Source of the DNA: Williamsia sp. | GTDB taxonomy: Bacteria; Bacteroidota; Bacteroidia; Chitinophagales; Chitinophagaceae | Reading direction: 5' to 3' | Assembly: GCA_015069695.1 (NCBI GenBank) | Contig: JADCRZ010000015.1 | Location: forward strand, 62,001-126,000 | DNA: 64,000 bases | Notes under the pieces: model-generated | Databases searched by the model: none | What the model saw: the letters and a program-made list of their open reading frames with translations, nothing else | Told to the model about the DNA's origin: nothing | Shown here: piece after piece, positions 1 to 64,000 of the stretch | Layout of the letters: each line of letters starts with the position of its first letter | Numbering within the stretch: position 1 is the first letter of the stretch | Program-made: the position numbers and the translations under genes

Positions 1-2
1 TG

Positions 3-143
3 ATCCGCGACGTGTACTCGCAGGGCGTGGTGCTGGGCCGCAAGTACAAGCTGCTGCGTGCTTCGTACAATGTATTTATGTACGGACTGGTACTGGCCGT
101 TATCGCATTTATTGTTGCTTCTTTCCTTACTACACCTTTGTAA
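3..143 (+). CDS. C-terminal end of a membrane protein, possibly HD/DUF5706 (Pycsar-effector-like) phosphohydrolase (partial)
   Basis: Only the last 46 codons are present. They read in frame from the window edge to a TAA at 141-143. The visible part has a basic stretch (LGRKYKLLR) followed by one hydrophobic helix (YGLVLAVIAFIVASF) that ends almost at the C-terminus. This 'G-x-x-L-x-x-K-Y-x-x-L-R-x-x-Y-x-x-F-x-x-G-L' pattern reminds me of the end of Bacteroidota HD-domain proteins carrying a DUF5706 membrane module, which is related to the transmembrane effector of Pycsar systems. That identification is inferred from a short tail. It lies 27 bp before ppk1 on the same strand, so the two may be co-transcribed. 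That a protein ends here is certain; its family is not. Confidence 0.55.
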   Translation: MRDVYSQGVVLGRKYKLLRASYNVFMYGLVLAVIAFIVASFLTTPL

Positions 144-170
144 GCCAAGCTGGCTGACCCCATCAAACCC

Positions 171-2225
171 ATGACGCAAGCCCCCTTTTTTAGCAGAGAC
201 ATCAGCTGGCTTTCCTTTAACCAGCGGGTGCTGATGGAAGCGGCGAACAAGGCAGTGCCGGCAGGCGAACGACTGAAATTCCTTTCTATTTTTTCTTCCA
301 ACCTGGATGAGTTTTACCGGGTGCGCATGCCTGTGCTCATGGCCAAACAAGAACACAGCCTGAACCAGCCGGTGGGCAACCTTCCTGAGAGCAGGGTTCC
401 ACCCACTGAATTCGATACGGCCCGGCAGCTCATTGCGGCTCAACAGAGAGAGTTTGGAAGGATCCTGCGCCAGGAACTGATCCCCCTGCTGGAGGCCCAT
501 AATGTTACCTGGATCTACGACCAGCCGTTGCCCCCCTTCCTGCTTGAACAGGTGCACGGCTATTTTTTTACCAGGGTCGCGGCTTTCCTGCAATGGCAGC
601 TGCTGACGCCTGCCGGCAGTTTTTTCCCGAAGAACAACGAACTGTATCTCTTTGTACCCCTGCAACGGCATGGGGAAGAATCGCTTGCGGTTGTCAACAT
701 TCCATCCAATGAGCTGCCGCGTTTTTTTTCGCTGGATCACGAAGGCCGGCAATACGTCCTGTTTATCGATGACCTGGTAAAATGGCACCTGTCGTACCTC
801 TTCCCGGACCATACTATCGCAGGTGCCTACAGCTTCAAGATCACACGTGATGCAGAGCTGAACCTGGAGGACGAACTGCCGGAAAAAATAGAGCAGGAGC
901 TGGTCCGCCGCGACGAGGGACCTGTCACCCGCCTGCTGCATCAGCCAGGCTTGCCCCTCCGGCATGTTCAGCTGCTAAGCACGGCCTTTAATTTGTCCAT
1001 CGGCAACGCCATGGAAGGGGGGATGTACCACAACCTGAAAGATATGGCCGGTCTGCCCTTGCATGACAAAGCCCTGTTTTATCCTCCTCAGCGGACCATC
1101 CCGCTGCCAGCGGAATCCACTGCACGTTCTATCTTTTCAGCCATCAGCGAGCGCGACATCATCCTGCATCCGCCATACCAGCGGTATGGTACCGTGCTGC
1201 GTTTTTTTAATGAGGCCGCCCTGGATGCTGCAGTGGAAGAAATTTACGCAACACTTTACCGCATCGCTCCGGATTCAGGGATCGCGCATGCGCTGATCAG
1301 CGCGGCGAGGAACGGTAAAAGGGTGCAGGTATTTGTAGAGCTGAAAGCACGTTTTGACGAGGCCAACAATATCCGCTGGGCCAACCGCATGAAAGAGGCC
1401 GGCGTGAAAGTGATCTACAGCATTCCCCGGCTGAAAGTGCATGCAAAGATCGCGCTGGTAAAAAAAAGAGCAGAGAATAACCTGCAGTACTTTGGCTTGC
1501 TGGCCACCGGCAACCTCAACGAGAATACAGCGCGGTTTTATACCGACCATGTTCTGCTTACGGCACACAGCGGTCTGTTGCAGGAAATGGAGCTTTTGTT
1601 TCTTTTCCTGGCCCACCGCAAAAAGCCGGAAGGATCCGGCAGTCTTCGCTTCAATCACCTGCTGGTGGCGCAGTTCAACCTGCAGCAGGCCTTCCTGGAG
1701 CTGATCGGCCGGGAGATCCTTTTTGCCCGGGCTGGCCGGCCCAGCGGCATTGCCATCAAGCTGAACAACCTGGAAGAGCCCGTGCTGATCAGAAAGCTGT
1801 ACGAAGCTGCGCGGGCAGGCGTGCCTGTTAGACTGATCGTGCGGAGCATTTGCTGCCTGGTGCCTGGTGTGCCGGGACAGCGTGAGGGGATTGCTGTCAA
1901 ACGAATTGTAGGGCGATACCTTGAACACGGCCGCGTGTTCTGCTTTCAAAACGGGGGAGAACCCCGGGTATTCATGGGCTCGGCCGATTGGATGAACCGG
2001 AACATCTATGCACGCATAGAAGTCTGCTTTCCCATCTATGATCCTGCTATCCGCCAGGAGATCCTCCAGATCCTGGAGATCCAGCTGAAAGACAATACAG
2101 AAGCTGTTTTGATCGATCACCAGCTGAACAATGTGCCGCTGGAACCCGGTACTGAAACGCCGGTTCACTCACAGGCAGGCATATACGCTCTTCTTGCGTC
2201 CAAAACCGGGATCCATGATCCCTGA
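171..2225 (+). CDS. ppk1: Polyphosphate kinase 1
   Basis: Makes inorganic polyphosphate by reversibly moving the gamma-phosphate of ATP onto a growing chain, through a phosphohistidine. The 684-residue length is normal. The N-domain shows the family signatures SRDISWLSFNQRVL (about residues 8-21) and SSNLDEFYRVR. The catalytic part carries VHAKIALVKK, whose His (about residue 424) aligns with the autophosphorylated His of E. coli Ppk. SADWMNRN (about residue 603) is the conserved second PLD-like segment. The ATG at 171 directly precedes the conserved N-terminus, and no Shine-Dalgarno is visible. The next genes on the same strand encode a beta-propeller-like lipoprotein and a surface phosphoesterase, so this looks like a phosphate/stress cluster. 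Confidence 0.96.
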   Translation: MTQAPFFSRDISWLSFNQRVLMEAANKAVPAGERLKFLSIFSSNLDEFYRVRMPVLMAKQEHSLNQPVGNLPESRVPPTEFDTARQLIAAQQREFGRILRQELIPLLEAHNVTWIYDQPLPPFLLEQVHGYFFTRVAAFLQWQLLTPAGSFFPKNNELYLFVPLQRHGEESLAVVNIPSNELPRFFSLDHEGRQYVLFIDDLVKWHLSYLFPDHTIAGAYSFKITRDAELNLEDELPEKIEQELVRRDEGPVTRLLHQPGLPLRHVQLLSTAFNLSIGNAMEGGMYHNLKDMAGLPLHDKALFYPPQRTIPLPAESTARSIFSAISERDIILHPPYQRYGTVLRFFNEAALDAAVEEIYATLYRIAPDSGIAHALISAARNGKRVQVFVELKARFDEANNIRWANRMKEAGVKVIYSIPRLKVHAKIALVKKRAENNLQYFGLLATGNLNENTARFYTDHVLLTAHSGLLQEMELLFLFLAHRKKPEGSGSLRFNHLLVAQFNLQQAFLELIGREILFARAGRPSGIAIKLNNLEEPVLIRKLYEAARAGVPVRLIVRSICCLVPGVPGQREGIAVKRIVGRYLEHGRVFCFQNGGEPRVFMGSADWMNRNIYARIEVCFPIYDPAIRQEILQILEIQLKDNTEAVLIDHQLNNVPLEPGTETPVHSQAGIYALLASKTGIHDP

Positions 2226-2284
2226 CAAGACTCATAAAATTTTGCTCACCGGCCGGCGCCAACCGGCTGCAAAACCATCGCTGC

Positions 2285-3169
2285 ATGATCCCTTGTTTCA
2301 CCACCATCACAAAGACCTTGTTTACTGCGGGCGTCCTGTTCGGTATGCTGGCCTGCGGTCAGCAACCCGGCGCGCGCAAAGAGGCAACCGACCCACCAGC
2401 CCGTTCCTTCCCTTACGCACTGGACAAACCCCAACGCTTTACCCTGCCACGCATCCTCAACGAAATCTCAGGCATCAGCTTCCGGAACGGCCTGTCTGAC
2501 ACCGTTTATGCTGAACAGGATGAACTGGGAACGCTGTTCCGTTTCCGGCCCGGAGGACCATCGATGGTAGAAACCCGTTTTGGTAAGAAAGGCGATTATG
2601 AGGATATACAGGTGGGCAATGAGGAAGTATTTGTGTTGCGCAGCGATGGCGTAATAAGCCGTTTTCCCATGCCTGGTGGAGCGGAAAGGGTAGAAGCACA
2701 GACCATCGAAGGAATCCTGCCATCCGGCGAATACGAAGGAATGTATCTTGATGCTGCAAGCAACAAACTTTACGTGTTGTGCAAACACTGTGACGAAAAG
2801 CCCCACAAGACGAATACGGGATATATTTTTTCCACTGCAGGTGGACAGCTTCAGCCGGCCGGCTCTTTCATACTTTCGGTAGAAGTGATCGCCGGCAAGG
2901 CTGGCAAAAAAAAGCTTGACTTTGCACCATCAGCCCTGGCCTGGAACGGACGGTTAAAGCAATGGTTTATCATTTCTTCGGTAAACAAGCTGCTGGTGGT
3001 GGCCGGGCCGGACTGGACCGTACAGGACAGCTATCCACTTGACCCCGGCCTGTACAACCAGCCGGAAGGCATCGCATTCGACCAGGCAGGGAACCTGTAC
3101 ATTTCCAATGAAAAGGGAGGCAGTCCGGCTGCCACGCTTTTGAAGATAACCTATCATCCTGCCCCGTAA
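2285..3169 (+). CDS. SdiA-regulated-domain lipoprotein
   Basis: 294-residue exported lipoprotein. The signal peptide ends in the lipobox LACG, followed by QQPGARKEA, so it should be lipid-anchored in the envelope. The mature part resembles the SdiA-regulated (PF06977-type) six-bladed propeller family: LNEISGISFRNG near the start, a GDYEDIQV segment, EGMYLD, and the closing blade EGIAFDQAGNLYISNE. Members are poorly characterised periplasmic or surface propellers, and no enzymatic residue can be assigned here. It starts 59 bp after ppk1 and ends 24 bp before the metallophosphoesterase gene, which suggests one transcription unit. Family call fairly firm, role unknown. Confidence 0.8.
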   Translation: MIPCFTTITKTLFTAGVLFGMLACGQQPGARKEATDPPARSFPYALDKPQRFTLPRILNEISGISFRNGLSDTVYAEQDELGTLFRFRPGGPSMVETRFGKKGDYEDIQVGNEEVFVLRSDGVISRFPMPGGAERVEAQTIEGILPSGEYEGMYLDAASNKLYVLCKHCDEKPHKTNTGYIFSTAGGQLQPAGSFILSVEVIAGKAGKKKLDFAPSALAWNGRLKQWFIISSVNKLLVVAGPDWTVQDSYPLDPGLYNQPEGIAFDQAGNLYISNEKGGSPAATLLKITYHPAP

Positions 3170-3193
3170 GGGCACTGCTAAAACTAACCGTTG

Positions 3194-6100
3194 ATGAACA
3201 AGATTTTTACATCCGTGCTGCTGATAGTCGTGCTGACATTGCCTGTTTTTCTGCGGGCGCAGGACAGCATCAGGCACCGCCTGATCCTGATTGGCGATGC
3301 AGGTGAGATAGACCCGCAGCAACAGGCCGTGATCCCAGATGCAGCCAGCCGGGTGCTGCCTGGAAAGACCACCGTTCTCTACCTCGGCGACAACATTTAT
3401 CCGCATGGTATGGGGTTGCCGGGCAGCAAGGAAGAGGGCGGATCGCAGCAGATCATCCGTTCCCAGTACACACTATTCAGGCAAAAGGGGGCTCCCGTCT
3501 ATTTTGTTCCGGGCAACCACGATTGGGATAAATCCGGCCCTGACGGATTGGCCAAGATCAAGCGGCAAACAGCCTTTCTGCGTGAGCAGGGCGATTCGCT
3601 GCTGCAACTGGTGCCGGGGGATGGCTGTCCGGATCCCGTCCTGGTCCCGCTTACCAGCAACCTGGTGATCATTGCCTTTGACAGTGAATGGTGGCTCTAT
3701 CCCTTTCACAAAACGGGGGAGGGTGCAGGCTGCAACTGCCGAACCAAACAGGATGTGGTGATGTCCATGCAAGAGCTTCTTTATGAGAACAGGTACAAGA
3801 CCATCCTGCTTGCAGACCACCATCCTTTCCAGAGTTATGGCACACACGGCGGTTATTTTTCTCTCAAGGATTTTATTTTTCCGCTTACGGTCGCTAACCG
3901 GTACCTCTACATTCCCCTGCCGGTGATCGGCTCACTGTATCCCTTGCTGCGCGGCACTTTTACCAATCCGGAGGACCTGCGTCATCCCTTGTACAAGGAT
4001 ATGATCAGATCGGTGGACGGCGTTTTTAAGGGCTTTCCCAACCTGATCCATGTGTCCGGGCATGAGCACGGACTGCAGCTGATCAGCAATCCGGATACAA
4101 AACAGTTCCAGGTTGTAAGCGGAGCCGGGGCCAAACACAACCACACATTCAAAGGGAAAAACGCACTGTTCGGCGAAGAAAAACAAGGATACGTAACGGC
4201 CGACCAGCTCATAGACAACAGCATCCACTTTACCTTTTATCATTACACCGATAAAACGGTGCAGCCCGTTTTTCAATATACCTGGCACCCACAGCTTTAC
4301 AACCAGGTGGAAGCAGCAGTCATAGCGGCCTACCCATCGGACAGTGCGGTGGTGCAGGCGCATCCGGCCTATGGGCACAGCAGCTGGCTGCACCAGCTAT
4401 TTCTGGGGCGCAACTACCGAACTGATTGGGCTGCCAGGGTGAAGCTGCCGGTGATCCGCACGTCTACCTTCGCTGGCGGTTTGACCCCTTCAAAACTGGG
4501 CGGTGGTTTCCAGTCTACCTCCCTGCGCCTCACAGATGGGAAAGGCAAGGAGTATACCCTGCGCACGGTTGAAAAAAAGCCTGACCTCATTGTGCCGCAA
4601 CCATTCCAGGGCACGTTTGTCCGCGAATTGCTGGATGATGCCACCAGTGCCCAGCATCCTTATTCCGCGCTGCTTGTGCCGCCTCTAGCACAGGCTGTGG
4701 GCGTGCCACATGCCAGTCCGCTGATCGGGGTGGTGGCACCGGACACAGGGCTGCATGCGTATGGTCCGCTGTTCAGCGGCCGTGTGGCCTTGTTTGAAGA
4801 ACGGGAGCCGCTGGGCAAATCAGATAATACAGAGAAGATGCTGGAGAACCTGCAGGAAGACAATGACAACAGCTACGATGCCCATGGTTTTCTGCGGGCC
4901 CGCATGCTGGACTTTTTCCTGGGCGACTGGGACCGGCATGGCGACCAGTGGCGCTTTCACAACCAAAACAAAAAAGGCGAAGAAAAATATTATGTGGCCG
5001 TGCCCCGCGACCGCGATATGGTGCTGAATGTTACGCAGGGCTTTCTGCCGGTGATCCTTAAGCGACTTTTTGTAATGCCTCATGTGCGTGGCTTTAGCAG
5101 CCATTTGCAGAGCGGGTCCAATTTCTATTTTTACAAATCGGCCTTTCTCAATGCACATCCCGCCAGCCAACTGCCCTACAATGACTGGACGAGCACCGTT
5201 CATTCATTTACCAACTCACTCACAGATGCTGTGCTTGAAGCTGCGCTGGATAAGTTACCCAAAGCAATCTATCATCTCCGGCACGATGAGCTGCTGAACC
5301 AACTGAAAAGCCGGCGGGCTCAGCTGCCGTCAGCGATGGATAAGTACTACCGCTTCAGCAACCGGGTAGTGGACATCCATGCCAGCGACAAGAATGAGTT
5401 TGTGGAACTAATGGACAGCACAGGTGGTGGGCTGCAGGTTACCATCCGGAAGATCAGCAAGAATGGAAGGCTGGAAGATACCTTAATGACCAAGACTTTT
5501 CTGCCCGGCATGACCAGAGAGATCCGGCTTTACACCGGCAAGGGAGATGACAGTGTCGTGATCAGCAATCACACCGCTATCCGGCTGCGCATGATCGGTG
5601 GCAAGGGACACAAGTCCTATACGGTCAAGGATACCCGAAAAAAGATTTCCTTGTACGACCGCGAGCAGGAACATTACATGGGTGCAGTTTCCCGGCTGCA
5701 TTCCCACTTGTCGAAGGATAGCCTGAACACGGCATTTGTGCCTACGAATTTGTATAACACGTCCCTGCCGCTGTTAACTGCTTCCCTCAACCGGGACGAT
5801 GGACTGTACCTGGGCTTGGGTATCCGCTTTGTTCAGCAGGGAGGCTTTCGAAAAACACCCTACACATCCCGGCAGCAGGTCACGCTGTCGCATTCGTTTA
5901 GTACCGAGGCCTTTCACCTGCGCTATGCCGGCGACTGGATCCATGTGTTCGGCAAGACCGATCTGACGCTATCAGCTACCATCAAAGCGCCGGACAATAC
6001 ACAGAACTTTTTTGGAAGAGGGAATGAAACCAGCTTTCTCAAAGTGGGGGATTACAAGCGGTATTACCGCACCCGCTTCAACATCGTGGAACTGGAGCAG

Positions 6101-6817
6101 GCCTTCCGGTGGCGGGGCCGCAAAGGGTCTTCGCTGAGCCTGGGGCCTGCTTTCCAGTATTATCATTTCAACAGCGATGGCAACCAGGGCCGCTTTATTC
6201 TGAATACCTCCCGGTTGCATTCCTACGACAGCACCACGCTGACAAAAGACAAGACGCACTTAGGGCTCGTGGCCCATTATGAGCTTGACCAGCGTAATAA
6301 CCCCGTACTGCCTGCCTGGGGCTCCTATGTGCATGTACAGCTCAAAGGATTCGACGGACTGAGCAGCACAACCCGGGCCTATGCCCAGCTTATTCCGGAA
6401 GTGGCCCTGTATAAAAGCCTCAACGCCCGCCAAACACTTGTCTTATCTGAACGGCTGGGTGGTGGGATCACTGCGGGCCACACCACTTTTTACCAGTCGC
6501 TTTTCCTGGGAGGCCAGGGCAACCTGCTGGGGTACCGCCAGTACCGGTTTGCGGGCCAGCATTCTTTTTACAACAACCTGGAGCTGCGTGTGGTGCTGTC
6601 GAACTTCGGCAACTATATTGTTCGCGGACAGCTGGGGCTGGGCGGTATGTATGATATTGGCCGGGTCTGGGAACCGCATGAGCACAGCACCAGATGGCAC
6701 AATGGAGTAGGAGGCTATATCTACCTGGCCCCCGCTTCGCTGTTTGTAGGCCGGCTCAACCTGGCCTATGGATCAGAAGGCTGGTATCCGTCGTTTTCGG
6801 TAGGCATGCGGTTTTAA
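3194..6817 (+). CDS. Metallophosphoesterase with kinase-like middle domain and C-terminal outer-membrane beta-barrel
   Basis: About 1207 residues. A signal peptide (to about residue 23, ending FLRAQ) is followed by a calcineurin-like phosphoesterase with all metal motifs: LIGDAGE (about 35), LGDNIYPHG (66), GNHDWD (108), ADHHP (208) and GHEHGLQ (290). Residues from about 870 to the end are aromatic-rich alternating strands of a BamA/TamA-type barrel, ending in the typical VGMRF. Between them lies a region with YTLRTVEKKP (about 455), VALFEEREP (535), LDFFLGDWDRH (573-583) and VPRDRDMVL (605). The order resembles atypical FAM20/CotH/HipA-like kinases, which is an inference. In-frame TTG at 3191 precedes ATG 3194; the ATG is preferred. 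Probably a surface phosphate-scavenging protein. Barrel and phosphatase calls are firm, the kinase-like call is tentative. Confidence 0.88.
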   Translation: MNKIFTSVLLIVVLTLPVFLRAQDSIRHRLILIGDAGEIDPQQQAVIPDAASRVLPGKTTVLYLGDNIYPHGMGLPGSKEEGGSQQIIRSQYTLFRQKGAPVYFVPGNHDWDKSGPDGLAKIKRQTAFLREQGDSLLQLVPGDGCPDPVLVPLTSNLVIIAFDSEWWLYPFHKTGEGAGCNCRTKQDVVMSMQELLYENRYKTILLADHHPFQSYGTHGGYFSLKDFIFPLTVANRYLYIPLPVIGSLYPLLRGTFTNPEDLRHPLYKDMIRSVDGVFKGFPNLIHVSGHEHGLQLISNPDTKQFQVVSGAGAKHNHTFKGKNALFGEEKQGYVTADQLIDNSIHFTFYHYTDKTVQPVFQYTWHPQLYNQVEAAVIAAYPSDSAVVQAHPAYGHSSWLHQLFLGRNYRTDWAARVKLPVIRTSTFAGGLTPSKLGGGFQSTSLRLTDGKGKEYTLRTVEKKPDLIVPQPFQGTFVRELLDDATSAQHPYSALLVPPLAQAVGVPHASPLIGVVAPDTGLHAYGPLFSGRVALFEEREPLGKSDNTEKMLENLQEDNDNSYDAHGFLRARMLDFFLGDWDRHGDQWRFHNQNKKGEEKYYVAVPRDRDMVLNVTQGFLPVILKRLFVMPHVRGFSSHLQSGSNFYFYKSAFLNAHPASQLPYNDWTSTVHSFTNSLTDAVLEAALDKLPKAIYHLRHDELLNQLKSRRAQLPSAMDKYYRFSNRVVDIHASDKNEFVELMDSTGGGLQVTIRKISKNGRLEDTLMTKTFLPGMTREIRLYTGKGDDSVVISNHTAIRLRMIGGKGHKSYTVKDTRKKISLYDREQEHYMGAVSRLHSHLSKDSLNTAFVPTNLYNTSLPLLTASLNRDDGLYLGLGIRFVQQGGFRKTPYTSRQQVTLSHSFSTEAFHLRYAGDWIHVFGKTDLTLSATIKAPDNTQNFFGRGNETSFLKVGDYKRYYRTRFNIVELEQAFRWRGRKGSSLSLGPAFQYYHFNSDGNQGRFILNTSRLHSYDSTTLTKDKTHLGLVAHYELDQRNNPVLPAWGSYVHVQLKGFDGLSSTTRAYAQLIPEVALYKSLNARQTLVLSERLGGGITAGHTTFYQSLFLGGQGNLLGYRQYRFAGQHSFYNNLELRVVLSNFGNYIVRGQLGLGGMYDIGRVWEPHEHSTRWHNGVGGYIYLAPASLFVGRLNLAYGSEGWYPSFSVGMRF

Positions 6818-6927
6818 CTTGTTACAGGTAAAACAAAACGTTCTGTTTTACCACCAGAGCAGCCTCTTGGAACGGCTTGCAGAAGCCATGGCAGCATACG
6901 CAGAACCTTTTCTAACTTGCAACTTCG

Positions 6928-9264
6928 ATGAGACAGCTCAGCTTTCATATTCTTCCCGGCTCCCAGCAGAATGGGGAACAGCACACGCGCTTGTCGTTCA
7001 GGCGCTTTGTCCAGTTTATAGAAGCCCGCCGGCATGCAGAGCAAACGATGAAGGCCAAGCTGTACGAGTTTGTGCTCCGGGCATTTGAGGCCAATCCTTC
7101 ACTGTCGGGTCCGGTTGACGTAGAGGCACTGGAGAACTATCCTCATCTGCACGACCTGCTCTATGCCGCCTTGTTCCCACCGCTGGGTGAGGAACAGGAG
7201 CTGGTCTGGGCCTTGAGCCTGCCTTGCAGTGATCACATCTTTTACAGCACCAGCGCGTTTTACCGCCAGCTCTACCCGGGCAATGCCCACGGCATGCTGG
7301 CCACGGCCACACCCGAAGAAAAAGCAGCTTTTACCAGCAGCCTTGAACAGGTAAAATATGCCCTCATTCTGGAACGCTTTTACCAGATCAAGCCCGCTGT
7401 GCAGGAAGAGATCGTATACGTATGGACAGACAAGACGACCAACCTGCCGCGCTATTTCAGTATTCACATCGACAACCGCTTTGTGGAGGTGTCGCGTGTA
7501 GGAGAGGTGCCGGCAATAGAAGCCGGAGAAATGCGGCACCAGTTGAAAAAGGCCGACGATCTCTGCCAGCTTGAACAAGCCATACCTCTTTCTGATTACT
7601 TGTTTGAAGGGTTTTCGATTGTTACTGCCACCGAGATCACGGTACGCTATGCCCTTCACAAGATGCGCAGCGCCATTATCCGCCACGTGCCGGAGAATTT
7701 TGATGATACTTACCGCACCATCCTTTCGTTGCTGCAGGCCATGTTTGGCAAACAGCGGGTGGAGTTCGGACTCCTGCCTTTTCTCAAGGTGAACGACCGG
7801 CTGGTGGCGTATTACGCCAACTACTCGCATAGCATTTCCATCAACATGGCCCGCGAGCAGCGCATTCCGGAAGAGGCATTCGTGAACAAGCTCAATCAAT
7901 ACTTCCAGCATCCCAAAGTGGTTATTCTGGATAGCCAGCGGGAGCCCCTGCCCGACGATCTGTTCAAGCAGGCGTTTGAACGCCGGGGCATCAAAGCTTA
8001 TGCGCTCCTGCCCGTATACCACAACAACGAACTGGCCGGACTGCTGGAGGTGAGCACCGTGAATGAGAACGTGCTTGATTACAAGCTGCTGGCCGGACTG
8101 GAGCCGGCCATGCCCATCCTTGCGCAGCTGATGCACAACAACCAGGCGGAGTTCATGACCAGCATCGACAATGTGATCAAGGTTAACTTTACGGCCATCC
8201 AGCCATCGGTGCAGTGGAAGTTCAATGAAGTGGCCTGGTGGTACCTGAAGAACCGTTTTGAACAGGGCATTCCCGGTACGCCTGGTCCTATCCGTTTTGA
8301 ACAGGTCTATCCCCTGTACGGTTCGATAGACATCCGCAACTCCACTGTCGAGCGCAACAATGCCCTCGACAAGGACCTGCATACTTATCTCACCATACTT
8401 GACAGCACCCTGGAAGAGGTAAAGGAGCTTCCGGGAGGAGGCGCGGCGCTGTCTTTGCAAGCAGCTGCAAGAACGATGCAGCAGCAGTTCAGCGGGCATA
8501 TCTCCGGCCGGGAAGAAGCAGGCATGCTACCGCTTATAGAGCAGGCCGATGCGCTGCTGCGGCCCTTTGCGAACCACGATGGTGCAGGTGCGGTTGTGAG
8601 CAATTATTTTGCAGCTGTTGATCCCCAGCTGGGCATTGTGTTTGAACAGCGCCGTCTTCTGGAGCAATCCATGCAATTGGTGAACAGCTCGATCACGCAG
8701 TACCTGGAATCGATGCATGCTGAATTTCAACGCCTGTACCCCATCTATTTTGAAAAATTCCGGACAGACGGGATTGAATACGATCTGTATGTCGGACAGT
8801 CCATCAACCCTTCCATCCCATACCGCCCCGAGTACCTGCGCGACCTGCAGGTATGGCAGCTCTCGAGCATGGTGGCCATTGCCCGCATGGAACATACCAA
8901 CCTGCCTTACATGCCTGTAAAGCTCCAGACCACCCAGCTCATCTATGTGAACAGCGGCACCATCGACATCAGCTTCCGGCCGGATGAAAAACGCTTTGAT
9001 GCGGAAGGCGGCTATAGCATCCGCTACCATATCGTGAAAAAGCGGATCGACAAGGTGCATGTTAAAAGTTCCGGCGAGCGCCTCACGCAGCCAGGCCAGA
9101 TCGCCATCGTGTATGTACAGGAAACGCACCGGGAAGATTATCTTGAATACATAGCCCAGCTGCAGCAGGAAGGGATGCTGGCACCTGAGGTGGAAGAGCT
9201 GGAGCTGGAAGATCTGCAGGGTATTAGTGGCTTAAAAGCCCTGCGGGTAACTGTGTTGTGGTAA
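6928..9264 (+). CDS. Large GAF-like domain cytosolic protein, function unknown
   Basis: 778 residues without a signal peptide or membrane segment. About residues 260-410 (RVEFGLLPFLKVNDR through GIKAYALLPVYHNNELAGLLEVST) read like a GAF domain, with its typical 'L-P-V-x-x-x-x-x-L-x-G-L-L-E-V' strand. Similar proteins in Chitinophagaceae are annotated only as GAF-domain proteins. The flanks, including QPSVQWKFNEVAWWYLKNR and a Glu-rich C-terminus, match nothing I can name. No cyclase, kinase or HTH motif is visible, so it is not an obvious signalling enzyme. The ATG at 6928 lies 110 bp after the surface phosphatase gene, on the same strand. It may sense a small molecule; that is inference. Confidence 0.72.
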   Translation: MRQLSFHILPGSQQNGEQHTRLSFRRFVQFIEARRHAEQTMKAKLYEFVLRAFEANPSLSGPVDVEALENYPHLHDLLYAALFPPLGEEQELVWALSLPCSDHIFYSTSAFYRQLYPGNAHGMLATATPEEKAAFTSSLEQVKYALILERFYQIKPAVQEEIVYVWTDKTTNLPRYFSIHIDNRFVEVSRVGEVPAIEAGEMRHQLKKADDLCQLEQAIPLSDYLFEGFSIVTATEITVRYALHKMRSAIIRHVPENFDDTYRTILSLLQAMFGKQRVEFGLLPFLKVNDRLVAYYANYSHSISINMAREQRIPEEAFVNKLNQYFQHPKVVILDSQREPLPDDLFKQAFERRGIKAYALLPVYHNNELAGLLEVSTVNENVLDYKLLAGLEPAMPILAQLMHNNQAEFMTSIDNVIKVNFTAIQPSVQWKFNEVAWWYLKNRFEQGIPGTPGPIRFEQVYPLYGSIDIRNSTVERNNALDKDLHTYLTILDSTLEEVKELPGGGAALSLQAAARTMQQQFSGHISGREEAGMLPLIEQADALLRPFANHDGAGAVVSNYFAAVDPQLGIVFEQRRLLEQSMQLVNSSITQYLESMHAEFQRLYPIYFEKFRTDGIEYDLYVGQSINPSIPYRPEYLRDLQVWQLSSMVAIARMEHTNLPYMPVKLQTTQLIYVNSGTIDISFRPDEKRFDAEGGYSIRYHIVKKRIDKVHVKSSGERLTQPGQIAIVYVQETHREDYLEYIAQLQQEGMLAPEVEELELEDLQGISGLKALRVTVLW

Positions 9265-9396
9265 GAGGATCTGTTTTTTAACAAGCGGATGTAATTTTAT
9301 CGTGCTGATTGTGTCACTCATTTGTACATGTCATACGTTAAATAGATTGTCCGCTGCCGCATGTCATAAATTAATCGTACAAGAATCTATACAGAT

Positions 9397-10245
9397 ATGA
9401 AAACATTGCTTTTACCGGTCGATTTTACCGCAACATCTGCAAATGCCGTGGCGTTTGCGATTGAATGGTGCAAAAAGTACGGGTACGAACGGATGATTCT
9501 GCTCAAAACATTTTACGATTCCATGTATGAGAACCTGATTGTTGCTGCAGAATACAACAATGTAAACCAGGATTACCTGAACCGGCAAAGGCAGGAGGCA
9601 ATAGAAGAATTGCAGGCCTTGTGCCGGAGGGTTGCAGCAGAAGTAGGCCATGGCACCAAAGTAATCACTGCTGTAAGCGAATTTCCTTTGCTAAGAGGAA
9701 TTTTTGAGGTTATCCAAAACGAAAAACCTGAATTGATCATTGTAGGAAGCGACAACCATGATTATTCAAGCAGCAGCATTATAGCCGGTAATGTAATCAG
9801 CATCGCTAAAGCAAGTCCTGTCCGTGTTTTGGTTGTTCCTGCAGATGCCAGATATCAACCGGTAGAACAGGTCCTATTGCCCTATAACTTTAATATGCTC
9901 AACGACCTGCACAGGGTGAGCAGCTTGCGAACTTCACCGTACTGGGCGGATATAAAATTGCTGGTTTTGAACCTGGAAACCAATCAGCAGGTGATCAAAG
10001 ATCCTCAAAAGCTGCACGAGGCCGAGGACAAGTTCCGGCATCTCCTGCAGAACTTTGACCATCAGATTTTTTATACAACCGATAAGAGCGTCATAAACGG
10101 AATTGCCGGCTTTACAAAAGCGCATCCTGTACAATTGATCCTGGCCCTGCCCGGCAAACATAGCTTCTTGTATACCCTTACCCATAAAAGCATTTCAGAA
10201 GCTATCTACCGCAACGCCAAACAACCTGTGCTGATACTGAAATAG
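9397..10245 (+). CDS. Tandem universal stress protein (UspA family)
   Basis: 282 residues, twice the size of one UspA domain. The first half (KTLLLPVDFTATSANAVAFA through SPVRVLVVPA) has the ATP-binding signature IIVGSDNHDYSSSSIIAGNV, that is G-x2-x-x9-S-x-x-x-x-N with S/T-rich phosphate contacts, so it may bind ATP. The second half (PVEQVLLPYNF to QPVLILK) lacks a clear G-x2-G-x9-G-S loop and is probably non-binding. Tandem Usps with one degenerate half are common in Bacteroidota. A stand-alone gene with its own 132-bp upstream region, which holds a promoter-like TTTG (9321-9324), 18 nt, then TAGATTGT (9343-9350). A direct repeat of CATGTCATA occurs at 9327 and 9360. Likely a stress-response protein. 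Confidence 0.9.
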   Translation: MKTLLLPVDFTATSANAVAFAIEWCKKYGYERMILLKTFYDSMYENLIVAAEYNNVNQDYLNRQRQEAIEELQALCRRVAAEVGHGTKVITAVSEFPLLRGIFEVIQNEKPELIIVGSDNHDYSSSSIIAGNVISIAKASPVRVLVVPADARYQPVEQVLLPYNFNMLNDLHRVSSLRTSPYWADIKLLVLNLETNQQVIKDPQKLHEAEDKFRHLLQNFDHQIFYTTDKSVINGIAGFTKAHPVQLILALPGKHSFLYTLTHKSISEAIYRNAKQPVLILK

Positions 10246-10286
10246 GCCGGGCAGAAATTTTTCAGGCTGTTATAAACAGAAAAGGC

Positions 10287-10311
10287 AAAGGGAAGCACGA
10301 AGCTTCCCTTT
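10287..10311. terminator. Bidirectional hairpin terminator
   Basis: Perfect 10-bp inverted repeat AAAGGGAAGC / GCTTCCCTTT with a 5-nt loop (ACGAA), placed between the converging universal stress protein and porin-like genes. A-rich on one side and T-rich on the other, so it can serve both directions. Confidence 0.65.
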
Positions 10312-10383
10312 ATCCGTTGTACGCAGGTCTTTATTGCGTACGAAATCAAAACTAGCAATTGAAAACGCGCTTAATCTCCTGTT

Positions 10384-11040
10384 TTATCTGAGTAAATATT
10401 TTAATCCTATTTCCAATCCTGTGGTCATGTTGTGCGTTTTCTCCCTGCCGGTTACATAGGATGGATAATCTTCATTTTCTGCATTGGTAAAGTCGTAGTC
10501 AAAGCGTGCATTGGTAGTCAGGAACAAGCTTTGGTTCAGCCTGAATTGTACGCCGGCTCCCACAACACCACCGAATGTGGCACTTTCATACGCATCTTTC
10601 CTGCTGCCGCCAATTTGATCTCCGTCTTTGTTGGTCAGCTTTGCATCGGTCAGCAAGCTCAGTTGAGGGCCTACTTTTGCGATAAAAGAAACCGGTTTGG
10701 AAGCATCTGTATTGAACGTATAGTATACCGGGATCTTAATATAATTCAGCTTTTGGTTTGTTTCCACGCCATTTGCTTTATACCGCTGGCCTTGCAGGGA
10801 ATACAGTACATCCAGTCCGACCCCGGAATAATTATTAAAGTTGTAAGCAGCTCCGATGCCAAACGCAGCGTTGAAGGTTCCTTTCTTTTCCAGGCTGCTG
10901 TTGTCATTGTCATTTTTGTTCTGAAGAAAGCTGAACTGCGGCGTTCCTTTTATGTTCAGCGAAAATCCTTTTTGTGCATGCACCTGATTGCCGTATGTAA
11001 GCGCTGCCATACTAAAGGCAGCTAGAATAAATTTTTTCAT
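10384..11040 (-). CDS. Outer-membrane beta-barrel protein (porin-like family)
   Basis: 218 residues. The signal peptide MKKFILAAFSMAALTYGNQVHAQ ends at an AQ cleavage motif. The mature part is a small eight-strand-type barrel with alternating hydrophobic/aromatic strands: FGIGAAYNFNNYSGVGLDVLYS, KIPVYYTFN, FGGVVGAGVQF, ending GLEIGLKYLLR with a C-terminal strand. This matches the PorT-like or OmpA-like 'porin family' barrels that abound in Bacteroidota and whose cargo is usually unknown. Single gene on the minus strand, converging on the stress protein with a shared terminator. A promoter-like pair lies at 11121-11154. Confidence 0.82.
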   Translation of the reverse strand: MKKFILAAFSMAALTYGNQVHAQKGFSLNIKGTPQFSFLQNKNDNDNSSLEKKGTFNAAFGIGAAYNFNNYSGVGLDVLYSLQGQRYKANGVETNQKLNYIKIPVYYTFNTDASKPVSFIAKVGPQLSLLTDAKLTNKDGDQIGGSRKDAYESATFGGVVGAGVQFRLNQSLFLTTNARFDYDFTNAENEDYPSYVTGREKTHNMTTGLEIGLKYLLR

Positions 11041-11357
11041 CTTTCGTAAATTTTGCTTTTGTAATGATCTTTTCTTGTCTGATCGTCTTCTTGTCTTTTG
11101 TAAAAATTTTTGGTTGTTTTCAAACGCTAGTTCGATCCTGTTTGATGATGCAAAGGTTGTTCAGATAGAGGAGGGAAAGAATGTACGGAAGACGTGATTT
11201 TATGTCAAAAACTCGCATCACTGAAATAGGGAGTATCCTTGTTCGCTGACACCAGATCCTGTTTGATTCAACGTTGCATTAGATCAGTAAACTGAGCGGC
11301 CCTGCCGGTTTTGGCAAGGCTTTCTGCAAGACAAGATCAAATAATAAATAAGTGCTC
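11041..11357 (-). promoter_or_regulatory. Intergenic region with likely promoter of the porin-like gene
   Basis: 317 bp between the porin-like gene and the upstream AraC gene, both on the minus strand. On the minus strand TTTG (plus 11151-11154) is followed after 21 nt by TAGCGTTTG (plus 11121-11129). This is near the Bacteroidota -33/-7 pattern but with three instead of two bases inside the -7 box. It would give a leader of about 75 nt. The rest (11160-11357) shows nothing recognisable. Confidence 0.4.
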
Positions 11358-12383
11358 CTAAATCACGGTCCGGTAAACAGACGGAGGCGTGGATGTGTGC
11401 TTTTTGAAGAATTTGCTAAAGCTAAACTGGTCGGTGAAGTTGAGTTTGTCAGCAACCTGCGACACAGACAGCGAAGGGTCATCCAGCAGTACTTTCGCTT
11501 CCTGCACCACCATTTCGTCAATGATCTCACCGGAGGTTTTGCCTGTAACTTCCTTGATCGTTTTGGAAAGATGTTTGGGGGTTACATGGAGCAGGTTCGC
11601 ATAGTAACTTACGCTTCTGTCGTTTTGGATATGCAGCGGAAGCTGTTTGAAAAATTCATAAGCCAGGTGCTCTTTACGGGTGAGAGAGGAAAAATGATCA
11701 TGCTCGTTCCGGCTGTAGGCCACTGCTATTTCCAGCGCAAACAGGCAAAACGCATGGTAAATGGCTTCGTCGTAATACAGCTCTTTTTTATCAAGGGCTT
11801 GCTTGTGCTGCAACAGGTCGAGGATGGAGAGCACGCGGGTGGTTTCGCCTGGCTGCAGCGTGCGATCGGGCTCGCTATAGGATGAAAGAAAAGAAAGCGC
11901 TTCCAAATGTTTTTTGGGTAACCCGGAAGCACTGATAAACTGGGAAGAAAATCCAAAAAGGCGGAAATGGCAATCAGGGCTGATGCGTTGTACCTGCATA
12001 ATGCCCGTAGGACGTTTTAACAGGACGGAGTTTTTTGAGAGCGTATAGATCTTTTTATCCAGTTTAACGGCAATGGACCCCCGGTCTACAACCATAAAGG
12101 AAAAATCATCTGTTTTAAAGGGCCGCAGCAGGGAGGGTTTACAAGGAATCCAGGCCGAATCTATCACATAAAACCCGTCATCTTTTTTTCCGAAGTATTG
12201 AACGATCTGCCGGAACTTGACTTGCCGCACACTTCCCGGCGCCGGTCTCTTTACCCAGTCAGCCTCCTCCGCGCCATCCTTGCCACAAAGATTGCTTCTT
12301 ATATCAAGTTGAACTGCCGGACTTGCAGCTTGAGAAGCTTCCCCGCTATCGTCCGGGCCGGCGAATATTTCCATGCTCTTCAT
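11358..12383 (-). CDS. AraC-family transcriptional regulator
   Basis: Up to 341 residues. The C-terminal two-HTH AraC domain is clear: SVSYYANLLHVTPKHLSKTIKEVTGKTSGEIIDEMVVQEAKVLL, then SVSQVADKLNFTDQFSFSKFFKKHTSTPPSVYR. The N-terminal sensor half (FSFMVVDRGSIAVKLDKKIYTLSKNSVLLKRP) is cupin-like. The first about 55 residues, rich in Gly, Ala and Asp, look atypical. The start is therefore uncertain: ATG 12383 or ATG 12374 are both possible. A TATTTTTG box on the minus strand at 12394-12401 would put the transcript start only a few bases before ATG 12383. The target is unknown; the nearest candidate is the porin-like gene downstream on the same strand. Confidence 0.9.
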   Translation of the reverse strand: MKSMEIFAGPDDSGEASQAASPAVQLDIRSNLCGKDGAEEADWVKRPAPGSVRQVKFRQIVQYFGKKDDGFYVIDSAWIPCKPSLLRPFKTDDFSFMVVDRGSIAVKLDKKIYTLSKNSVLLKRPTGIMQVQRISPDCHFRLFGFSSQFISASGLPKKHLEALSFLSSYSEPDRTLQPGETTRVLSILDLLQHKQALDKKELYYDEAIYHAFCLFALEIAVAYSRNEHDHFSSLTRKEHLAYEFFKQLPLHIQNDRSVSYYANLLHVTPKHLSKTIKEVTGKTSGEIIDEMVVQEAKVLLDDPSLSVSQVADKLNFTDQFSFSKFFKKHTSTPPSVYRTVI

Positions 12384-12393
12384 AAACAGGGAG

Positions 12394-12401
12394 CAAAAAT
12401 A
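12394..12401 (-). promoter_or_regulatory. -7 promoter element before the AraC gene
   Basis: TATTTTTG on the minus strand fits the Bacteroidota -7 consensus TAnnTTTG and ends 10 nt before ATG 12383. No good TTG -33 element sits 19-21 nt upstream, so support is partial. Confidence 0.4.
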
Positions 12402-12629
12402 GATAAAACTTATTCAAGTGTTTAAACATTGAAGCGCTGCTTTAGACTTACAGTGGGTAACGGCGCCTGCTTTTGCAACCAAGGCCAGGCTTTACCCGCT
12501 TTATAAAGTATACGGCGGGCATGCCGGAGCAAGCTGTTGGATTGATAAGCCATTCATCTATAACAGGTTCCCCGCTTTGTTTGTGAATGAGAAAGGAGGA
12601 GAAGGACCTTTTGGGTTTGAAATGTCATT

Positions 12630-13211
12630 TTATTGTAAATGTTTTGGCTTCAGCTTTTGTTCAGCGAGTTCAGCTACTTCGAAGATTCTTTTTTGTCTTG
12701 TTTCCGGCCGTCTGGCCAGTACAAGCCATTGCAGAATGGCTTTGCGGATAGATTTGCTCAACTGCAAAAAGAAATCTTTTGAACCGGGCTTTGCCTGGAA
12801 CGCCGCTTCCAGGTCGTCCGGAATCATCAGTTCTTCCACTTCGTCCAAAAGGGTCCACGAACCATTTTGTTTGGCTATTTCAACCGCGTTCAAACCTGCC
12901 TGGGCCATCAGGCCTTCCTCTACAAGCCTGATGACTTTTTCTTTGTTGATTTTTGACCAGGTGCTGTTGCTTTTCCGTTTGCTGAAGAACTGGTGGGATG
13001 TTTCTTCGTCTATCTTTATTTTCTTGCTGTCGATCCAGCCATAACAAAGCGCCGCACTCACTGCCTCGCTCCAGCTGATAGACTTTTTTCCTGAACTTTT
13101 GGTGTAGAAAACAACCCATACGGCTTCTTTGGAAAGATGGTTCTTCTCCAGCCATTTTCGCCAGGCGGAAATGCTGGGTGGATAATAGACCCCTGTTTGC
13201 TTTTTCTCCAT
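12630..13211 (-). CDS. YdeI/OmpD-associated family protein
   Basis: 193 residues, cytosolic. The N-terminal half (AWRKWLEKNHLSKEAVWVVFYTKSSGKKSISWSEAVSAALCYGWIDSK) is the YdeI/OmpD-associated domain, including the conserved ALCYGWIDS and the following FSKRKSNSTWSKINK. The C-terminal helix (DDLEAAFQAKPGSKDFFLQLSKSIRKAILQWLVLARRPETRQKRI) is the family's 'bacteriocin-protection' tail. Molecular function is unknown; the name comes from E. coli and Salmonella genes linked to peptide resistance. Stands alone, 66 bp downstream of the reductase gene on the same strand. No promoter motif seen. Confidence 0.88.
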   Translation of the reverse strand: MEKKQTGVYYPPSISAWRKWLEKNHLSKEAVWVVFYTKSSGKKSISWSEAVSAALCYGWIDSKKIKIDEETSHQFFSKRKSNSTWSKINKEKVIRLVEEGLMAQAGLNAVEIAKQNGSWTLLDEVEELMIPDDLEAAFQAKPGSKDFFLQLSKSIRKAILQWLVLARRPETRQKRIFEVAELAEQKLKPKHLQ

Positions 13212-13277
13212 AGTAGTGATCGCTTTGTCAGTGGCGCAGCTGGTTTTGGTAAAAGTAATCGTTCCTGTACTGATTCG

Positions 13278-14321
13278 CTAATATCGTATGATGGCGTCTC
13301 CTCCAATGGGATAACCTGTGCAAGTAAGGATATATCCGTTCAGGATTTCTTTTTCTGTCAGTACTTCATTGTACGACATCCATACCTGGCCCTTTTCACA
13401 TTTTGCAATGCAGTTCCCGCAACGGCCAACCTGGCAACTGTAAGGCAGAAGAATGCCTTTCTGTTTGGCAACCATCAAAATGCTATCAGGATGTTGAACC
13501 AGAAGGGAATGTTGTTCCTGCCCTCTCAACAGGGTTACTGTATGGGGCGCGGTATCCGGCGGAACCAGGCTTTGCACAGGTTTGGTAACATTGAAGATTT
13601 CTTTTTTAATGTTCCCGGAAGGAACTTCCAGTCTTCGCAAGGTAAAGGTGCACATCCGCATATATGAATCCGGTCCACAGATATAATAAAGAGTCCTGCC
13701 ATCGGTTCCTCCACGGTAGCGCGCTACAAACTGTTCTATCAGATGGGGTTGGAGGTGGGCCTTCTCCAGGTGTTTTGCATTGCTGAAGATAAAATCAATG
13801 GTGAACCTTGCAGCATGCGCTTCTGCCAGTCGCTTCAGGGGCTCGCGAAACAGGGTGGCAGGCGCTGAACTGTTGCTGTATATCAACGCTATCCGCAAAT
13901 AGGGGTGCAAGATCAGGGCCGTCTTTATGAGCGAAAAAACAGGCACAATGCCACTGCCCGCTGCAAAAAAGAACAGGGTTTCATAATTGCCGATATCATC
14001 CGGTAAAACAAATACGCCACCTGCACCCAGGGTAATCAGCTGGTCGCCAATTTGAGCCCGGTCGAACAAATGCCTGGAAAACACACCATTCTGGATCCTT
14101 TTGACAGCAATGCACAATTGCTCATCAATGCCCGGTGAAGAAACCAGGGAATAAGAGCGCCTGATTTCATGTTCGCTCTGTGGTAAGATAAACGTCAGGT
14201 ATTGACCTGCCTTATACTGGATTTTTTCCTTTTCTTCCTGCAGATAAAAAAGCTTGATCTTGTTGGCTTCCTCCTGGATTTTTACAATGCTTAATCTTTT
14301 GAGCATACTTTCCGTGTTCAT
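13278..14321 (-). CDS. Flavin-dependent ferredoxin-type oxidoreductase with C-terminal [2Fe-2S] domain
   Basis: 347 residues with three modules. An FAD-binding barrel carries RRSYSLVSSPG (about residue 54) and YKAGQYLTF-like flavin contacts. The NAD(P)H-binding domain carries FFAAGSGIVPVFSLIK (about 117) and ICGPDSYM. The plant-type ferredoxin domain has Cys at CQVGRCGNCIAKC plus the late YILTCTG Cys, the four ligands of a [2Fe-2S] cluster. This is the layout of PaaE, HmpX or vanillate-demethylase-type reductases that pass electrons from NAD(P)H to an oxygenase or other partner. No oxygenase gene is adjacent, so the partner is unknown. Confidence 0.9.
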   Translation of the reverse strand: MNTESMLKRLSIVKIQEEANKIKLFYLQEEKEKIQYKAGQYLTFILPQSEHEIRRSYSLVSSPGIDEQLCIAVKRIQNGVFSRHLFDRAQIGDQLITLGAGGVFVLPDDIGNYETLFFFAAGSGIVPVFSLIKTALILHPYLRIALIYSNSSAPATLFREPLKRLAEAHAARFTIDFIFSNAKHLEKAHLQPHLIEQFVARYRGGTDGRTLYYICGPDSYMRMCTFTLRRLEVPSGNIKKEIFNVTKPVQSLVPPDTAPHTVTLLRGQEQHSLLVQHPDSILMVAKQKGILLPYSCQVGRCGNCIAKCEKGQVWMSYNEVLTEKEILNGYILTCTGYPIGGDAIIRY

Positions 14322-14421
14322 ACTTCTTCCTGAAATTGGGTTGATGTCATCCAGCCGCTTTCAACATAATTTCTTCTAACAATTATCATACTATAAACGC
14401 TGCTTGCAAATAGGGAAGCTC

Positions 14422-15879
14422 CTATCCAACCACAGGCAGTAAAAACTGAAAGGTCGTTCCTTTTCCCAGCTCGCTTGATACTTCAATGGAAGTCTGGTGC
14501 AGCTCCAGGATCTTTTTTACAATCGCAAGCCCTATGCCCATTCCGTTTTTGGATGCATTGTGTTTGTCCAGTTGTTTGTAGCGTTCAAAAACATAGGATT
14601 GTTCCTCCGGCGCGATACCAATGCCTGTATCAATTACCTGCACACAAATACCGGTGGGGGTTTCAGAAAGATGTATGGTGATGCTGCCTCCCCCGGGTGT
14701 GAACTTGAAGGCATTGTCCAGCAAGTTTTGAAAGACCCTTTCTGTAAGGGCAATATCGCCAAATACGGCCGGAAGATTGGTGGGTGCTTCCATGTGCAGG
14801 CAGATCTTTCTTTCGGCTGCTTTGAGCTCATATGCCATCAGGATGTCGGAGGCCAGTTCGCTGATCAGAAAGGCTTCTTTTTGTGGAGACACCAGGTTGG
14901 ATTCTAATTTGGCATACTGAAACAGCTGCTCAACAAGTCCGGATAACTTTTTTGTATTGTCGTGCACCACTGCCAGGTATTTTTCCTGGTCCGTTTCAGA
15001 TAGCGCACCTTTTTTCATCATCATGGTTTCCACATAGCCTTGCATGATGGACAAGGGCGTACGAAGATCATGCGAAATGTTGGCAATGAGCTCCTGCCTG
15101 AATTTGTCGGTGGCAGCCAGCTTGTCAAAATTGTCTACGATCACATCTGCCATTTCATTAAAGGTAGCGCCAAGCATACCCAGGTCTCCTTTCGCCCCTT
15201 CTTCAATGCGGGCTGAATAATCACCTTCCTTAAATCGCCTCACTACACCCGCAATTTTCGAAAAGCTGTTCGTCATCATAAAAAAGGTAACTACTCCAAT
15301 CACAAAAGCCGCCAGCAGGGCTGTAAAAAAAATATATCCGCTCAGCCGCAGGAACAAATGGTTGTTGAGCGAGTGAAGTATTTTATTTTGCTTTTCGCTG
15401 GCCAGCACGGCATAAACATAACCGGTGACCCGGCCTGCTTCATACACGGGTGCGGCAGAAAAGATGCCTGGTTCGTCCGGCTGCTTGGGGTTGTCTCCCA
15501 AAGGCTGCTCTCCTTCTTTTGCTGTAAGCCATTGTTTTACTTTGGCCAGGTCTACCCGCCGTATCTGTACTGTTTTGTCGGGCACCACATAATCGATGAT
15601 ATTGCCGGCTGTATCCAGCAAGTACACTTCCACACTGGGGTTGGCCACCATGGTAGAGTGAATGATGTCGTGCGTGACGGCCGTATCGGGCTTCCCGTTT
15701 TTTAACGGCTGCGTAAAAGTGGCCAGGTGTTGTGCAAGATCGCCATACAGTTGCTGGTGTGCGGTGGTATAATAAGAAGTAGAGAAACGGGAGGCGATCA
15801 GAAAGAAGACCAGGCCCAGCAAGATAAGCAGCGCCGTGAACACGGCCGTGATTTTCCGGAATAAACGGTTCCCTTTCAT
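14422..15879 (-). CDS. Sensor histidine kinase (HAMP, HisKA, HATPase_c)
   Basis: 485 residues from the chosen ATG. Two membrane helices flank a periplasmic sensor of about 150 residues: KITAVFTALLILLGLVFFLIASRF at the N-terminus and LSGYIFFTALLAAFVIGVVTFFMM before HAMP. The HisKA box is ISHDLRTPLSIMQGY, with the phospho-His at about residue 267. N-box (LLDNAFKF), DTGIGI and GMGIGLAIVKKI ATP-lid motifs are complete. Longer in-frame starts at 15909 and 15924 would overlap the response-regulator gene. ATG 15879 begins right before the first membrane helix and leaves a 16-bp gap, so I prefer it. It partners the OmpR-type regulator immediately upstream. Confidence 0.92.
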   Translation of the reverse strand: MKGNRLFRKITAVFTALLILLGLVFFLIASRFSTSYYTTAHQQLYGDLAQHLATFTQPLKNGKPDTAVTHDIIHSTMVANPSVEVYLLDTAGNIIDYVVPDKTVQIRRVDLAKVKQWLTAKEGEQPLGDNPKQPDEPGIFSAAPVYEAGRVTGYVYAVLASEKQNKILHSLNNHLFLRLSGYIFFTALLAAFVIGVVTFFMMTNSFSKIAGVVRRFKEGDYSARIEEGAKGDLGMLGATFNEMADVIVDNFDKLAATDKFRQELIANISHDLRTPLSIMQGYVETMMMKKGALSETDQEKYLAVVHDNTKKLSGLVEQLFQYAKLESNLVSPQKEAFLISELASDILMAYELKAAERKICLHMEAPTNLPAVFGDIALTERVFQNLLDNAFKFTPGGGSITIHLSETPTGICVQVIDTGIGIAPEEQSYVFERYKQLDKHNASKNGMGIGLAIVKKILELHQTSIEVSSELGKGTTFQFLLPVVG

Positions 15880-15895
15880 CGTTGGTACGGCATCG

Positions 15896-16609
15896 TTATA
15901 GTTCTTCATTAAACCTGTAGCCAATGCCCCAGGCTGTTAAAATAAATCGGGGATTGGAAACATCTTCCTCAATCTTTCCGCGGAGGCGGTTGATGTGGCT
16001 GTTGACGGTGTGTTCATATCCTTCAAAATCATATCCCCATACAAGATTCAACAAGCGTTTGCGGCTGTAGCTTTTGCCCGGATTGGAGGCCAGCAATGCA
16101 AGCAGTTCAAATTCTTTGGGTGAGAGCTCCACCCGCTTGTTGTGCAGCATCACTTTTCTTTTGTCCATGTCTATTTCCAACCCGCTGTAGCTAATGAGCG
16201 CAGAGGAGGTGGCCGCATCTTCCTGCGGATGGGCATTGTCTTCTTTTCTGCGGAAAATAACTTTTACCCGGGCTATAAACTCGCGCACACTAAAAGGTTT
16301 GGTGAGATAATCATCTGCACCCGTTTCCAGTCCCATTACCTTGTCGATTTCTTCTGACTTGGCCGTCAGCATCAGGATGGGCGTTTGCCTGTCTGTCTGC
16401 CTTAGTTTCCGGCATATCTCCATGCCGTTCAATCCCGGCAGCATCAGGTCGAGGATAACCAGGTCGAACCTTTCTGCTTTGGCAATCACCAACCCCTTCT
16501 GTCCATTGGCTGCCGTTGCGATTTTGCAACCCAGGTCGCTCAGGTGAATGGTCAGCAGCTGGGTGATGTCATTGTCATCCTCAATAATTAAAACTGTTTT
16601 GTTGTCCAT
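15896..16609 (-). CDS. OmpR-family response regulator
   Basis: 237 residues. The receiver has the acidic pocket IIEDD, phospho-acceptor Asp in LVILDLMLPG (about residue 54), Thr in MLTAKS and Lys in TKPFS. The C-terminal winged helix (VELSPKEFELLALLASNPGKSYSRKRLLNLVWG through HINRLRGKIEED and GIGYRF) is OmpR/PhoB type. First gene of a two-gene unit with the histidine kinase. Before its ATG, CAACTTTG on the minus strand is one mismatch from a -7 box. Signal and targets are unknown; the divergent spondin-domain lipoprotein gene begins 124 bp away and is a candidate target. Confidence 0.95.
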   Translation of the reverse strand: MDNKTVLIIEDDNDITQLLTIHLSDLGCKIATAANGQKGLVIAKAERFDLVILDLMLPGLNGMEICRKLRQTDRQTPILMLTAKSEEIDKVMGLETGADDYLTKPFSVREFIARVKVIFRRKEDNAHPQEDAATSSALISYSGLEIDMDKRKVMLHNKRVELSPKEFELLALLASNPGKSYSRKRLLNLVWGYDFEGYEHTVNSHINRLRGKIEEDVSNPRFILTAWGIGYRFNEEL

Positions 16610-16733
16610 ACTGCGAAAACAAAGTTGAAGAATAAAATGGAGTAAATAGTCCCTGTGACACTTTTGTTACATTTCCGCAATGGCTATGCGATACAGTCTT
16701 CAGTTTTTTGCACCATCACTAAAGATAACGAAA

Positions 16734-18029
16734 ATGAAAATCACTATCGCAAAAGTCGTTGCTGTACTAACCGCCACACTATTCTTTGTGTCCTGTGAAA
16801 AAGACCATGAAACCGTTGTGGTACCGGCAACCATCACGATTCAAAATGCATTGGACAGCAAGCCCCTGGTAGAATCAGGTACATTTCAAGGCACAGGTTC
16901 GCCCGCTGTTATACCACCGGGGCAATCAGTTTCTTTTTCCTTTTCTGCAGCCAAAAACCAGCGCCTGACATTTGCGACGATGTATGGCTGGAGCAATGAT
17001 TTGTTTTTTGCACCTGCCAGCCCTGGCATCAAACTTTACAACGATGACGGCACACCGGTTACCGGTGATGTTTCAGCGCAGATAAAACTCTGGGACAACG
17101 GAACGCGTGTTAACCAGACGCCGGGTATGAACGTAACCCATCCCGGAACGGCTGAAGCTATGCAAAAAAATATCAAGGAAGTCAATGGAGCGGACGATTA
17201 CAGCCATTCCTTCTTGCCCGCATCACAGCTGATGAAGATCTCACTGGCTTATGATGGGAATTCTGCTTTTACCCTCACCATTCTAAACAATTCAGGCGGA
17301 ACAGCAAACGAAACACCGTTCAGTCCCGGCGTCTGGGCCATCTCCTATGTAGCCGGCGGCAATTTGTTGATGCCTGATCCGCTGTACAAAGCAGGGCAAC
17401 CCACTGCCAACGGATTGACCAATATTGCTGAAATGGGTGACAATACCGCTTTGCGTGCTTACACTACCAGCATCACCGGTATCTTTACACCCCTGTCACC
17501 CATCCTGGTAGTAGTATATAACGGCCCGGAGAATCCGTTTTACAAAGTGGGTGAAAACGACCGCGGCGAAGGATTAAAAGAATTGGCCCAGAAGGGGAAT
17601 GCCGATGTGCTTGCGGCAGCCCTGATGACAAAACCCGCTGTACGGAAAGTATATGTGCTGAAAGAAGCATCGAACACGGTTTTGCTTCCAAAAATAAACG
17701 GCTTGGGCGGCGACCAGGTATCTCAGCAATTGTCCGTTGAGGACGGCGATAAAATCGCTCTTGCAACCATGTACGGATTTTCCAACGACTGGTTCTTTGC
17801 GACCACCGGCAGCGACATCAGCGCCACGCAGAAAGGGGATGTATCTTCGCTGCTGGGTTTGTTTGACAATGGAACGGCTGTTAACCAGTTTCCCGGTGCC
17901 GGCATTACCCAGTTTAATCTCGCAGGCACGCCGCTGACCGAAAGCAAACCCATCCAGGCTGTTCCAAATCCCAACGCGTTTACCACCTTGCCGGCCATCA
18001 ACAATTTTGTCAAAGTAACCTTGCAATAA
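16734..18029 (+). CDS. Lipoprotein with two tandem spondin-like domains
   Basis: 431 residues from ATG 16734. An 18-codon longer frame exists, but 16734 begins a perfect signal peptide with lipobox FVSC, followed by EKD. The mature protein holds two homologous halves, at about residues 35-215 and 225-431. Each contains the spondin pattern: ITIQNAL / VYVLKEA, LTFATMYGWSNDLFFAP / IALATMYGFSNDWFFAT, then GDVSAQIKLWDNGTRVNQTPG / GDVSSLLGLFDNGTAVNQFPG. Spondin_N domains (PF06468) are known from animal extracellular-matrix proteins and bind Ca2+ and glycans; bacterial versions are uncharacterised. Probably surface-exposed adhesion or matrix protein. Divergent from the two-component system. Confidence 0.82.
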   Translation: MKITIAKVVAVLTATLFFVSCEKDHETVVVPATITIQNALDSKPLVESGTFQGTGSPAVIPPGQSVSFSFSAAKNQRLTFATMYGWSNDLFFAPASPGIKLYNDDGTPVTGDVSAQIKLWDNGTRVNQTPGMNVTHPGTAEAMQKNIKEVNGADDYSHSFLPASQLMKISLAYDGNSAFTLTILNNSGGTANETPFSPGVWAISYVAGGNLLMPDPLYKAGQPTANGLTNIAEMGDNTALRAYTTSITGIFTPLSPILVVVYNGPENPFYKVGENDRGEGLKELAQKGNADVLAAALMTKPAVRKVYVLKEASNTVLLPKINGLGGDQVSQQLSVEDGDKIALATMYGFSNDWFFATTGSDISATQKGDVSSLLGLFDNGTAVNQFPGAGITQFNLAGTPLTESKPIQAVPNPNAFTTLPAINNFVKVTLQ

Positions 18030-18060
18030 ACCCATTTACTCACCACCCAAATTTTTTGTC

Positions 18061-18363
18061 ATGATGATCGAGCGCAACGAATTCCGCATCAAATTCGGAA
18101 AAATGAAAGAAGCCAAAACGCTCTGGCTTCAGATCATTCAAGTATTAAAGCCTGAGCTGGATGCAAAACTCAGGTTGCTTACAGACCTGACCGGCCCTGC
18201 CTATACGCTGGTGCTGGAATCTGAACTAAAAGACTTTCAGGAGCTCACCCTGCAACAGGAAAAATGGAAAGCCAGCAGCCGGGTGGCAGAACTGTACAGG
18301 CAGTTCATAGAAGTATGCAATAGCTCGGAGCGGACTTTATATACCCTTGAAAATGAAAATTAA
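18061..18363 (+). CDS. Small NIPSNAP/dimeric alpha-beta barrel-like protein
   Basis: 100 residues, no signal peptide. The start NEFRIKFGKMKEAKTLWLQIIQ, then a central TLVLESELKDFQELTLQQEKW, looks like the ferredoxin-like dimeric alpha-beta barrel of NIPSNAP or EthD-type proteins. The 'F-G-K-x-x-E-A' turn is typical of the Bacteroidota members. No catalytic residue can be assigned. ATG at 18061 with another in-frame ATG at 18064; 31 bp after the spondin lipoprotein and 66 bp before the SnoaL-like gene, possibly one transcript. Confidence 0.6.
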   Translation: MMIERNEFRIKFGKMKEAKTLWLQIIQVLKPELDAKLRLLTDLTGPAYTLVLESELKDFQELTLQQEKWKASSRVAELYRQFIEVCNSSERTLYTLENEN

Positions 18364-18429
18364 AATCAGGAGGAAACAATCCTGCCGGAAGCAACTCCTG
18401 GTTTTACTTAACCAACAAAAACTAAAACG

Positions 18430-18906
18430 ATGAAAAAGATTTTCTTGTATGCAGTGAGTACATTGCTGGTCCTGCATGCTTATACCCAACCCGGTAACAA
18501 CTTGTCAAGGGCTGATCATGACAACCTGGTAAAGACCCACCAGGCAGTTACGGAAGCCGCGCACAAAAGTCCGCAAACCCTTGACTGGAGCAAATTTGTA
18601 AAAGCGCATTATGCGGATGATGCGATTTTAATGCCACCCAATGCACCGCTCGCGCAAGGGCAAAATGCTATTATTGCGCTGTTTAAATCCTGGCCTGCAT
18701 TAACAAAGTTCGAAACACACGATGTTGAAGTAGAAGGCAACGGCAACCTGGCTTTTATACGCGGAACCTACAGCATTGCCATGAAGATGAACAAAGGAGA
18801 AACAAGTGATTCTGGTAAGTACATCGAGGTCTGGAGAAAAGACCAAAGCGGTGCCTGGAAATGCATCCGGGATATATTCAATTCCAATAACCCGCTTAGC
18901 CAGTAA
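18430..18906 (+). CDS. Secreted SnoaL-like (NTF2-fold, YybH/DUF4440) protein
   Basis: 158 residues. Signal peptide MKKIFLYAVSTLLVLHAYTQPG. The mature domain has the cone-shaped NTF2 fold pattern of DUF4440 proteins: KFVKAHYADDAILMPPNAPLAQGQNAIIALFKSW, then FIRGTYSIAMKMN and a terminal GKYIEVWRKDQSGAWKCIRDIFNSN. Such proteins often bind small hydrophobic ligands; no function is known for this branch. It ends 11 bp from the converging ClC gene, with no terminator visible. Confidence 0.85.
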   Translation: MKKIFLYAVSTLLVLHAYTQPGNNLSRADHDNLVKTHQAVTEAAHKSPQTLDWSKFVKAHYADDAILMPPNAPLAQGQNAIIALFKSWPALTKFETHDVEVEGNGNLAFIRGTYSIAMKMNKGETSDSGKYIEVWRKDQSGAWKCIRDIFNSNNPLSQ

Positions 18907-18917
18907 AAGAAAAAATC

Positions 18918-20270
18918 TTATGGACCTGCCTCCATTGTATGTTGGAGATAGCCTTTTTTCAACTGATCGTAAAAGGAATGTTTGTCGATGATCAGGGCTG
19001 CAATATTGGAAAGAAGCGCTGCGATCATGAGGTGAAATATAACACTGTGCCTGTCGGTCATTTCCAGCACAAGAATGGCGGAAGTAAAAGGGGTGCGGGT
19101 GACGCCGGTCAGAAAACCGACCATCCCGCTAAGGATAATGATGTTTGCATGGGCTCCCGCAAAATGAAACAATCCCGAGATAAACGCGCCCAGTGAAGCG
19201 CCTGCTGAAAGCGAAGGCGCAAATACCCCTCCGGCCGCGCCTATATTGAATGAAATGATGGGACCGGCAGTTCTCATAAACACAGTATGCCAGCTGACAG
19301 ATTTATGGCCTGTAAAAAGTGTTTGGTTCATCAGCTCTTTTCCGGAACCCAGCACTTCTCCGTTTAAAAAATAAGCCAGGCAGGCTACCAAAGTGCCGGC
19401 ACAAAAAATAAAAAGGATGGTCTTCCATCTGGATAGGGACTGTTTCCATTTCATCACATACAAAATTGCTTTGCACATCAGGCTGCCGAGCATGCCTGCT
19501 GCAATGGCCGTAGCCGCTACCGCTATGAAAATGGAAAAACCCAACCCCTTTACATCCGGATAACCCAGGTATAAATACGGGCCCAGCAGCGCTTGTGCGG
19601 TGAGGCCAGAAAGAATGACTGCGGAAAAAAGGGCCGTGCGGAAAAAGCGGAAATGGATACTGGCCAGTTCTTCCATGGCAAACACAACACCTCCCAAAGG
19701 TGTGTTGAATGCTGCAGCCAATCCCGCAGCAGCACCTGTTAAGATAAAATTCTGCTTTGATAACTTAGGCCAGGAAGCCGGCACCCATTTGTTTACGATC
19801 CTGAAAATAGAACCGGCCACCTGGATGGTAGGCCCTTCTCTTCCGATGGCGCCGCCACCCAGTACCATCAACAAGCTCGATGCAATTTTTGTAACAAGTA
19901 TGCGGAAGCTCAGGAGCTTTTCTACCCTTTTGTGGTGTTTTGCCGTAGACAGTTCAATGGCTGCCATTACCTGCGGGATGCCACTGCCCCGGGCATTGGG
20001 GGCAAACCGCTGAACGATGAGCCAGGCAGCAAAAAAAGAAATTGGTGCTATGATAAAAATGCTCCAATCTTTCCAATCCAGTATCTTTCTCAACAGGCTT
20101 TCTGCGTACCCGAAAAGTTTTGTATACCCGACCGCTACGAGACCTGTTAACAGGGAAGCCACCCAAAAAGGGCAAGCCTGCAGGATGTGCAGCCTGATCC
20201 TTTCTGTTCCAATCAGATCAAATAAAGCCTTTGCTTGCAGCCTCAGCCTCCCAATGCTTCTCTTATTCAT
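18918..20270 (-). CDS. ClC-family chloride transporter
   Basis: 450 residues with about ten membrane helices. All chloride-selectivity motifs are present: GSGIPQ (about residue 95), GREGPTIQ with the external gating Glu (about 143), and GAAAGLAAAFNTPLGG (about 180). The following FAMEELASIHF retains the Glu pair where the E. coli H+/Cl- exchanger carries its internal proton-transfer Glu, so exchange rather than channel activity is likely (inference). There is no C-terminal CBS domain. Just before the start, TACCTTTC on the minus strand is one mismatch from a -7 box. Probable role in acid resistance or ion homeostasis. Confidence 0.93.
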   Translation of the reverse strand: MNKRSIGRLRLQAKALFDLIGTERIRLHILQACPFWVASLLTGLVAVGYTKLFGYAESLLRKILDWKDWSIFIIAPISFFAAWLIVQRFAPNARGSGIPQVMAAIELSTAKHHKRVEKLLSFRILVTKIASSLLMVLGGGAIGREGPTIQVAGSIFRIVNKWVPASWPKLSKQNFILTGAAAGLAAAFNTPLGGVVFAMEELASIHFRFFRTALFSAVILSGLTAQALLGPYLYLGYPDVKGLGFSIFIAVAATAIAAGMLGSLMCKAILYVMKWKQSLSRWKTILFIFCAGTLVACLAYFLNGEVLGSGKELMNQTLFTGHKSVSWHTVFMRTAGPIISFNIGAAGGVFAPSLSAGASLGAFISGLFHFAGAHANIIILSGMVGFLTGVTRTPFTSAILVLEMTDRHSVIFHLMIAALLSNIAALIIDKHSFYDQLKKGYLQHTMEAGP

Positions 20271-20461
20271 GGTGGAAAGGTAAACAGATGGAGCTATTGC
20301 ACCGGTATATTTTTAATGCAGGAAACCAGCTCATTGTTCATCAAACGGCAAATTTGGAGAAGCAGCAGGGTAAGCAGAAGAAGATTAATTCCTTCTTTCG
20401 CAGCCTGATAGAAGTAGGGCTTCCGGCCGCCGGACTTCATAAAAAACAGGGACATGCCCGG

Positions 20462-22465
20462 TCAATGCCGCGTTTTATTTGCATTGGCCAAAGAAAGAGA
20501 ATCCTTCTCCAGGTAGGGGGCTTTCATGCGGCCATTTTTGTACAAGTAATAGGCCGTCTGGTAAAAAGCGACTGCTTTTTTTATCAAACCGGCATCCTGC
20601 TTTATGGTTGTTTGTTCATCTTTAGCCTTATTCCACAAAGTGGTGGTTGCTTGTTGCTGGGGACTTAAAATGACCAGGCTGTCTTGTTGCAGGTATCCCA
20701 GCTTTTGATAAGTGCCTACAAAAGCCCTGGGATGATAACCAGGCAGGAGAACATTGCATCCGTAAAAATTGGATTGGTACTTCCAGTTCAGCAAACCAAA
20801 CAGGGTTGGATAAAGGTCTATCTGGGAGCATTGCACATCTATGGCAGATGGATGGGTTACCGGTAAATTGTAGACGATACAGGGAATATGGTATTTTGCG
20901 ACATCTACTTCATCCCTGCCTGCACTGCTGGCACAATGATCTGCAACAAAAATAATGACCGTGTTTTTGAACCATTCTTTTTTCTGTATCTTCTTTAAGA
21001 ATTCACCTATCGCATAATCCGTATATTTTACCGCTCCCTCTCTTCCGGTGCCCGGGGCTATGTCAATTTTCCCTTTTGGATAGGTATACGGTGTATGGTT
21101 GGAAGTGGTCATCACAAAATCAAAAAATGGCTGGTCCTGGCTTTGCTGTTTGTCTGCTTCCCTTATCACTGCATCATAAAGGTCTTCATCACACACGCCC
21201 CAGGCATTCTCAAATTGAACGTTTTGATCGGGGATGGTTGTTCTTGTTGTATAGAGGTGTTCGTTGGGAACGATCTTTCTTCCCCTGTCCACAATATTGA
21301 ATCCGTTGTTTCCGAAAAACAGGTTCATGTTGTCAAAATAACCATCTCCTCCATAAAAAAAGGTCCGGCTGTACCCGGCTTCACCGAACACCGTTCCGAT
21401 GTTAAAAAGATCTTTGTTGTCCTTTCTTCTAACAACGCTGTTTCCGGGGGTGGGCGGAATGGCCAGGGTAAGTGCTTCCATGCCACGGACCGTGCGCGTA
21501 CCTGTGGCATACATATCTGTGAACACCATACTTTCTTTTGCCACGGAATCCAATACCGGCGTTATGTTTTTGGGGTTGCCGAAATAGCCCATAAAACCGG
21601 CACTGAAACTTTCAATGGTAACCATGATAACATTGGGTTTCTGTGCCTGATCATGGTTTGCAATCAACCGGCTGATAGAAAAAGGCGTGTTTTGAAACCG
21701 GGCATTTTGTTCGGCCAGTTCATTCCGGACTGTCCGGAAAGCCAGTCCCTCGTTTTCTTTCAGGTAAAATGCATTGTAATCCAGTTCATTGTTCTTGAAA
21801 GCCGCAAAAAAAGAAAAAGGGCCAGATTTTGCCAGTTCATTGTTGTACCTGTTCCTGCCGGTCTCCGCCCAATCATTTGAAAGCAGCAGCCAGGAAGCGG
21901 TTACAGCCATGAAGATGCAGGCTGTTGCAGCCAGGCGTTGTTTAAATGGTGTAACAGAATAAAAGCTTGCGGTAAAAATTTTTTGCTTGCGGAAGAAGAG
22001 CATTGTCAGCAAGCTGATCAAGACCATGCTGCCGATCAGGTAGGGCAGGGGGTAAGTCTGGTTGATGTTGTTTACGACTTCATACGTATACATCAGGTAA
22101 TCAACGGCGATAAAGTTGTACCGGCTTTCAAACTCATGCCAGAATGGGACCTCTGCAAAAAACGAAAAAGCGCTCAACAATACGGCCAGGAAGGATCCTG
22201 TATAGGTGAAAATTCTGTTGAAGGCCTGGTTATTCCATTTTTGCGGCAGGAATAAAAGATACAGCGAGTACAATACAGTAAAATACAAGCTTACTGCCAG
22301 ATCAAACACAAAACCTTTTGCATAAACGGCTGCCAATGCAAGAACAGAAAGATCCATTTTCTTCCATGACAGAACGATGAACAGGGTACGGATTAAAAAG
22401 GAAGAAAAGACAAAAAAGGCGACAAATGCGCCTAATACGGCATATCGTGTTCTAAATACTTTCAT
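20462..22465 (-). CDS. LtaS-like membrane phosphotransferase/sulfatase-superfamily protein
   Basis: 667 residues. About five N-terminal membrane helices (to about residue 200) are followed by an extracytoplasmic alkaline-phosphatase-superfamily domain of the LTA-synthase family: NVIMVTIESFSAGFMGYFG (about 278), GTRTVRGMEALTL with the predicted nucleophile Thr (about 320), TSNHTPYTYP (about 455) and IIFVADHCASS (about 508). A Gram-negative Bacteroidota cell has no lipoteichoic acid, so this more likely transfers a phospho-alcohol group onto a surface glycan or lipid. Divergent from a two-component system with 232 bp between them; possibly regulated by it (inference). Confidence 0.9.
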   Translation of the reverse strand: MKVFRTRYAVLGAFVAFFVFSSFLIRTLFIVLSWKKMDLSVLALAAVYAKGFVFDLAVSLYFTVLYSLYLLFLPQKWNNQAFNRIFTYTGSFLAVLLSAFSFFAEVPFWHEFESRYNFIAVDYLMYTYEVVNNINQTYPLPYLIGSMVLISLLTMLFFRKQKIFTASFYSVTPFKQRLAATACIFMAVTASWLLLSNDWAETGRNRYNNELAKSGPFSFFAAFKNNELDYNAFYLKENEGLAFRTVRNELAEQNARFQNTPFSISRLIANHDQAQKPNVIMVTIESFSAGFMGYFGNPKNITPVLDSVAKESMVFTDMYATGTRTVRGMEALTLAIPPTPGNSVVRRKDNKDLFNIGTVFGEAGYSRTFFYGGDGYFDNMNLFFGNNGFNIVDRGRKIVPNEHLYTTRTTIPDQNVQFENAWGVCDEDLYDAVIREADKQQSQDQPFFDFVMTTSNHTPYTYPKGKIDIAPGTGREGAVKYTDYAIGEFLKKIQKKEWFKNTVIIFVADHCASSAGRDEVDVAKYHIPCIVYNLPVTHPSAIDVQCSQIDLYPTLFGLLNWKYQSNFYGCNVLLPGYHPRAFVGTYQKLGYLQQDSLVILSPQQQATTTLWNKAKDEQTTIKQDAGLIKKAVAFYQTAYYLYKNGRMKAPYLEKDSLSLANANKTRH

Positions 22466-22697
22466 GATATAACAGGAACTGGAATGGCATCCCGATGGTA
22501 AAGGTTAGCACAAGTATAGACCTCGGTTTTGTACTTTACCTGCGGCGTCGCATCTTGACAAAATGGCGAAGGAAAGGCAAGATTCTGGAGCAAATCTGAA
22601 GTTCGCGGAAGTTAGGAGATCTCAGAATTATCTATAATTTTATCCCATCGGTGAACACTTGCTTTTGCTTTATAGCAGCTAAATATAACCTCCTGTT

Positions 22698-23375
22698 TTG
22701 AAAATTCTGATCATAGAAGATGAGCCTTCCCTCAACAGGGAAATGGTGAATTACCTGGAATCACAACAGTATCTTTGTGAAGCTGTAACCAGTTACCCGG
22801 AAGCGCTGGAGAAGATAGAATGTTTTTTGTATGACTGCATCGTGCTTGACATCATGCTGCCCGGCGGCAGCGGACTGGAATTGCTGAAGCAGCTCAAAGT
22901 AGACCGGAAAACGGATGGCGTGATCATCATCTCTGCCAAGGGAGAGCTGGATGATAAAATCCTGGGACTGCGCCTGGGCGCAGATGATTACCTCACAAAG
23001 CCTTTTTATTTGCCTGAGCTTGGCATGCGGATCGAAGCCATCATACGCCGGAAAAACTTTCAGGGAAATACGACCATCGAATTTGAAGAGATACATGTAG
23101 ATATTGCGGCAAAGGTGGTGGAGGTGAACGGACAATCCATCGTTCTGACACCGAAAGAATACGAATTGCTGCTGTACTTCATCGTGAACAAGAACCGGGT
23201 GTTGTCAAAAAATGCGATCACCTCGCACCTCTGGGGCGATTATGCGGATAGCTATGGCAGCTACGATTTTATCTACACACATGTGAAAAACCTGCGCAAG
23301 AAATTGCTGCAGGCAGGCAGTGCTGATTATATTCACAGCATTTATGGCACAGGTTACAAATTCTCTCAAAAATGA
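22698..23375 (+). CDS. OmpR-family response regulator (TTG start)
   Basis: 225 residues. The receiver begins KILIIEDEPSLNREM directly after the start codon, which is TTG at 22698; no upstream ATG fits. Phospho-acceptor Asp in IVLDIMLPGG (about residue 52), Thr-equivalent Ser in IIISAKG, Lys in TKPFY. The C-terminal winged helix (VLTPKEYELLLYFIVNKNRVLSKNAITSHLWG ... YTHVKNLRKKLLQAG ... YGTGYKF) is OmpR type and close to CusR/QseB-type Bacteroidota regulators. The stop overlaps the kinase start by 4 bp (ATGA), so they are translationally coupled. A candidate regulator of the metal efflux operon that converges on it. Confidence 0.94.
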   Translation: MKILIIEDEPSLNREMVNYLESQQYLCEAVTSYPEALEKIECFLYDCIVLDIMLPGGSGLELLKQLKVDRKTDGVIIISAKGELDDKILGLRLGADDYLTKPFYLPELGMRIEAIIRRKNFQGNTTIEFEEIHVDIAAKVVEVNGQSIVLTPKEYELLLYFIVNKNRVLSKNAITSHLWGDYADSYGSYDFIYTHVKNLRKKLLQAGSADYIHSIYGTGYKFSQK

Positions 23376-24637
23376 AGCTGTTCGCAAAGTATAACCGGAT
23401 CAACATTGCTGCATCCATTGCTGTATTCCTGGCTGGTTGCCTGGCGTTTTATTTTGTGTTCAGGTATGTTCTGACCAGGCAGATCGATGAGTCTCTCCGG
23501 ACAGAGCAAACAGAAATCAACCAGTATGTGAAAGAGCACAACCAGCTGCCTGAAATTGTAGAAGCCTATGATCAAAAGATCAGTTATCAGTTGGTCGACA
23601 AGCCTGTTCAGGACCTCAGGTTTATCTCTCAAAAAGTAAAGACAGAAAAAAGAAAACGGTATGAAGACGAGTGGATCCGTCTGCTGGTATTTGGTGTTGC
23701 CGTGAATGGAAAACAATATGAAATAAGGGTGAGCAAGTCGGAGATGGAGACAGAAGATTTGTTGATCCTGATCTTGCTGATTGCGGCAGGCATGACCGGT
23801 TTGATCCTGGTCATGAACTACTTCATCAATGCATTTTTTATCCGGCGTTTGTGGAAGCCTTTCTACCAGTCTATCCATGCAGTTCAGCAATACAGGCTGT
23901 CCGGGCAGCAGAACCTGCAATTGCCGGCAGACCCCATCGATGAGTTTGACCTGCTTAACAAAAGCATCAACAGCATGGCAAGCCGGATCCATGCCGATTA
24001 CAATATCCTGAAAGAATTTACCTCCAACGCCGCGCATGAAATGCAAACGCCCCTGGCAGTCATTATCAACAGCATAGATGCAATCATACAGCAGGAGCCC
24101 TTGTTGCATCTCGTGGAGGAGCCCATTTTTACCATCCAGAAATCGGCCGATAAACTGATCCGCCTGAACCAGGCCCTGTTGCTGCTTACCCGGATGGAAA
24201 ACAGGCAATTTGAATCAAAGGAAGAAATCCGGGCAGACCTGCTGGTGGAACACAAGTGCAACGAGCTGAAAGAGCTGATTACAGTAACCGGGATAACGAT
24301 GGAGATCAGCGTGGTTCCCGTAACAGTTTATCTTCATAAATACCTGGCCGAGATCGTGTTTGACAATTTACTCCACAATGCGATCCGCTATAACATCGAA
24401 CAGGGCTTTATCAGCATAGAGCTTACGGAACGCTGTTTTTCCATCAGCAATGCTTCCGCCATTCCACCACTTGACCCGGCAAAAGTATTTCAGCGGTTTT
24501 ACCGGCATCCGGAAACCGGACCCGGCGGCAATGGCCTGGGGCTTTCTATCGTAAAGCAAATCTGCGACCTGGCCGGCTATCCGATCCACTATCGTTATCA
24601 AAACACCCTGCATACAATCTCAATTGCATGGAAGTAA
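23372..24637 (+). CDS. Sensor histidine kinase
   Basis: 421 residues. First membrane helix about residues 12-33, a short periplasmic domain of about 95 residues, second helix about 130-152, a HAMP-like linker, then the HisKA box FTSNAAHEMQTPLAVI (phospho-His about residue 222), N-box LLHNAIRYN, and ATP lid GNGLGLSIVKQI. The G1 DxGxG motif is poorly kept (FSISNASAIPPL), as is common in this Bacteroidota subgroup. Starts on the ATGA overlap with the response regulator. It ends 28 bp from the converging efflux adaptor gene. Metal sensing is suggested only by position. Confidence 0.92.
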   Translation: MKLFAKYNRINIAASIAVFLAGCLAFYFVFRYVLTRQIDESLRTEQTEINQYVKEHNQLPEIVEAYDQKISYQLVDKPVQDLRFISQKVKTEKRKRYEDEWIRLLVFGVAVNGKQYEIRVSKSEMETEDLLILILLIAAGMTGLILVMNYFINAFFIRRLWKPFYQSIHAVQQYRLSGQQNLQLPADPIDEFDLLNKSINSMASRIHADYNILKEFTSNAAHEMQTPLAVIINSIDAIIQQEPLLHLVEEPIFTIQKSADKLIRLNQALLLLTRMENRQFESKEEIRADLLVEHKCNELKELITVTGITMEISVVPVTVYLHKYLAEIVFDNLLHNAIRYNIEQGFISIELTERCFSISNASAIPPLDPAKVFQRFYRHPETGPGGNGLGLSIVKQICDLAGYPIHYRYQNTLHTISIAWK

Positions 24638-24665
24638 ATAAAAGCCGGAAGAATAAACATTACTC

Positions 24666-25793
24666 TTAGTCACCCAGATTCCTGAGTTTCATCAATGCAG
24701 CGTAAGCATTCTTTGTGATAATAATTTTGCCGGTCAGATCTGTTGCCGCTGAAGTGATGGCTGTAAATCCATCATGGGAAGCGCCGGTTGTTACCGGGAT
24801 CATTCCAAATTGTGCGGGCTTTTCCTGTACAAAAACATATTCCTTTTCTCCCGAGCGCACCACGGCCTCATCTGATACAGCTATTACATGGCTGTTGGTG
24901 ACCGCTATCTCTGCATTGACGAACATACCCGGGAAGAGGGGAGGGGTGGGGCCGGTAAAATGGCAATGCACTTCGACGCTTCTGTTGCTGTCGAGCAGCT
25001 TGCCTACCAGCCTTACCTCTGCTTCGTAGCTGGACGAAGCATCGCTGACCAGACTGGTCTTTATTTTTTGGCCGGGATGTATGGTAAGCACGTCTTTTTC
25101 AAAGACGGTCAGCACCAGGTGCAGATCATCCGGATCGATGAGCTCAAACAGGATGTCGGATGGACTCACATACTTGCCCGGGTTCACGTGAACGGCCGTA
25201 ATATAGCCGGTGATGGGCGCATATATGTTTACGTTGCGGCTGATGGTGTTTTCGTTGAGCCCTTCCGGACGGATGCCGATGAGGAGCAGTTTTTCCTGCA
25301 GCGATTTGACCAGAATGCGTTGTGACTGATAATCTCCGCTGGTTTGTTCAAACACCTTGTCTGACGTGCTTTTGCTGGCATTCAGCAGTTTTTGCCTTTC
25401 GTATTCTTTCTGCAGCTGCACGAGCCTGACCTGTGCTGTCAAAAAATCCTGTTCCAGTTGCACAAACGACTGGTCTTCCATCACCGCGAGCACCTGTCCC
25501 TTCTTTACGCGCATACCTGGCAGCAGCCCGGTACTTTTCAGGTAGCCACCTGATGGAAAGCTGACCGTGATCTTGTTTTGCGGCGGAACATCTACCAGTC
25601 CGTTTACTTTTAGCGTACCCTGCATATCGCGGAACGCTGGCCTGCCGGTGAGTATGCCGGCATTTTTTAATTGTGCGTCTGTAAGCTCTACCGTGTTGCC
25701 AGACTTTTGCGGGGGAGCAGGCTCTGCTTCTTCCTGTTTTGCAAAGCAGCCGCCAAGCAAAGAGACCGATAAGATTAAAAACAACCTGTACAT
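24666..25793 (-). CDS. RND efflux periplasmic adaptor lipoprotein (CusB/CzcB-like)
   Basis: 375 residues. Signal peptide with lipobox LLGGC followed by FAKQEE, so anchored in the inner membrane facing the periplasm. Mature part has the membrane-fusion layout: beta-barrel/lipoyl segment GLLPGMRVKKGQVLAVMED, a coiled-coil hairpin (FVQLEQDFLTAQVRLVQLQKEYERQKL), then NVNIYAPITGYITAVHVNPGKYVSPSDILFELID and a barrel domain. No His/Met-rich metal-binding N-terminus is seen. Last gene of a minus-strand operon; its ATG is 10 bp after the pump stop. It links the pump to the outer-membrane factor in the tripartite exporter. Confidence 0.92.
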   Translation of the reverse strand: MYRLFLILSVSLLGGCFAKQEEAEPAPPQKSGNTVELTDAQLKNAGILTGRPAFRDMQGTLKVNGLVDVPPQNKITVSFPSGGYLKSTGLLPGMRVKKGQVLAVMEDQSFVQLEQDFLTAQVRLVQLQKEYERQKLLNASKSTSDKVFEQTSGDYQSQRILVKSLQEKLLLIGIRPEGLNENTISRNVNIYAPITGYITAVHVNPGKYVSPSDILFELIDPDDLHLVLTVFEKDVLTIHPGQKIKTSLVSDASSSYEAEVRLVGKLLDSNRSVEVHCHFTGPTPPLFPGMFVNAEIAVTNSHVIAVSDEAVVRSGEKEYVFVQEKPAQFGMIPVTTGASHDGFTAITSAATDLTGKIIITKNAYAALMKLRNLGD

Positions 25794-25803
25794 GATGCGA
25801 TGT

Positions 25804-28800
25804 TTAATAATTGGGCGTGTACGTATTTAGTTCAGAAACCGTTTTGTTCCATTCGGCCAGGGCATTGATGTATTCAGCCTGCAGTCCGATGGATTGGTTA
25901 ATTATGAGGGTCCATTCCAGAAAGCTGATGGCACCATTGCCAAACTGCAAGGTTGCGTTCTCGCTCAGGAGGGCAGCCTGCTTCAGCGCTGTATTCTCGA
26001 AATAAGCCAGCGTGCGGCCGTTACTGCCATAACGCAGGACGAGCTGCCTGAGCAGCGCTTGATGCCTGCTCACCGTATCGGCGTATTCTGTTTCAACAGC
26101 TGACAATTGAAGCCTGCCCGCATAGATCCTGGCGTTTGCGGCCGTGTAAAAAAGCGGAATGCTGATGCCTGCGATCACAGAGGAAAAGCGGGAAGAAGCA
26201 CCGAAATATTTATTATTCCCATTTACATTTTGAAAGCCGATCAGCGATTGGTTGTTGTATCCGATATTCACCAGGGGCAGCTTGCGGGCTTTATACAGTT
26301 GGATTTCCTGGCGTAAAATTTTTTGTTGCTGTTTTTTTGCCTGTATAACAGGATAGCTGGTTACAGCACCTGTATCGGGCAGACTGATCAGGGCCATTTT
26401 TAAGGGTACAGGTGTGGGCAGGTACCGTTCCCGGCTGTTCAGCAGGTAGGCAAACTGTGATTGCACGATGTGAAGGTCAGCCTCCAGTTGCTGCAGCTGA
26501 TCCGCTATCTGTCCTCTTTGTGCATCGGCAGCCGTTTTTTCCACAATATTGCTTTCACCTGTATTGAAGCGTTGTTCCTGCCGGAGGGCAAACGCGGCAA
26601 AGAGACTGTCTGCCTTTTGCAGCAAGCTCTTTTTCTGCAGCATCAGCAGCATCTCATAATACAGGTCAACAATTTGCTTCTTGACGTTCAGTCTGATCAC
26701 CTGCTCATTCAAAACGCCGCTGCCGGTCTGCGCTGCAAGAACAGCGTGTTGCCTTTTGTATACGACAGGGAAAGAAGAAGTTTGTGTTACAGTGAACCTG
26801 GTATCATTTGCGATGGTGTTGATTTGTCCGTACTCTGCCTGCACGATGGTAAACGGAATATCGAAAGCACTTTTTTCCAGTGTTTGCAGCGACCGCGTTT
26901 GCAGCCGGGCAGCCTGCACGGAAAGGTTCCCGCGCAAACCGGTTTGAAGGGCTTCCTCAAGTGATATCCGCCTTTCCTGCGTATAGGCAGGTTTTATGGA
27001 ACCAGCTGTTATCAGCGTGGCGAACAGGATCAACGATTTGCTTTTACTGCCCAGAAATTTGAACGCACCCTGGGTAAAGATCTTTTTTGCCAGCAGCTTG
27101 TGCAGCACCAGGTACAAAGCCGGCAGCACAACCAGGGTGAGCAGGGTGGCCGTTAACAGTCCCCCGATCACCACTGTTGCGAGCGGGCGCTGCACTTCTG
27201 CTCCGGCACCGTTACTCATGGCCATGGGCAAGAACCCCAGTGATGCTACAGCGGCCGTCATCAGAACGGGTCTCAGGCGGGTAGAAGTTCCCCGCCTTAT
27301 CCGTTCCGGTACATCGCTGACGCCATTTTTTTCCAGCTGGTTGAATTCAGAAAGAAGTACAATGCCGTTCAGCACGGCAATACCAAACAAGGCAATAAAA
27401 CCTACGCCTGCTGAAATGCTGAAGGGCATGCCTCGCAGGCTCAGGGACAGCACCCCGCCGATGGCCGATAAAGGGATAGCTGAAAATATGAGAAAACCTT
27501 CGCTAAACGAAGAAAACGCAAAATAAAGAAGCAGAAAGATCAGCAGCAGCGACACAGGAACGGCGATGCTTAACCGCTTTTTGGCTTCAATAAGATTTTC
27601 AAATTGTCCGCCATATGTGATATAATATCCTGGCGGGAGGCGGACCTGCGAAGCGATCTTTTTCTGCAGGCTATTCACCACGGTTTGTACGTCTTTGCCC
27701 CGTACGTTGAACCCCACGGTAATTCTTCGTTCTGCATTCTCCCGCTGGATCTGGTTAGGCCCTACTTTTATTGCTACGTCTGCAACCTGCTGCAAGGGGA
27801 TCTGGGCGCCTTTCGAAGTCGGGATCAATAAATTCTGAACATCGGCCAGGTTTTGCCTGTTCTGGTTGTTGAGCCTAACCACCAGGTCAAATCTTTTTTC
27901 GTTCTCGAATACCTGTCCGCTGACAGCTCCTGCAAAGGCAGCTTGCAGGGTGTTGTTGACCTCGCTGACGGAAATGCCATATTGGGAAAGTGCAGCGCGG
28001 TTGTAATTGACTTCGATCTGCGGCAGTCCGGTCTGCGCTTCCACGTACAGGTCTTTTGCGCCTGCAATGCGGCCGGCAATCGCGCCGATCCGGGAAGCAT
28101 AGCTGGCCAGCGTATCAAGGTCTTCTCCGAATATCTTGCAGATCACGTCCTGTCTTCCTCCGGTCATGAGTTCGTTAAAGCGCATCTGGACCGGGAACTC
28201 GAAACCCGTGGTGATGCCTGGTACGTCTTCCAGTGCATGGCTCATCTTCTCCGCCAGTTCCTGGAACGATCCGGCGCTTGTCCATTGTTTCTTGGGATGG
28301 AGGATCACCATCATGTCGGAGGCATCCATGGTCATGGGGTCGGTCGGGATTTCACCGCTGCCTATTTTTGTAACTACTTTTTGCACTTCAGGGAAGCGGG
28401 TCAGCAGGATATGCGCGGCCTGCCGGGTGGCTTTGATGGTTGTAGTGAGCGAGCTGCCGGTGAGCACCCGCGTATCTACAGCGAAATCACCTTCTTCCAG
28501 GGTGGGAATAAATTCACCTCCCATGTTCAGGATCACGACCAGCGCCACAGCGAATAAACCGCCAGCGGAAAGGATGACCGTTCTGGGATAAGAAAGCGCT
28601 TTGCCCAGCACCCTTAGATACCCCTTCTCCAGCCTGGCCATAATGCGGTCTGCAAAACCGGGTTTGCTGATCTTTTTTTTGCTGAGCACCAGGGAGCTCA
28701 TCATGGGCACATAGGTAAGGGAAAGCAGAAAGGCGCCCAGGATGGCAAACACAACTGTTTGCGCCATGGGCCTGAACATCTTGCCTTCGATGCCCTGCAG

Positions 28801-30204
28801 CAGCAGGATGGGCAGGTAAACGATGACGATGATGGCCTGCCCGAATACAGCTGCGTTCATGAGTTTGCTCGTGGAACTTCTTACCTCTTCATTCATCTGT
28901 TCGCCGGTGAGCCGGTCCCTGTCCTTGAAGAGGCTGTTCTGGTGCAGGTGATGCATCACTGCTTCCACGATGATCACCGCGCCATCCACGATCAATCCAA
29001 AGTCGAGCGCACCCAGGCTCATGAGGTTGCCGCTTACGCCAAACAAGTTCATCATGCTGATGGCAAACAGCATGGCGAGCGGGATGACGGATGCAACAAG
29101 GAGTCCGGCCCGGAGGTTTCCAAGAAACAGGATAAGGATAAACACCACGATCAGCGCGCCTTCCAGCAGGTTTCGTTTTACGGTGCTGATGGCATTGTTC
29201 ACCATTTTTGTTCTATCGAGAAAGGCCTCTATCTCCACACCTGCGGGCAGGGTTTTCCGGATCTCCCCGATCTTTTCCTTGACCGCTTCGATCACTTTCG
29301 AAGAGTTCTCTCCTTTGAGCATCATGACCACCGCCCCGGCCACTTCTCCCTGGTCGTTGTAACACATGGCACCGTACCGGGTAGCGGTACCGTATTGTAC
29401 ATTCCCGATGTTCCGGATAAGGACCGGCGTGCCGTCCGGAAGGGTTTTTACCACGATCCCTTCAATGTCTTCCCGCGTCTTTACCAATCCGGAGGAGCGG
29501 ATATACAGCACCACCGGACCCTTTTCTATGTAAGCACCGCCGGTGTTCTGGCTGTTTTTTTCCAAAGCCGAAAAAACATCGGAGATCGTCAGGCCGTATG
29601 ATTTAAGCTGGTCCGGGTTCACGCCGATCTCATATTGTTTGAGCTGTCCCCCGAAACTGCTCACGTCTGCAATGCCGGGTGTGCCGAGCAACTGCCGCCG
29701 CACGATCCAGTCCTGGATCGTCCTGAGTTCCATTGCTGTGTATTTGCCTTCATAGCCCTTTTGGGGCTTTAAAACATATTGAAAGATCTCTCCCAGTCCG
29801 GTGGTAACCGGTCCGAGGGAAGGTGTACCCAGTCCGGCCGGTATCTGGCTCTGTACCTGCAGGAGCCGTTCGCTCACCTGTTGGCGGGCCCAGTACACAT
29901 CGGTTCTATCGTTGAATACGATGGTGATGATAGACAGGCCGAAGCGGGAAAAGGAGCGTTGTTCGATGATGCCGGGAATGTTGCGGGTAGCGGTTTCGAT
30001 CGGAAAGGTGATCAACCTTTCGATGTCGCTGGCGCCCAGGGAGGGTGAGGATGTGATGACGAGCACCTGGTTATTGGTAATATCAGGCACGGCGTCTATG
30101 GGTAAGCGTGCGGTATTGTAGATACCCCAGGCAATCAGCGCAAGCACCATGATACCCACGATCAGTTTGTTGTAGATAGAAAAAGCAATGATCCTGTTGA
30201 GCAT
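25804..30204 (-). CDS. CzcA/CusA-family heavy-metal RND pump fused to a TolC-like outer-membrane factor
   Basis: 1466 residues, about 420 longer than a stand-alone pump. Residues 1 to about 1045 are the 12-helix HME-type RND proton antiporter, with the helix-4 motif DFGLIVDGAVIIVE (about 401-414). In the usual HME grouping this D/D/E pattern fits divalent cations (Zn, Co, Cd or Ni), while Cu/Ag pumps have an AIGAMVDAA-type helix. A second hydrophobic segment with signal-peptide character (about 1055-1072, ending PAYTQ) precedes a TolC/CusC-like efflux factor (about 1078-1466) with two long helical repeats. Such fusions are known in Bacteroidota. Presumably cleaved after export. Operon with the adaptor (10 bp) and a small upstream gene (92 bp). 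Confidence 0.93.
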   Translation of the reverse strand: MLNRIIAFSIYNKLIVGIMVLALIAWGIYNTARLPIDAVPDITNNQVLVITSSPSLGASDIERLITFPIETATRNIPGIIEQRSFSRFGLSIITIVFNDRTDVYWARQQVSERLLQVQSQIPAGLGTPSLGPVTTGLGEIFQYVLKPQKGYEGKYTAMELRTIQDWIVRRQLLGTPGIADVSSFGGQLKQYEIGVNPDQLKSYGLTISDVFSALEKNSQNTGGAYIEKGPVVLYIRSSGLVKTREDIEGIVVKTLPDGTPVLIRNIGNVQYGTATRYGAMCYNDQGEVAGAVVMMLKGENSSKVIEAVKEKIGEIRKTLPAGVEIEAFLDRTKMVNNAISTVKRNLLEGALIVVFILILFLGNLRAGLLVASVIPLAMLFAISMMNLFGVSGNLMSLGALDFGLIVDGAVIIVEAVMHHLHQNSLFKDRDRLTGEQMNEEVRSSTSKLMNAAVFGQAIIVIVYLPILLLQGIEGKMFRPMAQTVVFAILGAFLLSLTYVPMMSSLVLSKKKISKPGFADRIMARLEKGYLRVLGKALSYPRTVILSAGGLFAVALVVILNMGGEFIPTLEEGDFAVDTRVLTGSSLTTTIKATRQAAHILLTRFPEVQKVVTKIGSGEIPTDPMTMDASDMMVILHPKKQWTSAGSFQELAEKMSHALEDVPGITTGFEFPVQMRFNELMTGGRQDVICKIFGEDLDTLASYASRIGAIAGRIAGAKDLYVEAQTGLPQIEVNYNRAALSQYGISVSEVNNTLQAAFAGAVSGQVFENEKRFDLVVRLNNQNRQNLADVQNLLIPTSKGAQIPLQQVADVAIKVGPNQIQRENAERRITVGFNVRGKDVQTVVNSLQKKIASQVRLPPGYYITYGGQFENLIEAKKRLSIAVPVSLLLIFLLLYFAFSSFSEGFLIFSAIPLSAIGGVLSLSLRGMPFSISAGVGFIALFGIAVLNGIVLLSEFNQLEKNGVSDVPERIRRGTSTRLRPVLMTAAVASLGFLPMAMSNGAGAEVQRPLATVVIGGLLTATLLTLVVLPALYLVLHKLLAKKIFTQGAFKFLGSKSKSLILFATLITAGSIKPAYTQERRISLEEALQTGLRGNLSVQAARLQTRSLQTLEKSAFDIPFTIVQAEYGQINTIANDTRFTVTQTSSFPVVYKRQHAVLAAQTGSGVLNEQVIRLNVKKQIVDLYYEMLLMLQKKSLLQKADSLFAAFALRQEQRFNTGESNIVEKTAADAQRGQIADQLQQLEADLHIVQSQFAYLLNSRERYLPTPVPLKMALISLPDTGAVTSYPVIQAKKQQQKILRQEIQLYKARKLPLVNIGYNNQSLIGFQNVNGNNKYFGASSRFSSVIAGISIPLFYTAANARIYAGRLQLSAVETEYADTVSRHQALLRQLVLRYGSNGRTLAYFENTALKQAALLSENATLQFGNGAISFLEWTLIINQSIGLQAEYINALAEWNKTVSELNTYTPNY

Positions 30205-30243
30205 AGAAACTGTTCTTAATCATTGTTAGCAATAAAAGACAGG

Positions 30244-30280
30244 CCTGTATGCCGGGCAGCTTGAATGGCCTGCATACAGG
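30244..30280 (-). repeat. Intercistronic hairpin in the metal efflux operon
   Basis: Perfect 9-bp inverted repeat CCTGTATGC / GCATACAGG with a 19-nt spacer, between the small upstream gene and the pump gene. No T-run follows on the minus strand, so it is more likely an mRNA processing or stability element than a terminator. Confidence 0.45.
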
Positions 30281-30296
30281 GTTACAGCATGTATGT

Positions 30297-30686
30297 TCAG
30301 CAGCAGCGGGGAGGCTGGAAGATGTCGTTGTAGTGGGCGGCCGGTATCCAGGAAGGGTGAAAATGGGGATGGTACAAAAGGGGCTGCGCAGGCGGAACAG
30401 TGGGCAGGGTGATGTGGAACGGAATGGTGATCAGGTGGCTGTTGCAGATAAGCAGGGCGCCGGCGTTGGTTTTAAAAGGCAGTTGCATGTCCCGGGCGTA
30501 GTCCGGATCTTTTGTGTCATCGTTGAAGTAATGCTCCCGCATAAAGCGGAGAAAAGAAAAATCCTTGTAAAATTCACCATGTTCCCGGAAATGTTCCATG
30601 AGCACAGGCAGCTTCATCAACTGGCACAATTCTGTTTTTGTGAGCAGCAGCAAGGAGAGAAACAGTATGGCGGAGATCCGTCGCAT
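30297..30686 (-). CDS. Small exported His/Cys-tailed protein of the metal efflux operon
   Basis: 129 residues. N-terminal signal-like helix MRRISAILFLSLLLLTKTELC, then a soluble segment containing KLPVLMEHFREHGEFYKDFSFLRFMREHYFND and DMQLPFKTNAGALLICN. The C-terminal part is rich in His and Pro (HPHFHPSWIPAAHYNDIFQPPRCC) and ends in a Cys-Cys pair. Short proteins of this kind, with the 'LPFK' motif and an 'H-x-x-x-I-x-x-P-P' end, often precede CusA-type operons in Bacteroidota. The His/Cys tail suggests metal binding, which is inference. First gene of the operon, no promoter motif found in the 274 bp upstream. Confidence 0.72.
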   Translation of the reverse strand: MRRISAILFLSLLLLTKTELCQLMKLPVLMEHFREHGEFYKDFSFLRFMREHYFNDDTKDPDYARDMQLPFKTNAGALLICNSHLITIPFHITLPTVPPAQPLLYHPHFHPSWIPAAHYNDIFQPPRCC

Positions 30687-30960
30687 TGACAGCCTAAATT
30701 AAGGAATTCCGGGTTTTAAACATATTCCGCAGCACAAATACTCCGCAGAAGAAGATATATACACGAAAATGGCTTGTGGTTTGTCTATTCAAGGTCCGGA
30801 CATTGGTCCCTTTCCTGAGAAACAGGCAATGGTCTTCAGCATGTATTGATGGAAGAACTATTCCCGGTTGGACATTGAATTTATGGCTTTAGTTCTTATC
30901 TTCAACTGCTAAAAGTACCAGCTGCGGTTCTGGGGCGGAATGTTATTTAAACAGTTATAT

Positions 30961-31572
30961 ATGAAGAGGGTACTGCTTCCGGCAATTTTAGGTTTATTAA
31001 TGACCACTTCGTTTGCTCAAACAGCAAAGCATAGTTGGATAGCAGGAGGAACAGCACTTTTCTCTTCGAAATCCTATAGCACAACAGTATGGGCTACCGG
31101 AGACAGTGCTGTTGGACTCCGGAGTACTCATGTAAACTTTTCACCTGACCTTGGCTATTTTATTTCAGATAAGTTTGTTGCCGGAATAAAACTTTTATAT
31201 GCAGTTAACACATCAAAACTATTGCATACAAGAGATCCCAAGCGGAGTCAGTATACTGATTATGGTGTTGGTCCGTTTGTGCGGTACTACTTTCTGCCCC
31301 AAAAGAAGAAATTCAATTTTTTGGTAGATGGTAGCTATCAAGTTGGGGTTGAGAGAGGAAAGGTCATAATCTATGTTGACGGACAACCTGCTTTTTCACG
31401 GTTGGAGAAATACAGCGGGCACGTTTTTTCCATTGCCGGGGGGCCTGTTGTGAACCTAAATTCATCTGTCGGTTTTGAGCTCTTTTTCGGCTATACAAGA
31501 TCAAAGTATAAAAGCTATGGAAGCAACAATAAAATCCTGATGGGCGGGCTCGGTTTTCAGGTTTATTTGTAA
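30961..31572 (+). CDS. Outer-membrane beta-barrel protein
   Basis: 203 residues from ATG 30961, chosen over an in-frame ATG at 30940 because it begins the signal peptide MKRVLLPAILGLLMTTSFAQ. The mature part has amphipathic strands of a small eight-strand barrel: SPDLGYFISDKFVAGIKLLYAV, YGVGPFVRYYFLP, NFLVDGSYQVGVE, SVGFELFFGYT, ending GGLGFQVYL with a C-terminal aromatic-type strand. Related to porin-family barrels of unknown role. Local base composition is more AT-rich than the flanking metal-efflux genes, the start of an AT-richer accessory stretch that runs to about 33.9 kb. Confidence 0.75.
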   Translation: MKRVLLPAILGLLMTTSFAQTAKHSWIAGGTALFSSKSYSTTVWATGDSAVGLRSTHVNFSPDLGYFISDKFVAGIKLLYAVNTSKLLHTRDPKRSQYTDYGVGPFVRYYFLPQKKKFNFLVDGSYQVGVERGKVIIYVDGQPAFSRLEKYSGHVFSIAGGPVVNLNSSVGFELFFGYTRSKYKSYGSNNKILMGGLGFQVYL

Positions 31573-31644
31573 TCTGGTGCGCAAATAGAAGAGCATGCCG
31601 GCGTACAAGCATTCGCATATATAACCCACATACAACAGAACAGA

Positions 31645-32043
31645 ATGATGCTAAAAAACAACCCTACGCATTTTGCTCCTGAACTGCATATTCCCAATGG
31701 AACAACTGACATTGACTTTTACAAAAAGTTAGGTGCAACAGAGCATTTTTGTTTGCGCAACGATGACGGAAGCGTGCACGTGGCAGAACTGGACATCGAT
31801 GGCGCCGTTTTTCATCTCCACGAAACAATGCATTGGTTTGGTGCGCTTGAACCAATCGATGCAAAGGGAGTAACAGCCGTTATTGGCTTGTTTGTTCCGG
31901 ATGTGGACGCACTTATGCGGACAGCCATCCTGGCAGGAGCAGCAGAGATCACGCCTGCAACAGACCACAGTTATGGTTACAGACAGGGCATGTTCAAAGA
32001 TCCATTTGGACATTACTGGCAGATACAGAAAAGGATATCCTAG
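31645..32043 (+). CDS. VOC-family (glyoxalase/PhnB-like) protein
   Basis: 132 residues. The paired beta-alpha-beta-beta-beta units of the vicinal oxygen chelate fold are visible: APELHIPNGTTDIDFYKKLGATEHFCLRNDDGSVHVAELDIDGAVFHLHE and then VTAVIGLFVPDVDALMRTAILAGAAEI ... MFKDPFGHYWQIQK. The ending DPFGHYWQI is typical of PhnB-type members. Substrate unknown. ATG ATG start at 31645/31648. Confidence 0.85.
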   Translation: MMLKNNPTHFAPELHIPNGTTDIDFYKKLGATEHFCLRNDDGSVHVAELDIDGAVFHLHETMHWFGALEPIDAKGVTAVIGLFVPDVDALMRTAILAGAAEITPATDHSYGYRQGMFKDPFGHYWQIQKRIS

Positions 32044-32069
32044 TACATGCAGGTGAAAATCGATCTATT

Positions 32070-32531
32070 TTGCGATCTATTAAAGCTATATTGATTGGCC
32101 AGCTGGTTTTTTTGATAGCGGTTTCCTGCAGAGGAATACATGATAGACACAACAGTTCATCCGCAGGTACGTCCGTGAACGCACCAATCGGGTTGGAGAA
32201 CTTTGAGCATGGCGGAATCGTATTTCAAAAGCATTGTTCACCTTGTCACAATTCCCCGTACAAAAGTATCGATGGTGCAAACATTTTCATTGGTCTGTTT
32301 GACAGGTTCCCTGAGCCGGCTGATAGCTATTTCAGGAAGTTCATCCTGAATGGCCCATCCCTTAAGCAATCAGGCGACACTTATCAGCGTCAGTTGCAGG
32401 ATAGGTTTGTGGCTAGCTGTACGCACGATTATAGCCGACAACTCTCCGGGATGGAGGTTAAAGAAATATTTTTGTATCTGAAGGTTATGAATCGCTCGGA
32501 GGAAAAGTTAAGGCATCCTAATACCTATTAG
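32070..32531 (+). CDS. Small c-type cytochrome lipoprotein (TTG start)
   Basis: 153 residues. The signal peptide ends with lipobox AVSC, so a lipid-anchored periplasmic protein. One haem attachment motif CSPCH (about residue 57, preceded by GGIVFQKH) fits a cytochrome c class I fold. A later Met (SGMEVKEIFLYLK) could be the axial ligand. It begins with TTG at 32070; the nearby ATG and GTG codons are out of frame. 26 bp after the VOC gene. Possible electron carrier, partner unknown. Confidence 0.75.
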   Translation: MRSIKAILIGQLVFLIAVSCRGIHDRHNSSSAGTSVNAPIGLENFEHGGIVFQKHCSPCHNSPYKSIDGANIFIGLFDRFPEPADSYFRKFILNGPSLKQSGDTYQRQLQDRFVASCTHDYSRQLSGMEVKEIFLYLKVMNRSEEKLRHPNTY

Positions 32532-32848
32532 GAAGCAACTTTGCAGTCGTCGTGGTGTTGGCGCCAGCTTGTTAACATTTGTAAGCAAAAAGGCTTTCGT
32601 TCCGGCAAACCGGCTAGTTTCAGCAGCATATGTTTTGTATACTGGCGAAATATATGGCATTAGGTAGGGGTATATAGTACAGGAGATCCCCGCCAAAACA
32701 CCAGTCCTTAAGGAAAAAATCACCTCGAGTTCAAGACTAGGTTAGCGCTTGGGTTGTCAAGAAACCTTCTCAATGTATAATCGGGTAACAACAACCAATT
32801 TTCTTCCGCGCGCTAAAGAGATCCGTCAGTACACCAGAACCCTGCTGT
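32532..32848. other. Intergenic region without recognisable gene
   Basis: 317 bp, AT-rich, with stop codons in all frames apart from a 71-codon minus-strand frame that lacks coding character. No promoter box fitting TTTG-N19-21-TAnnTTTG, terminator, or phage/IS feature is visible. It separates the cytochrome gene from an immunity-like pair and may be remnant DNA of a lost toxin gene (speculation). Confidence 0.4.
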
Positions 32849-33235
32849 ATGAACAACATACAAATGAAAGAATCACACAGAAAATTTAAGGAAGCATTCG
32901 ACGAGCTTTATGCTTTCAATATCCAAGACAAAATTAATTTTTTAGAAGCCCTTCTTTACTTTTTTACAATCTCCGGTCGGGGTATATGGTCAGCTGAGAA
33001 CTTTATTGATGCGGAAAAGGTGGAAGCGTTCAAATGGATGAACGAGTTATTGCATAGAATTTGGAATATCCAGTTTGGGCTAAAACGAGGTGAAGACGAT
33101 GATAGTATAACAAGATTGTATAACAACATGAAGTTTTATAGTGAGCAGTCCGATTTATTGAAGATGCACCTGGTGCCCAGTATTGTAGGAGCGTTCGAAC
33201 ATTTCAACAATAAGAACCCCCCCGAAAATGACTGA
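32849..33235 (+). CDS. Hypothetical protein of an immunity-like gene pair
   Basis: 128 residues, no signal peptide. Largely helical: HRKFKEAFDELYAFNIQDKINFLEALLYFFTISGRGIWSAENFIDAEKVEAFKWMNELLHRIWNIQF. I do not recognise the family. Its stop overlaps the start of the SUKH-like gene by 8 bp, so the two are coupled. Small acidic helical proteins next to SUKH genes are often immunity proteins of polymorphic toxins or contact-dependent systems; here that is only inferred from position. AT-rich codon use compared with the flanking MscS gene. Confidence 0.6.
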   Translation: MNNIQMKESHRKFKEAFDELYAFNIQDKINFLEALLYFFTISGRGIWSAENFIDAEKVEAFKWMNELLHRIWNIQFGLKRGEDDDSITRLYNNMKFYSEQSDLLKMHLVPSIVGAFEHFNNKNPPEND

Positions 33236-33929
33236 ACAACTTAGACGAATACAGGCAAAAATCAAAGCGCTTAAAGGGTTAGACAAAGGCTTGACCCTGT
33301 TTGGTTCCCAGAGACATAAATACCTGCTTAATCCCACTCTTCCGGTTCAGAGGATCAAGCAGTTTGAGCAAGCCTGTCATGTAAGCTTACCCATTGAGTA
33401 TGTACAGTTCATGACCGAGCTTGGAAACGGCGGGGTTGGGCCATTCTATGGACTTGAGCCGTTTGAAAATGCCTTGTTTGATGACCTGGACTACAAGCGG
33501 CCTGACTCTTTGCTGGATCCGTCAAAACCTTTCTTGCATACAGAAGCCTGGAACCTGGAGTTTCACTCCACTGCGGACGAGGACACAAACGAAGAAGAAT
33601 ACGAGCAACAAAGATTGAAGTTTGAAGAAACCTATTATGACCCGGCGCAAAGGAACGGTGTACTGGCAATATGCAACTTCGGCTGCGCCATTAGCTTGAA
33701 CTTGGTCGTTAACGGGCAGGAATACGGTTATATATGGACAGACGATCGAGGGAGCGACAAGGGAATTTATCCTTCTCAAGAACTCGGCAATAAAGGAAGA
33801 ATAGGTTTTCTGAACTGGTATGAATTATGGCTCGACAATTCCCTGAACGAGCTCAAAGCCACACTTTCCCTCCCACCTGAAAACAGTACAGAGATGCAAG
33901 GTAAAAGGCCGTGGTGGATACGGTGGTAA
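33228..33929 (+). CDS. SMI1/KNR4 (SUKH) family protein, probable immunity protein
   Basis: 233 residues, cytosolic. The SUKH core is clear: RIKQFEQACHVSLPIEYVQFMTELGNGGVGPFYGLEPFENALFDDL (about 38-85), then AICNFGCAISLNLVVNGQEYGYIWTDDRGSDKGIYP (about 145-180) and FLNWYELWLDNSL. SUKH proteins are the commonest immunity proteins against polymorphic nuclease toxins, but also occur as stand-alone orphans. No toxin gene (Rhs, PT-HINT, LXG or similar) is in this window. Overlaps the preceding hypothetical by 8 bp. Confidence 0.85.
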   Translation: MTEQLRRIQAKIKALKGLDKGLTLFGSQRHKYLLNPTLPVQRIKQFEQACHVSLPIEYVQFMTELGNGGVGPFYGLEPFENALFDDLDYKRPDSLLDPSKPFLHTEAWNLEFHSTADEDTNEEEYEQQRLKFEETYYDPAQRNGVLAICNFGCAISLNLVVNGQEYGYIWTDDRGSDKGIYPSQELGNKGRIGFLNWYELWLDNSLNELKATLSLPPENSTEMQGKRPWWIRW

Positions 33930-33988
33930 TAAGCCATGAAACCGTCAATAACAAACAGGTCGGGGGAAACTGTTTAACTTGCCGGATT

Positions 33989-36361
33989 ATGAGAGACCGT
34001 TTGAAAACTGCCCTGTCTTATATCAGTGTGCCTGTACTGCTGCTGTTCTTTCATGTTGTGTCTGCCCAGCAGCAACCAAACTGGCGGCTCCGCATGCAGG
34101 CTGATTCTGCTGTTCAGCTGCTGCTCGATTCATCTATCAGCGACAACGACATCCTCAACGAATTCCAGAAAACCTTCGAGACCCTCAATGAAGTGCAGGA
34201 CGCTTCTGCAATCGGGTTCGATGCCAGAACCGTAGAACGCCAACTGCCTGAAATTACCCGCAACCTCCAGATCATCCGCAATGGGGTAGGACAGTTCAAC
34301 AGCAGCGCCAGTATCCGCAACCTGCAGATGTTCCAACTGATGCTTAACCAGATCAACAGCGATCTCAGGCATGGAAAGAACGTGCTGGAAGCCTATCATA
34401 GAAAACTGACCAGCGAGCGGGAGCGCATGCGTGGCTTCCGAAGAAACACCATTCTGCGCGCCATGATCCGCGATACGGTTATGCGCAGGAACTACGGGAA
34501 CCAGCTGCGTGAAATGCGCAGCAAGTTCAAGGCAGCCCGGCTGGCAAACACCACCGGACTTACCTATATCGGCAAGCTGCAAAGCCAGAATTCTGCCGGT
34601 GAACTGACATGCACGGAGCTTATCAACACAGTGGAAGATCAGCTCAGGAACAGTGCCGCCCAGCTTTTCAGCAATGAGTACGGCTATATCTGGGAGCCTG
34701 CTCCCCCAGAAGCGGTTCAACGCATGCGGATGGCTGGTCAGTCTTTTGAAGGACAGCGCGAGCTGTTTGCTTATTATTTCCGCACCAATTGGTACAAGCG
34801 GGTATTGTGGTTGTGCGTGGCCTTGCTGTTCTTCTTCTGGATCACCCGCAACTACGCCTCTCTCCGGCGGAGCGGCCAGCTGCAAACGCTGGATGCTTTT
34901 TCCTTTCGTTTCCTCACCAACCGGCCGCTCGCCGGTTCCCTGGTTTTTATCTGCGCCCTGGCTCCCCTGTTCGACATGCATCCGCCAGCCTCCTATATAG
35001 AACTGGTCCAGCTGATCTTTGTAATATCGCTGACGGTGCTTCTGCGAAGACGCTGGCCGCGCGATCTTTTCCGCTATTGGCTAGGTATCGTGCTGTTGTT
35101 TCTGGCCGTGTCGTTTGCACGCCTGATAACGGCGCCGGATACCTGGCAGCGCATCATCCTGCTTCTGCTGAGCGGCGCATCTGTCGGGTTTGGCATCGCG
35201 TTCCTTTTGCGCATCCGCCGTCATACGCTGATCGCGGTATTTACCCGGGTGATAACCGTCATCTATGTGCTGGTGAACGCACTCGCGTTTTACTGCTGTA
35301 TCAGCGGCCGCATCACCTTGTATCATATCCTGGGCACGGCCGCTGTCTTCGGCTTAACACAGGCGATCGGTCTTTCTGTGTTCATCCGCCTGGTGGTAGA
35401 AGCTTTTCTGCTGCAGGTGCAAACAAGCCGTATTCATGGCGGGTTCGGGACTTATTTTTCCTCCGAGGCCATCGAACGCAGATCAAAGCAGATTCTGCTG
35501 GTGGTAGCCGTCGTACTCTGGATCATCGTGTTTACCACCGACCTGAACCTGTATTCCAGCCTGTACAATGGACTTGTTGACCTGCTCACAACACGCCGGA
35601 CGATCGGCAGCACGGCTTTCACCGCCGGCAATGTGTTGTTGTTTTTTGTGATCATCTGGATCGCCAACCTCCTGCAGAAATACATTGCGTATTTTATGGG
35701 CAGCGTAGGCAACGATTTGGAAACCAGCGACAAGGCCCGTGGCTCGCGGCTCCTGCTCACGCGCCTGCTGCTGCTCACCATTGGCTTTTTGCTGGCCATT
35801 GCCGCATCCGGGTTGCCGCTCGACAAGATCACCATCGTGCTGGGTGCGCTCGGTGTGGGTATCGGTCTTGGATTACAGAACATCGTTAACAACCTTGTAT
35901 CGGGCGTTATCCTCATCTTTGAACGCCCGCTGCAGGTAGGAGACCTGATCGAAACGGCCAATAAACGGGGACGCGTACGCGAAATCGGCATCCGCTCAAG
36001 CCGGCTGCTAACGCCTGATGGGGCCGAGATCGTTATTCCGAACGGAGACATGCTGTCCGGTGCCGTCACCAACTGGACGCTGAGCGATGACTACATGCGC
36101 ATCTCCCTTTCCTGCAAAATAACAGTGTCAGCCGATCAGCTGGATACCATCCGGCAAGAGATCCGGGAAACGATCACCCAACACCCGCTCACCGTTCCAG
36201 GCCGTGATCCGGAGATCCTGCTAAACGGTGTAAACGCCCAGGTAGCCGATTTTACCTTGAAATGCTGGTGCAACAACATCAGCAAATCAGATCAGTTCAA
36301 AAGCGAGCTTACAGAAACTTTCTACCGCTTGTTTGAAAAAGACAATATTCAGCTGATGTAA
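33989..36361 (+). CDS. Large mechanosensitive channel of the MscS family
   Basis: 790 residues from ATG 33989. A GTG in frame at 33911 would overlap the SUKH gene and add a non-signal leader, so it is rejected. Signal peptide ending VVSAQQQ, a periplasmic helical domain to about residue 270, about ten membrane helices, then the MscS pore helix TM3 region LGALGVGIGLGLQNIVNNLVSGVILIFERPLQVGDLIE (about 630-667) and the beta domain (GRVREIGIRSSRLLTPDGAEIVIPNGDML). The C-terminal cytoplasmic cage is complete. Size and layout are like MscK/YbiO-type osmoprotective channels. 27 bp of non-coding sequence separate it from the SUKH gene start-to-stop context, with no clear promoter. Confidence 0.93.
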   Translation: MRDRLKTALSYISVPVLLLFFHVVSAQQQPNWRLRMQADSAVQLLLDSSISDNDILNEFQKTFETLNEVQDASAIGFDARTVERQLPEITRNLQIIRNGVGQFNSSASIRNLQMFQLMLNQINSDLRHGKNVLEAYHRKLTSERERMRGFRRNTILRAMIRDTVMRRNYGNQLREMRSKFKAARLANTTGLTYIGKLQSQNSAGELTCTELINTVEDQLRNSAAQLFSNEYGYIWEPAPPEAVQRMRMAGQSFEGQRELFAYYFRTNWYKRVLWLCVALLFFFWITRNYASLRRSGQLQTLDAFSFRFLTNRPLAGSLVFICALAPLFDMHPPASYIELVQLIFVISLTVLLRRRWPRDLFRYWLGIVLLFLAVSFARLITAPDTWQRIILLLLSGASVGFGIAFLLRIRRHTLIAVFTRVITVIYVLVNALAFYCCISGRITLYHILGTAAVFGLTQAIGLSVFIRLVVEAFLLQVQTSRIHGGFGTYFSSEAIERRSKQILLVVAVVLWIIVFTTDLNLYSSLYNGLVDLLTTRRTIGSTAFTAGNVLLFFVIIWIANLLQKYIAYFMGSVGNDLETSDKARGSRLLLTRLLLLTIGFLLAIAASGLPLDKITIVLGALGVGIGLGLQNIVNNLVSGVILIFERPLQVGDLIETANKRGRVREIGIRSSRLLTPDGAEIVIPNGDMLSGAVTNWTLSDDYMRISLSCKITVSADQLDTIRQEIRETITQHPLTVPGRDPEILLNGVNAQVADFTLKCWCNNISKSDQFKSELTETFYRLFEKDNIQLM

Positions 36362-36363
36362 AG

Positions 36364-36385
36364 AAAGCTGTTCTTCGCAAGCTTT
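36364..36385 (+). terminator. Weak terminator-like hairpin after the MscS gene
   Basis: AAAGCT / AGCTTT stem of 6 bp with a 10-nt loop just downstream of the stop codon, followed by GGTTGGTTTTTT (36392-36403). The T-run is 12 nt from the stem, so this is only a weak candidate. Confidence 0.3.
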
Positions 36386-36751
36386 GTTTAGGGTTGGTTT
36401 TTTCAATAAGAAATGGAAGTATCAAAGAAAACCTGTAGCTTCATGTCTCACAGAACAGCCGCCAGGTTTTCCACCAGTGATATTTTAAATCAGCAAGCCC
36501 AGGAATTATCTCATCCAAGCACAGAACAAAGTAGATTGTTTTTTCCTAAGGATGGTTTGTACTTCATCGATTGTTCACGAGGAGCATTCACTGTCCGCCT
36601 ATTACAGACCCTCTCAACATACGCATTTTTTTGCAGCACGGGTGATCATACACCGAGAAATGACAGCAGGTCAAAAGTAAATTTCGCGCTTGAATGTGCG
36701 GGGTATAAAAAGCTCCATTTGTAAATCCGGTCTTTTAAAAAAAAATCTGTT
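36386..36751. other. Intergenic region before the unknown 728-residue protein
   Basis: Long non-coding stretch. A 103-codon plus-strand frame (36413-36724) exists, but its composition is not protein-like and it has no recognisable start signal. No clear promoter boxes. The 3' end is A-rich (36740-36748) just before the next ATG. Confidence 0.35.
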
Positions 36752-38938
36752 ATGGCAGTAATAGAAATTGAAATGGTATCCGATGTTTTCGGGCAATTTA
36801 TCCAGGGTATCGCATCCGTCGGTGCTATACCGGTGGGTACAGTGAATGGACTCGGCCCCGGCCGCCTGGTTGCTGGCTTTAAGTGGATGCAGGTGAATGT
36901 GGGGCAAACTCCCCCGGGGTTTTCGCCGCAGCCAGGAATTTTGACGGCTGGCTGCACGGTTTCGCTTCAACACCTATCCACTGCCGAGCTCGATGCAAAC
37001 CCAAAAGCTTCCGGAACAGTCACGGTTGCCACTGCATGGATCACGATCACGGCAACGCCGGAAAATCTGCTGATTCACCTCATTGCTATTACCATACCGA
37101 ACACTGCCGTGCAATGGTTCACGCCGCCCGTACTGGTGTCGTGGCAGAAATTGCCAAAATTTCCACGCGCTATGTTTGTAGCTGCAGCCCTTGTAATAAA
37201 GAACGACACTGTCACGCTTCGGTTTGGCACGCACGCTGCTGATTCTTTGCTGACCGATCCCGCCAATCTCGTTCGGACGGTGGATGACCAGTGGGCTATT
37301 CACATACCGGGAGATTACTTTGCGGAAACACTGCTGGCTGCAGTAAACGAGGCCATCACAAAAAAACCTTTGCCCGGTGGTGTGAGCATCGAAGATTCTC
37401 CGGAAGCATCATGGGAATTCAATGATGATGCGTGGATGGCCTTGGGAAGTGTAGGACTTTTAAAGAAAAATGCCTGCCCGACAATCCTAGGGGCAGTCGA
37501 TCTCTCTGTCTCTATAGACTTCAAGCTGACGCCGTCTGCGACAACAAATCCGCCTTCACCCCAGCTGATGTTAGCGCTGGGACTAAACAGCAATGCTTCT
37601 GATTGGGATACATTCCGCTGCTGGGCCGGCAATGGCGCCATCGCAAGCATTTTACTGGATGATTTCTCATCGCCTTTTGTTGGTGCTGTACAGGCAGAGG
37701 GCTCGCTGTTTATTACAGCCATCGGATCACTTATCACCTTGGGAGAAATCATCAGACTGCAGGCAGGGGCCTCTTTGAGCGAAGTTGATCCGCCGGATTT
37801 TACCAGCACCGGTAGAGGAGATACTTTTGCCAATTTTTCCAATGTCCTTCCCTTGCCCTCCCTGGTTCAAACAAATTCCGCTGGGCAAAGCAACGGCGTC
37901 ATCAACACGGCAACGGTCGGAGCATATGGCATGCTCATTTCCGGAAGCATCATTCCGTTGGGTGCAGATCACCGGGTTAGTTTCTCACCGGAAAGCGGTG
38001 TGCTGACCAGCCAGCTGAAAAACAAATTTGATTGTGGGCACAAAAGCTGGTTCCGGGAAGCAATCATTCCTCCGATACTGATCGAAGACAAAGCCCTTCC
38101 TGCCGGTCAGAACACGATCCCCGTCCAGGTAAAGGTATTTCCTTCCAGCAGCGCCGTTCCTTCAAATCTTTGGACAATCGATATGCCGGCACCCGATATT
38201 GCTCAATACGTAACAATAAAGGGAAGCAAGTCCATCAAACCAGGTGATACAGGACGTGTTTATCTGCATACTTCAGCAGGTCTCCGGCGCTTCGATATTA
38301 CAGCGGTTCCCCAAATCGCCGCGCCTACACCCCAGCAACAAATTGCGGCTGCGCTTGCCTGTCTCAAAAATACCAAGGTGTTTAACCCAAAAGAAAAAAT
38401 CAGCTGGCTCCCAGATCCACCTCAAAAGCACCCCTCCTTCAATGCGCTTCGTCAGTGGCTTTTTGTCTTTCCGGAGTTGCCGGCATCCGGAAATGCAACG
38501 GTTCACCTGGCCTCGGACAAGGGCCCTGTTGAAAATCCAATCGTCGACACGGGCAAAATGGCCGGTCATGTATCGTTTGAAGTAATCACCAATGACTCAA
38601 CCGATATCAGCATACAGCATACTTATCAAAAGGGGGTGGAAGGCCGGATAGTACAACGCTGGATCACGCCGACGCTTGAATTGGATCTTGGTGAACCCGG
38701 GCAGGCACTGAGCCGGAACGGCAACCTGATTACAGTACACCTGGCTGACAGCATACTTACTTATGATATGGTAACCGGAGCTGTTACCCGGCAAAGTAAA
38801 CAAGCTGGCCGTTCTGCTCACCAGTCCCCGGAACATCCGCCTTTCAGCCTCACCCTGCCTGACGGTAAAATAGCTGCGCTTTTTAAAACAAAGCTCTTGA
38901 TTGGCGTGCCCTCAGAGCCTGTAGAATATAGCAAATAA
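36752..38938 (+). CDS. Large protein of unknown family, no signal peptide
   Basis: 728 residues. I do not recognise it. No export signal, lipobox or membrane helix. The sequence is beta-rich and low in Lys/Arg, with many Thr, Ser, Pro and Asn. About residues 1-240 read as strands (GRLVAGFKWMQVNVGQTPPGFSP, VTVATAWITITATPENLLIHLIAI). About 245-470 form a second region (AVDLSVSIDFKL, LMLALGLNSNASDWDTFRCWAGNGAIASILL, and a GVVLTSQLKNKFDCGHKSWFREAIIPP-like end). The last about 250 residues contain Ig-like strands (NTIPVQVKVFPSSSAVPSNLWTIDMPAP, RVYLHTSAGLRRFDI) and a final NGNLITVHLADSILTYDMVTGAV. Single gene; converges on the amidohydrolase gene. Possibilities include a lipid- or glycan-binding cytosolic protein or one exported by a non-classical route. 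Confidence 0.75.
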   Translation: MAVIEIEMVSDVFGQFIQGIASVGAIPVGTVNGLGPGRLVAGFKWMQVNVGQTPPGFSPQPGILTAGCTVSLQHLSTAELDANPKASGTVTVATAWITITATPENLLIHLIAITIPNTAVQWFTPPVLVSWQKLPKFPRAMFVAAALVIKNDTVTLRFGTHAADSLLTDPANLVRTVDDQWAIHIPGDYFAETLLAAVNEAITKKPLPGGVSIEDSPEASWEFNDDAWMALGSVGLLKKNACPTILGAVDLSVSIDFKLTPSATTNPPSPQLMLALGLNSNASDWDTFRCWAGNGAIASILLDDFSSPFVGAVQAEGSLFITAIGSLITLGEIIRLQAGASLSEVDPPDFTSTGRGDTFANFSNVLPLPSLVQTNSAGQSNGVINTATVGAYGMLISGSIIPLGADHRVSFSPESGVLTSQLKNKFDCGHKSWFREAIIPPILIEDKALPAGQNTIPVQVKVFPSSSAVPSNLWTIDMPAPDIAQYVTIKGSKSIKPGDTGRVYLHTSAGLRRFDITAVPQIAAPTPQQQIAAALACLKNTKVFNPKEKISWLPDPPQKHPSFNALRQWLFVFPELPASGNATVHLASDKGPVENPIVDTGKMAGHVSFEVITNDSTDISIQHTYQKGVEGRIVQRWITPTLELDLGEPGQALSRNGNLITVHLADSILTYDMVTGAVTRQSKQAGRSAHQSPEHPPFSLTLPDGKIAALFKTKLLIGVPSEPVEYSK

Positions 38939-38971
38939 AGATTCAGGTGTTGATAGGCAGGAGAAGGTGTT

Positions 38972-39952
38972 TTACACTTTCAGCAGCCTTTCTGCATTCC
39001 CGTGCGCGATCTTTTCAACTTGTTCTTTCGGCAGGGCAAGACTGTCTAAAAATTCCCTGCCCTGGCTGTTCTTGCTGAAAGGATAATCGACAGAGAATAA
39101 AATATTATCTGTTCCAAAGGTGTCTGCGGCAATCTGTAAAGGTGGTTGCGTGAAGATGCCGCTGGTGGTAATGTATACCTGGTCTTTTAGGGTCTGGCTT
39201 GCTGTCCGCCTGTTGACGCCTATAGCATCGACTTTGAATATAGTGTCGATCCGCGCCATCATCATCGGCAGCATTTCCCCCATGTGGCCGATGATCAGTT
39301 TAAGCTGTGGATACTTGTCGAACGTGCCGGAAAAGATCAGGCGCAGTACATGCAGGGCTGTTTCGGAATGCCAGCCCCAGCCGGCTACTCCCAGGGTAAC
39401 ACCCGCCTGTTTGGGCAGGTTGCTGTAGTAAGCATCTGCTACGGCTTGCGGCGGCAAGCCCGGGTGCAGGTAAATGGGGGTTTGCAAGTCCTGCGCTTTT
39501 TGCAGCAAAGGGGCATACACGGGATTATCCAAAAACTGTCCGCCCGTGAGCCCGTTGATCAGTGCACCTTTGAACCCATGTGTTTTAACGGACCGTTCCA
39601 GCTCTGCCGCAGCGGCTGCCGGATCAGTCATGGGCAAATGTGCAAAAGCGGCAAAACGGCCCGGGTGTGCCGCGATGCGTTCTGCAATGAGATCGTTGTT
39701 TTGCCGGGCGAATGGGGGTGCTTCATCCGGAGGGAGCAGGTCAGCGCCCGGGCCGACCACAGATAGGATCTGCAGGCTGATGCCGCTGTCATCCATCGAT
39801 TTCAGGCGTTGGTCTGAAATATCTTCCAGGTCCCGGGCTACCTGTTCCATCATGGGCGGCTGAAGGCCCTTGCGTTTTGCTTTCTTTTCTTCCGGAATTT
39901 TAGCGACTAATTCCGGAAAGCTTATATGTTCTTCCAGACTGATGATGCGCAT
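38972..39952 (-). CDS. Amidohydrolase-family decarboxylase-like protein
   Basis: 326 residues. Belongs to the ACMSD/gamma-resorcylate decarboxylase branch of the amidohydrolase superfamily (Amidohydro_2). The metal and catalytic residues are in place: ISLEEH at the N-terminus (residues about 5-9), IYLHPG (His about 167), IIGHMGEMLP (His about 222) and FSVDYPFS (Asp about 289). Known relatives remove CO2 from dihydroxybenzoates or aminocarboxymuconate semialdehyde; the real substrate here is unknown. It is divergent from susC with 478 bp in between, so it could share regulation with the PUL. Confidence 0.87.
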   Translation of the reverse strand: MRIISLEEHISFPELVAKIPEEKKAKRKGLQPPMMEQVARDLEDISDQRLKSMDDSGISLQILSVVGPGADLLPPDEAPPFARQNNDLIAERIAAHPGRFAAFAHLPMTDPAAAAAELERSVKTHGFKGALINGLTGGQFLDNPVYAPLLQKAQDLQTPIYLHPGLPPQAVADAYYSNLPKQAGVTLGVAGWGWHSETALHVLRLIFSGTFDKYPQLKLIIGHMGEMLPMMMARIDTIFKVDAIGVNRRTASQTLKDQVYITTSGIFTQPPLQIAADTFGTDNILFSVDYPFSKNSQGREFLDSLALPKEQVEKIAHGNAERLLKV

Positions 39953-40430
39953 AGATTGTGTGTTTGTACAATGAGTTGGTGATAAGTTCGATAAAAAAAC
40001 CGTTCCGTGGATAGAAGAACTACTGTATGTTGGATGCCTTCCACGGAGGTATCAGCCTGGCCAGCTCTATATTCTCTGTATACGCATGTTCAAAGCGCCG
40101 GCTCCGGTCGTTTTGCCGCAATGAAATAATATCCTGAAAATGAAAAAATTAATACTCGATTAAGAGAAATTTAATCCCGGTATTAATGCCCCAAAGCTAT
40201 TTTCGACCTTTCTTTTCCATTCACCATTCTTAAATACACTGATTGCTTGATAACTCCCCGCGGCAGTTTTGGAACGACTTGTCCAACCGTGAAACTGACA
40301 TGCTATGCTACCAGAAAAAAACGGGCGCTGCTTTCGTCCCCCTTAAGCGCCGCAAACCTCCATCCTGAAAATCTTTCAGTGGATCCTGCAACACAACTTC
40401 TACGATGATCTTGCAAAAACCTATTTACAC
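39953..40430. promoter_or_regulatory. Divergent control region between decarboxylase-like gene and susC
   Basis: 478 bp without a gene. Contains a nested dyad (40148-40187, listed separately). A promoter-like pair for susC is ATTG (TTG at 40243-40245), 18 nt, then CAGTTTTG (40264-40271), one mismatch from TAnnTTTG. It would give a leader of about 150 nt. A short GGCGCT / AGCGCC hairpin lies in that leader (about 40322-40350). Confidence 0.45.
40148..40187. repeat. Nested dyad, candidate operator upstream of susC
   Basis: Two perfect inverted repeats inside each other: outer ATTAATAC / GTATTAAT and inner GATTAA / TTAATC, the inner pair 7 nt apart. Read another way, two tandem TTAAT-N5/6-ATTAA palindromes. 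It lies about 90 bp before the predicted susC transcription start, an activator-like distance. Confidence 0.5.
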
Positions 40431-43400
40431 ATGAACAAAGTAATTTACTTTCTTTTATTGACCTTCTTATTTCCGGTTTGTCTTTCGGCGCAATCCACCC
40501 AGGTGCACGGGGTACTAAAAGATTCTGCTTCCGGAAACCCCCTCAGCGGTGTTTCAGTTGAACTGAGGAGCGCAAAGGGAAAAATTGCCGGAACAACCAC
40601 CAATACAAAAGGGGAGTACAATCTTCCCTCAACCGGAGCTGCTGCTACCATCGTTTTTTCTTATACAGGCATGGGAACCGTTGAAGAGAATATCAGCGGC
40701 CGCCAAGAGATCAATGCATTCCTGGCTCCCAGTTCGGCAAGCCTGGGAGATGTGGTGGTGGTAGGCTATACCTCCCAGAAAAAAGAAACGCTCACCGGTG
40801 CAGTTTCAGCCATCAAAGGATCTGACATGGTCCGGACCCGGAACGAGAACGTGCTCAACATGCTGACGGGCAAATTACCGGGCGTGCGTGTGGTGCAGAA
40901 AAGTTCCCGGCCAGGTGCTTACGACGCAACGATCGACATCCGTGGGATGGGTGCAGGGAACCCGCCGGTTCCACCGCTGTTTGTAATTGATGGGGTCGTT
41001 CGCGACAAAGATTATTTTGCCCGGATGAGCGCGGAAGAAATTGAAAGCCTCTCTGTTTTAAAAGACGGATCTGCTGCAGTATATGGCCTGCGTGCGGCGA
41101 ACGGCGTTATACTGGTTACAACCAAAACGGGCAAATCCCAAAACGGCAAGGTAGACATCACGTTCAACTCCGGCTTTTCCATGCAGCAATATCTATATGT
41201 TCCGCAAGGAGTAGATGCGATAGATTACATGACCCTGAGAAATGAACAGAACTGGCAGGATTTTGCAGGGAATTACCTGGTTCGCCGGAATCCTGCATTT
41301 ACAGATGCACAATTAAAGCCCTACCAGGATGGAACAAAAAAGTCATACAACTGGATGGACCAGGTCTTCAGGAAATCTACCCCTCAGTACGACAACAACT
41401 TGAGTGTTGATGGCGGTACAGATAAACTGCGTTACTACTTCAACCTGGGTTATACAAAGCAGGAAGGTTCTTATAAAAGCGGCGACCTGAAATCAGAACG
41501 CTGGGCCCTGCGCAGCAATGTGGATGCCCAGATCTCAAAAAGGCTGAAAGCAAGGATCCAGATCGGCGCGCTGCTGACGAATACACAAGAGCCGAACGGT
41601 TCAGGCTGGACAACCTATAAGGCCACCTGGCTGATGCGCCCGGACGCTCCTTATTATGCCAACGACAATCCGGCTTACCCCAATGGAGACAATCTTGTTC
41701 AGTATGACGGCAACAATATGATCGTACAAACAAATGCCGATTATGTCGGCTTAAACCAGAACAGGGATAAAAGGTACAATGGAACCCTGCGGCTGGAGTA
41801 TGAAATCCCCGGCATCAAGGGGCTGTCGGCAAGAGGGTTGTATGATTATACCATGAACCTTCCTGATTACAACAATTACAGGCATGCCTATAACGTGTAC
41901 AGGTACAATCCCAATGACAATACCTACACGGCGATCCCGAAGAACACACCTTCACTGATAGAAAAAGGAACCAGCCTGAACTACGACAGAACCATGCAGG
42001 CCGGATTGTACTACACAAATCAATTCAACAGGCACAGTGTGAACAGCTTTCTTCTTTATGAGGGAACCTATATCCAACGGGATGGTTTCCTTGCCTCCCG
42101 TGAACTGCTGATTGAATCTGAATACCTGTTTGCAGGCGAAGAGAACCGCCAGCGGGGCGTGGGGTCAACACCGTACGACCGCGCAAGCAAGTCATTGGTA
42201 GGCTCGGTAACGTATGACTTTGACAGAAAATACCTGCTGGACTTCAAGTTCCGTTATGATGGATCTTCCCGGTTCCCTGCAGGCAGCCGCTATGGTTTCT
42301 TCCCGGCGGTATCGGCCGGCTGGCGTTTGAGCGAAGAAGGATTTATCAAACACAATACGGATTTTATTTCAGAGCTGAAACTGAGGGCCTCTTATGGAGA
42401 ACTGGGTGATGACGGTTCAGCTGGCAACTATCCTCCAAGAATAGGGTATAACCTTGCCGGAAACAGCCTGGGCTGGTTCTTTGGTGATGTGCTGAATGGT
42501 GGGGTGGCTGCTTCAAGCATTCCCAATCCCAACCTGACCTGGTATAAGATCAAATCTTACAATGCCGGACTGGATTTTGGCTTCCTGAAAAATAAGATCA
42601 CCGGTAGTGTTGAATTGTTCAGAAGAGATCGCAGCGGGTTGCTGGCAACCAGCTCTGCCGTGATCCCGGGAACAGTCGGCGCTAACCTGCCCCAGGAAAA
42701 TCTCAACGGCGACCGCAATTTCGGGTATGAAGCATCGGTGACCTACCGCAACCGGAGCAGGAACTTTTCTTATTATGCAAGCGGTCAGATTTCAGCTACC
42801 AAATACATGCGCACAAACTGGCTGGAAACGCCCGCCAGCAACTCCTATGACAAATGGAGAAACAGGACGGCAAACCGCTACCAGAACATCTGGTGGGGAA
42901 ATGAGTCGGGCGGCATGTTTAATTCATTGCAGCAGATACGCACTTTCAACCTTCCCACAGGACAGGGTGCCCTGCCCGGCGACTGGTATTTGAAGGATTG
43001 GAATGGGGATGGTGTGATTGATGGCAACGACGATCATCCGATCGCAACGATGGGCCTTCCTGTGTTCAACTATGGCATTTCATTGGGCGGTTCGTGGAGA
43101 AATTTTGATGCAGCAGTGGATTTGCAGGGCACCCAGGGTGTGTATGTACAATATTCTGAAGTACTCGTAGAAGCGCTGGCTTTTGGCGGACAAAATACCC
43201 TGTCATGGTTCACAGACCGCTGGCGCCCCGCAGATCCGAATGCGGATTACTTTAGCCCGAATACAAAATGGATATCTGGTTATTACCCGGTAACGGGTCA
43301 CGATGGTCGCAGAACTGGTACGAACGGGGTCATGAACGCATCTTATATCAGGCTGAAAACTGCTGAGCTGGGCTATACGTTCCGGTCTCCGCTGCTCACA

Positions 43401-43583
43401 AAAGCCGGCATTAAAGATTTCAGGTTGTTCCTGAGCGGATACAATCTGCTGACGCTTACCCCACTCAAAAATGTGGATCCTGAGCGGCCGGGTTCTGCTG
43501 GCGGCGCTTCCACAAACTCGATCGATTTCTACAATGACCCGATCACCAAAACATACACAATCGGCGCGAAACTAAAATTCTAA
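40431..43583 (+). CDS. SusC/RagA-family TonB-dependent outer-membrane receptor
   Basis: 1050 residues. Signal peptide MNKVIYFLLLTFLFPVCLSAQ, a CarboxypepD-regulatory-like domain (VHGVLKDSASGNPLSGVSVELRS, about 25-98), the SusC plug signature GDVVVVGYTSQKKETLTGAVSAI (about 104-126) and the rest of the plug (MLTGKLPGVRVVQKSSRPGAYDATIDIRGMG), then a 22-strand barrel to the C-terminal strand. Together with the SusD gene 20 bp downstream it imports oligosaccharides with energy from TonB. No N-terminal STN domain, so no direct sigma/anti-sigma signalling is expected, consistent with the distinct regulator at the end of the locus. Confidence 0.97.
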   Translation: MNKVIYFLLLTFLFPVCLSAQSTQVHGVLKDSASGNPLSGVSVELRSAKGKIAGTTTNTKGEYNLPSTGAAATIVFSYTGMGTVEENISGRQEINAFLAPSSASLGDVVVVGYTSQKKETLTGAVSAIKGSDMVRTRNENVLNMLTGKLPGVRVVQKSSRPGAYDATIDIRGMGAGNPPVPPLFVIDGVVRDKDYFARMSAEEIESLSVLKDGSAAVYGLRAANGVILVTTKTGKSQNGKVDITFNSGFSMQQYLYVPQGVDAIDYMTLRNEQNWQDFAGNYLVRRNPAFTDAQLKPYQDGTKKSYNWMDQVFRKSTPQYDNNLSVDGGTDKLRYYFNLGYTKQEGSYKSGDLKSERWALRSNVDAQISKRLKARIQIGALLTNTQEPNGSGWTTYKATWLMRPDAPYYANDNPAYPNGDNLVQYDGNNMIVQTNADYVGLNQNRDKRYNGTLRLEYEIPGIKGLSARGLYDYTMNLPDYNNYRHAYNVYRYNPNDNTYTAIPKNTPSLIEKGTSLNYDRTMQAGLYYTNQFNRHSVNSFLLYEGTYIQRDGFLASRELLIESEYLFAGEENRQRGVGSTPYDRASKSLVGSVTYDFDRKYLLDFKFRYDGSSRFPAGSRYGFFPAVSAGWRLSEEGFIKHNTDFISELKLRASYGELGDDGSAGNYPPRIGYNLAGNSLGWFFGDVLNGGVAASSIPNPNLTWYKIKSYNAGLDFGFLKNKITGSVELFRRDRSGLLATSSAVIPGTVGANLPQENLNGDRNFGYEASVTYRNRSRNFSYYASGQISATKYMRTNWLETPASNSYDKWRNRTANRYQNIWWGNESGGMFNSLQQIRTFNLPTGQGALPGDWYLKDWNGDGVIDGNDDHPIATMGLPVFNYGISLGGSWRNFDAAVDLQGTQGVYVQYSEVLVEALAFGGQNTLSWFTDRWRPADPNADYFSPNTKWISGYYPVTGHDGRRTGTNGVMNASYIRLKTAELGYTFRSPLLTKAGIKDFRLFLSGYNLLTLTPLKNVDPERPGSAGGASTNSIDFYNDPITKTYTIGAKLKF

Positions 43584-43603
43584 CAGCTACAACGAACAAG
43601 TAT

Positions 43604-45550
43604 ATGATGAATAAGTCATTCTTACTTTATACCGTGCTTTTGGCCATGATCTTTTCCGCTTGTCAAAAGCTGGACCTGGAGCCCAAGGGCATCCTGGGAG
43701 AACCCGAACTTTTTGGGAACGAGTTTGGCGTAAAAAAATATTTTACCGGCCTTTATAATTACCTGCCCATTGAGGACTTCAACTATTACGGGAACAACAA
43801 CCCCAGCGGCGGCAACGCTTTCCGCCCCACCAACTATTGGGAAGCAGGTAAAAACAGCCAGGGGAACATGAGCGGTGAGTTCTTCAATACCTGGCAAACA
43901 CCCAACAACGGCGGCTTTGGCTACTGGCCCTATGACCGCATCCGCGAGGTCAACCTTTTTATTCAGAATTTCCCCAACTACAAAAGCAAGTATGCAGACA
44001 ACGTGTTCAATGCTTTGCTGGGAGAAGGCCGTTTCCTGCGCGCCTTCTTTTATTTCGGACTGGCCAAGCGGTATGGCGGCGTTCCCATTGTAAAAGAAGT
44101 GCAGGATCCGCTTGCAAACAAAGAGACGCTGGCTGTTCCCCGGAATACGGAGTATGATACCTGGAAGTTTATTTATGACGACCTGAAATTTGCGATGGAC
44201 AATCTGCCGGCAACGAGTGAAAGAGGACGTGTGAATAAATTTGTAGCTGCTGCACTCCAGTCGCGTGCCATGCTTTATGCCGGTTCAATCGCGAAGTATA
44301 CCCAATATCTCGGTTTTCAGTCGGAAGCTGCTACCAAGGCCGGTTTGGCAGGAATCGATCCGGCCAAGGCAAACGAGTTTTTTCAATATGCTGTAGATGC
44401 AGGTAAACTGATCGAAGGCGGTCCTTATGTGTTGTATACAAAGGACTATCCCGATAAGGCTTTGAATTTTGCCAACCTGTTTTTAGACATCGCATCGCCT
44501 GAAAACATCTTTATCAAAGATTTTGACCAGACCGTTCCAAACGATACACGGCTGCGGCACAGCTATGATGCCCTGATGTGCCCGCAGCCGGATATGTCTT
44601 CGTTTGTAGGTGCTGAAAGTTATCCTCCCTTTGATTTTATGGAGTTGTATGACATGACGCCGTATACAAATCCAAACGGAACACCGGTTCGTTTTGCCAA
44701 CAGAAGCGATATCAAGAATGGCATGGAGCCACGCATGCGGGGTACCATGTTTTTTGACGGCGATGTTCTAAGGGGCAAAGCATTCAGTATCCAAAAGGGT
44801 ATCTATCTCACTTATACTGGTTCTGCCGCAGATGCCCAGGCGGGCAGCAATGCAGCGCCTATCAACAGCAACGGCAACCGCGTTTTAGGGGGAAGAGGCA
44901 AGACGATTACGCTGGGAGGTGTTACCCTGAATGTAACAGGAGCGCATGGCAATTTTGATGATGCGGGCGGAGAAAACAATGGTTGGGGGGCTGCCTTTGT
45001 GCGAAAGTATGTGAACACGAATATGGCCACAAGTGATGTAAGGGAATACCGCAGCGGTCAGCATTGGATCGTATTCCGCCTGGGTGAGATATTTTTGAAT
45101 ACAGCCGAAGCTCTTTATGAACTGGGCAAAAGATCGGAGGCGTTCGATTATGTCGAAAAGATCCGTGTCCGTGCAGGTGCAAAGGTGGCAAGGCCGACGG
45201 TTGATCAGTCACTTACGAACATCGGAACGATCAACAAGGCAAATTATCCCTATCAGCTTGAAAAGTCGCTGCAATTTATCCGCGACGAACGGGCGCGTGA
45301 GCTGTACGGAGAAAACCAATGGTGGTGGGACCTTCGCAGATGGAGAACGGCAGACCAGGTATTGAACCAGTTCCGTCCCCGGGTGCTGAGTTGTTATTAT
45401 GTTGCCAATGAAGAAAGATATATCTACCTGGATGAAATAAACAGGCTTAACAGAACATGGACTGCATCCAAGCAGTGTTATTACGAACCCATTCCTGCAG
45501 GCGAAATCGGAAAGAACAACAAGCTTTTGCCGAACAACCCTCTCTACTAA
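43604..45550 (+). CDS. SusD/RagB-family starch-binding-type lipoprotein
   Basis: 648 residues, on the long side for SusD. Signal peptide with lipobox FSAC followed by QKLDLEPKG. The N-terminal TPR-like helices carry NYLPIEDFN, GEGRFLRAFFYFGLAKRYGGVPIV (a classic SusD segment) and FVAAALQSRAMLYAGSIAKY. The C-terminal RagB part ends in RDERARELYGENQWWWDLRRW, then YYEPIPAGEIGKNNKLLPNNPLY. It caps the SusC barrel outside the cell and binds glycan. Start ATG ATG at 43604/43607; followed after 6 bp by the DUF3823 gene. Confidence 0.96.
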   Translation: MMNKSFLLYTVLLAMIFSACQKLDLEPKGILGEPELFGNEFGVKKYFTGLYNYLPIEDFNYYGNNNPSGGNAFRPTNYWEAGKNSQGNMSGEFFNTWQTPNNGGFGYWPYDRIREVNLFIQNFPNYKSKYADNVFNALLGEGRFLRAFFYFGLAKRYGGVPIVKEVQDPLANKETLAVPRNTEYDTWKFIYDDLKFAMDNLPATSERGRVNKFVAAALQSRAMLYAGSIAKYTQYLGFQSEAATKAGLAGIDPAKANEFFQYAVDAGKLIEGGPYVLYTKDYPDKALNFANLFLDIASPENIFIKDFDQTVPNDTRLRHSYDALMCPQPDMSSFVGAESYPPFDFMELYDMTPYTNPNGTPVRFANRSDIKNGMEPRMRGTMFFDGDVLRGKAFSIQKGIYLTYTGSAADAQAGSNAAPINSNGNRVLGGRGKTITLGGVTLNVTGAHGNFDDAGGENNGWGAAFVRKYVNTNMATSDVREYRSGQHWIVFRLGEIFLNTAEALYELGKRSEAFDYVEKIRVRAGAKVARPTVDQSLTNIGTINKANYPYQLEKSLQFIRDERARELYGENQWWWDLRRWRTADQVLNQFRPRVLSCYYVANEERYIYLDEINRLNRTWTASKQCYYEPIPAGEIGKNNKLLPNNPLY

Positions 45551-45556
45551 TCAACA

Positions 45557-46300
45557 ATGGATAAAAATATGAAGAAGATAACTTATCTGATCTTAGGGAT
45601 GGCGCTCCTGGGGCTTTCATCCTGTTACAAAAAAGACAACTGGGCAGAACCTGATGCCCAGGTTTCCGGAAACATCCTTGATTCGTACACCGGCAAGCCC
45701 CTGTTAACATCACAGGCAGATTGGTCGATCCGTATCTGGGAGAGATCCTGGACCCAGTCTGTTCCTGTTAACCAGAACATCCCGGTGAAACAGGATGGAT
45801 CTTTCAACAACACCAGGTTGTTTGCAGGAACCTATGATATGCTTCCATATGGTGGCCCTTTCTGGCCGGCGGATACAGTCAAGAATGTAGTGCTGGGCGA
45901 AAGAGGAAAAACCCCCAGGGATTTTACCGTAACTCCTTACCTGCAGCTGGTTGAGTTTGAAACGCAGTTACAAGGCCTGAACCTGACTTTGAAGATCCGC
46001 CTGAAAGCGCCAAAAAGGGTGGGACTTCCCAATATCGTAGAAATCAAGCCCTATCTGAGTTTGAATGCATTTGTCGGCGAATCCAACTACATCAACATCG
46101 CTGAGTACAACAACAGAAGGATCCAGATCAACAAACCCTGGTTAACAGAAGTGGGAGATGTTGAAACAAGCCCTGTTTACACAATCGGACCCCTGCCTGT
46201 AAAAGCTGGATATACCTACAATGTACGCGTGGGTGCGAACGTGAACGATGCCAACAGAAAATACAATTATTCAGAGATCAAACAGGTTGTAGTCCCATAG
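45557..46300 (+). CDS. DUF3823 lipoprotein of the PUL
   Basis: 247 residues. Lipobox SSC (LGLSSCYKKDNW) gives a surface or periplasmic lipoprotein. Two beta-sandwich domains: the first from AQVSGNILDSYTGKPLLTSQADWSIRIWERSW, the second from PYLQLVEFETQLQGLNLTLKIRLKAP, as in DUF3823 proteins that regularly follow SusD. Thought to be an accessory glycan-binding or assembly factor; experimental data for the family are thin. Only 6 bp from susD, so co-translated. A long mRNA hairpin follows (46320-46374). Confidence 0.9.
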   Translation: MDKNMKKITYLILGMALLGLSSCYKKDNWAEPDAQVSGNILDSYTGKPLLTSQADWSIRIWERSWTQSVPVNQNIPVKQDGSFNNTRLFAGTYDMLPYGGPFWPADTVKNVVLGERGKTPRDFTVTPYLQLVEFETQLQGLNLTLKIRLKAPKRVGLPNIVEIKPYLSLNAFVGESNYINIAEYNNRRIQINKPWLTEVGDVETSPVYTIGPLPVKAGYTYNVRVGANVNDANRKYNYSEIKQVVVP

Positions 46301-46319
46301 ATTTTTTCTATCCAAATCA

Positions 46320-46374
46320 TAACGGTAGGAAGAGGGTGCCGCATGCTTAACAGGCAACCACTTTCCTATTGTTA
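46320..46374 (+). promoter_or_regulatory. Intercistronic RNA hairpin in the PUL
   Basis: 12-base arms (46320-46331 and 46363-46374) pair fully if two G-U pairs are allowed, with a structured loop containing GGTGCC / GGCAACC. It separates the susC-susD-DUF3823 part from the enzyme genes. No T-run follows, so it may be an mRNA processing or 3'-end stability site that lets transport genes be expressed above enzyme genes. Confidence 0.45.
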
Positions 46375-46439
46375 TGTGGTGTAGGCAAGGCAGGAGACAG
46401 GTCGTTAAATAGAACGGAACAACAACTGGTTTACAAACA

Positions 46440-47474
46440 ATGAAAAGCGTGTTGAGACTTTACAGACCGGACATGATTTTGCTTGCAGGAGTGATCGGGT
46501 TGATTGGGGTATCCTGCAAGGTGCAGAAGGTAGCTGAGAAGCCTCCGGTAGTGATCGCGGAAAATCCTATTATCACAAATATGTATACGGCAGATCCCTC
46601 CGCGCATGTGTGGAAAGACGGGCGGCTCTATGTTTACGCATCACACGACATAGCACCGCCGCGCGGATGCGATCTGATGGATCAATACCATGTTTTTTCA
46701 ACCAGTGATATGGTGAACTGGACAGATCATGGTGAAATATTGCGGGCAAGCCAGGTCACCTGGTGCAAACCACTTGCGAAGGATGCCAAATTCATGTGGG
46801 CGCCCGACTGCGCATACAAGAATGGCAAATATTATTTTTACTTTCCGCATCCAAGCCAGGACCCCTGGAACGGAAACTGGAAGATCGGCATCGCTGTCAG
46901 CGACAAGCCCGCATCCGGTTTTGTTGTGCTGGATCATTGGTTGAAAGGCCTGCCCGACAAGGGTGAAATCGATCCCTGTGTTTTTGTAGACGATAACGGG
47001 CAAGCCTACTTCTACTATGGCGGTGGCGGCAAAAGTTACGGCGCCAAACTCAAAGACAACATGATTGAGCTGGATGGTGAACTTCAGCCAATGACAGGGT
47101 TGGAAGATTTTCATGAAGCAACCTGGGTGCATAAGAAAGACGGTGTTTATTATCTTTCTTACTCCGATAATCACGATGAGAAAAGAGACAAGGAAGGCGT
47201 GAAAGGAAACAACAGAATGCGTTATGCGACCAGCAAGAGTCCGCTGGGACCCTGGAAAGCCCAGGGGATATACATGGATCCAACCGACAGCTATACCAAC
47301 CACGGATCGATTGTAAAATTCAAGGGACAATGGTACTCATTTTATCACAGCAGTGAGCTTTCCAAAAAAAGGGGAGAACACAACGACTGGTTGCGTTCAG
47401 TGGCTGTTGATAAACTGTATTACAATGCGGATGGTACCATTCAAAAAGTTGTTCAGACAGGGATCCGTAAATAA
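46440..47474 (+). CDS. Glycoside hydrolase family 43 enzyme (secreted)
   Basis: 344 residues. Signal peptide with a lipobox-like VSC (residues about 25-27). The five-bladed GH43 propeller holds the three acid residues: TADPSAHVWKDG (base Asp about 50), GEIDPCVFV (pKa-tuning Asp about 178) and FHEATWVHKK (acid Glu about 225). FMWAPDCAYKNGKYYFYFP and TNHGSIVKFKGQWYSFYH are typical blade segments. Known GH43 activities include arabinofuranosidase, xylosidase and exo-galactanase; the subfamily cannot be decided by eye. Codon context: 22 bp before the beta-helix enzyme, same operon. Confidence 0.94.
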   Translation: MKSVLRLYRPDMILLAGVIGLIGVSCKVQKVAEKPPVVIAENPIITNMYTADPSAHVWKDGRLYVYASHDIAPPRGCDLMDQYHVFSTSDMVNWTDHGEILRASQVTWCKPLAKDAKFMWAPDCAYKNGKYYFYFPHPSQDPWNGNWKIGIAVSDKPASGFVVLDHWLKGLPDKGEIDPCVFVDDNGQAYFYYGGGGKSYGAKLKDNMIELDGELQPMTGLEDFHEATWVHKKDGVYYLSYSDNHDEKRDKEGVKGNNRMRYATSKSPLGPWKAQGIYMDPTDSYTNHGSIVKFKGQWYSFYHSSELSKKRGEHNDWLRSVAVDKLYYNADGTIQKVVQTGIRK

Positions 47475-47496
47475 GTAAACCCTTTTTACCTGTATT

Positions 47497-50340
47497 ATGA
47501 GCAGGATAAATCTTAGTATGAGAAAAGCAAGTTTCGGCGTAGGCAGAATGGCCGTGGTTGCCATTGTAGCCATGTTTATTGCAGGCAAGATAGACGCGCA
47601 GGCATTCCAAAACAGTCTAAAAACTGTTTATCCCACAAAGGACTGGGTTGTATCTGATTTTGTGGTGACCGATCAGAAGTTTGGCGCGAAAGCCACGCCA
47701 GGTTTTGACAACAGAGGGGCTTTTCAGGCTGCTATTGATGCCGCTTATAAAAATGGGGGCGGGGTCGTGTATGTTCCGGCCGGCAATTATGAATTCCGCA
47801 GTACGCAAACGGCTACCAGGAACGTGAGGGTGCGGCAGGCAGAGAACGAAACAATGAAAGAATTTACGTATCAGTATGTGCTGAATCTCCCGTCGAGTGT
47901 GCAGCTGCGCGGCGACTGGGCAGATCCTGCTTTAAACGGAGGAAAGGTTCTCGGAACAATTCTGGAAGTGCGCGTGGGCAAAGACGCGCCCAATTACAAC
48001 GGCGCTGTTGAAAGTTGGTGGAACGATGCACAAGCCGGCAACGCGCTCCGCACAACCTACACCAGCATTGCGGACAGGTTTATAGATATGAATTCAGGTA
48101 CCGGCGTAACGAACCTGTCAATCTGGTATCCCGAACAGGACATCAACGACGTAAAACCGTATCCATGGACCCTTTTCCAGCCAAACGGCGACTGTGTGAC
48201 GATTGAAAATGTCACGCTTGTAAACGCCTACAACGGCTTTTATTCTGCTCCCAGCGAACTTCATTATGTTTTGAACAGCTACATGACAGCCCTGCATACA
48301 GGGATCGAAGTGCATGTATGCACCGACATCGGGCGCATCGAACATGTCAAAATAGACCCGGCATACTGGGCAAATTCAGGGCTCCCGGGTTCACCCTCCC
48401 TGGCAAAAGTGGCTGCGTACACGAAAGCAAACGGTACCGGATTCAACATGCACCGTTCAGATTGGGAATACGTGTCCGGTTTGTACGTATCTGATTATAA
48501 AACAGGTATGTGGGTCGGGAGAGAACCCGGTTACTTTGATACCCCCAATGCGCAGTTTTACGAAATTCATATCAAAGATTGCGACACCGGCATGTATGTA
48601 CAGGCGGTGAATCCATATGGCCTGCTTATTTCCAACTCTACATTCGGGGCGCAAAAAAACGGGAAGGCCGTGTATTTCTACAACGATTTTAAAACCTCTG
48701 TCCAGTTCAACGGGGTGGATTTCACCGGGCCGGTCGTGAGTGATGGCAGCGATGGCGTTATCTCCTTTGAAAGCTGTTTGTTTAGCAACTACAATGAATA
48801 TGCGCTGAAGATAAACAATGGCAATGTACTGCTCACCCAGAGCCAGTTTAAAAAACCGGCCGGTCATGTAGTACTGGGTCCGGACGTCAATACGCTTAAA
48901 TCGGTGAACTCCGGTTATAATGGAAAATTGGAAATCGAAAACAGAAGCAAATCTGCCAAAGTCGAGATCAATAATGGCAAGCAGTATTTGTTTGATCCCA
49001 TCCCAAAAAATGTGGTGACTGACATCAAAGTACATCCAAAACCGGCTTCCAGCAGAATGATGAAGGTTGACCTGCCGAGGGCGACAGGCTTTGACAACGA
49101 ACAACCGAAAGAAGATGTATCGGCTCCCTTGCAAAAAGCGCTTGACGAGCTGAAAAGGGCCGGGGGCGGTACCTTGTATCTGCCGGGTGGAAGATATCTG
49201 GTGAACAATCCCATCAAAGTTCCTTCAGGCGTTGAATTGCGGGGAACATGGGACGTACAGCACCATACGCAGAGTGGGGGAGTGGGGATCTTTACAACGT
49301 ATGCCGGCGGTACAGCCGGAGAAGGAGGCCCTTCCCTGATACAGCTGGCGGAAGGTGCGGGCATCAGCGGATTGACCATTGCGCAGTTGAATATAGCAAC
49401 GGATGGTAACACGGCGGAGAACCCCAGAAAGACCCCGTTCCTGATACAGGGGCAAGGTCCGAACGTTTATATTGTTAACCTCACGATCGGGGGCGGCGAT
49501 AAAGGAATAGACCTCGCTTCCTACAACACCAGCGGGCATTATGTTGATTATTTTGCCGGCGTACTCGCCAGGGCCGGCATTTGGGTTGGCGGAGGTGCGA
49601 AAGGGGGATTTATCCGGAACATGCAGCTTAATCCGCATTACGGATCAAGGCTTCCGCAAGGCGGACAAGGATACCCAAGAGTCGCTTTGACCCGTTTCGT
49701 GCAATCAAATTGCAGTGCGCTGAAATTTGCCGATGTTAAAAACCAGACGATCTTCAACAATTTCGTTTACGGGTCTTTCTACGGCATTCATTTCCTGAAG
49801 GATGCTATCACCGGTAAGAATTCCGGAGAGATGACGGTAATTGGCCACGGTTCAGACGGATGCTCCTATTCCCTGTTTGTAGAAGACGCCGACAAAAACA
49901 CCAAATTAATTGCAATCAACTCCGAACTGGTGAACACGCGCACTGCAGAGCCTGTCAGGTCATATGTTTTGATGGGCGGCGAAGCGAATACCACCAAAGT
50001 GCACCCTGATGCGCAGCTGATCCTCTATAACAGTGCATTTTGGGGCAGTCCAACCATCGGTGCGATCATCAATAACGGAACCGTGCGTTTTCAACAGGCA
50101 AACTTCCAGCGCTCCGGTGCACCCGGCATCGACAACAGGGGCGGAAAGGCGCATGCGTACTCTTCTTATTTCGCCCAAAAAATGCCCGGCGAGGCCACGG
50201 GCGACAACGTGTATGCAAAGCTGCACGCAGCCAGCGTCTCCACAGAGCTGACCAACAACTATTATATCTCCGGGTTCAGGGAAAACAATGAGAAACCGGG
50301 CAAGATATACGGATCTGATATGCTTGTTAATAAGAAGTAG
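47497..50340 (+). CDS. Tandem right-handed beta-helix enzyme (GH28/pectate-lyase-3-like, possibly GH55-like)
   Basis: 947 residues. Signal peptide (hydrophobic RMAVVAIVAMFIAGKIDAQA). Two homologous beta-helix domains, each opening with the Pectate_lyase_3 motif: RGAFQAAIDAAYKNGGGVVYVPAGNY (about 70-95) and APLQKALDELKRAGGGTLYLPGGRY (about 545-570), each followed by an 'LPSSVQLRGDW / VPSGVELRGTW' turn. Two-helix layouts with this motif are known in GH55 exo-beta-1,3-glucanases, but this protein is longer and I cannot confirm catalytic residues. Polygalacturonase-like DD pairs are not obvious. An alternative start is ATG 47518. Likely acts on a plant or microbial glycan taken up by SusCD. Confidence 0.85.
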   Translation: MSRINLSMRKASFGVGRMAVVAIVAMFIAGKIDAQAFQNSLKTVYPTKDWVVSDFVVTDQKFGAKATPGFDNRGAFQAAIDAAYKNGGGVVYVPAGNYEFRSTQTATRNVRVRQAENETMKEFTYQYVLNLPSSVQLRGDWADPALNGGKVLGTILEVRVGKDAPNYNGAVESWWNDAQAGNALRTTYTSIADRFIDMNSGTGVTNLSIWYPEQDINDVKPYPWTLFQPNGDCVTIENVTLVNAYNGFYSAPSELHYVLNSYMTALHTGIEVHVCTDIGRIEHVKIDPAYWANSGLPGSPSLAKVAAYTKANGTGFNMHRSDWEYVSGLYVSDYKTGMWVGREPGYFDTPNAQFYEIHIKDCDTGMYVQAVNPYGLLISNSTFGAQKNGKAVYFYNDFKTSVQFNGVDFTGPVVSDGSDGVISFESCLFSNYNEYALKINNGNVLLTQSQFKKPAGHVVLGPDVNTLKSVNSGYNGKLEIENRSKSAKVEINNGKQYLFDPIPKNVVTDIKVHPKPASSRMMKVDLPRATGFDNEQPKEDVSAPLQKALDELKRAGGGTLYLPGGRYLVNNPIKVPSGVELRGTWDVQHHTQSGGVGIFTTYAGGTAGEGGPSLIQLAEGAGISGLTIAQLNIATDGNTAENPRKTPFLIQGQGPNVYIVNLTIGGGDKGIDLASYNTSGHYVDYFAGVLARAGIWVGGGAKGGFIRNMQLNPHYGSRLPQGGQGYPRVALTRFVQSNCSALKFADVKNQTIFNNFVYGSFYGIHFLKDAITGKNSGEMTVIGHGSDGCSYSLFVEDADKNTKLIAINSELVNTRTAEPVRSYVLMGGEANTTKVHPDAQLILYNSAFWGSPTIGAIINNGTVRFQQANFQRSGAPGIDNRGGKAHAYSSYFAQKMPGEATGDNVYAKLHAASVSTELTNNYYISGFRENNEKPGKIYGSDMLVNKK

Positions 50341-50447
50341 ACCGCTCAACAAGACGCTTCTTGCAGCTTGATCAATCAGCGGATTCGATGTATAGGCTTG
50401 TTTGGATTTGGTTCTGCATTTGATGATGGGATGGGTCTACGATGTTA

Positions 50448-50468
50448 TATCACACCAGTATCACACCA
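50448..50468 (+). repeat. Direct heptamer repeat, candidate SARP operator
   Basis: TCACACC-AGTA-TCACACC inside a 10-bp perfect tandem repeat (TATCACACCA) with 11-bp periodicity, so both copies face the same side of the helix. About 180 bp before the predicted promoter of the regulator. Confidence 0.5.
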
Positions 50469-50646
50469 ACCGATCCAAAGTCTTATTATACCTGTTTACA
50501 TCAAGGGTTCGCGTACATCACTCCGTTAAATAGCGGAAATGCACCTGAATCGATGTGAGTCCTCCCGCATGATTCTTGCTCTTTTCTGCGTTGGTTCCGC
50601 TTTTGGCGTGCAACAAAGCCCCTCAAAATATCAGGATGAATGATTA

Positions 50647-50654
50647 TATATTTG
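50647..50654 (+). promoter_or_regulatory. -7 promoter element of the SARP-type regulator
   Basis: TATATTTG is a perfect TAnnTTTG. It ends 17 nt before ATG 50672 and lies downstream of the other possible ATG (50636), which supports 50672 as the true start. No TTG is seen at the -33 distance. Confidence 0.42.
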
Positions 50655-50671
50655 TAGTCCTGACTATTTTT

Positions 50672-53305
50672 ATGCGATATCAGTTGTGTGCCATATTTTT
50701 CTTTCTTTTATCGTACCACCTAACTTTTTCACAATCATATGGTTTGGCCTTTAACAGCCATGAGGCCGTTTCTGAAAAGCGGACTGCCCTGGAGCTGACG
50801 CCGGAAGATTCCCTGTATTTTACCGGTGATCCGCGCTTTGATTTTGAGATCAATTTCATCCCTTCCTACAAGATCTATTTCGGGTATGTGCTGCGCATTG
50901 CATGTAAAAACGGGAACATCGATCTTATTTACGACCAGGGGAATTCTGTATTCAGGGTGATCACCGGCCAGCAGTTTTCCGGTATATCTTTTTCCATCCA
51001 CCAGGATAAACTGTTTCATGAATGGAGCAGGGTCAGCTTGCAGATAAAACCCGGAAAGCAAACGCTTGAAGTTTCGCTTGATGGCAGGCGGCAAGGTGTT
51101 GCCAAACTCCCTTTTCCGGTCAGCGATCAATATTACAAAGTATGGTGGGGCGCCAACGACGATCCGCATTACCAGACCCGCGACATACCGCCCATGCGCA
51201 TCCGCGAGATCAGTCTGTACAATGGAAACGCCCTTCAGCATCATTGGTCCCTGAACGAGATGGCTGGCAACAGTACCCTCGACGATGTGCATCAGAACAA
51301 AGCGACGGTTAAAAACCCGGTATGGGTAAGACCCAAACACCAGAACTGGCGGTTGATCAGTTCGTACGTTATAAAAGGGAATGCTGTTACTGCGTACGAC
51401 CCCAAAGAAGAGCGTGTGTTCGTGACCGGTTCTGACTCCGTGTTTGTGTACAACACCCAAAATAACCAGCATCCCTGGACAAAGCTGTCCGTTGAACGCG
51501 AGAACATCATGCCGGGTATCCAGGGTGTATATGATACGCTGGCAGGTAACCTGTACGATATTTTTATCCGCCAAAAAACAGTGGCAACTTACCAGGTTGG
51601 CCAGGCGCACTGGACGGCACCGGTTGATCCGGTTTTGACGGAATACTGGCACGCCAACAAATTTATCTCACCCCTTGATACCTCCCTGTACATTGTCGGC
51701 GGGTATGGCCAGCTAAAGTACAAGAACACCGTACAGCGGTATCATTTTTCCACGCGCGAATGGCAAATCCTGGCGCCCGGAGGAGACCGGTTGACGCCCC
51801 GCTATCTGTCTGCCCTTGGCCTCAACGAACGGGGCGACACTGCCTATGTCATGGGCGGCTATGGCAGCGGTACGGGCGACCAGATGCTCAACCCCGGCAT
51901 CTACTCCGACCTCTTTGCCTATTCAATTAAATCCGCAACCTTTAAAAAGCTGTTCAATCTCAACGCCCACACATTTCCCTATACGTTTGCCAACAGCCTG
52001 GTGATTGATTCAAAAAACCAGCGGTATTACGGACTGATCTTTCCGAACAACACGTTCCATTCAAAGCTGCAACTGATCCGGGGTTCGCTGAAAGATCCCT
52101 CTTTTCAGCTGCTGGGCGATGCCATTCCTTATTTGTTCTATGACGTGCAGTCGTACGCTGATCTTTACTATGCGCCCAAGGCCGGCAAGCTGATTGCCGT
52201 AACCTTGTTTTACTCCGATCCGGATTCCTGGAAAGGAAGCACAACTGTGAATGTTTATTCACTTGATTTTCCGCCTGCCCTCCTTGAACCGGTGAGCAAA
52301 GGAGAGGTTCCGGACAAGCGAAGGTGGCCGTTCCTGGTGGGAGCACTGGCAGCAGGATTGTTGCTGGCAACTGTCGTGCTCCTGGTAAGGCGCCGTAAGC
52401 ACCGGCAGGTGGATGCCTTGCCATCTTCTGTACATGGTATGGGAAGGCAGGCGGTTATGCCTGTGCCCCCCTCAGAAACAGGCATGCCGGAACAGATAGC
52501 CCCTGAGATAGACAGCCGGCAGGTTTCCCTGGACGTACAGACAGGGGAAGAAGAACTTCCCTTGCAATCCCGGATCCTGTTGTTCAATCAGTTTAAAGTC
52601 CTGGATCAGGAAGGAAATGATCTGACGGTTTTGTTCACGCCGCTTATCAAAGAGATGTTCCTGCTCATACTCATTTATACATTCCGCAACAAGCAGGGTA
52701 TTACATCCAACGAATTAAACGAGATCTTATGGAATGGAAAATCCGTGAAAGACGCCAAGAACAACCGGTCGGTGAATATGACCAAGCTGAAGAACATCCT
52801 TGAAAAAGTAGGCAATTGCGCCATTGTAAAAAAGGATAATTTCTGGCGGTTCGAGACGGCAGGTGATCGCATGTATGTTGATTACGAAAGACTGGTTGCG
52901 CTGTTCCTAAAAAAGCGGCCCATAGACATGCCTTATATGGAGGAATTGCTTGCGCTCACCGGGAAAGGCTCCTTCCTGCTCCAGACCGCGTACGACTGGC
53001 TGGATGACATCAAATCGGAGATCTCTGATGCCGTGATCAATGTGTGCCTCGATTATCTCCGGCACCATCCCACCGCTCACGATGAATTCAATATTGAGAT
53101 TGCCAACTGCATCTTCCGCTTCGACGCCCTCAATGAAGATGCCCTTAAGATCAAGTGCAGAAGTTTCATCCACCAGGGACGTTATGCCTCTGCCAACAGC
53201 ACATACGCAAAATTTATTCGCGAGTACCGCGAAATTTACGGAGAGGAATATAGCAAATCCTTCAACGAGTTCATCAAGGATACATCCGGATACTCTTCCC
53301 AATAA
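50672..53305 (+). CDS. Membrane-spanning one-component regulator: LamG-like, Kelch-like, TM, SARP-type DNA-binding domain
   Basis: 877 residues from ATG 50672, which begins the signal peptide MRYQLCAIFFFLLSYHLTFSQ; longer frames from TTG 50576 or ATG 50636 add an unnatural leader. Outside part: a concanavalin-like/LamG domain (about 20-215; FDFEINFIPSYKIYFGYVLRI, HEWSRVSLQIKPGKQTLEVSLDG) and Kelch/galactose-oxidase-type blades (LYIVGGYGQLKYKNTVQRYHF, AYVMGGYGSG). One membrane helix at about 552-572. Inside: a SARP/AfsR-like winged helix (about 634-735; ITSNELNEILWNGKSVKDAKNNRSVNMTKLKNILEK) and a C-terminal helical repeat like BTAD/TPR (to 877). No kinase, receiver or sigma domain. Last gene of the PUL, so the likely glycan sensor. 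The layout follows HTCS logic in a single chain. Confidence 0.88.
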   Translation: MRYQLCAIFFFLLSYHLTFSQSYGLAFNSHEAVSEKRTALELTPEDSLYFTGDPRFDFEINFIPSYKIYFGYVLRIACKNGNIDLIYDQGNSVFRVITGQQFSGISFSIHQDKLFHEWSRVSLQIKPGKQTLEVSLDGRRQGVAKLPFPVSDQYYKVWWGANDDPHYQTRDIPPMRIREISLYNGNALQHHWSLNEMAGNSTLDDVHQNKATVKNPVWVRPKHQNWRLISSYVIKGNAVTAYDPKEERVFVTGSDSVFVYNTQNNQHPWTKLSVERENIMPGIQGVYDTLAGNLYDIFIRQKTVATYQVGQAHWTAPVDPVLTEYWHANKFISPLDTSLYIVGGYGQLKYKNTVQRYHFSTREWQILAPGGDRLTPRYLSALGLNERGDTAYVMGGYGSGTGDQMLNPGIYSDLFAYSIKSATFKKLFNLNAHTFPYTFANSLVIDSKNQRYYGLIFPNNTFHSKLQLIRGSLKDPSFQLLGDAIPYLFYDVQSYADLYYAPKAGKLIAVTLFYSDPDSWKGSTTVNVYSLDFPPALLEPVSKGEVPDKRRWPFLVGALAAGLLLATVVLLVRRRKHRQVDALPSSVHGMGRQAVMPVPPSETGMPEQIAPEIDSRQVSLDVQTGEEELPLQSRILLFNQFKVLDQEGNDLTVLFTPLIKEMFLLILIYTFRNKQGITSNELNEILWNGKSVKDAKNNRSVNMTKLKNILEKVGNCAIVKKDNFWRFETAGDRMYVDYERLVALFLKKRPIDMPYMEELLALTGKGSFLLQTAYDWLDDIKSEISDAVINVCLDYLRHHPTAHDEFNIEIANCIFRFDALNEDALKIKCRSFIHQGRYASANSTYAKFIREYREIYGEEYSKSFNEFIKDTSGYSSQ

Positions 53306-53384
53306 TACCGAATTGAATTTAGAAGTTGGTATTTCATGTTCCTGCCGGAACATAGGATACCATACTTCTAAATTCAATTCGGTA
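53306..53384. terminator. Long near-perfect hairpin between converging genes
   Basis: 79 bp starting at the base after the regulator stop. Outer arms of 21 bp (53306-53326 and 53364-53384) are perfectly complementary; the inner part continues with TGGTAT / ATACCA and ATGTTCC / GGAACAT around a 4-nt loop, interrupted by one extra base and a 3-nt mismatch. Probably a bidirectional terminator. The length is unusual and a small mobile-type repeat is possible. Confidence 0.6.
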
Positions 53385-53438
53385 GAAGGAAGATCTTCCG
53401 CTGAATTCCCAATCAATTTGATATGATATAATTACTTC

Positions 53439-54155
53439 TTAATTAGAACGATTTATTCTCTTTGCTTTGTTATACCTGGCCAGGCACTCGTTAAGCGGTT
53501 TGCCCTGGCTATAAATGCAATCGCAGAAAATTTTGCAGGCCGCAGGGTTTTTGCTGCCGGTACATTGGTTTCTGCATTCCTCTTCCGAATTGCCCGGCAC
53601 GATCTCATATAGGTAGAACGTACCCACAATAATAAGGGCCAGGACGGCGATGCAACTCCCAAAAAATATAAACCTGAGACGTTTACCCAGGGGCTTTTTC
53701 AAAATGGGCGGATCTGTTCCGGGCTGCTTTAACAGCAGAACAGGTTTTAGCCGGTCATAATTCCAGGTTAACAGGAACAAGCTTGCCAATACCATCATCG
53801 TGACCAACCGGGTACCGTCAAAGCGGGTAGCATACGTCAGCACACAAATATTGAGGATAACGGGAAAATACATCAGCGCACCAAGAAGGGAAGTTCTTGG
53901 AATCAGCAGCAAAACAGCGGTTATGATTTGGATAATTCCAATAAAGGTGTAGTAATAGCCTGTTAGATGTAAGGCATCGAAGTAATGTCCCAGCGGGTTG
54001 TTTGAGGGTAAGCCGCTGGCGAACCGTTCACCCATGATTTTAACATAACCTGCGGGAAGAAAGCTGGCTGCCAGAGCAACGCGGCAAAAAACAGCAAAGC
54101 CCTGAAACCATTTGTCGGACTTAGCCTCCCAGTATATTTCCTCGATTCTATTCAT
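53439..54155 (-). CDS. DoxX-family membrane protein with cysteine-rich tail
   Basis: 238 residues. Four membrane helices of the DoxX fold: FCRVALAASFLPAGYVKIMGERF (with the typical 'F-L-x-x-G-x-x-K' stretch), YYYTFIGIIQIITAVLLLIP, LLGALMYFPVILNICVLTYA and LVTMMVLASLFLLTW. A fifth helix (FIFFGSCIAVLALIIVGTFYLY) precedes a soluble C-terminal tail of about 50 residues with six Cys in the pattern C-x3-C-x8-C-x3-C-x-C-x10-C. That tail is not part of standard DoxX proteins. Role unknown; DoxX proteins are linked to redox or oxidative-stress functions. Converges on the PUL regulator across the long hairpin. Confidence 0.8.
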   Translation of the reverse strand: MNRIEEIYWEAKSDKWFQGFAVFCRVALAASFLPAGYVKIMGERFASGLPSNNPLGHYFDALHLTGYYYTFIGIIQIITAVLLLIPRTSLLGALMYFPVILNICVLTYATRFDGTRLVTMMVLASLFLLTWNYDRLKPVLLLKQPGTDPPILKKPLGKRLRFIFFGSCIAVLALIIVGTFYLYEIVPGNSEEECRNQCTGSKNPAACKIFCDCIYSQGKPLNECLARYNKAKRINRSN

Positions 54156-54242
54156 AGCTCGATTTTAATGACAGCGCACCAGGCCTTTTGTGGATTTAAC
54201 CCCCGTGTTCAACGTAAGCAAGCGCAACGTATCTTGATCCCG

Positions 54243-54584
54243 CTAAAAATCATGTTTTCTGCGGGTGTTTAGTTTGCTGAGAAAATAATAAATCGCCAGT
54301 GCAATGGCAGTCCAGTACAAAGCAAACGGGAGAACCAAGATGGGCGGTGCCGGATCTGGCAGTTTAAATAAAAACGACAGGGGACCCAGCATAACAATTT
54401 TGATCGGTGAAACAATGGTGGCTACGGTGCTCTTCCAGGCTATGGATGATCCGATGCCGGGGTAGGGCTCGCTGTTTACAGGAAAGAGTCGAACTTCGGG
54501 CCCTAAAAGGGAATTAAAGATAAATTGAAAAACAAACGCCGAAGCGAGGAAAATAAGGACGAATTTTGTTCTTGAAATCTTCAC
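54243..54584 (-). CDS. Small membrane protein of unknown function (GTG start)
   Basis: 113 residues from GTG 54584. Two membrane helices: RTKFVLIFLASAFVFQFIF near the N-terminus and PPILVLPFALYWTAIALAIYYFLS near the C-terminus, followed by a basic tail (KLNTRRKHDF). The open frame continues upstream to a TTG at 54653, but that part overlaps the -33 and -7 boxes and the palindromes, so it is most likely untranslated. I do not recognise the family. Under a palindrome-covered promoter; 87 bp from the DoxX gene start on the same strand. Confidence 0.6.
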   Translation of the reverse strand: MKISRTKFVLIFLASAFVFQFIFNSLLGPEVRLFPVNSEPYPGIGSSIAWKSTVATIVSPIKIVMLGPLSFLFKLPDPAPPILVLPFALYWTAIALAIYYFLSKLNTRRKHDF

Positions 54585-54613
54585 GCAGCTGATTTTTGAG
54601 ATTGGTAAAAGTG

Positions 54614-54655
54614 CTTTGTATTTCAAAGTTAAAGAAGCCTCTTTGTATTTCAAAG
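54614..54655 (-). promoter_or_regulatory. Promoter covered by two identical palindromes
   Basis: Minus-strand promoter TTTG (plus 54651-54654), 19 nt, TAACTTTG (plus 54624-54631), a perfect Bacteroidota -33/-7 pair. Two copies of the 15-bp palindrome CTTTG-TATTT-CAAAG (plus 54614-54628 and 54641-54655) cover the two boxes exactly, 27 bp apart. Strong candidate for a repressor that blocks polymerase at both elements. Confidence 0.65.
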
Positions 54656-54727
54656 CATTTTTGATGATTTATTCGTCCATCTCAACCTGTACAAAGGGCT
54701 TTTGGAAAATATTAATTGTAATTATAA

Positions 54728-55621
54728 ATGCGCGTATTTTTTACAGGCGGATCAGGAAAAGCAGGAAAGCATGTGGTGCCTTACCTGCTGGGTCAGGGAC
54801 ATAGAGTGATGAACGTAGATCTGGTACCCCTGGATTATCCGGGGGTAGACAACCTGATCGCTGACATAACAGACTCCGGACAAATGTTTAATGCCATGCG
54901 TTCATATGCGGGACTTGATGAGTTAGAGCCCGGCACTGGCGTGCCGCCATTTGATGCAGTCGTCCATTTTGCTGCTGTGCCCCGGATCCTGATCAGACCT
55001 GATAATGAAACGTTTCGTGTCAACACCATGGGCACCTACCATGTGATTGAAGCAGCTGTTAAGCTTGGAATTAAAAAGATTGTCATTGCTTCGTCAGAGA
55101 CCACCTATGGCATTTGTTTTTCGGATGGCAAAACCGACCCGCACAGCCTGCCTTTGGAGGAGGATTATGATGTAGATCCCATGGATAGCTATGGATTATC
55201 AAAGGTTGTAAATGAGAAAACGGCCCGCAGCTTCCAGCGGCGCTCCGGCTTTGATATCTACGCGCTCCGTATCGGCAATGTGATTGAGCCACACGAATAT
55301 GCTGAACTGTTTCCGCATTATTTTAAACACCCTGAAGTGCGCCGCAGAAACGCGTTCTGCTATATCGATGCGCGCGACCTGGGACAAATTGTGGATTTGT
55401 GTCTGAAAAAAGACGGACTGGGTTACCAGGTCTTCAATGCGGGGAATGACCACAACGGCGCAATTATCCCCAACAGGGAGCTGGCTGAACGGTTTTTTCC
55501 CGGTGTGCCAATCACCCGTGAGTTGGAGGAATGGGAAGCCCTGTTTTCCAATCGCAAAATCAGGGACGTGTTGGGGTTCAGAGAACAACATAACTGGCGG
55601 AAATACGTGAAGGCGGAATAA
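54728..55621 (+). CDS. NAD(P)-dependent epimerase/dehydratase (extended SDR)
   Basis: 297 residues. Rossmann start MRVFFTGGSGKAGKHV with the TGxxGxxG cofactor motif, VVHFAAVPRI (about 78), SSETTYG with catalytic Ser/Thr, and the YGLSK Tyr-Lys pair (about 160-164). The C-terminal region (FNAGNDHNGAIIPNRELAERFFPGVPI) is the substrate part of sugar-nucleotide epimerase-like proteins. Similar to GalE/Rff-type or dTDP-sugar modifying enzymes; substrate unknown. Preceded by an AT-rich stretch with no clear promoter boxes. Converges on the MFS gene. Confidence 0.88.
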   Translation: MRVFFTGGSGKAGKHVVPYLLGQGHRVMNVDLVPLDYPGVDNLIADITDSGQMFNAMRSYAGLDELEPGTGVPPFDAVVHFAAVPRILIRPDNETFRVNTMGTYHVIEAAVKLGIKKIVIASSETTYGICFSDGKTDPHSLPLEEDYDVDPMDSYGLSKVVNEKTARSFQRRSGFDIYALRIGNVIEPHEYAELFPHYFKHPEVRRRNAFCYIDARDLGQIVDLCLKKDGLGYQVFNAGNDHNGAIIPNRELAERFFPGVPITRELEEWEALFSNRKIRDVLGFREQHNWRKYVKAE

Positions 55622-55687
55622 GTAGCTGTTTGGTATGGAAGGTTCTCCTCAGGCGGACGGTTCAAAAGAATTTATTTTCTATAAACT

Positions 55688-55704
55688 CTCCCCTCTTAAG
55701 GGAG
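55688..55704. terminator. Weak hairpin between converging epimerase and MFS genes
   Basis: CTCCC / GGGAG stem of 5 bp with a 7-nt loop (CTCTTAA) in an A/T-rich setting; candidate bidirectional terminator, weak. Confidence 0.3.
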
Positions 55705-55711
55705 TTCCAAT

Positions 55712-57136
55712 TTACTCAGCAGCTAACTGGAGTTCCGGAGATTCTCTCGAGGCGGTCTTCTTGCTTCCAGCTGGTAAGAGGTACAACATCAGACTTACAA
55801 GGGCTACGCAGACAAGGATCGCTATGATCCCTGCTTTGTAGGCAACCTGCCAACCTTGATGGGAGAAGTAAAAGAAAATGCCTCCGATGATGCTCACACC
55901 CAATGCGGATGCTGTTTGCTGAAACGTTGAATACACCCCGGCCGCACCACCGGCATGTTCAACCGGAACACTTTTCAGGGCAACGGTTAACAGGGAAGGC
56001 AGCACCATTCCATTGCCCAATCCCCATGCTCCCATCAAGGCTATGATGACCCCTTTGTTTGCGCCGGGTACAAGATATTGTATCTGTAGAATGAAGGTAA
56101 TAAACATACAGGCCGCACCTGCCTGTAACACCCGTTTGCCAAACCGCAGCATCAGTTTGGATGCCCACACGGATGACACGACGAACAAGATTCCCGGTAA
56201 AATAAAATACAACCCGCAATCCAACGCAGATAAACCTAAGCCGTTTTGAAGATAGACTGCACTTAAAAGAAGATAAGCTGTATGCAGCATAAAGTGGAAC
56301 AACACAGCAAGAAGACCAATGTTGAAATCTTTGATCTTAAACAAGCGCACATCAACGATTGGGTTCTTGTTACGGGCAAGTTTTTGCTTTTGATCTGATA
56401 TGAAATAGCGAAAGATCCCAAAAGACAAAACCAGTAAAATAAGGGTCCATAAAGGCCAGCCTTTTTCGCGGCCCTCGATCAAGGGCAGAATGAGGCAAAC
56501 CAAAGCCACTGTAAGAACACCTGTACCCCAGTAATCAAATTTGTTATGCAGATTTGGCCTGGTTTCATTTACATAGCGATGGGTCGCCCAGAGTGTTACC
56601 ACGCCTATTGGCACATTGATAAAAAAGATCAGCCGCCAGCCTTCGATCACAAAATGGGAGGCTGATAAATAGCCGCCCAAAACCTGTCCGATCGTAGCAG
56701 CGGATCCCAGTGTGATGCCAAACAAACTGATTGCCTTTGCCCGCTCCCTTGCTTCCGGGAACAGCACCTGGATAAATGCAATGGTTTGGGGTACCATAAA
56801 AGAAGCGCTAAAGCCCTGAATAAATCTTGTGATATTTAATTGCAACGGATTTGTAGACAGGCCGCAAAGAGCCGAAGCAACAGTAAAGGCAAACATGCCC
56901 CAGAAAAAAACTTTCTTCCGGCCATATTGATCCCCTGCACGGCCACCTGTAATAAGAAAAGATGCATAGCCAAGCAAATAGGCAGCTATCACGAGCTGTA
57001 TTTCCGCATCATTTGCATGAACGCCTTTTTGAATGGCAGGTATGGCCACGTTCACAATGAATACGTCGATAACCGATAACAGCGGCGCTGACAAAACGAT
57101 GATCAGCTCCAGCCATTTATTTTTTGTTTGTGTCAT
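55712..57136 (-). CDS. DHA2-family (EmrB/QacA-like) 14-helix MFS drug exporter
   Basis: 474 residues with about 14 membrane helices. MFS motif A is present as GGRAGDQYGRKKVF (about 68-81), the antiporter motif C-like stretch as LFGITLGSAATIGQVLGGYLS (about 140-160), and the DHA2 start APLLSVIDVFIVNVAIPAIQ with the characteristic Asp in helix 1. Uses the proton gradient to export drugs or toxic compounds. Its ATG overlaps the TetR stop by 1 nt (TGATG), so both come from the same operator-controlled promoter. Confidence 0.93.
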   Translation of the reverse strand: MTQTKNKWLELIIVLSAPLLSVIDVFIVNVAIPAIQKGVHANDAEIQLVIAAYLLGYASFLITGGRAGDQYGRKKVFFWGMFAFTVASALCGLSTNPLQLNITRFIQGFSASFMVPQTIAFIQVLFPEARERAKAISLFGITLGSAATIGQVLGGYLSASHFVIEGWRLIFFINVPIGVVTLWATHRYVNETRPNLHNKFDYWGTGVLTVALVCLILPLIEGREKGWPLWTLILLVLSFGIFRYFISDQKQKLARNKNPIVDVRLFKIKDFNIGLLAVLFHFMLHTAYLLLSAVYLQNGLGLSALDCGLYFILPGILFVVSSVWASKLMLRFGKRVLQAGAACMFITFILQIQYLVPGANKGVIIALMGAWGLGNGMVLPSLLTVALKSVPVEHAGGAAGVYSTFQQTASALGVSIIGGIFFYFSHQGWQVAYKAGIIAILVCVALVSLMLYLLPAGSKKTASRESPELQLAAE

Positions 57137-57702
57137 CAGATCAATTTTTGCAGGATCTTTTTTGCGGCCTGAAGATCCTTGTCTTGCTTAAAAACAGAAG
57201 CGGCAGCCACACCGCCTTCCGTCATCAGGTAGATGGTTTCTGTCAGTTCTTTGTCAGTCATCAGTTTCTTGTGGTTCGACTGTGATACGAGTGTTTTGAT
57301 GAGATTTTTCAGCCGCTGCTTTGCCTGCTGGATTTCAGCCAATATGCGCGGGTCGCTCATGCCTGCTTCATTGTTTGCTTTGATAAACGGGCAACCGCCA
57401 AATTCCCGTATATGCTGACGTTGCCCATGGTATTCCAGTATGGCCAGCAGCTTTTTTTTAGGATCTTCCGTCTTGCTGATTTCCTGTTCAATGCGTTCAT
57501 ACCAACGTTGGTGAAAGCGTTGGAGATAGGCTACCATCAAGTCGGTTTTGGATTCAAAGTGTTTGTACAAGGATCCTTTGGCAATATCTGCTTCATCGAT
57601 CACCTGGTTAATGCCTGTGTTGCAATACCCCTGTGTGTAAAAAAGACGTTCAGCCGTATCCAGAATTTTGTCTATGACGATCTGGCCTCTTTGCTTTGTC
57701 AT
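57136..57702 (-). CDS. TetR/AcrR-family repressor of the adjacent MFS exporter
   Basis: 188 residues. N-terminal HTH: ILDTAERLFYTQGYCNTGINQVIDEADIAKGSLYKHFESKTDLMVAYL (about 14-62), a classic TetR recognition helix. The C-terminal ligand/dimer domain (KKLLAILEYHGQRQHIREFGGCPFIKANNEAGMSD) resembles the YxaF/LmrA-type TetR_C group, with a conserved GCPF. First gene of a two-gene unit; a perfect 12-bp inverted repeat overlaps its -33 box, so autoregulation and inducible drug export are likely. Confidence 0.94.
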   Translation of the reverse strand: MTKQRGQIVIDKILDTAERLFYTQGYCNTGINQVIDEADIAKGSLYKHFESKTDLMVAYLQRFHQRWYERIEQEISKTEDPKKKLLAILEYHGQRQHIREFGGCPFIKANNEAGMSDPRILAEIQQAKQRLKNLIKTLVSQSNHKKLMTDKELTETIYLMTEGGVAAASVFKQDKDLQAAKKILQKLI

Positions 57703-57706
57703 GGAG

Positions 57707-57738
57707 CAAAACTAGGTCTTAAAAATTAAATAGACAAA
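57707..57738 (-). promoter_or_regulatory. Promoter of the tetR-MFS operon
   Basis: Minus strand: TTTG (plus 57735-57738), 20 nt, TAGTTTTG (plus 57707-57714), a perfect Bacteroidota promoter. The -7 box ends only 4 nt before the ATG, so the mRNA should be leaderless or nearly so. Confidence 0.65.
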
Positions 57739-57752
57739 TCTGTCTATTTAAT
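57725..57752. promoter_or_regulatory. TetR operator
   Basis: Perfect 12-bp inverted repeat ATTAAATAGACA / TGTCTATTTAAT with 4-nt centre AATC. It overlaps the -33 element of the tetR promoter, so bound repressor would block polymerase. Confidence 0.7.
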
Positions 57753-57890
57753 TTTGTTTTCAATATCAAAGGACATGCATTATTTGAAAGCCAACCGGTG
57801 GCAGTAGTAAATCTGGAAGATTTGTTTGATCAAGTTTGAAAGGAAGGGCTTCTTCAAAGCTGACCTGGCATCCGTGTATCCTATCTGTCA

Positions 57891-59033
57891 TTATCTTTTC
57901 CATCTTGATTTGACATATTCATAGGCTTTGATTTCATCTGCACTCCGGGGTTTTGCCCTGGCCAGGTATTTGGTGAAATACTGATTGGCTGCCTTTGAAT
58001 TTTTGAGCCGTGTGTCGCAGATGATACCAGCTTTGTAATTCATCAGTGGATCTTTAAACAGATAAAATGCAGTGTCATAATACGAAACAGCCTTTTTGTA
58101 TTGTCTGATCGCTTCGTAGTTCTGTCCAAGATTGTAATAATACATCTCACTGTTTGGTGATTTTGCCATGTTCAGGCATATTTCAAGCAATTCATTGCTC
58201 TTGATATAATTTTTCATCCGGGCATAAGCCATCGCTTCATAGTAGTATACTGCTTCAGCGTTAAGATCGTTTGATGCCATCCACTCACAAACACGGATGC
58301 AATCCTGGTATCTCTTAAGGTTATAATAAGATATAATTAGCTGTGTGAGCGGCTTCACAGAAAGATCTTCCAGCTGCAGGAGTTTCTCACCCGGAATGAG
58401 CACGTCTGCGTAGTTGTTGGCTTCATAGGCTGATTTCACGCGCATTTTCAGGTAAGGAATGCTTAGGGAGTCTTTCAACAGGCCGGCCCCGAGAATGCTG
58501 TCTGCTCTTTTGAATTGTTTTTTTTCAATCAGCATATCGGCAAGGCTGAGGGCATTTTTAGCGTCGCCGGAACCTATCAGGTAGGCATGGTTGTAGTACA
58601 GATAAGCCGAATCTTTTTTATTTTTTCTTCTCAGCAGATCGGCCATCTGCCTGTAGTATGCTGCTTTACCGGGTTGCAGGCTGATCAGCCGGAATCCAAA
58701 TTGCTGGGCTGTATTTGGGTGTAAATTTTCATTCATGATGAACAGGTACTGGTTCGCTGTGATATTTGTACTATCGATCAAAAACAGCCTATGGTAAAAA
58801 TTTTCAGCAGTCTTGTAATCCTCAGTCATGAAATACGCGTAACCCAAAAATCCAAGCCTTTGAAGATTGGAGGAATCACTGCTTAAGTCAGCTGACAGGT
58901 AACTGATCGCTTCATCAAACTGTTGATCCTGAAAAAGATCCAGTACTTTATTCCTGTCTATAGCTACACGTTGTGCATGTAAGGAAGACAGGCAGCACAA
59001 GGCCGTTAAAAGGGCAAACAAAGTCCTTCTCAT
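57891..59033 (-). CDS. Exported tetratricopeptide-repeat protein
   Basis: 380 residues. Signal peptide MRRTLFALLTALCCLSSLHAQ. About eight degenerate TPR-like helix pairs follow: RLGFLGYAYFMTEDYKTAENFYHRLFLID, YYRQMADLLRRKNKKDSAYLYYNHAYLIG, MYYYNLGQNYEAIRQYKKAVSYYDTAFYLF. Probably a periplasmic scaffold; no catalytic domain. Stands alone on the minus strand, downstream of the divergent DUF1579 gene. Resembles hypothetical TPR proteins common in Chitinophagaceae; function unknown. Confidence 0.82.
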   Translation of the reverse strand: MRRTLFALLTALCCLSSLHAQRVAIDRNKVLDLFQDQQFDEAISYLSADLSSDSSNLQRLGFLGYAYFMTEDYKTAENFYHRLFLIDSTNITANQYLFIMNENLHPNTAQQFGFRLISLQPGKAAYYRQMADLLRRKNKKDSAYLYYNHAYLIGSGDAKNALSLADMLIEKKQFKRADSILGAGLLKDSLSIPYLKMRVKSAYEANNYADVLIPGEKLLQLEDLSVKPLTQLIISYYNLKRYQDCIRVCEWMASNDLNAEAVYYYEAMAYARMKNYIKSNELLEICLNMAKSPNSEMYYYNLGQNYEAIRQYKKAVSYYDTAFYLFKDPLMNYKAGIICDTRLKNSKAANQYFTKYLARAKPRSADEIKAYEYVKSRWKR

Positions 59034-59321
59034 GTTATGGATGTTTCATATAAAGTAACAACTATAAATTTAGTTATAAAAATAATTGTTTATTTTATCT
59101 GCCAGGCATCGGCATCTTGTTATAATCATTCACGCTGAATCAAATCGACCAGCTTGCTTTCTACTTTAAGAGTAAATTATTTGCGTAAGCTATAGCGGGT
59201 TTGGGGGGAATTCCGGTAATTCAGGAGATGTATCCGGCTCAAAAGAAGACTCGTCCTTCGTTAACCTTTTCCTAGTGATAAAGTGGGTTATTTTGTATAT
59301 TAGCTATCTAAACCCCTCAAC

Positions 59322-59972
59322 ATGAAACGCATTCTTATCCCTCTCTGCGCAGCTTCCATCTTATTTGCCTGCAACAACAATGCAAACAACACGGCTGGCA
59401 ATCCGTCAGATTCAACAGCTGCAAAGCAGGCAGGCAATGCAGAGGATGATTGGATACCTGTGGATTCAGCTACAGCTATGAAAACAATGATGGAGGCTGG
59501 TACTCCCGGCAAAGAGCAGGCTATGCTGGCCAAAGCGAATGGGTCGTGGAAAGCAGAGACCACCATGTGGATGTCTCCTGATGCACCACCCACGAAAGCT
59601 ACAGGTATGGTAACCAATAAAATGATCATGGGAGGCCGCTATCAACAGATGACCTTTAAGGGCAATATGATGGGAGCACCTTTTGAAGGTATCAGCACAA
59701 CTGGCTACGACATGGCAAGGAAGGTATGGACGAGCAGCTGGATAGACAATATGAGCACCGGCATCATAAACATGGATGGCAGCTGGGATGAAGCAACAAA
59801 GACGGTCACTTACACAGGCAAAATGCTTTGTCCTGCCAATGGCAAGATGTGCGACATGAAGCAAGTGATGAAAATAGTGGATGATAACACACAATTGATG
59901 GAAATGTATGGTCCTGACATGAAAACCGGCAAGCAGTTCAAGAACATGGAGATGAAGCTAACCAAGAATTGA
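59322..59972 (+). CDS. DUF1579 lipoprotein
   Basis: 216 residues. Lipobox LFAC followed by NNNANN, a low-complexity linker, then the DUF1579 domain from GSWKAETTMWMSPDAPPTKATGMVTNKMIMGGRYQQMTFKGN, with FEGISTTGYDMARKVWTSSWIDNMSTG and TVTYTGKML. Methionine-rich in the mature part. DUF1579 proteins are secreted or lipid-anchored with unknown function. Converges on the next gene, 10 bp apart. Confidence 0.88.
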   Translation: MKRILIPLCAASILFACNNNANNTAGNPSDSTAAKQAGNAEDDWIPVDSATAMKTMMEAGTPGKEQAMLAKANGSWKAETTMWMSPDAPPTKATGMVTNKMIMGGRYQQMTFKGNMMGAPFEGISTTGYDMARKVWTSSWIDNMSTGIINMDGSWDEATKTVTYTGKMLCPANGKMCDMKQVMKIVDDNTQLMEMYGPDMKTGKQFKNMEMKLTKN

Positions 59973-59982
59973 TGCATTTTCG

Positions 59983-60471
59983 TCAGGGAGTAAAGATCGG
60001 TTTGCAGTCATTTTCAAACCACGCAACGAGTTGCCTTTTAACGAACACATCGATCCATGTTACAATTGCTGGAAGTGCAACCAGGTAGATGATGGCAAAC
60101 AAATTGTTTTTCCATGCTTCGTTTTTCAAGAGTTGTCCTGCCATAGAAAGCATTATAACAGCATACAGTACATAAACAAGGGGATTCGTCTTGGTAAAGA
60201 TGACAATACTTGATTTTTCACCTTCTTTAATGATCCTGGTGATAAGCTTTGTAGAGAATACTTCATGAGCAAAATGGTATCGATGGGGTAAGAACTTACC
60301 TGTAAAAGTAAATTCAACAGGATTCACACAGATAAAATGACCCATCAAAGAATAAGCGGGATCATCAAACTGGGGGAGTATGATTTCATTCAAGTGTGAG
60401 TATATCTCATCCATTGATTTGTTAACAACATATTTCTTTGTGATGTTAATGGATAAATTCACTGATCGCAA
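59983..60471 (-). CDS. Hypothetical membrane protein with two helices
   Basis: 162 residues. Soluble N-terminal part (KSMDEIYSHLNEIILPQFDDPAYSLMGHFICVNPVEFTFTGKFLPHRY) then two helices, LVYVLYAVIMLSMAGQLL and LFAIIYLVALPAIVTWIDVFV, with a short cytosolic tail. The frame opens with TTG at 60471, and GTG 60462 is also possible; no ATG precedes the conserved-looking part. A TAGTTTTG -7 box on the minus strand lies at 60492-60499. I do not recognise the family. Confidence 0.65.
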   Translation of the reverse strand: MRSVNLSINITKKYVVNKSMDEIYSHLNEIILPQFDDPAYSLMGHFICVNPVEFTFTGKFLPHRYHFAHEVFSTKLITRIIKEGEKSSIVIFTKTNPLVYVLYAVIMLSMAGQLLKNEAWKNNLFAIIYLVALPAIVTWIDVFVKRQLVAWFENDCKPIFTP

Positions 60472-60491
60472 TTGGTGTTTCCGTTAGTCAT

Positions 60492-60499
60492 CAAAACTA
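60492..60499 (-). promoter_or_regulatory. -7 promoter element before the two-helix membrane protein
   Basis: TAGTTTTG on the minus strand is a perfect TAnnTTTG, 20 nt before the TTG start. No TTG at the -33 distance. Confidence 0.4.
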
Positions 60500-60668
60500 T
60501 ATCAACAGAGGATAATTTGTTCAGATAAATGCGGGCATGCAAGTTAAGCTGGAGATTCCATGCAAATAAGAAGGAAAGCATACTTACATGAAGGTAGGAT
60601 AATTCAATCAGGCTTTTGCAACGAAAATGTCAAGTGATGTGTCATTAGTCTGAATTCAATGTATTTTT

Positions 60669-61067
60669 ATGAGGCAAGTGCTTATCGTGTTATTATCCGC
60701 TCTGGTACTGCTTTGTTGCAGGAAGCAAGTAGCTGACGATGCAAATATTTATAGATCATGGCAATGGGTAAATTCCGTTGGAGGATTTACAGGGCAAGAT
60801 GTGATAAAGCCTGCTTCTAACACCGTGGTAACGTTAACTTTTTGGCCAAATATGACTTATACCGCAGCATTAAACGGACAGATTGCTTTTCGCGGTACTT
60901 TTCATATCGCTACACCCGGATCGCAAAAAATCCTCCTTTTAGATAATTACACTCCAATAAACAGATTATATATGGTTGGTATCGGCGAATCAATTTCAAT
61001 CAGTAACAATGAGTTGCATTTAACCGATTACCAAGTGTCGGAGCCATACACGCATAAGTTTAAATGA
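60669..61067 (+). CDS. Small lipoprotein of unknown function
   Basis: 132 residues. Signal peptide MRQVLIVLLSALVLLCC with lipobox LLCC, mature start RKQVADD. Beta-rich mature part (YRSWQWVNSVGGFTG, VVTLTFWPNMTYTAALNGQIAFRGTFHIATPGSQKILLLDN, SISISNNELHLTDYQ) resembling lipocalin-like META/DUF folds of Bacteroidota lipoproteins, but not enough to name. Single gene. Confidence 0.72.
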   Translation: MRQVLIVLLSALVLLCCRKQVADDANIYRSWQWVNSVGGFTGQDVIKPASNTVVTLTFWPNMTYTAALNGQIAFRGTFHIATPGSQKILLLDNYTPINRLYMVGIGESISISNNELHLTDYQVSEPYTHKFK

Positions 61068-61160
61068 GGAATGAAGGCCAAACTCAAATGCCTTCTGCTC
61101 CTATATATTCTGGATAACCCGGCAAAACAGGATCTTCGTCAATTTTGGTGTACAAAGCAA

Positions 61161-61194
61161 AAAAGCCCGCAAATACTGCTATTTACAGGCTTTT
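61161..61194 (-). terminator. Terminator of the tRNA-Pro transcript
   Basis: Stem AAAAGCC / GGCTTTT with an inner AAATA / TATTT stem and CTGC loop. On the minus strand it is followed by TTTTTTGC, a U-run typical of rho-independent termination, 25 bp after the tRNA 3' end. Confidence 0.65.
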
Positions 61195-61218
61195 AGCTCG
61201 TTTTGATGATCGGAGTAG

Positions 61219-61292
61219 TCGGGATGACTGGATTCGAACCAGCGGCCTCTTCGTCCCGAACGAAGCGCGCTACCGGGCTGCGCTACATCCCG
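61219..61292 (-). tRNA. tRNA-Pro (anticodon CGG)
   Basis: 74 nt. Acceptor stem CGGGATG / CATCCCG with A discriminator, D-arm GCGCAGCCCGGTAGCGC, anticodon stem CTTCG / CGAAG around loop TTCGGGA (anticodon CGG, reads CCG), and T-arm with GGTTCGAATCC. The CCA end is not encoded. Minus strand; a small membrane-protein frame lies upstream on the same strand. Confidence 0.95.
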
Positions 61293-61428
61293 TTCCGGAT
61301 TCGGGAGGCACAAAATTAAGGCTTAGTTGGTTGCGGGAAAACAATCTGGGAAGAATTTTCTTGGGGAAGATCCGGATGGCTGCTCTGAAAGGGGGCCGAA
61401 CAGAAATGAGGCCCAAACAGGCGCGTCC

Positions 61429-61659
61429 TTACTTCTTCTGCTCCGCATACTTGCCTTCTTGCTGTACGGCCAGACTGCCATTCAGGAAGAGGGAAGAGCC
61501 GGACTTGTTGTGCATCGACTGGGAACTTCTGCGGATCACAATACAGCAGAACAAGATATACAGGATCACAATCACCGGCGTAACTCTTTTGATCAACCGG
61601 AACATACAATCAACTTGCGGGCCTTCTTTCCACATATCAGGCAGTTTTTGGGTAAACAA
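61429..61659 (-). CDS. Small single-helix membrane protein upstream of tRNA-Pro
   Basis: Up to 76 residues. One strong membrane helix RVTPVIVILYILFCCIVIRR, followed by a hydrophilic tail (SSQSMHNKSGSSLFLNGSLAVQQEGKYAEQKK). Codon choice in this frame is that of a real gene. The start is unclear: ATG at 61659, 61635 or 61605, the last just before the basic MFRLIKRV that leads into the helix. Family not recognised. Confidence 0.5.
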   Translation of the reverse strand: MFTQKLPDMWKEGPQVDCMFRLIKRVTPVIVILYILFCCIVIRRSSQSMHNKSGSSLFLNGSLAVQQEGKYAEQKK

Positions 61660-61928
61660 ATAGGAGACAATGCTTTAGCGTTCCTGTCTCCAACAAGCTC
61701 CAAAAATATTTAGCATGCACCTGATTCTTTTTGATAAAAATCAAATAGCACACAGCAAAGAAATGGCTAAAATTATAGTCAGGTTCCATGGAGCGTATAA
61801 TGATATTGGTTATCTTCATACAGATTGCATGGAGACTTGTTATCGGGTAAGTGATCAGGCAGGAAAATAAGTTGGCTTACTTACCTACGCTTACTTCCGG
61901 AAACCAGCGAACTATTCAATCCATCCGT

Positions 61929-62492
61929 ATGAACGAGCTTTTGGACTACCTGCACACTATCCACCCGTTGTCGCCCGCGCTGCGGCAGCATTTGCTCAGC
62001 ATCCTGCAGCTAAGGGTTTTAAACAAACGGGATTATCTGCTAAAGACCGGACAGGTAAACAACAGGATCTACTTTATCGAAAGGGGCATGGTGCGCTGCT
62101 TCTACGTCAAATACGACAAGGAAATATGTTCCTGGTTTATGAAAGAAGGAGATGTGATTATTTCTGTGGAAAGCTTTTTTACGCAACGGCCCAGCTACGA
62201 AAGCATCCAGGCCTTGGAAGATTGCGTGCTGCATTCCATCCGCTATGATGAACTCCAGTATATCTTCCAGCATTTTCCGGAATTCAACTTCATCGGACGT
62301 GTGCTCACTGAAAAATACTATACCTTAAGCGAACAGCGCCTGTACTCACTGCGCATGGAAAGAGCTTTTGAACGATACAATTACTTGCTGAACTACTACC
62401 CTGAACTGGTGCAAAGAGTTCCTTCTACCTATATCGCTTCTTACCTCGGCATCACCCTGGAAACCCTCAGCCGCATCAAACACGTACGCTAA
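61929..62492 (+). CDS. Crp/Fnr-family transcriptional regulator
   Basis: 187 residues from ATG 61929; the open frame begins earlier at GTG 61851, but the conserved part starts MNELLDYLHTIHPLS. Cyclic-nucleotide-binding barrel (YLLKTGQVNNRIYFIERGMVRCFYVKYDKEICSWFMKEGDVIISVESFF) without the Arg-Ser pair of true cAMP sensors, so the ligand is probably different or absent. The C-terminal helix-turn-helix is VPSTYIASYLGITLETLSRIK. Such short regulators are frequent in Bacteroidota. Target unknown. Confidence 0.9.
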   Translation: MNELLDYLHTIHPLSPALRQHLLSILQLRVLNKRDYLLKTGQVNNRIYFIERGMVRCFYVKYDKEICSWFMKEGDVIISVESFFTQRPSYESIQALEDCVLHSIRYDELQYIFQHFPEFNFIGRVLTEKYYTLSEQRLYSLRMERAFERYNYLLNYYPELVQRVPSTYIASYLGITLETLSRIKHVR

Positions 62493-62527
62493 AGATTGTG
62501 CCCTATCTTCCATGCAGCTGTGCTATC

Positions 62528-62656
62528 ATGAATAGGTTGAAACCCCGCCAGCATGTGATTAAAGAAATCAGAGCCGAACAACAGCAAGCCAAAATGATCT
62601 TATCCTATTTGAAGGGCAGGGGTGGTGAGTTAAGAACTGTAGTGCATGAAACATAG
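62528..62656 (+). CDS. Possible 42-residue small ORF after the Crp/Fnr gene
   Basis: ATG 62528 to TAG 62656. Encodes a basic helical peptide, MNRLKPRQHVIKEIRAEQQ, continuing with KMILSYLKGRGG. 36 bp after the regulator on the same strand. Too short to judge by composition; may be chance. Confidence 0.25.
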   Translation: MNRLKPRQHVIKEIRAEQQQAKMILSYLKGRGGELRTVVHET

Positions 62657-62682
62657 GTACTGATTGGCAACCTAAACCTGTC

Positions 62683-63216
62683 TCACTCCTTCCCCGAAGA
62701 AGCCTCCTGCGCCTTCAGATATCGCAGGCCCAGCCAGCTGTTTTTGACTGGTATCATCCATTCTTCTTCCAGCTCTTTTTTTGTGCTCACCAGGTTGTTG
62801 AAGTAAATGGTATCTGCGTCTATAAAATGATTTTGGATTGCATAGGGAAGCTGTGAAAGCGGTAACATCTGCAGCTTGTCCTTTACGATAAAAGCCAGCA
62901 GCTGCCGGTCCAACAAGTTTACGTTGAATTGCTGTTCGATTTGTTTCACCAGTCTCACTGAACTGTCGGTACTGCACCCGCTTACGCCTGCAGCAGACTC
63001 ATCGGCCATGAGCACGATGAATTGTCCGAAGAACAAATTCGCATAGGCTTTTACCTTGTCTCCATGGCTAAGCCACTGCTCACTAAAACTATTCAACATG
63101 TCTTCTATCTGCAACGCTTCCGATAAGTTGAAGAGGCGGTTGCTCTGGTAAATCCATACTCTTGAATCCGCGTTGAAATCGGATGGCAACAAGTTGTGAT
63201 AGCTAAAATTCTGCAT
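62683..63216 (-). CDS. Hypothetical cytosolic protein conserved in Bacteroidota
   Basis: 177 residues without a signal peptide. Core SRVWIYQSNRLFNLSEALQIEDMLNSFSEQWLSHGDKVKAYANLFFGQFIVLMADESAAGVSGCSTDSSVRLVKQIEQQFNVNLLDRQ. In databases such proteins are often mislabelled 'ABC transporter ATPase', though no Walker motifs are present. The 'GCSTDSSV' turn and 'DRQLLAFI' segment are typical. Function unknown. A -7 box TACCTTTG lies 5 nt before the ATG. Confidence 0.75.
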   Translation of the reverse strand: MQNFSYHNLLPSDFNADSRVWIYQSNRLFNLSEALQIEDMLNSFSEQWLSHGDKVKAYANLFFGQFIVLMADESAAGVSGCSTDSSVRLVKQIEQQFNVNLLDRQLLAFIVKDKLQMLPLSQLPYAIQNHFIDADTIYFNNLVSTKKELEEEWMIPVKNSWLGLRYLKAQEASSGKE

Positions 63217-63221
63217 AGTTG

Positions 63222-63229
63222 CAAAGGTA
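63222..63229 (-). promoter_or_regulatory. -7 promoter element, likely leaderless transcript
   Basis: TACCTTTG on the minus strand, a perfect TAnnTTTG, 5 nt before the ATG of the hypothetical gene at 63216. Predicted transcription start falls at or just before the start codon. Confidence 0.5.
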
Positions 63230-63384
63230 CAATCGCCTGTTTGCTTTTACCATGGCCTTAACAAATATATTCTGCCTGCTGCGCGTTAGTAGGATGTCTT
63301 AGCGCCTCTTTCCTCCCCAGACTGATTTCCTATATCCTGTGCAAAGCTGTACCTGAAGCGTATTCTATCACTCACTTCTATATT

Positions 63385-64000
63385 ATGAAAAGGTCTGTTG
63401 TACTGCTATCAGCTTTCTTTCCCATGCTATTGTCCGCCCAGCGGCTGCACCTGAATTTATTTGGTGGTTTTTCCAATTACCTCGGCGACCTGCAGGAAAA
63501 ATCTGTTACCCTCGATCAATCGCGTCACGCATGGGGAGCAGGTATCTCCTACGACATCAACCGCCACCTGGCCTTGCGCGCCGGCTTTGCCTGGGGCAAG
63601 ATCGGTGCCGATGACAAATCCAACACTTCTCCTGCACTGCAAGCGCGCAACCTCAGCTTTCAATCCACTGTCAAAGAAGTCCACCTGGTGGCTGAGTACA
63701 GCTTCCTTGATCTCCGCTATCACAAGCTGACTCCCTATGTATTTGGCGGATTGGCCCTTTACCATTTCAATCCTTATACTTATGACACACTGGGCGCTAA
63801 AATCTTTCTGCAACCCCTGGGTACAGAAGGTCAGGGACTGGCCGGGTACCCGGACCGGAAAACATACAAGCTGACCCAGTTTGCGCTTCCCATGGGTGCG
63901 GGCCTGCGGCTGCGGCTGTACGATAACATCACCCTCTCTTACGAGCTGGGCCTCCGCAAGCTGTTTACCGACTACCTCGATGATGTCAGCAGCACCTATG
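63385..64000 (+). CDS. DUF6089/PorG-like outer-membrane barrel protein (partial, C-terminus beyond window)
   Basis: The window holds the first about 205 codons from ATG 63385. Signal peptide MKRSVVLLSAFFPMLLSAQ, then LHLNLFGGFSNYLGDLQEK, a glycine-rich opening strand typical of DUF6089 proteins, which are related to PorG of the type IX secretion system. Further strands: HAWGAGISYDINRHLALRAGFAWG, YSFLDLRYHKLTPYVFGGLALYHFNPYTY and GAGLRLRLYDNITLSYELGLRKLFTDYLDDVS, the family's ending motif. Whether it acts in type IX secretion cannot be decided here. Confidence 0.85.
   Translation, partial: MKRSVVLLSAFFPMLLSAQRLHLNLFGGFSNYLGDLQEKSVTLDQSRHAWGAGISYDINRHLALRAGFAWGKIGADDKSNTSPALQARNLSFQSTVKEVHLVAEYSFLDLRYHKLTPYVFGGLALYHFNPYTYDTLGAKIFLQPLGTEGQGLAGYPDRKTYKLTQFALPMGAGLRLRLYDNITLSYELGLRKLFTDYLDDVSSTY

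Follow-up and report, generated by a model that had tools for sequence, protein, structure and literature searches.

A predicted transmembrane regulator with a C-terminal SARP-type effector and a candidate operator at a SusCD locus of a Chitinophagaceae-type bacterium

The closest described regulators

Bacteroidetes-specific regulation of polysaccharide utilization loci (PULs) is of three named types, SusR-like, hybrid two-component system (HTCS) and ECF sigma/anti-sigma, and SusR is described as membrane-bound, with its sensor in the periplasm and its DNA-binding domain in the cytoplasm (PMC3878776). In the window (the whole stretch of 64,000 nucleotides that was analysed), a SusCD locus is followed by a gene (50672..53305; + strand, as for all features below unless stated) encoding an 877-aa protein, referred to here as the sensor-regulator. 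It resembles SusR, a regulator of a SusCD locus, in being a predicted membrane protein with a periplasmic sensor and a C-terminal cytosolic DNA-binding domain, encoded at a SusCD locus, and resembles HTCS in its large periplasmic sensor, its DNA-binding end in the same chain and its PUL linkage. Assignment to the HTCS was rejected, since the sensor-regulator gave no Pfam match to histidine kinase (HisKA/HATPase), receiver or AraC models at E up to 0.1. The first-pass annotation had proposed that extracellular glycan binding may act directly on the internal DNA-binding domain, without phosphorylation; neither a kinase nor a receiver domain is present. For comparison with SusR, a SusR-like DUF6377 protein (L135:8120-9724, - strand), chosen by gene context alone and encoded divergently from a sus-type locus, was used in place of BT3705; Pfam's DUF6377 may correspond to the C-terminal half of SusR. 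This stand-in has no LamG or Kelch domain, and its DUF6377-type C-terminal domain was not matched by the effector of the sensor-regulator (hhalign probability 2.4%), so a SusR-like assignment was also rejected.

Transmembrane transcription regulators such as CadC and ToxR are common, and the main text of the survey describing them contains no mention of SARP, BTAD (bacterial transcriptional activator domain) or Kelch (PMC10269533). Like the sensor-regulator, CadC and ToxR combine a periplasmic sensor and an OmpR-type winged helix in one single-pass chain without a kinase. Their DNA-binding domain is N-terminal and they are not known to carry a BTAD, whereas the chain of the sensor-regulator begins with a signal peptide and has its DNA-binding domain at the C-terminus.

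The AfsR/SARP family (Streptomyces; EmbR of M. tuberculosis) has the same order and fold of winged helix and BTAD over ∼240 residues, and uses direct repeats on a one-turn pitch right upstream of the core promoter, an arrangement that the candidate arrays described below resemble. Effectors of this type are otherwise known from regulators of antibiotic production. In the SARPs described in PMC10936776, extra domains are C-terminal (NOD and TPR in AfsR) and none of the proteins is described as membrane-bound, whereas here the effector ends a transmembrane (TM) sensor. No SARP, BTAD or Kelch regulator of Bacteroidota was found in the open-access literature. For this layout, to which the first-pass annotation could assign no named class, no report was found of a SARP effector ending a membrane-spanning sensor; a phosphorylation-free mode of action across the membrane is known from SusR and CadC/ToxR. 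What is new is the position of the SARP effector, which closes a LamG-Kelch-TM chain at its C-terminus.

Domain architecture, locus and gene family

The source genome is a 7.66-Mb Chitinophagaceae-type assembly, and its homologue-bearing relatives are Chitinophaga, Puia and Flavitalea. The sensor-regulator gene, delimited with the ORF list, a family alignment of 44 homologues and AlphaFold2 models, lies 3' of five genes on the same strand, encoding (i) a SusC homologue (40431..43583; TIGR04056, 2.3e-224), (ii) a SusD homologue (43604..45550; SusD_RagB, 3.3e-38), (iii) a DUF3823 protein (45557..46300), (iv) a GH43 enzyme (46440..47474; 2e-43), and (v) a double pectate-lyase/rhamnogalacturonase-like enzyme with no substrate assigned (47497..50340; PF12708, 2e-17). 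It is preceded by a gap of 331 bp, which suggests that it has a promoter of its own. The frame runs from the ATG at 50672 to the stop at 53305; it is already open from 50576, with a second possible in-frame start at ATG 50636. A single paralogue (C2:96747-99368, 42% identity) is present in the genome, which encodes exactly two proteins with this type of effector domain.

The domain order is signal peptide, LamG-like domain, Kelch propeller, TM helix, winged helix and BTAD. The signal peptide (residues ∼1-20; 50672..50731) was read directly from the hydrophobic N-terminus MRYQLCAIFFFLLSYHLTFSQ; an N-terminal hydropathy threshold was passed by 29 of the 44 family members, the window protein lying below it. 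Separate AlphaFold2 models were built for the ectodomain and the cytosolic part. The ectodomain model (residues 20-548; pLDDT 88.8, pTM 0.80) begins with an all-beta domain (residues ∼20-222; 50729..51337). Its profile matched the nine LamG domains of the same genome (hhalign, P = 3.2e-5 over 143 columns), compared with P 0.15 and 0.78 for control profiles of the propeller and the cytosolic part, respectively. Pfam Laminin_G_3 matched four of 43 family members (best 1.4e-5), the window protein itself not being matched by the LamG model. By model, profile comparison and these HMM matches, the domain is LamG-like (concanavalin-type). Residues ∼223-538 (51338..52285) form a Kelch beta-propeller: Kelch Pfam models matched all members (43/43), and the best solved-structure matches were Kelch propellers (Z about 23, VIA-align). 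Such a modelled ectodomain would be compatible with glycan binding.

A single TM helix (residues 554-572; 52331..52387) was located from the hydropathy of the 44 members. It is found in 40 of them and is directly followed by RRRKHR in the window protein; a net positive flank just after the helix occurs in 39/44, and the C-terminus is therefore predicted to be cytosolic by the positive-inside pattern. A poorly conserved linker of ∼60 residues follows the helix in the family alignment.

The cytosolic part (residues 628-877) was modelled with high scores (pLDDT 93, pTM 0.87) as an OmpR/SARP-type winged helix (residues ∼632-731; 52565..52864) followed by a BTAD (residues ∼734-873; 52871..53290), the succession that defines the SARP fold. 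Foldseek ranks 1-6 were all AfsR and EmbR, members of the SARP family, which aligned to the effector over 235-238 residues (VIA-align, Z 13.6-15.1) at only 11-15% identity; they were the sole matches above Z 8, the next structure reaching only Z 7.8. AfsR and EmbR were recovered by fold search only: when the cytosolic profile was compared by sequence with the library of solved structures, the best hits were unrelated proteins (E 0.085). The window protein is below the Pfam cut-offs for Trans_reg_C and BTAD, and none of the HMM libraries searched shows a SARP in it; seven and three of 41 members match BTAD and Trans_reg_C, respectively, weakly, while profile-linked relatives of the effector match Pfam BTAD significantly. 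The long helix of the winged helix (residues 692-713, helix 65-86 of the cytosolic model; 52745..52810), with near-invariant N, N, N, K and L, is probably the recognition helix, judging from the OmpR fold. The first-pass annotation had called the 877-residue layout, including the SARP-type effector, by eye; its coordinates were right, and the structure models, fold searches, Pfam matches and hydropathy bear out each domain. With a TM helix and a DNA-binding domain in one chain and no kinase, the protein is, by its predicted topology, a transmembrane one-component regulator.

Full-length homologues at 35-51% identity are common, so the layout is not due to chance; it defines a conserved family. 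The effector domain was found at E ≤ 1e-30 in 42 of 396 Chitinophagaceae genomes, nearly always in a frame of ∼850 residues. It is rarer in the phylum as a whole, where 19/395 Bacteroidota genomes match the effector profile at 1e-6; the weaker matches among these are conventional BTAD proteins that also carry TPR, ATPase or receiver domains, and through them the effector is linked to the BTAD superfamily. In one locus (L105:7902-10456) an ectodomain (485 aa) and an effector (364 aa) are encoded in adjacent frames a few bases apart, representing either a split sensor or a frameshift.

Of the 46 Chitinophagaceae-type loci, 39 encode SusC in the fetched stretch, 33 of them at a distance of no more than 5 kb; SusC is also found in 22/26 loci of a hold-out set defined below. 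At least 55 SusD proteins are encoded in the source genome, so that, by our own very rough estimate, a SusD would be expected by chance in 15-25% of random 20-kb stretches. The remaining seven loci have no SusC in the fetched stretch and several lie on short contigs; three of those without SusC (L047-L049) adjoin GH92, GH3 or GH99-like genes. Recurrent neighbours of the sensor genes encode GH92, GH99-like/WbsX, GH3, GH43, SusD-like and GDSL proteins, and with such varied CAZymes the glycan served probably differs from member to member. Relatives in full-length, split or tandem form occur in nine loci from genomes with one or no SusD match, where the neighbours encode, e.g., prolyl-tRNA synthetase or subtilase. 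The relatives in SusD-less families neither adjoin susC nor lie in recognised sugar loci, which indicates that this domain layout predates, or extends beyond, its use in PULs. The earlier designation as a PUL regulator thus fits the Chitinophagaceae-type members but not the whole family. Loci L109 and L110 (at ∼8.8-13.4 kb), from SusD-less genomes, carry a tandem pair of sensor genes, one of them shortened (683 aa).

TTAA arrays at sensor-linked promoters

SARP operators are built of direct repeats with a spacing of 11 or 22 bp, the 3' repeat lying 8 bp from the -10 element (PMC10936776), and we therefore searched for one-turn repeats beside the sensor genes. A broad scan for period-11 repeats of any kind across all intergenic DNA gave no excess; an excess became visible once the gaps adjoining the sensor were separated out. 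Exact 7-mers at pitch 11 numbered 17 in 34.6 kb of sensor-adjacent gaps versus five in 75.8 kb of other gaps, and the core recurring in these repeats was TTAA. The spacing of TTAA pairs showed sharp peaks at 11-12 and 23-24 bp, only in sensor-adjacent and susC-upstream gaps. Strict TTAA triples with a pitch of 11 or 12 bp were present in such gaps of 25 of 55 loci (shuffle mean 0.35), compared with 2/55 for the remaining gaps of the same loci; at other pitches they occurred in 0-2 loci, except for the overlapping 12/13 window (13 loci). Among all 256 tetramers, TTAA ranked first for triples at this pitch. The half-site consensus is RTTAAYCCY, oriented towards the gene. Because the motif had been found on these first loci, new loci were counted under the unchanged rule: 28 were collected and two duplicates of the first set were removed, leaving a hold-out set of 26 with <85% identity to the first set. 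TTAA triples at 11/12 were found in 12 of the 26 (shuffle mean 0.05), with 0-2 loci at other pitches and eight at the overlapping 12/13. About half of the sensor loci have no strict triple array.

The candidate operator of the window, TTAAtactcgaTTAAgagaaatTTAAtcccggtaTTAA (40149..40186), consists of four TTAA half-sites with a pitch of 11, 11 and 12 bp and is located upstream of susC, the presumed first gene of the target operon. In shuffled sequences the window expectation was 0.01 for an array of three half-sites and 0.00 for one of four. A perfect 10-bp direct repeat, TATCACACCA (50448-50468; pitch 11 bp), 204 bp upstream of the sensor ATG at 50672, looked operator-like and was rejected, as it has no TTAA core and no counterpart was seen in relatives. 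Several Chitinophagaceae loci show, in intergenic DNA, a strong excess of direct repeats with periods of 14, 21, 28 and 35 bp; these are heptamer tandem arrays, located mostly away from the sensor gene.

The Bacteroidota -7 consensus is TAnnTTTG. A -7-like promoter element, TATTTTCG (40198..40205), begins 11 bp after the last half-site of the window array. Across 33 non-redundant promoters facing a non-sensor gene, with a terminal TTAG accepted as a half-site, the TTG of this element followed the last half-site at a distance of 15-17 bp in 20, whereas no other single offset from 0 to 47 had it in more than three; in the hold-out loci this spacing was seen only if the terminal TTAG was accepted. 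In the source genome, TTCG stands at this offset from the arrays of both sensor-linked susC promoters, the promoter of the paralogue having TTATTTCG at the position that corresponds to TATTTTCG. A mismatch-tolerant -33/-7 promoter scan of the window gave matches at chance level. If the repeat unit is read as TTAAYCC, the distance to the -7 element is 8 bp, as for the -10 element in SARP operators. The arrays in this linked DNA and their -7 spacing resemble the published SARP geometry, with a pitch of 11 or 12 rather than 11 or 22 bp (PMC10936776); the half-site TTAAYCC, the 11/12 pitch and the low effector identity set the system apart from the known SARPs.

The triple array occurs eight times in the 7.66-Mb genome: once in the window PUL, three times in the PUL region of the paralogue and four times elsewhere (reversed-pattern control, four matches). 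The location of four of the eight inside the two sensor PULs has a binomial P of about 5e-8 for 40 kb. One of the other arrays (C168:76137-76174, also L137:8138-8175) has four TTAA half-sites with a pitch of 11, 12 and 11 bp and AATCTTTG 11 bp downstream, i.e. a perfect promoter geometry, far from both sensors and between an AraC-like gene and a pair of genes encoding 448 and 1038 aa. Sensor-less genomes also contain recurrent conserved TTAA arrays of 11,11 pitch with a -7 element at the same offset, as in those genomes of genus g10 in which this search found no sensor (e.g. G863, G988, G180, G009 and G937), where ATATTTG occupies the -7 position; the g10 array probably serves a different OmpR-type regulator. 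The half-site thus occurs beyond the sensor-regulator and, given the C168 array and the sensor-less genomes, it is probably shared with other OmpR-type regulators. Genome-wide, an array with a -7 element is enriched in sensor genomes, with 100 matches in 42 of them versus 28 reversed-pattern controls, and 73 versus 52 in the first 72 sensor-less genomes listed; differences in genome size and other, unrelated proteins using the motif blur these counts. In 12 other sensor genomes background dominated the triple pattern where the DNA is AT-rich, the pattern being informative only together with its location.

Proposed mechanism and alternative readings

We consider it likely that the sensor-regulator is a one-component activator that spans the membrane and controls its own PUL, with a tethered SARP-type effector acting on RTTAAYCCY arrays. 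The LamG-like and Kelch domains would be periplasmic, their probable ligand being a product of the polysaccharide on which the adjacent SusC/SusD system acts, with a glycan as the presumptive signal. The signal would pass through the single TM helix and the ∼60-residue linker to the membrane-tethered winged helix and BTAD. Dimers may then bind side by side on half-sites with a pitch of 11-12 bp, immediately 5' of the PUL promoter's -7 element (in the window, at 40149-40205 before susC), and could recruit RNA polymerase as AfsR does. That the sensor-regulator itself binds the arrays is suggested by the near-invariance of both the probable recognition helix and the half-site core, and activation by its homology to SARPs. 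The candidate operator before susC considerably strengthens the regulatory claim.

The arrays could instead be sites of another OmpR-type response regulator acting on the same PULs, the sensor acting otherwise or elsewhere. OmpR-type regulators likewise read direct repeats spaced about one helical turn apart, and both the sensor-less genomes and the perfect array beside the AraC-like gene at C168:76137 fit this reading. We regard it as quite unlikely, since the arrays cluster in sensor-adjacent gaps in more than one family of the phylum and in SusD-less genomes as well (L106, L107), and in the source genome they lie in both sensor PULs and hardly elsewhere; moreover, the non-sensor arrays seen are often 11,11, whereas sensor arrays mostly include a 12. 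If the sensor does bind the arrays, it might act as a repressor: the half-sites extend over the -33 position and directly adjoin the -7 element, so that polymerase would be blocked until ligand frees the site. SARP/BTAD proteins are activators, however, and AfsR sits on this very region while recruiting polymerase (PMC10936776), which leaves repression little probability.

Glycan sensing has a competitor in the recognition of a protein partner or of the envelope state (e.g. a surface lipoprotein or the occupancy of SusC/SusD). Protein binding is frequent among Kelch propellers, and the solved structures that best match this one are protein-binding Kelch domains; furthermore, SusC-like porins are what the ECF/anti-sigma systems of PULs sense (PMC3878776), and the ectodomain is kept in SusD-less relatives. 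However, LamG/concanavalin-type folds are common glycan binders and the family is linked to varied CAZymes (GH92, GH99-like, GH3, GH43) with no single partner gene, so that we judge protein sensing unlikely. It is also conceivable that regulated proteolysis releases the cytosolic part as a soluble SARP, the usual state of these proteins, at the poorly conserved linker after the TM helix, which a protease could reach. This seems improbable to us, as no protease gene was recognised among the annotated recurrent neighbour clusters and tethered transcription factors such as CadC function without release.

As a tethered activator of its own PUL, the sensor-regulator would add a fourth, phosphorylation-free route to PUL regulation, with a predicted operator through which target operons and inducers become testable in any Chitinophagaceae genome that carries the gene. 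A wider proposal seems somewhat likely, namely that membrane-tethered SARPs, with an effector taken over from antibiotic regulators, serve across the Bacteroidota as direct sensor-to-promoter switches for polysaccharide loci, with a readable operator code (RTTAAYCCY every 11-12 bp and a -7 element at a fixed distance). If true, regulons would be predictable from sequence. A natural one-chain switch from signal to promoter would also be offered for synthetic use.

Elsewhere in the window, a 1466-aa chain (25807-30204, - strand) was found that combines an AcrB-type RND pump with an outer membrane efflux protein (PF00873 and PF02321) as a single fusion. It is adjoined by an HlyD-type gene and a two-component pair.
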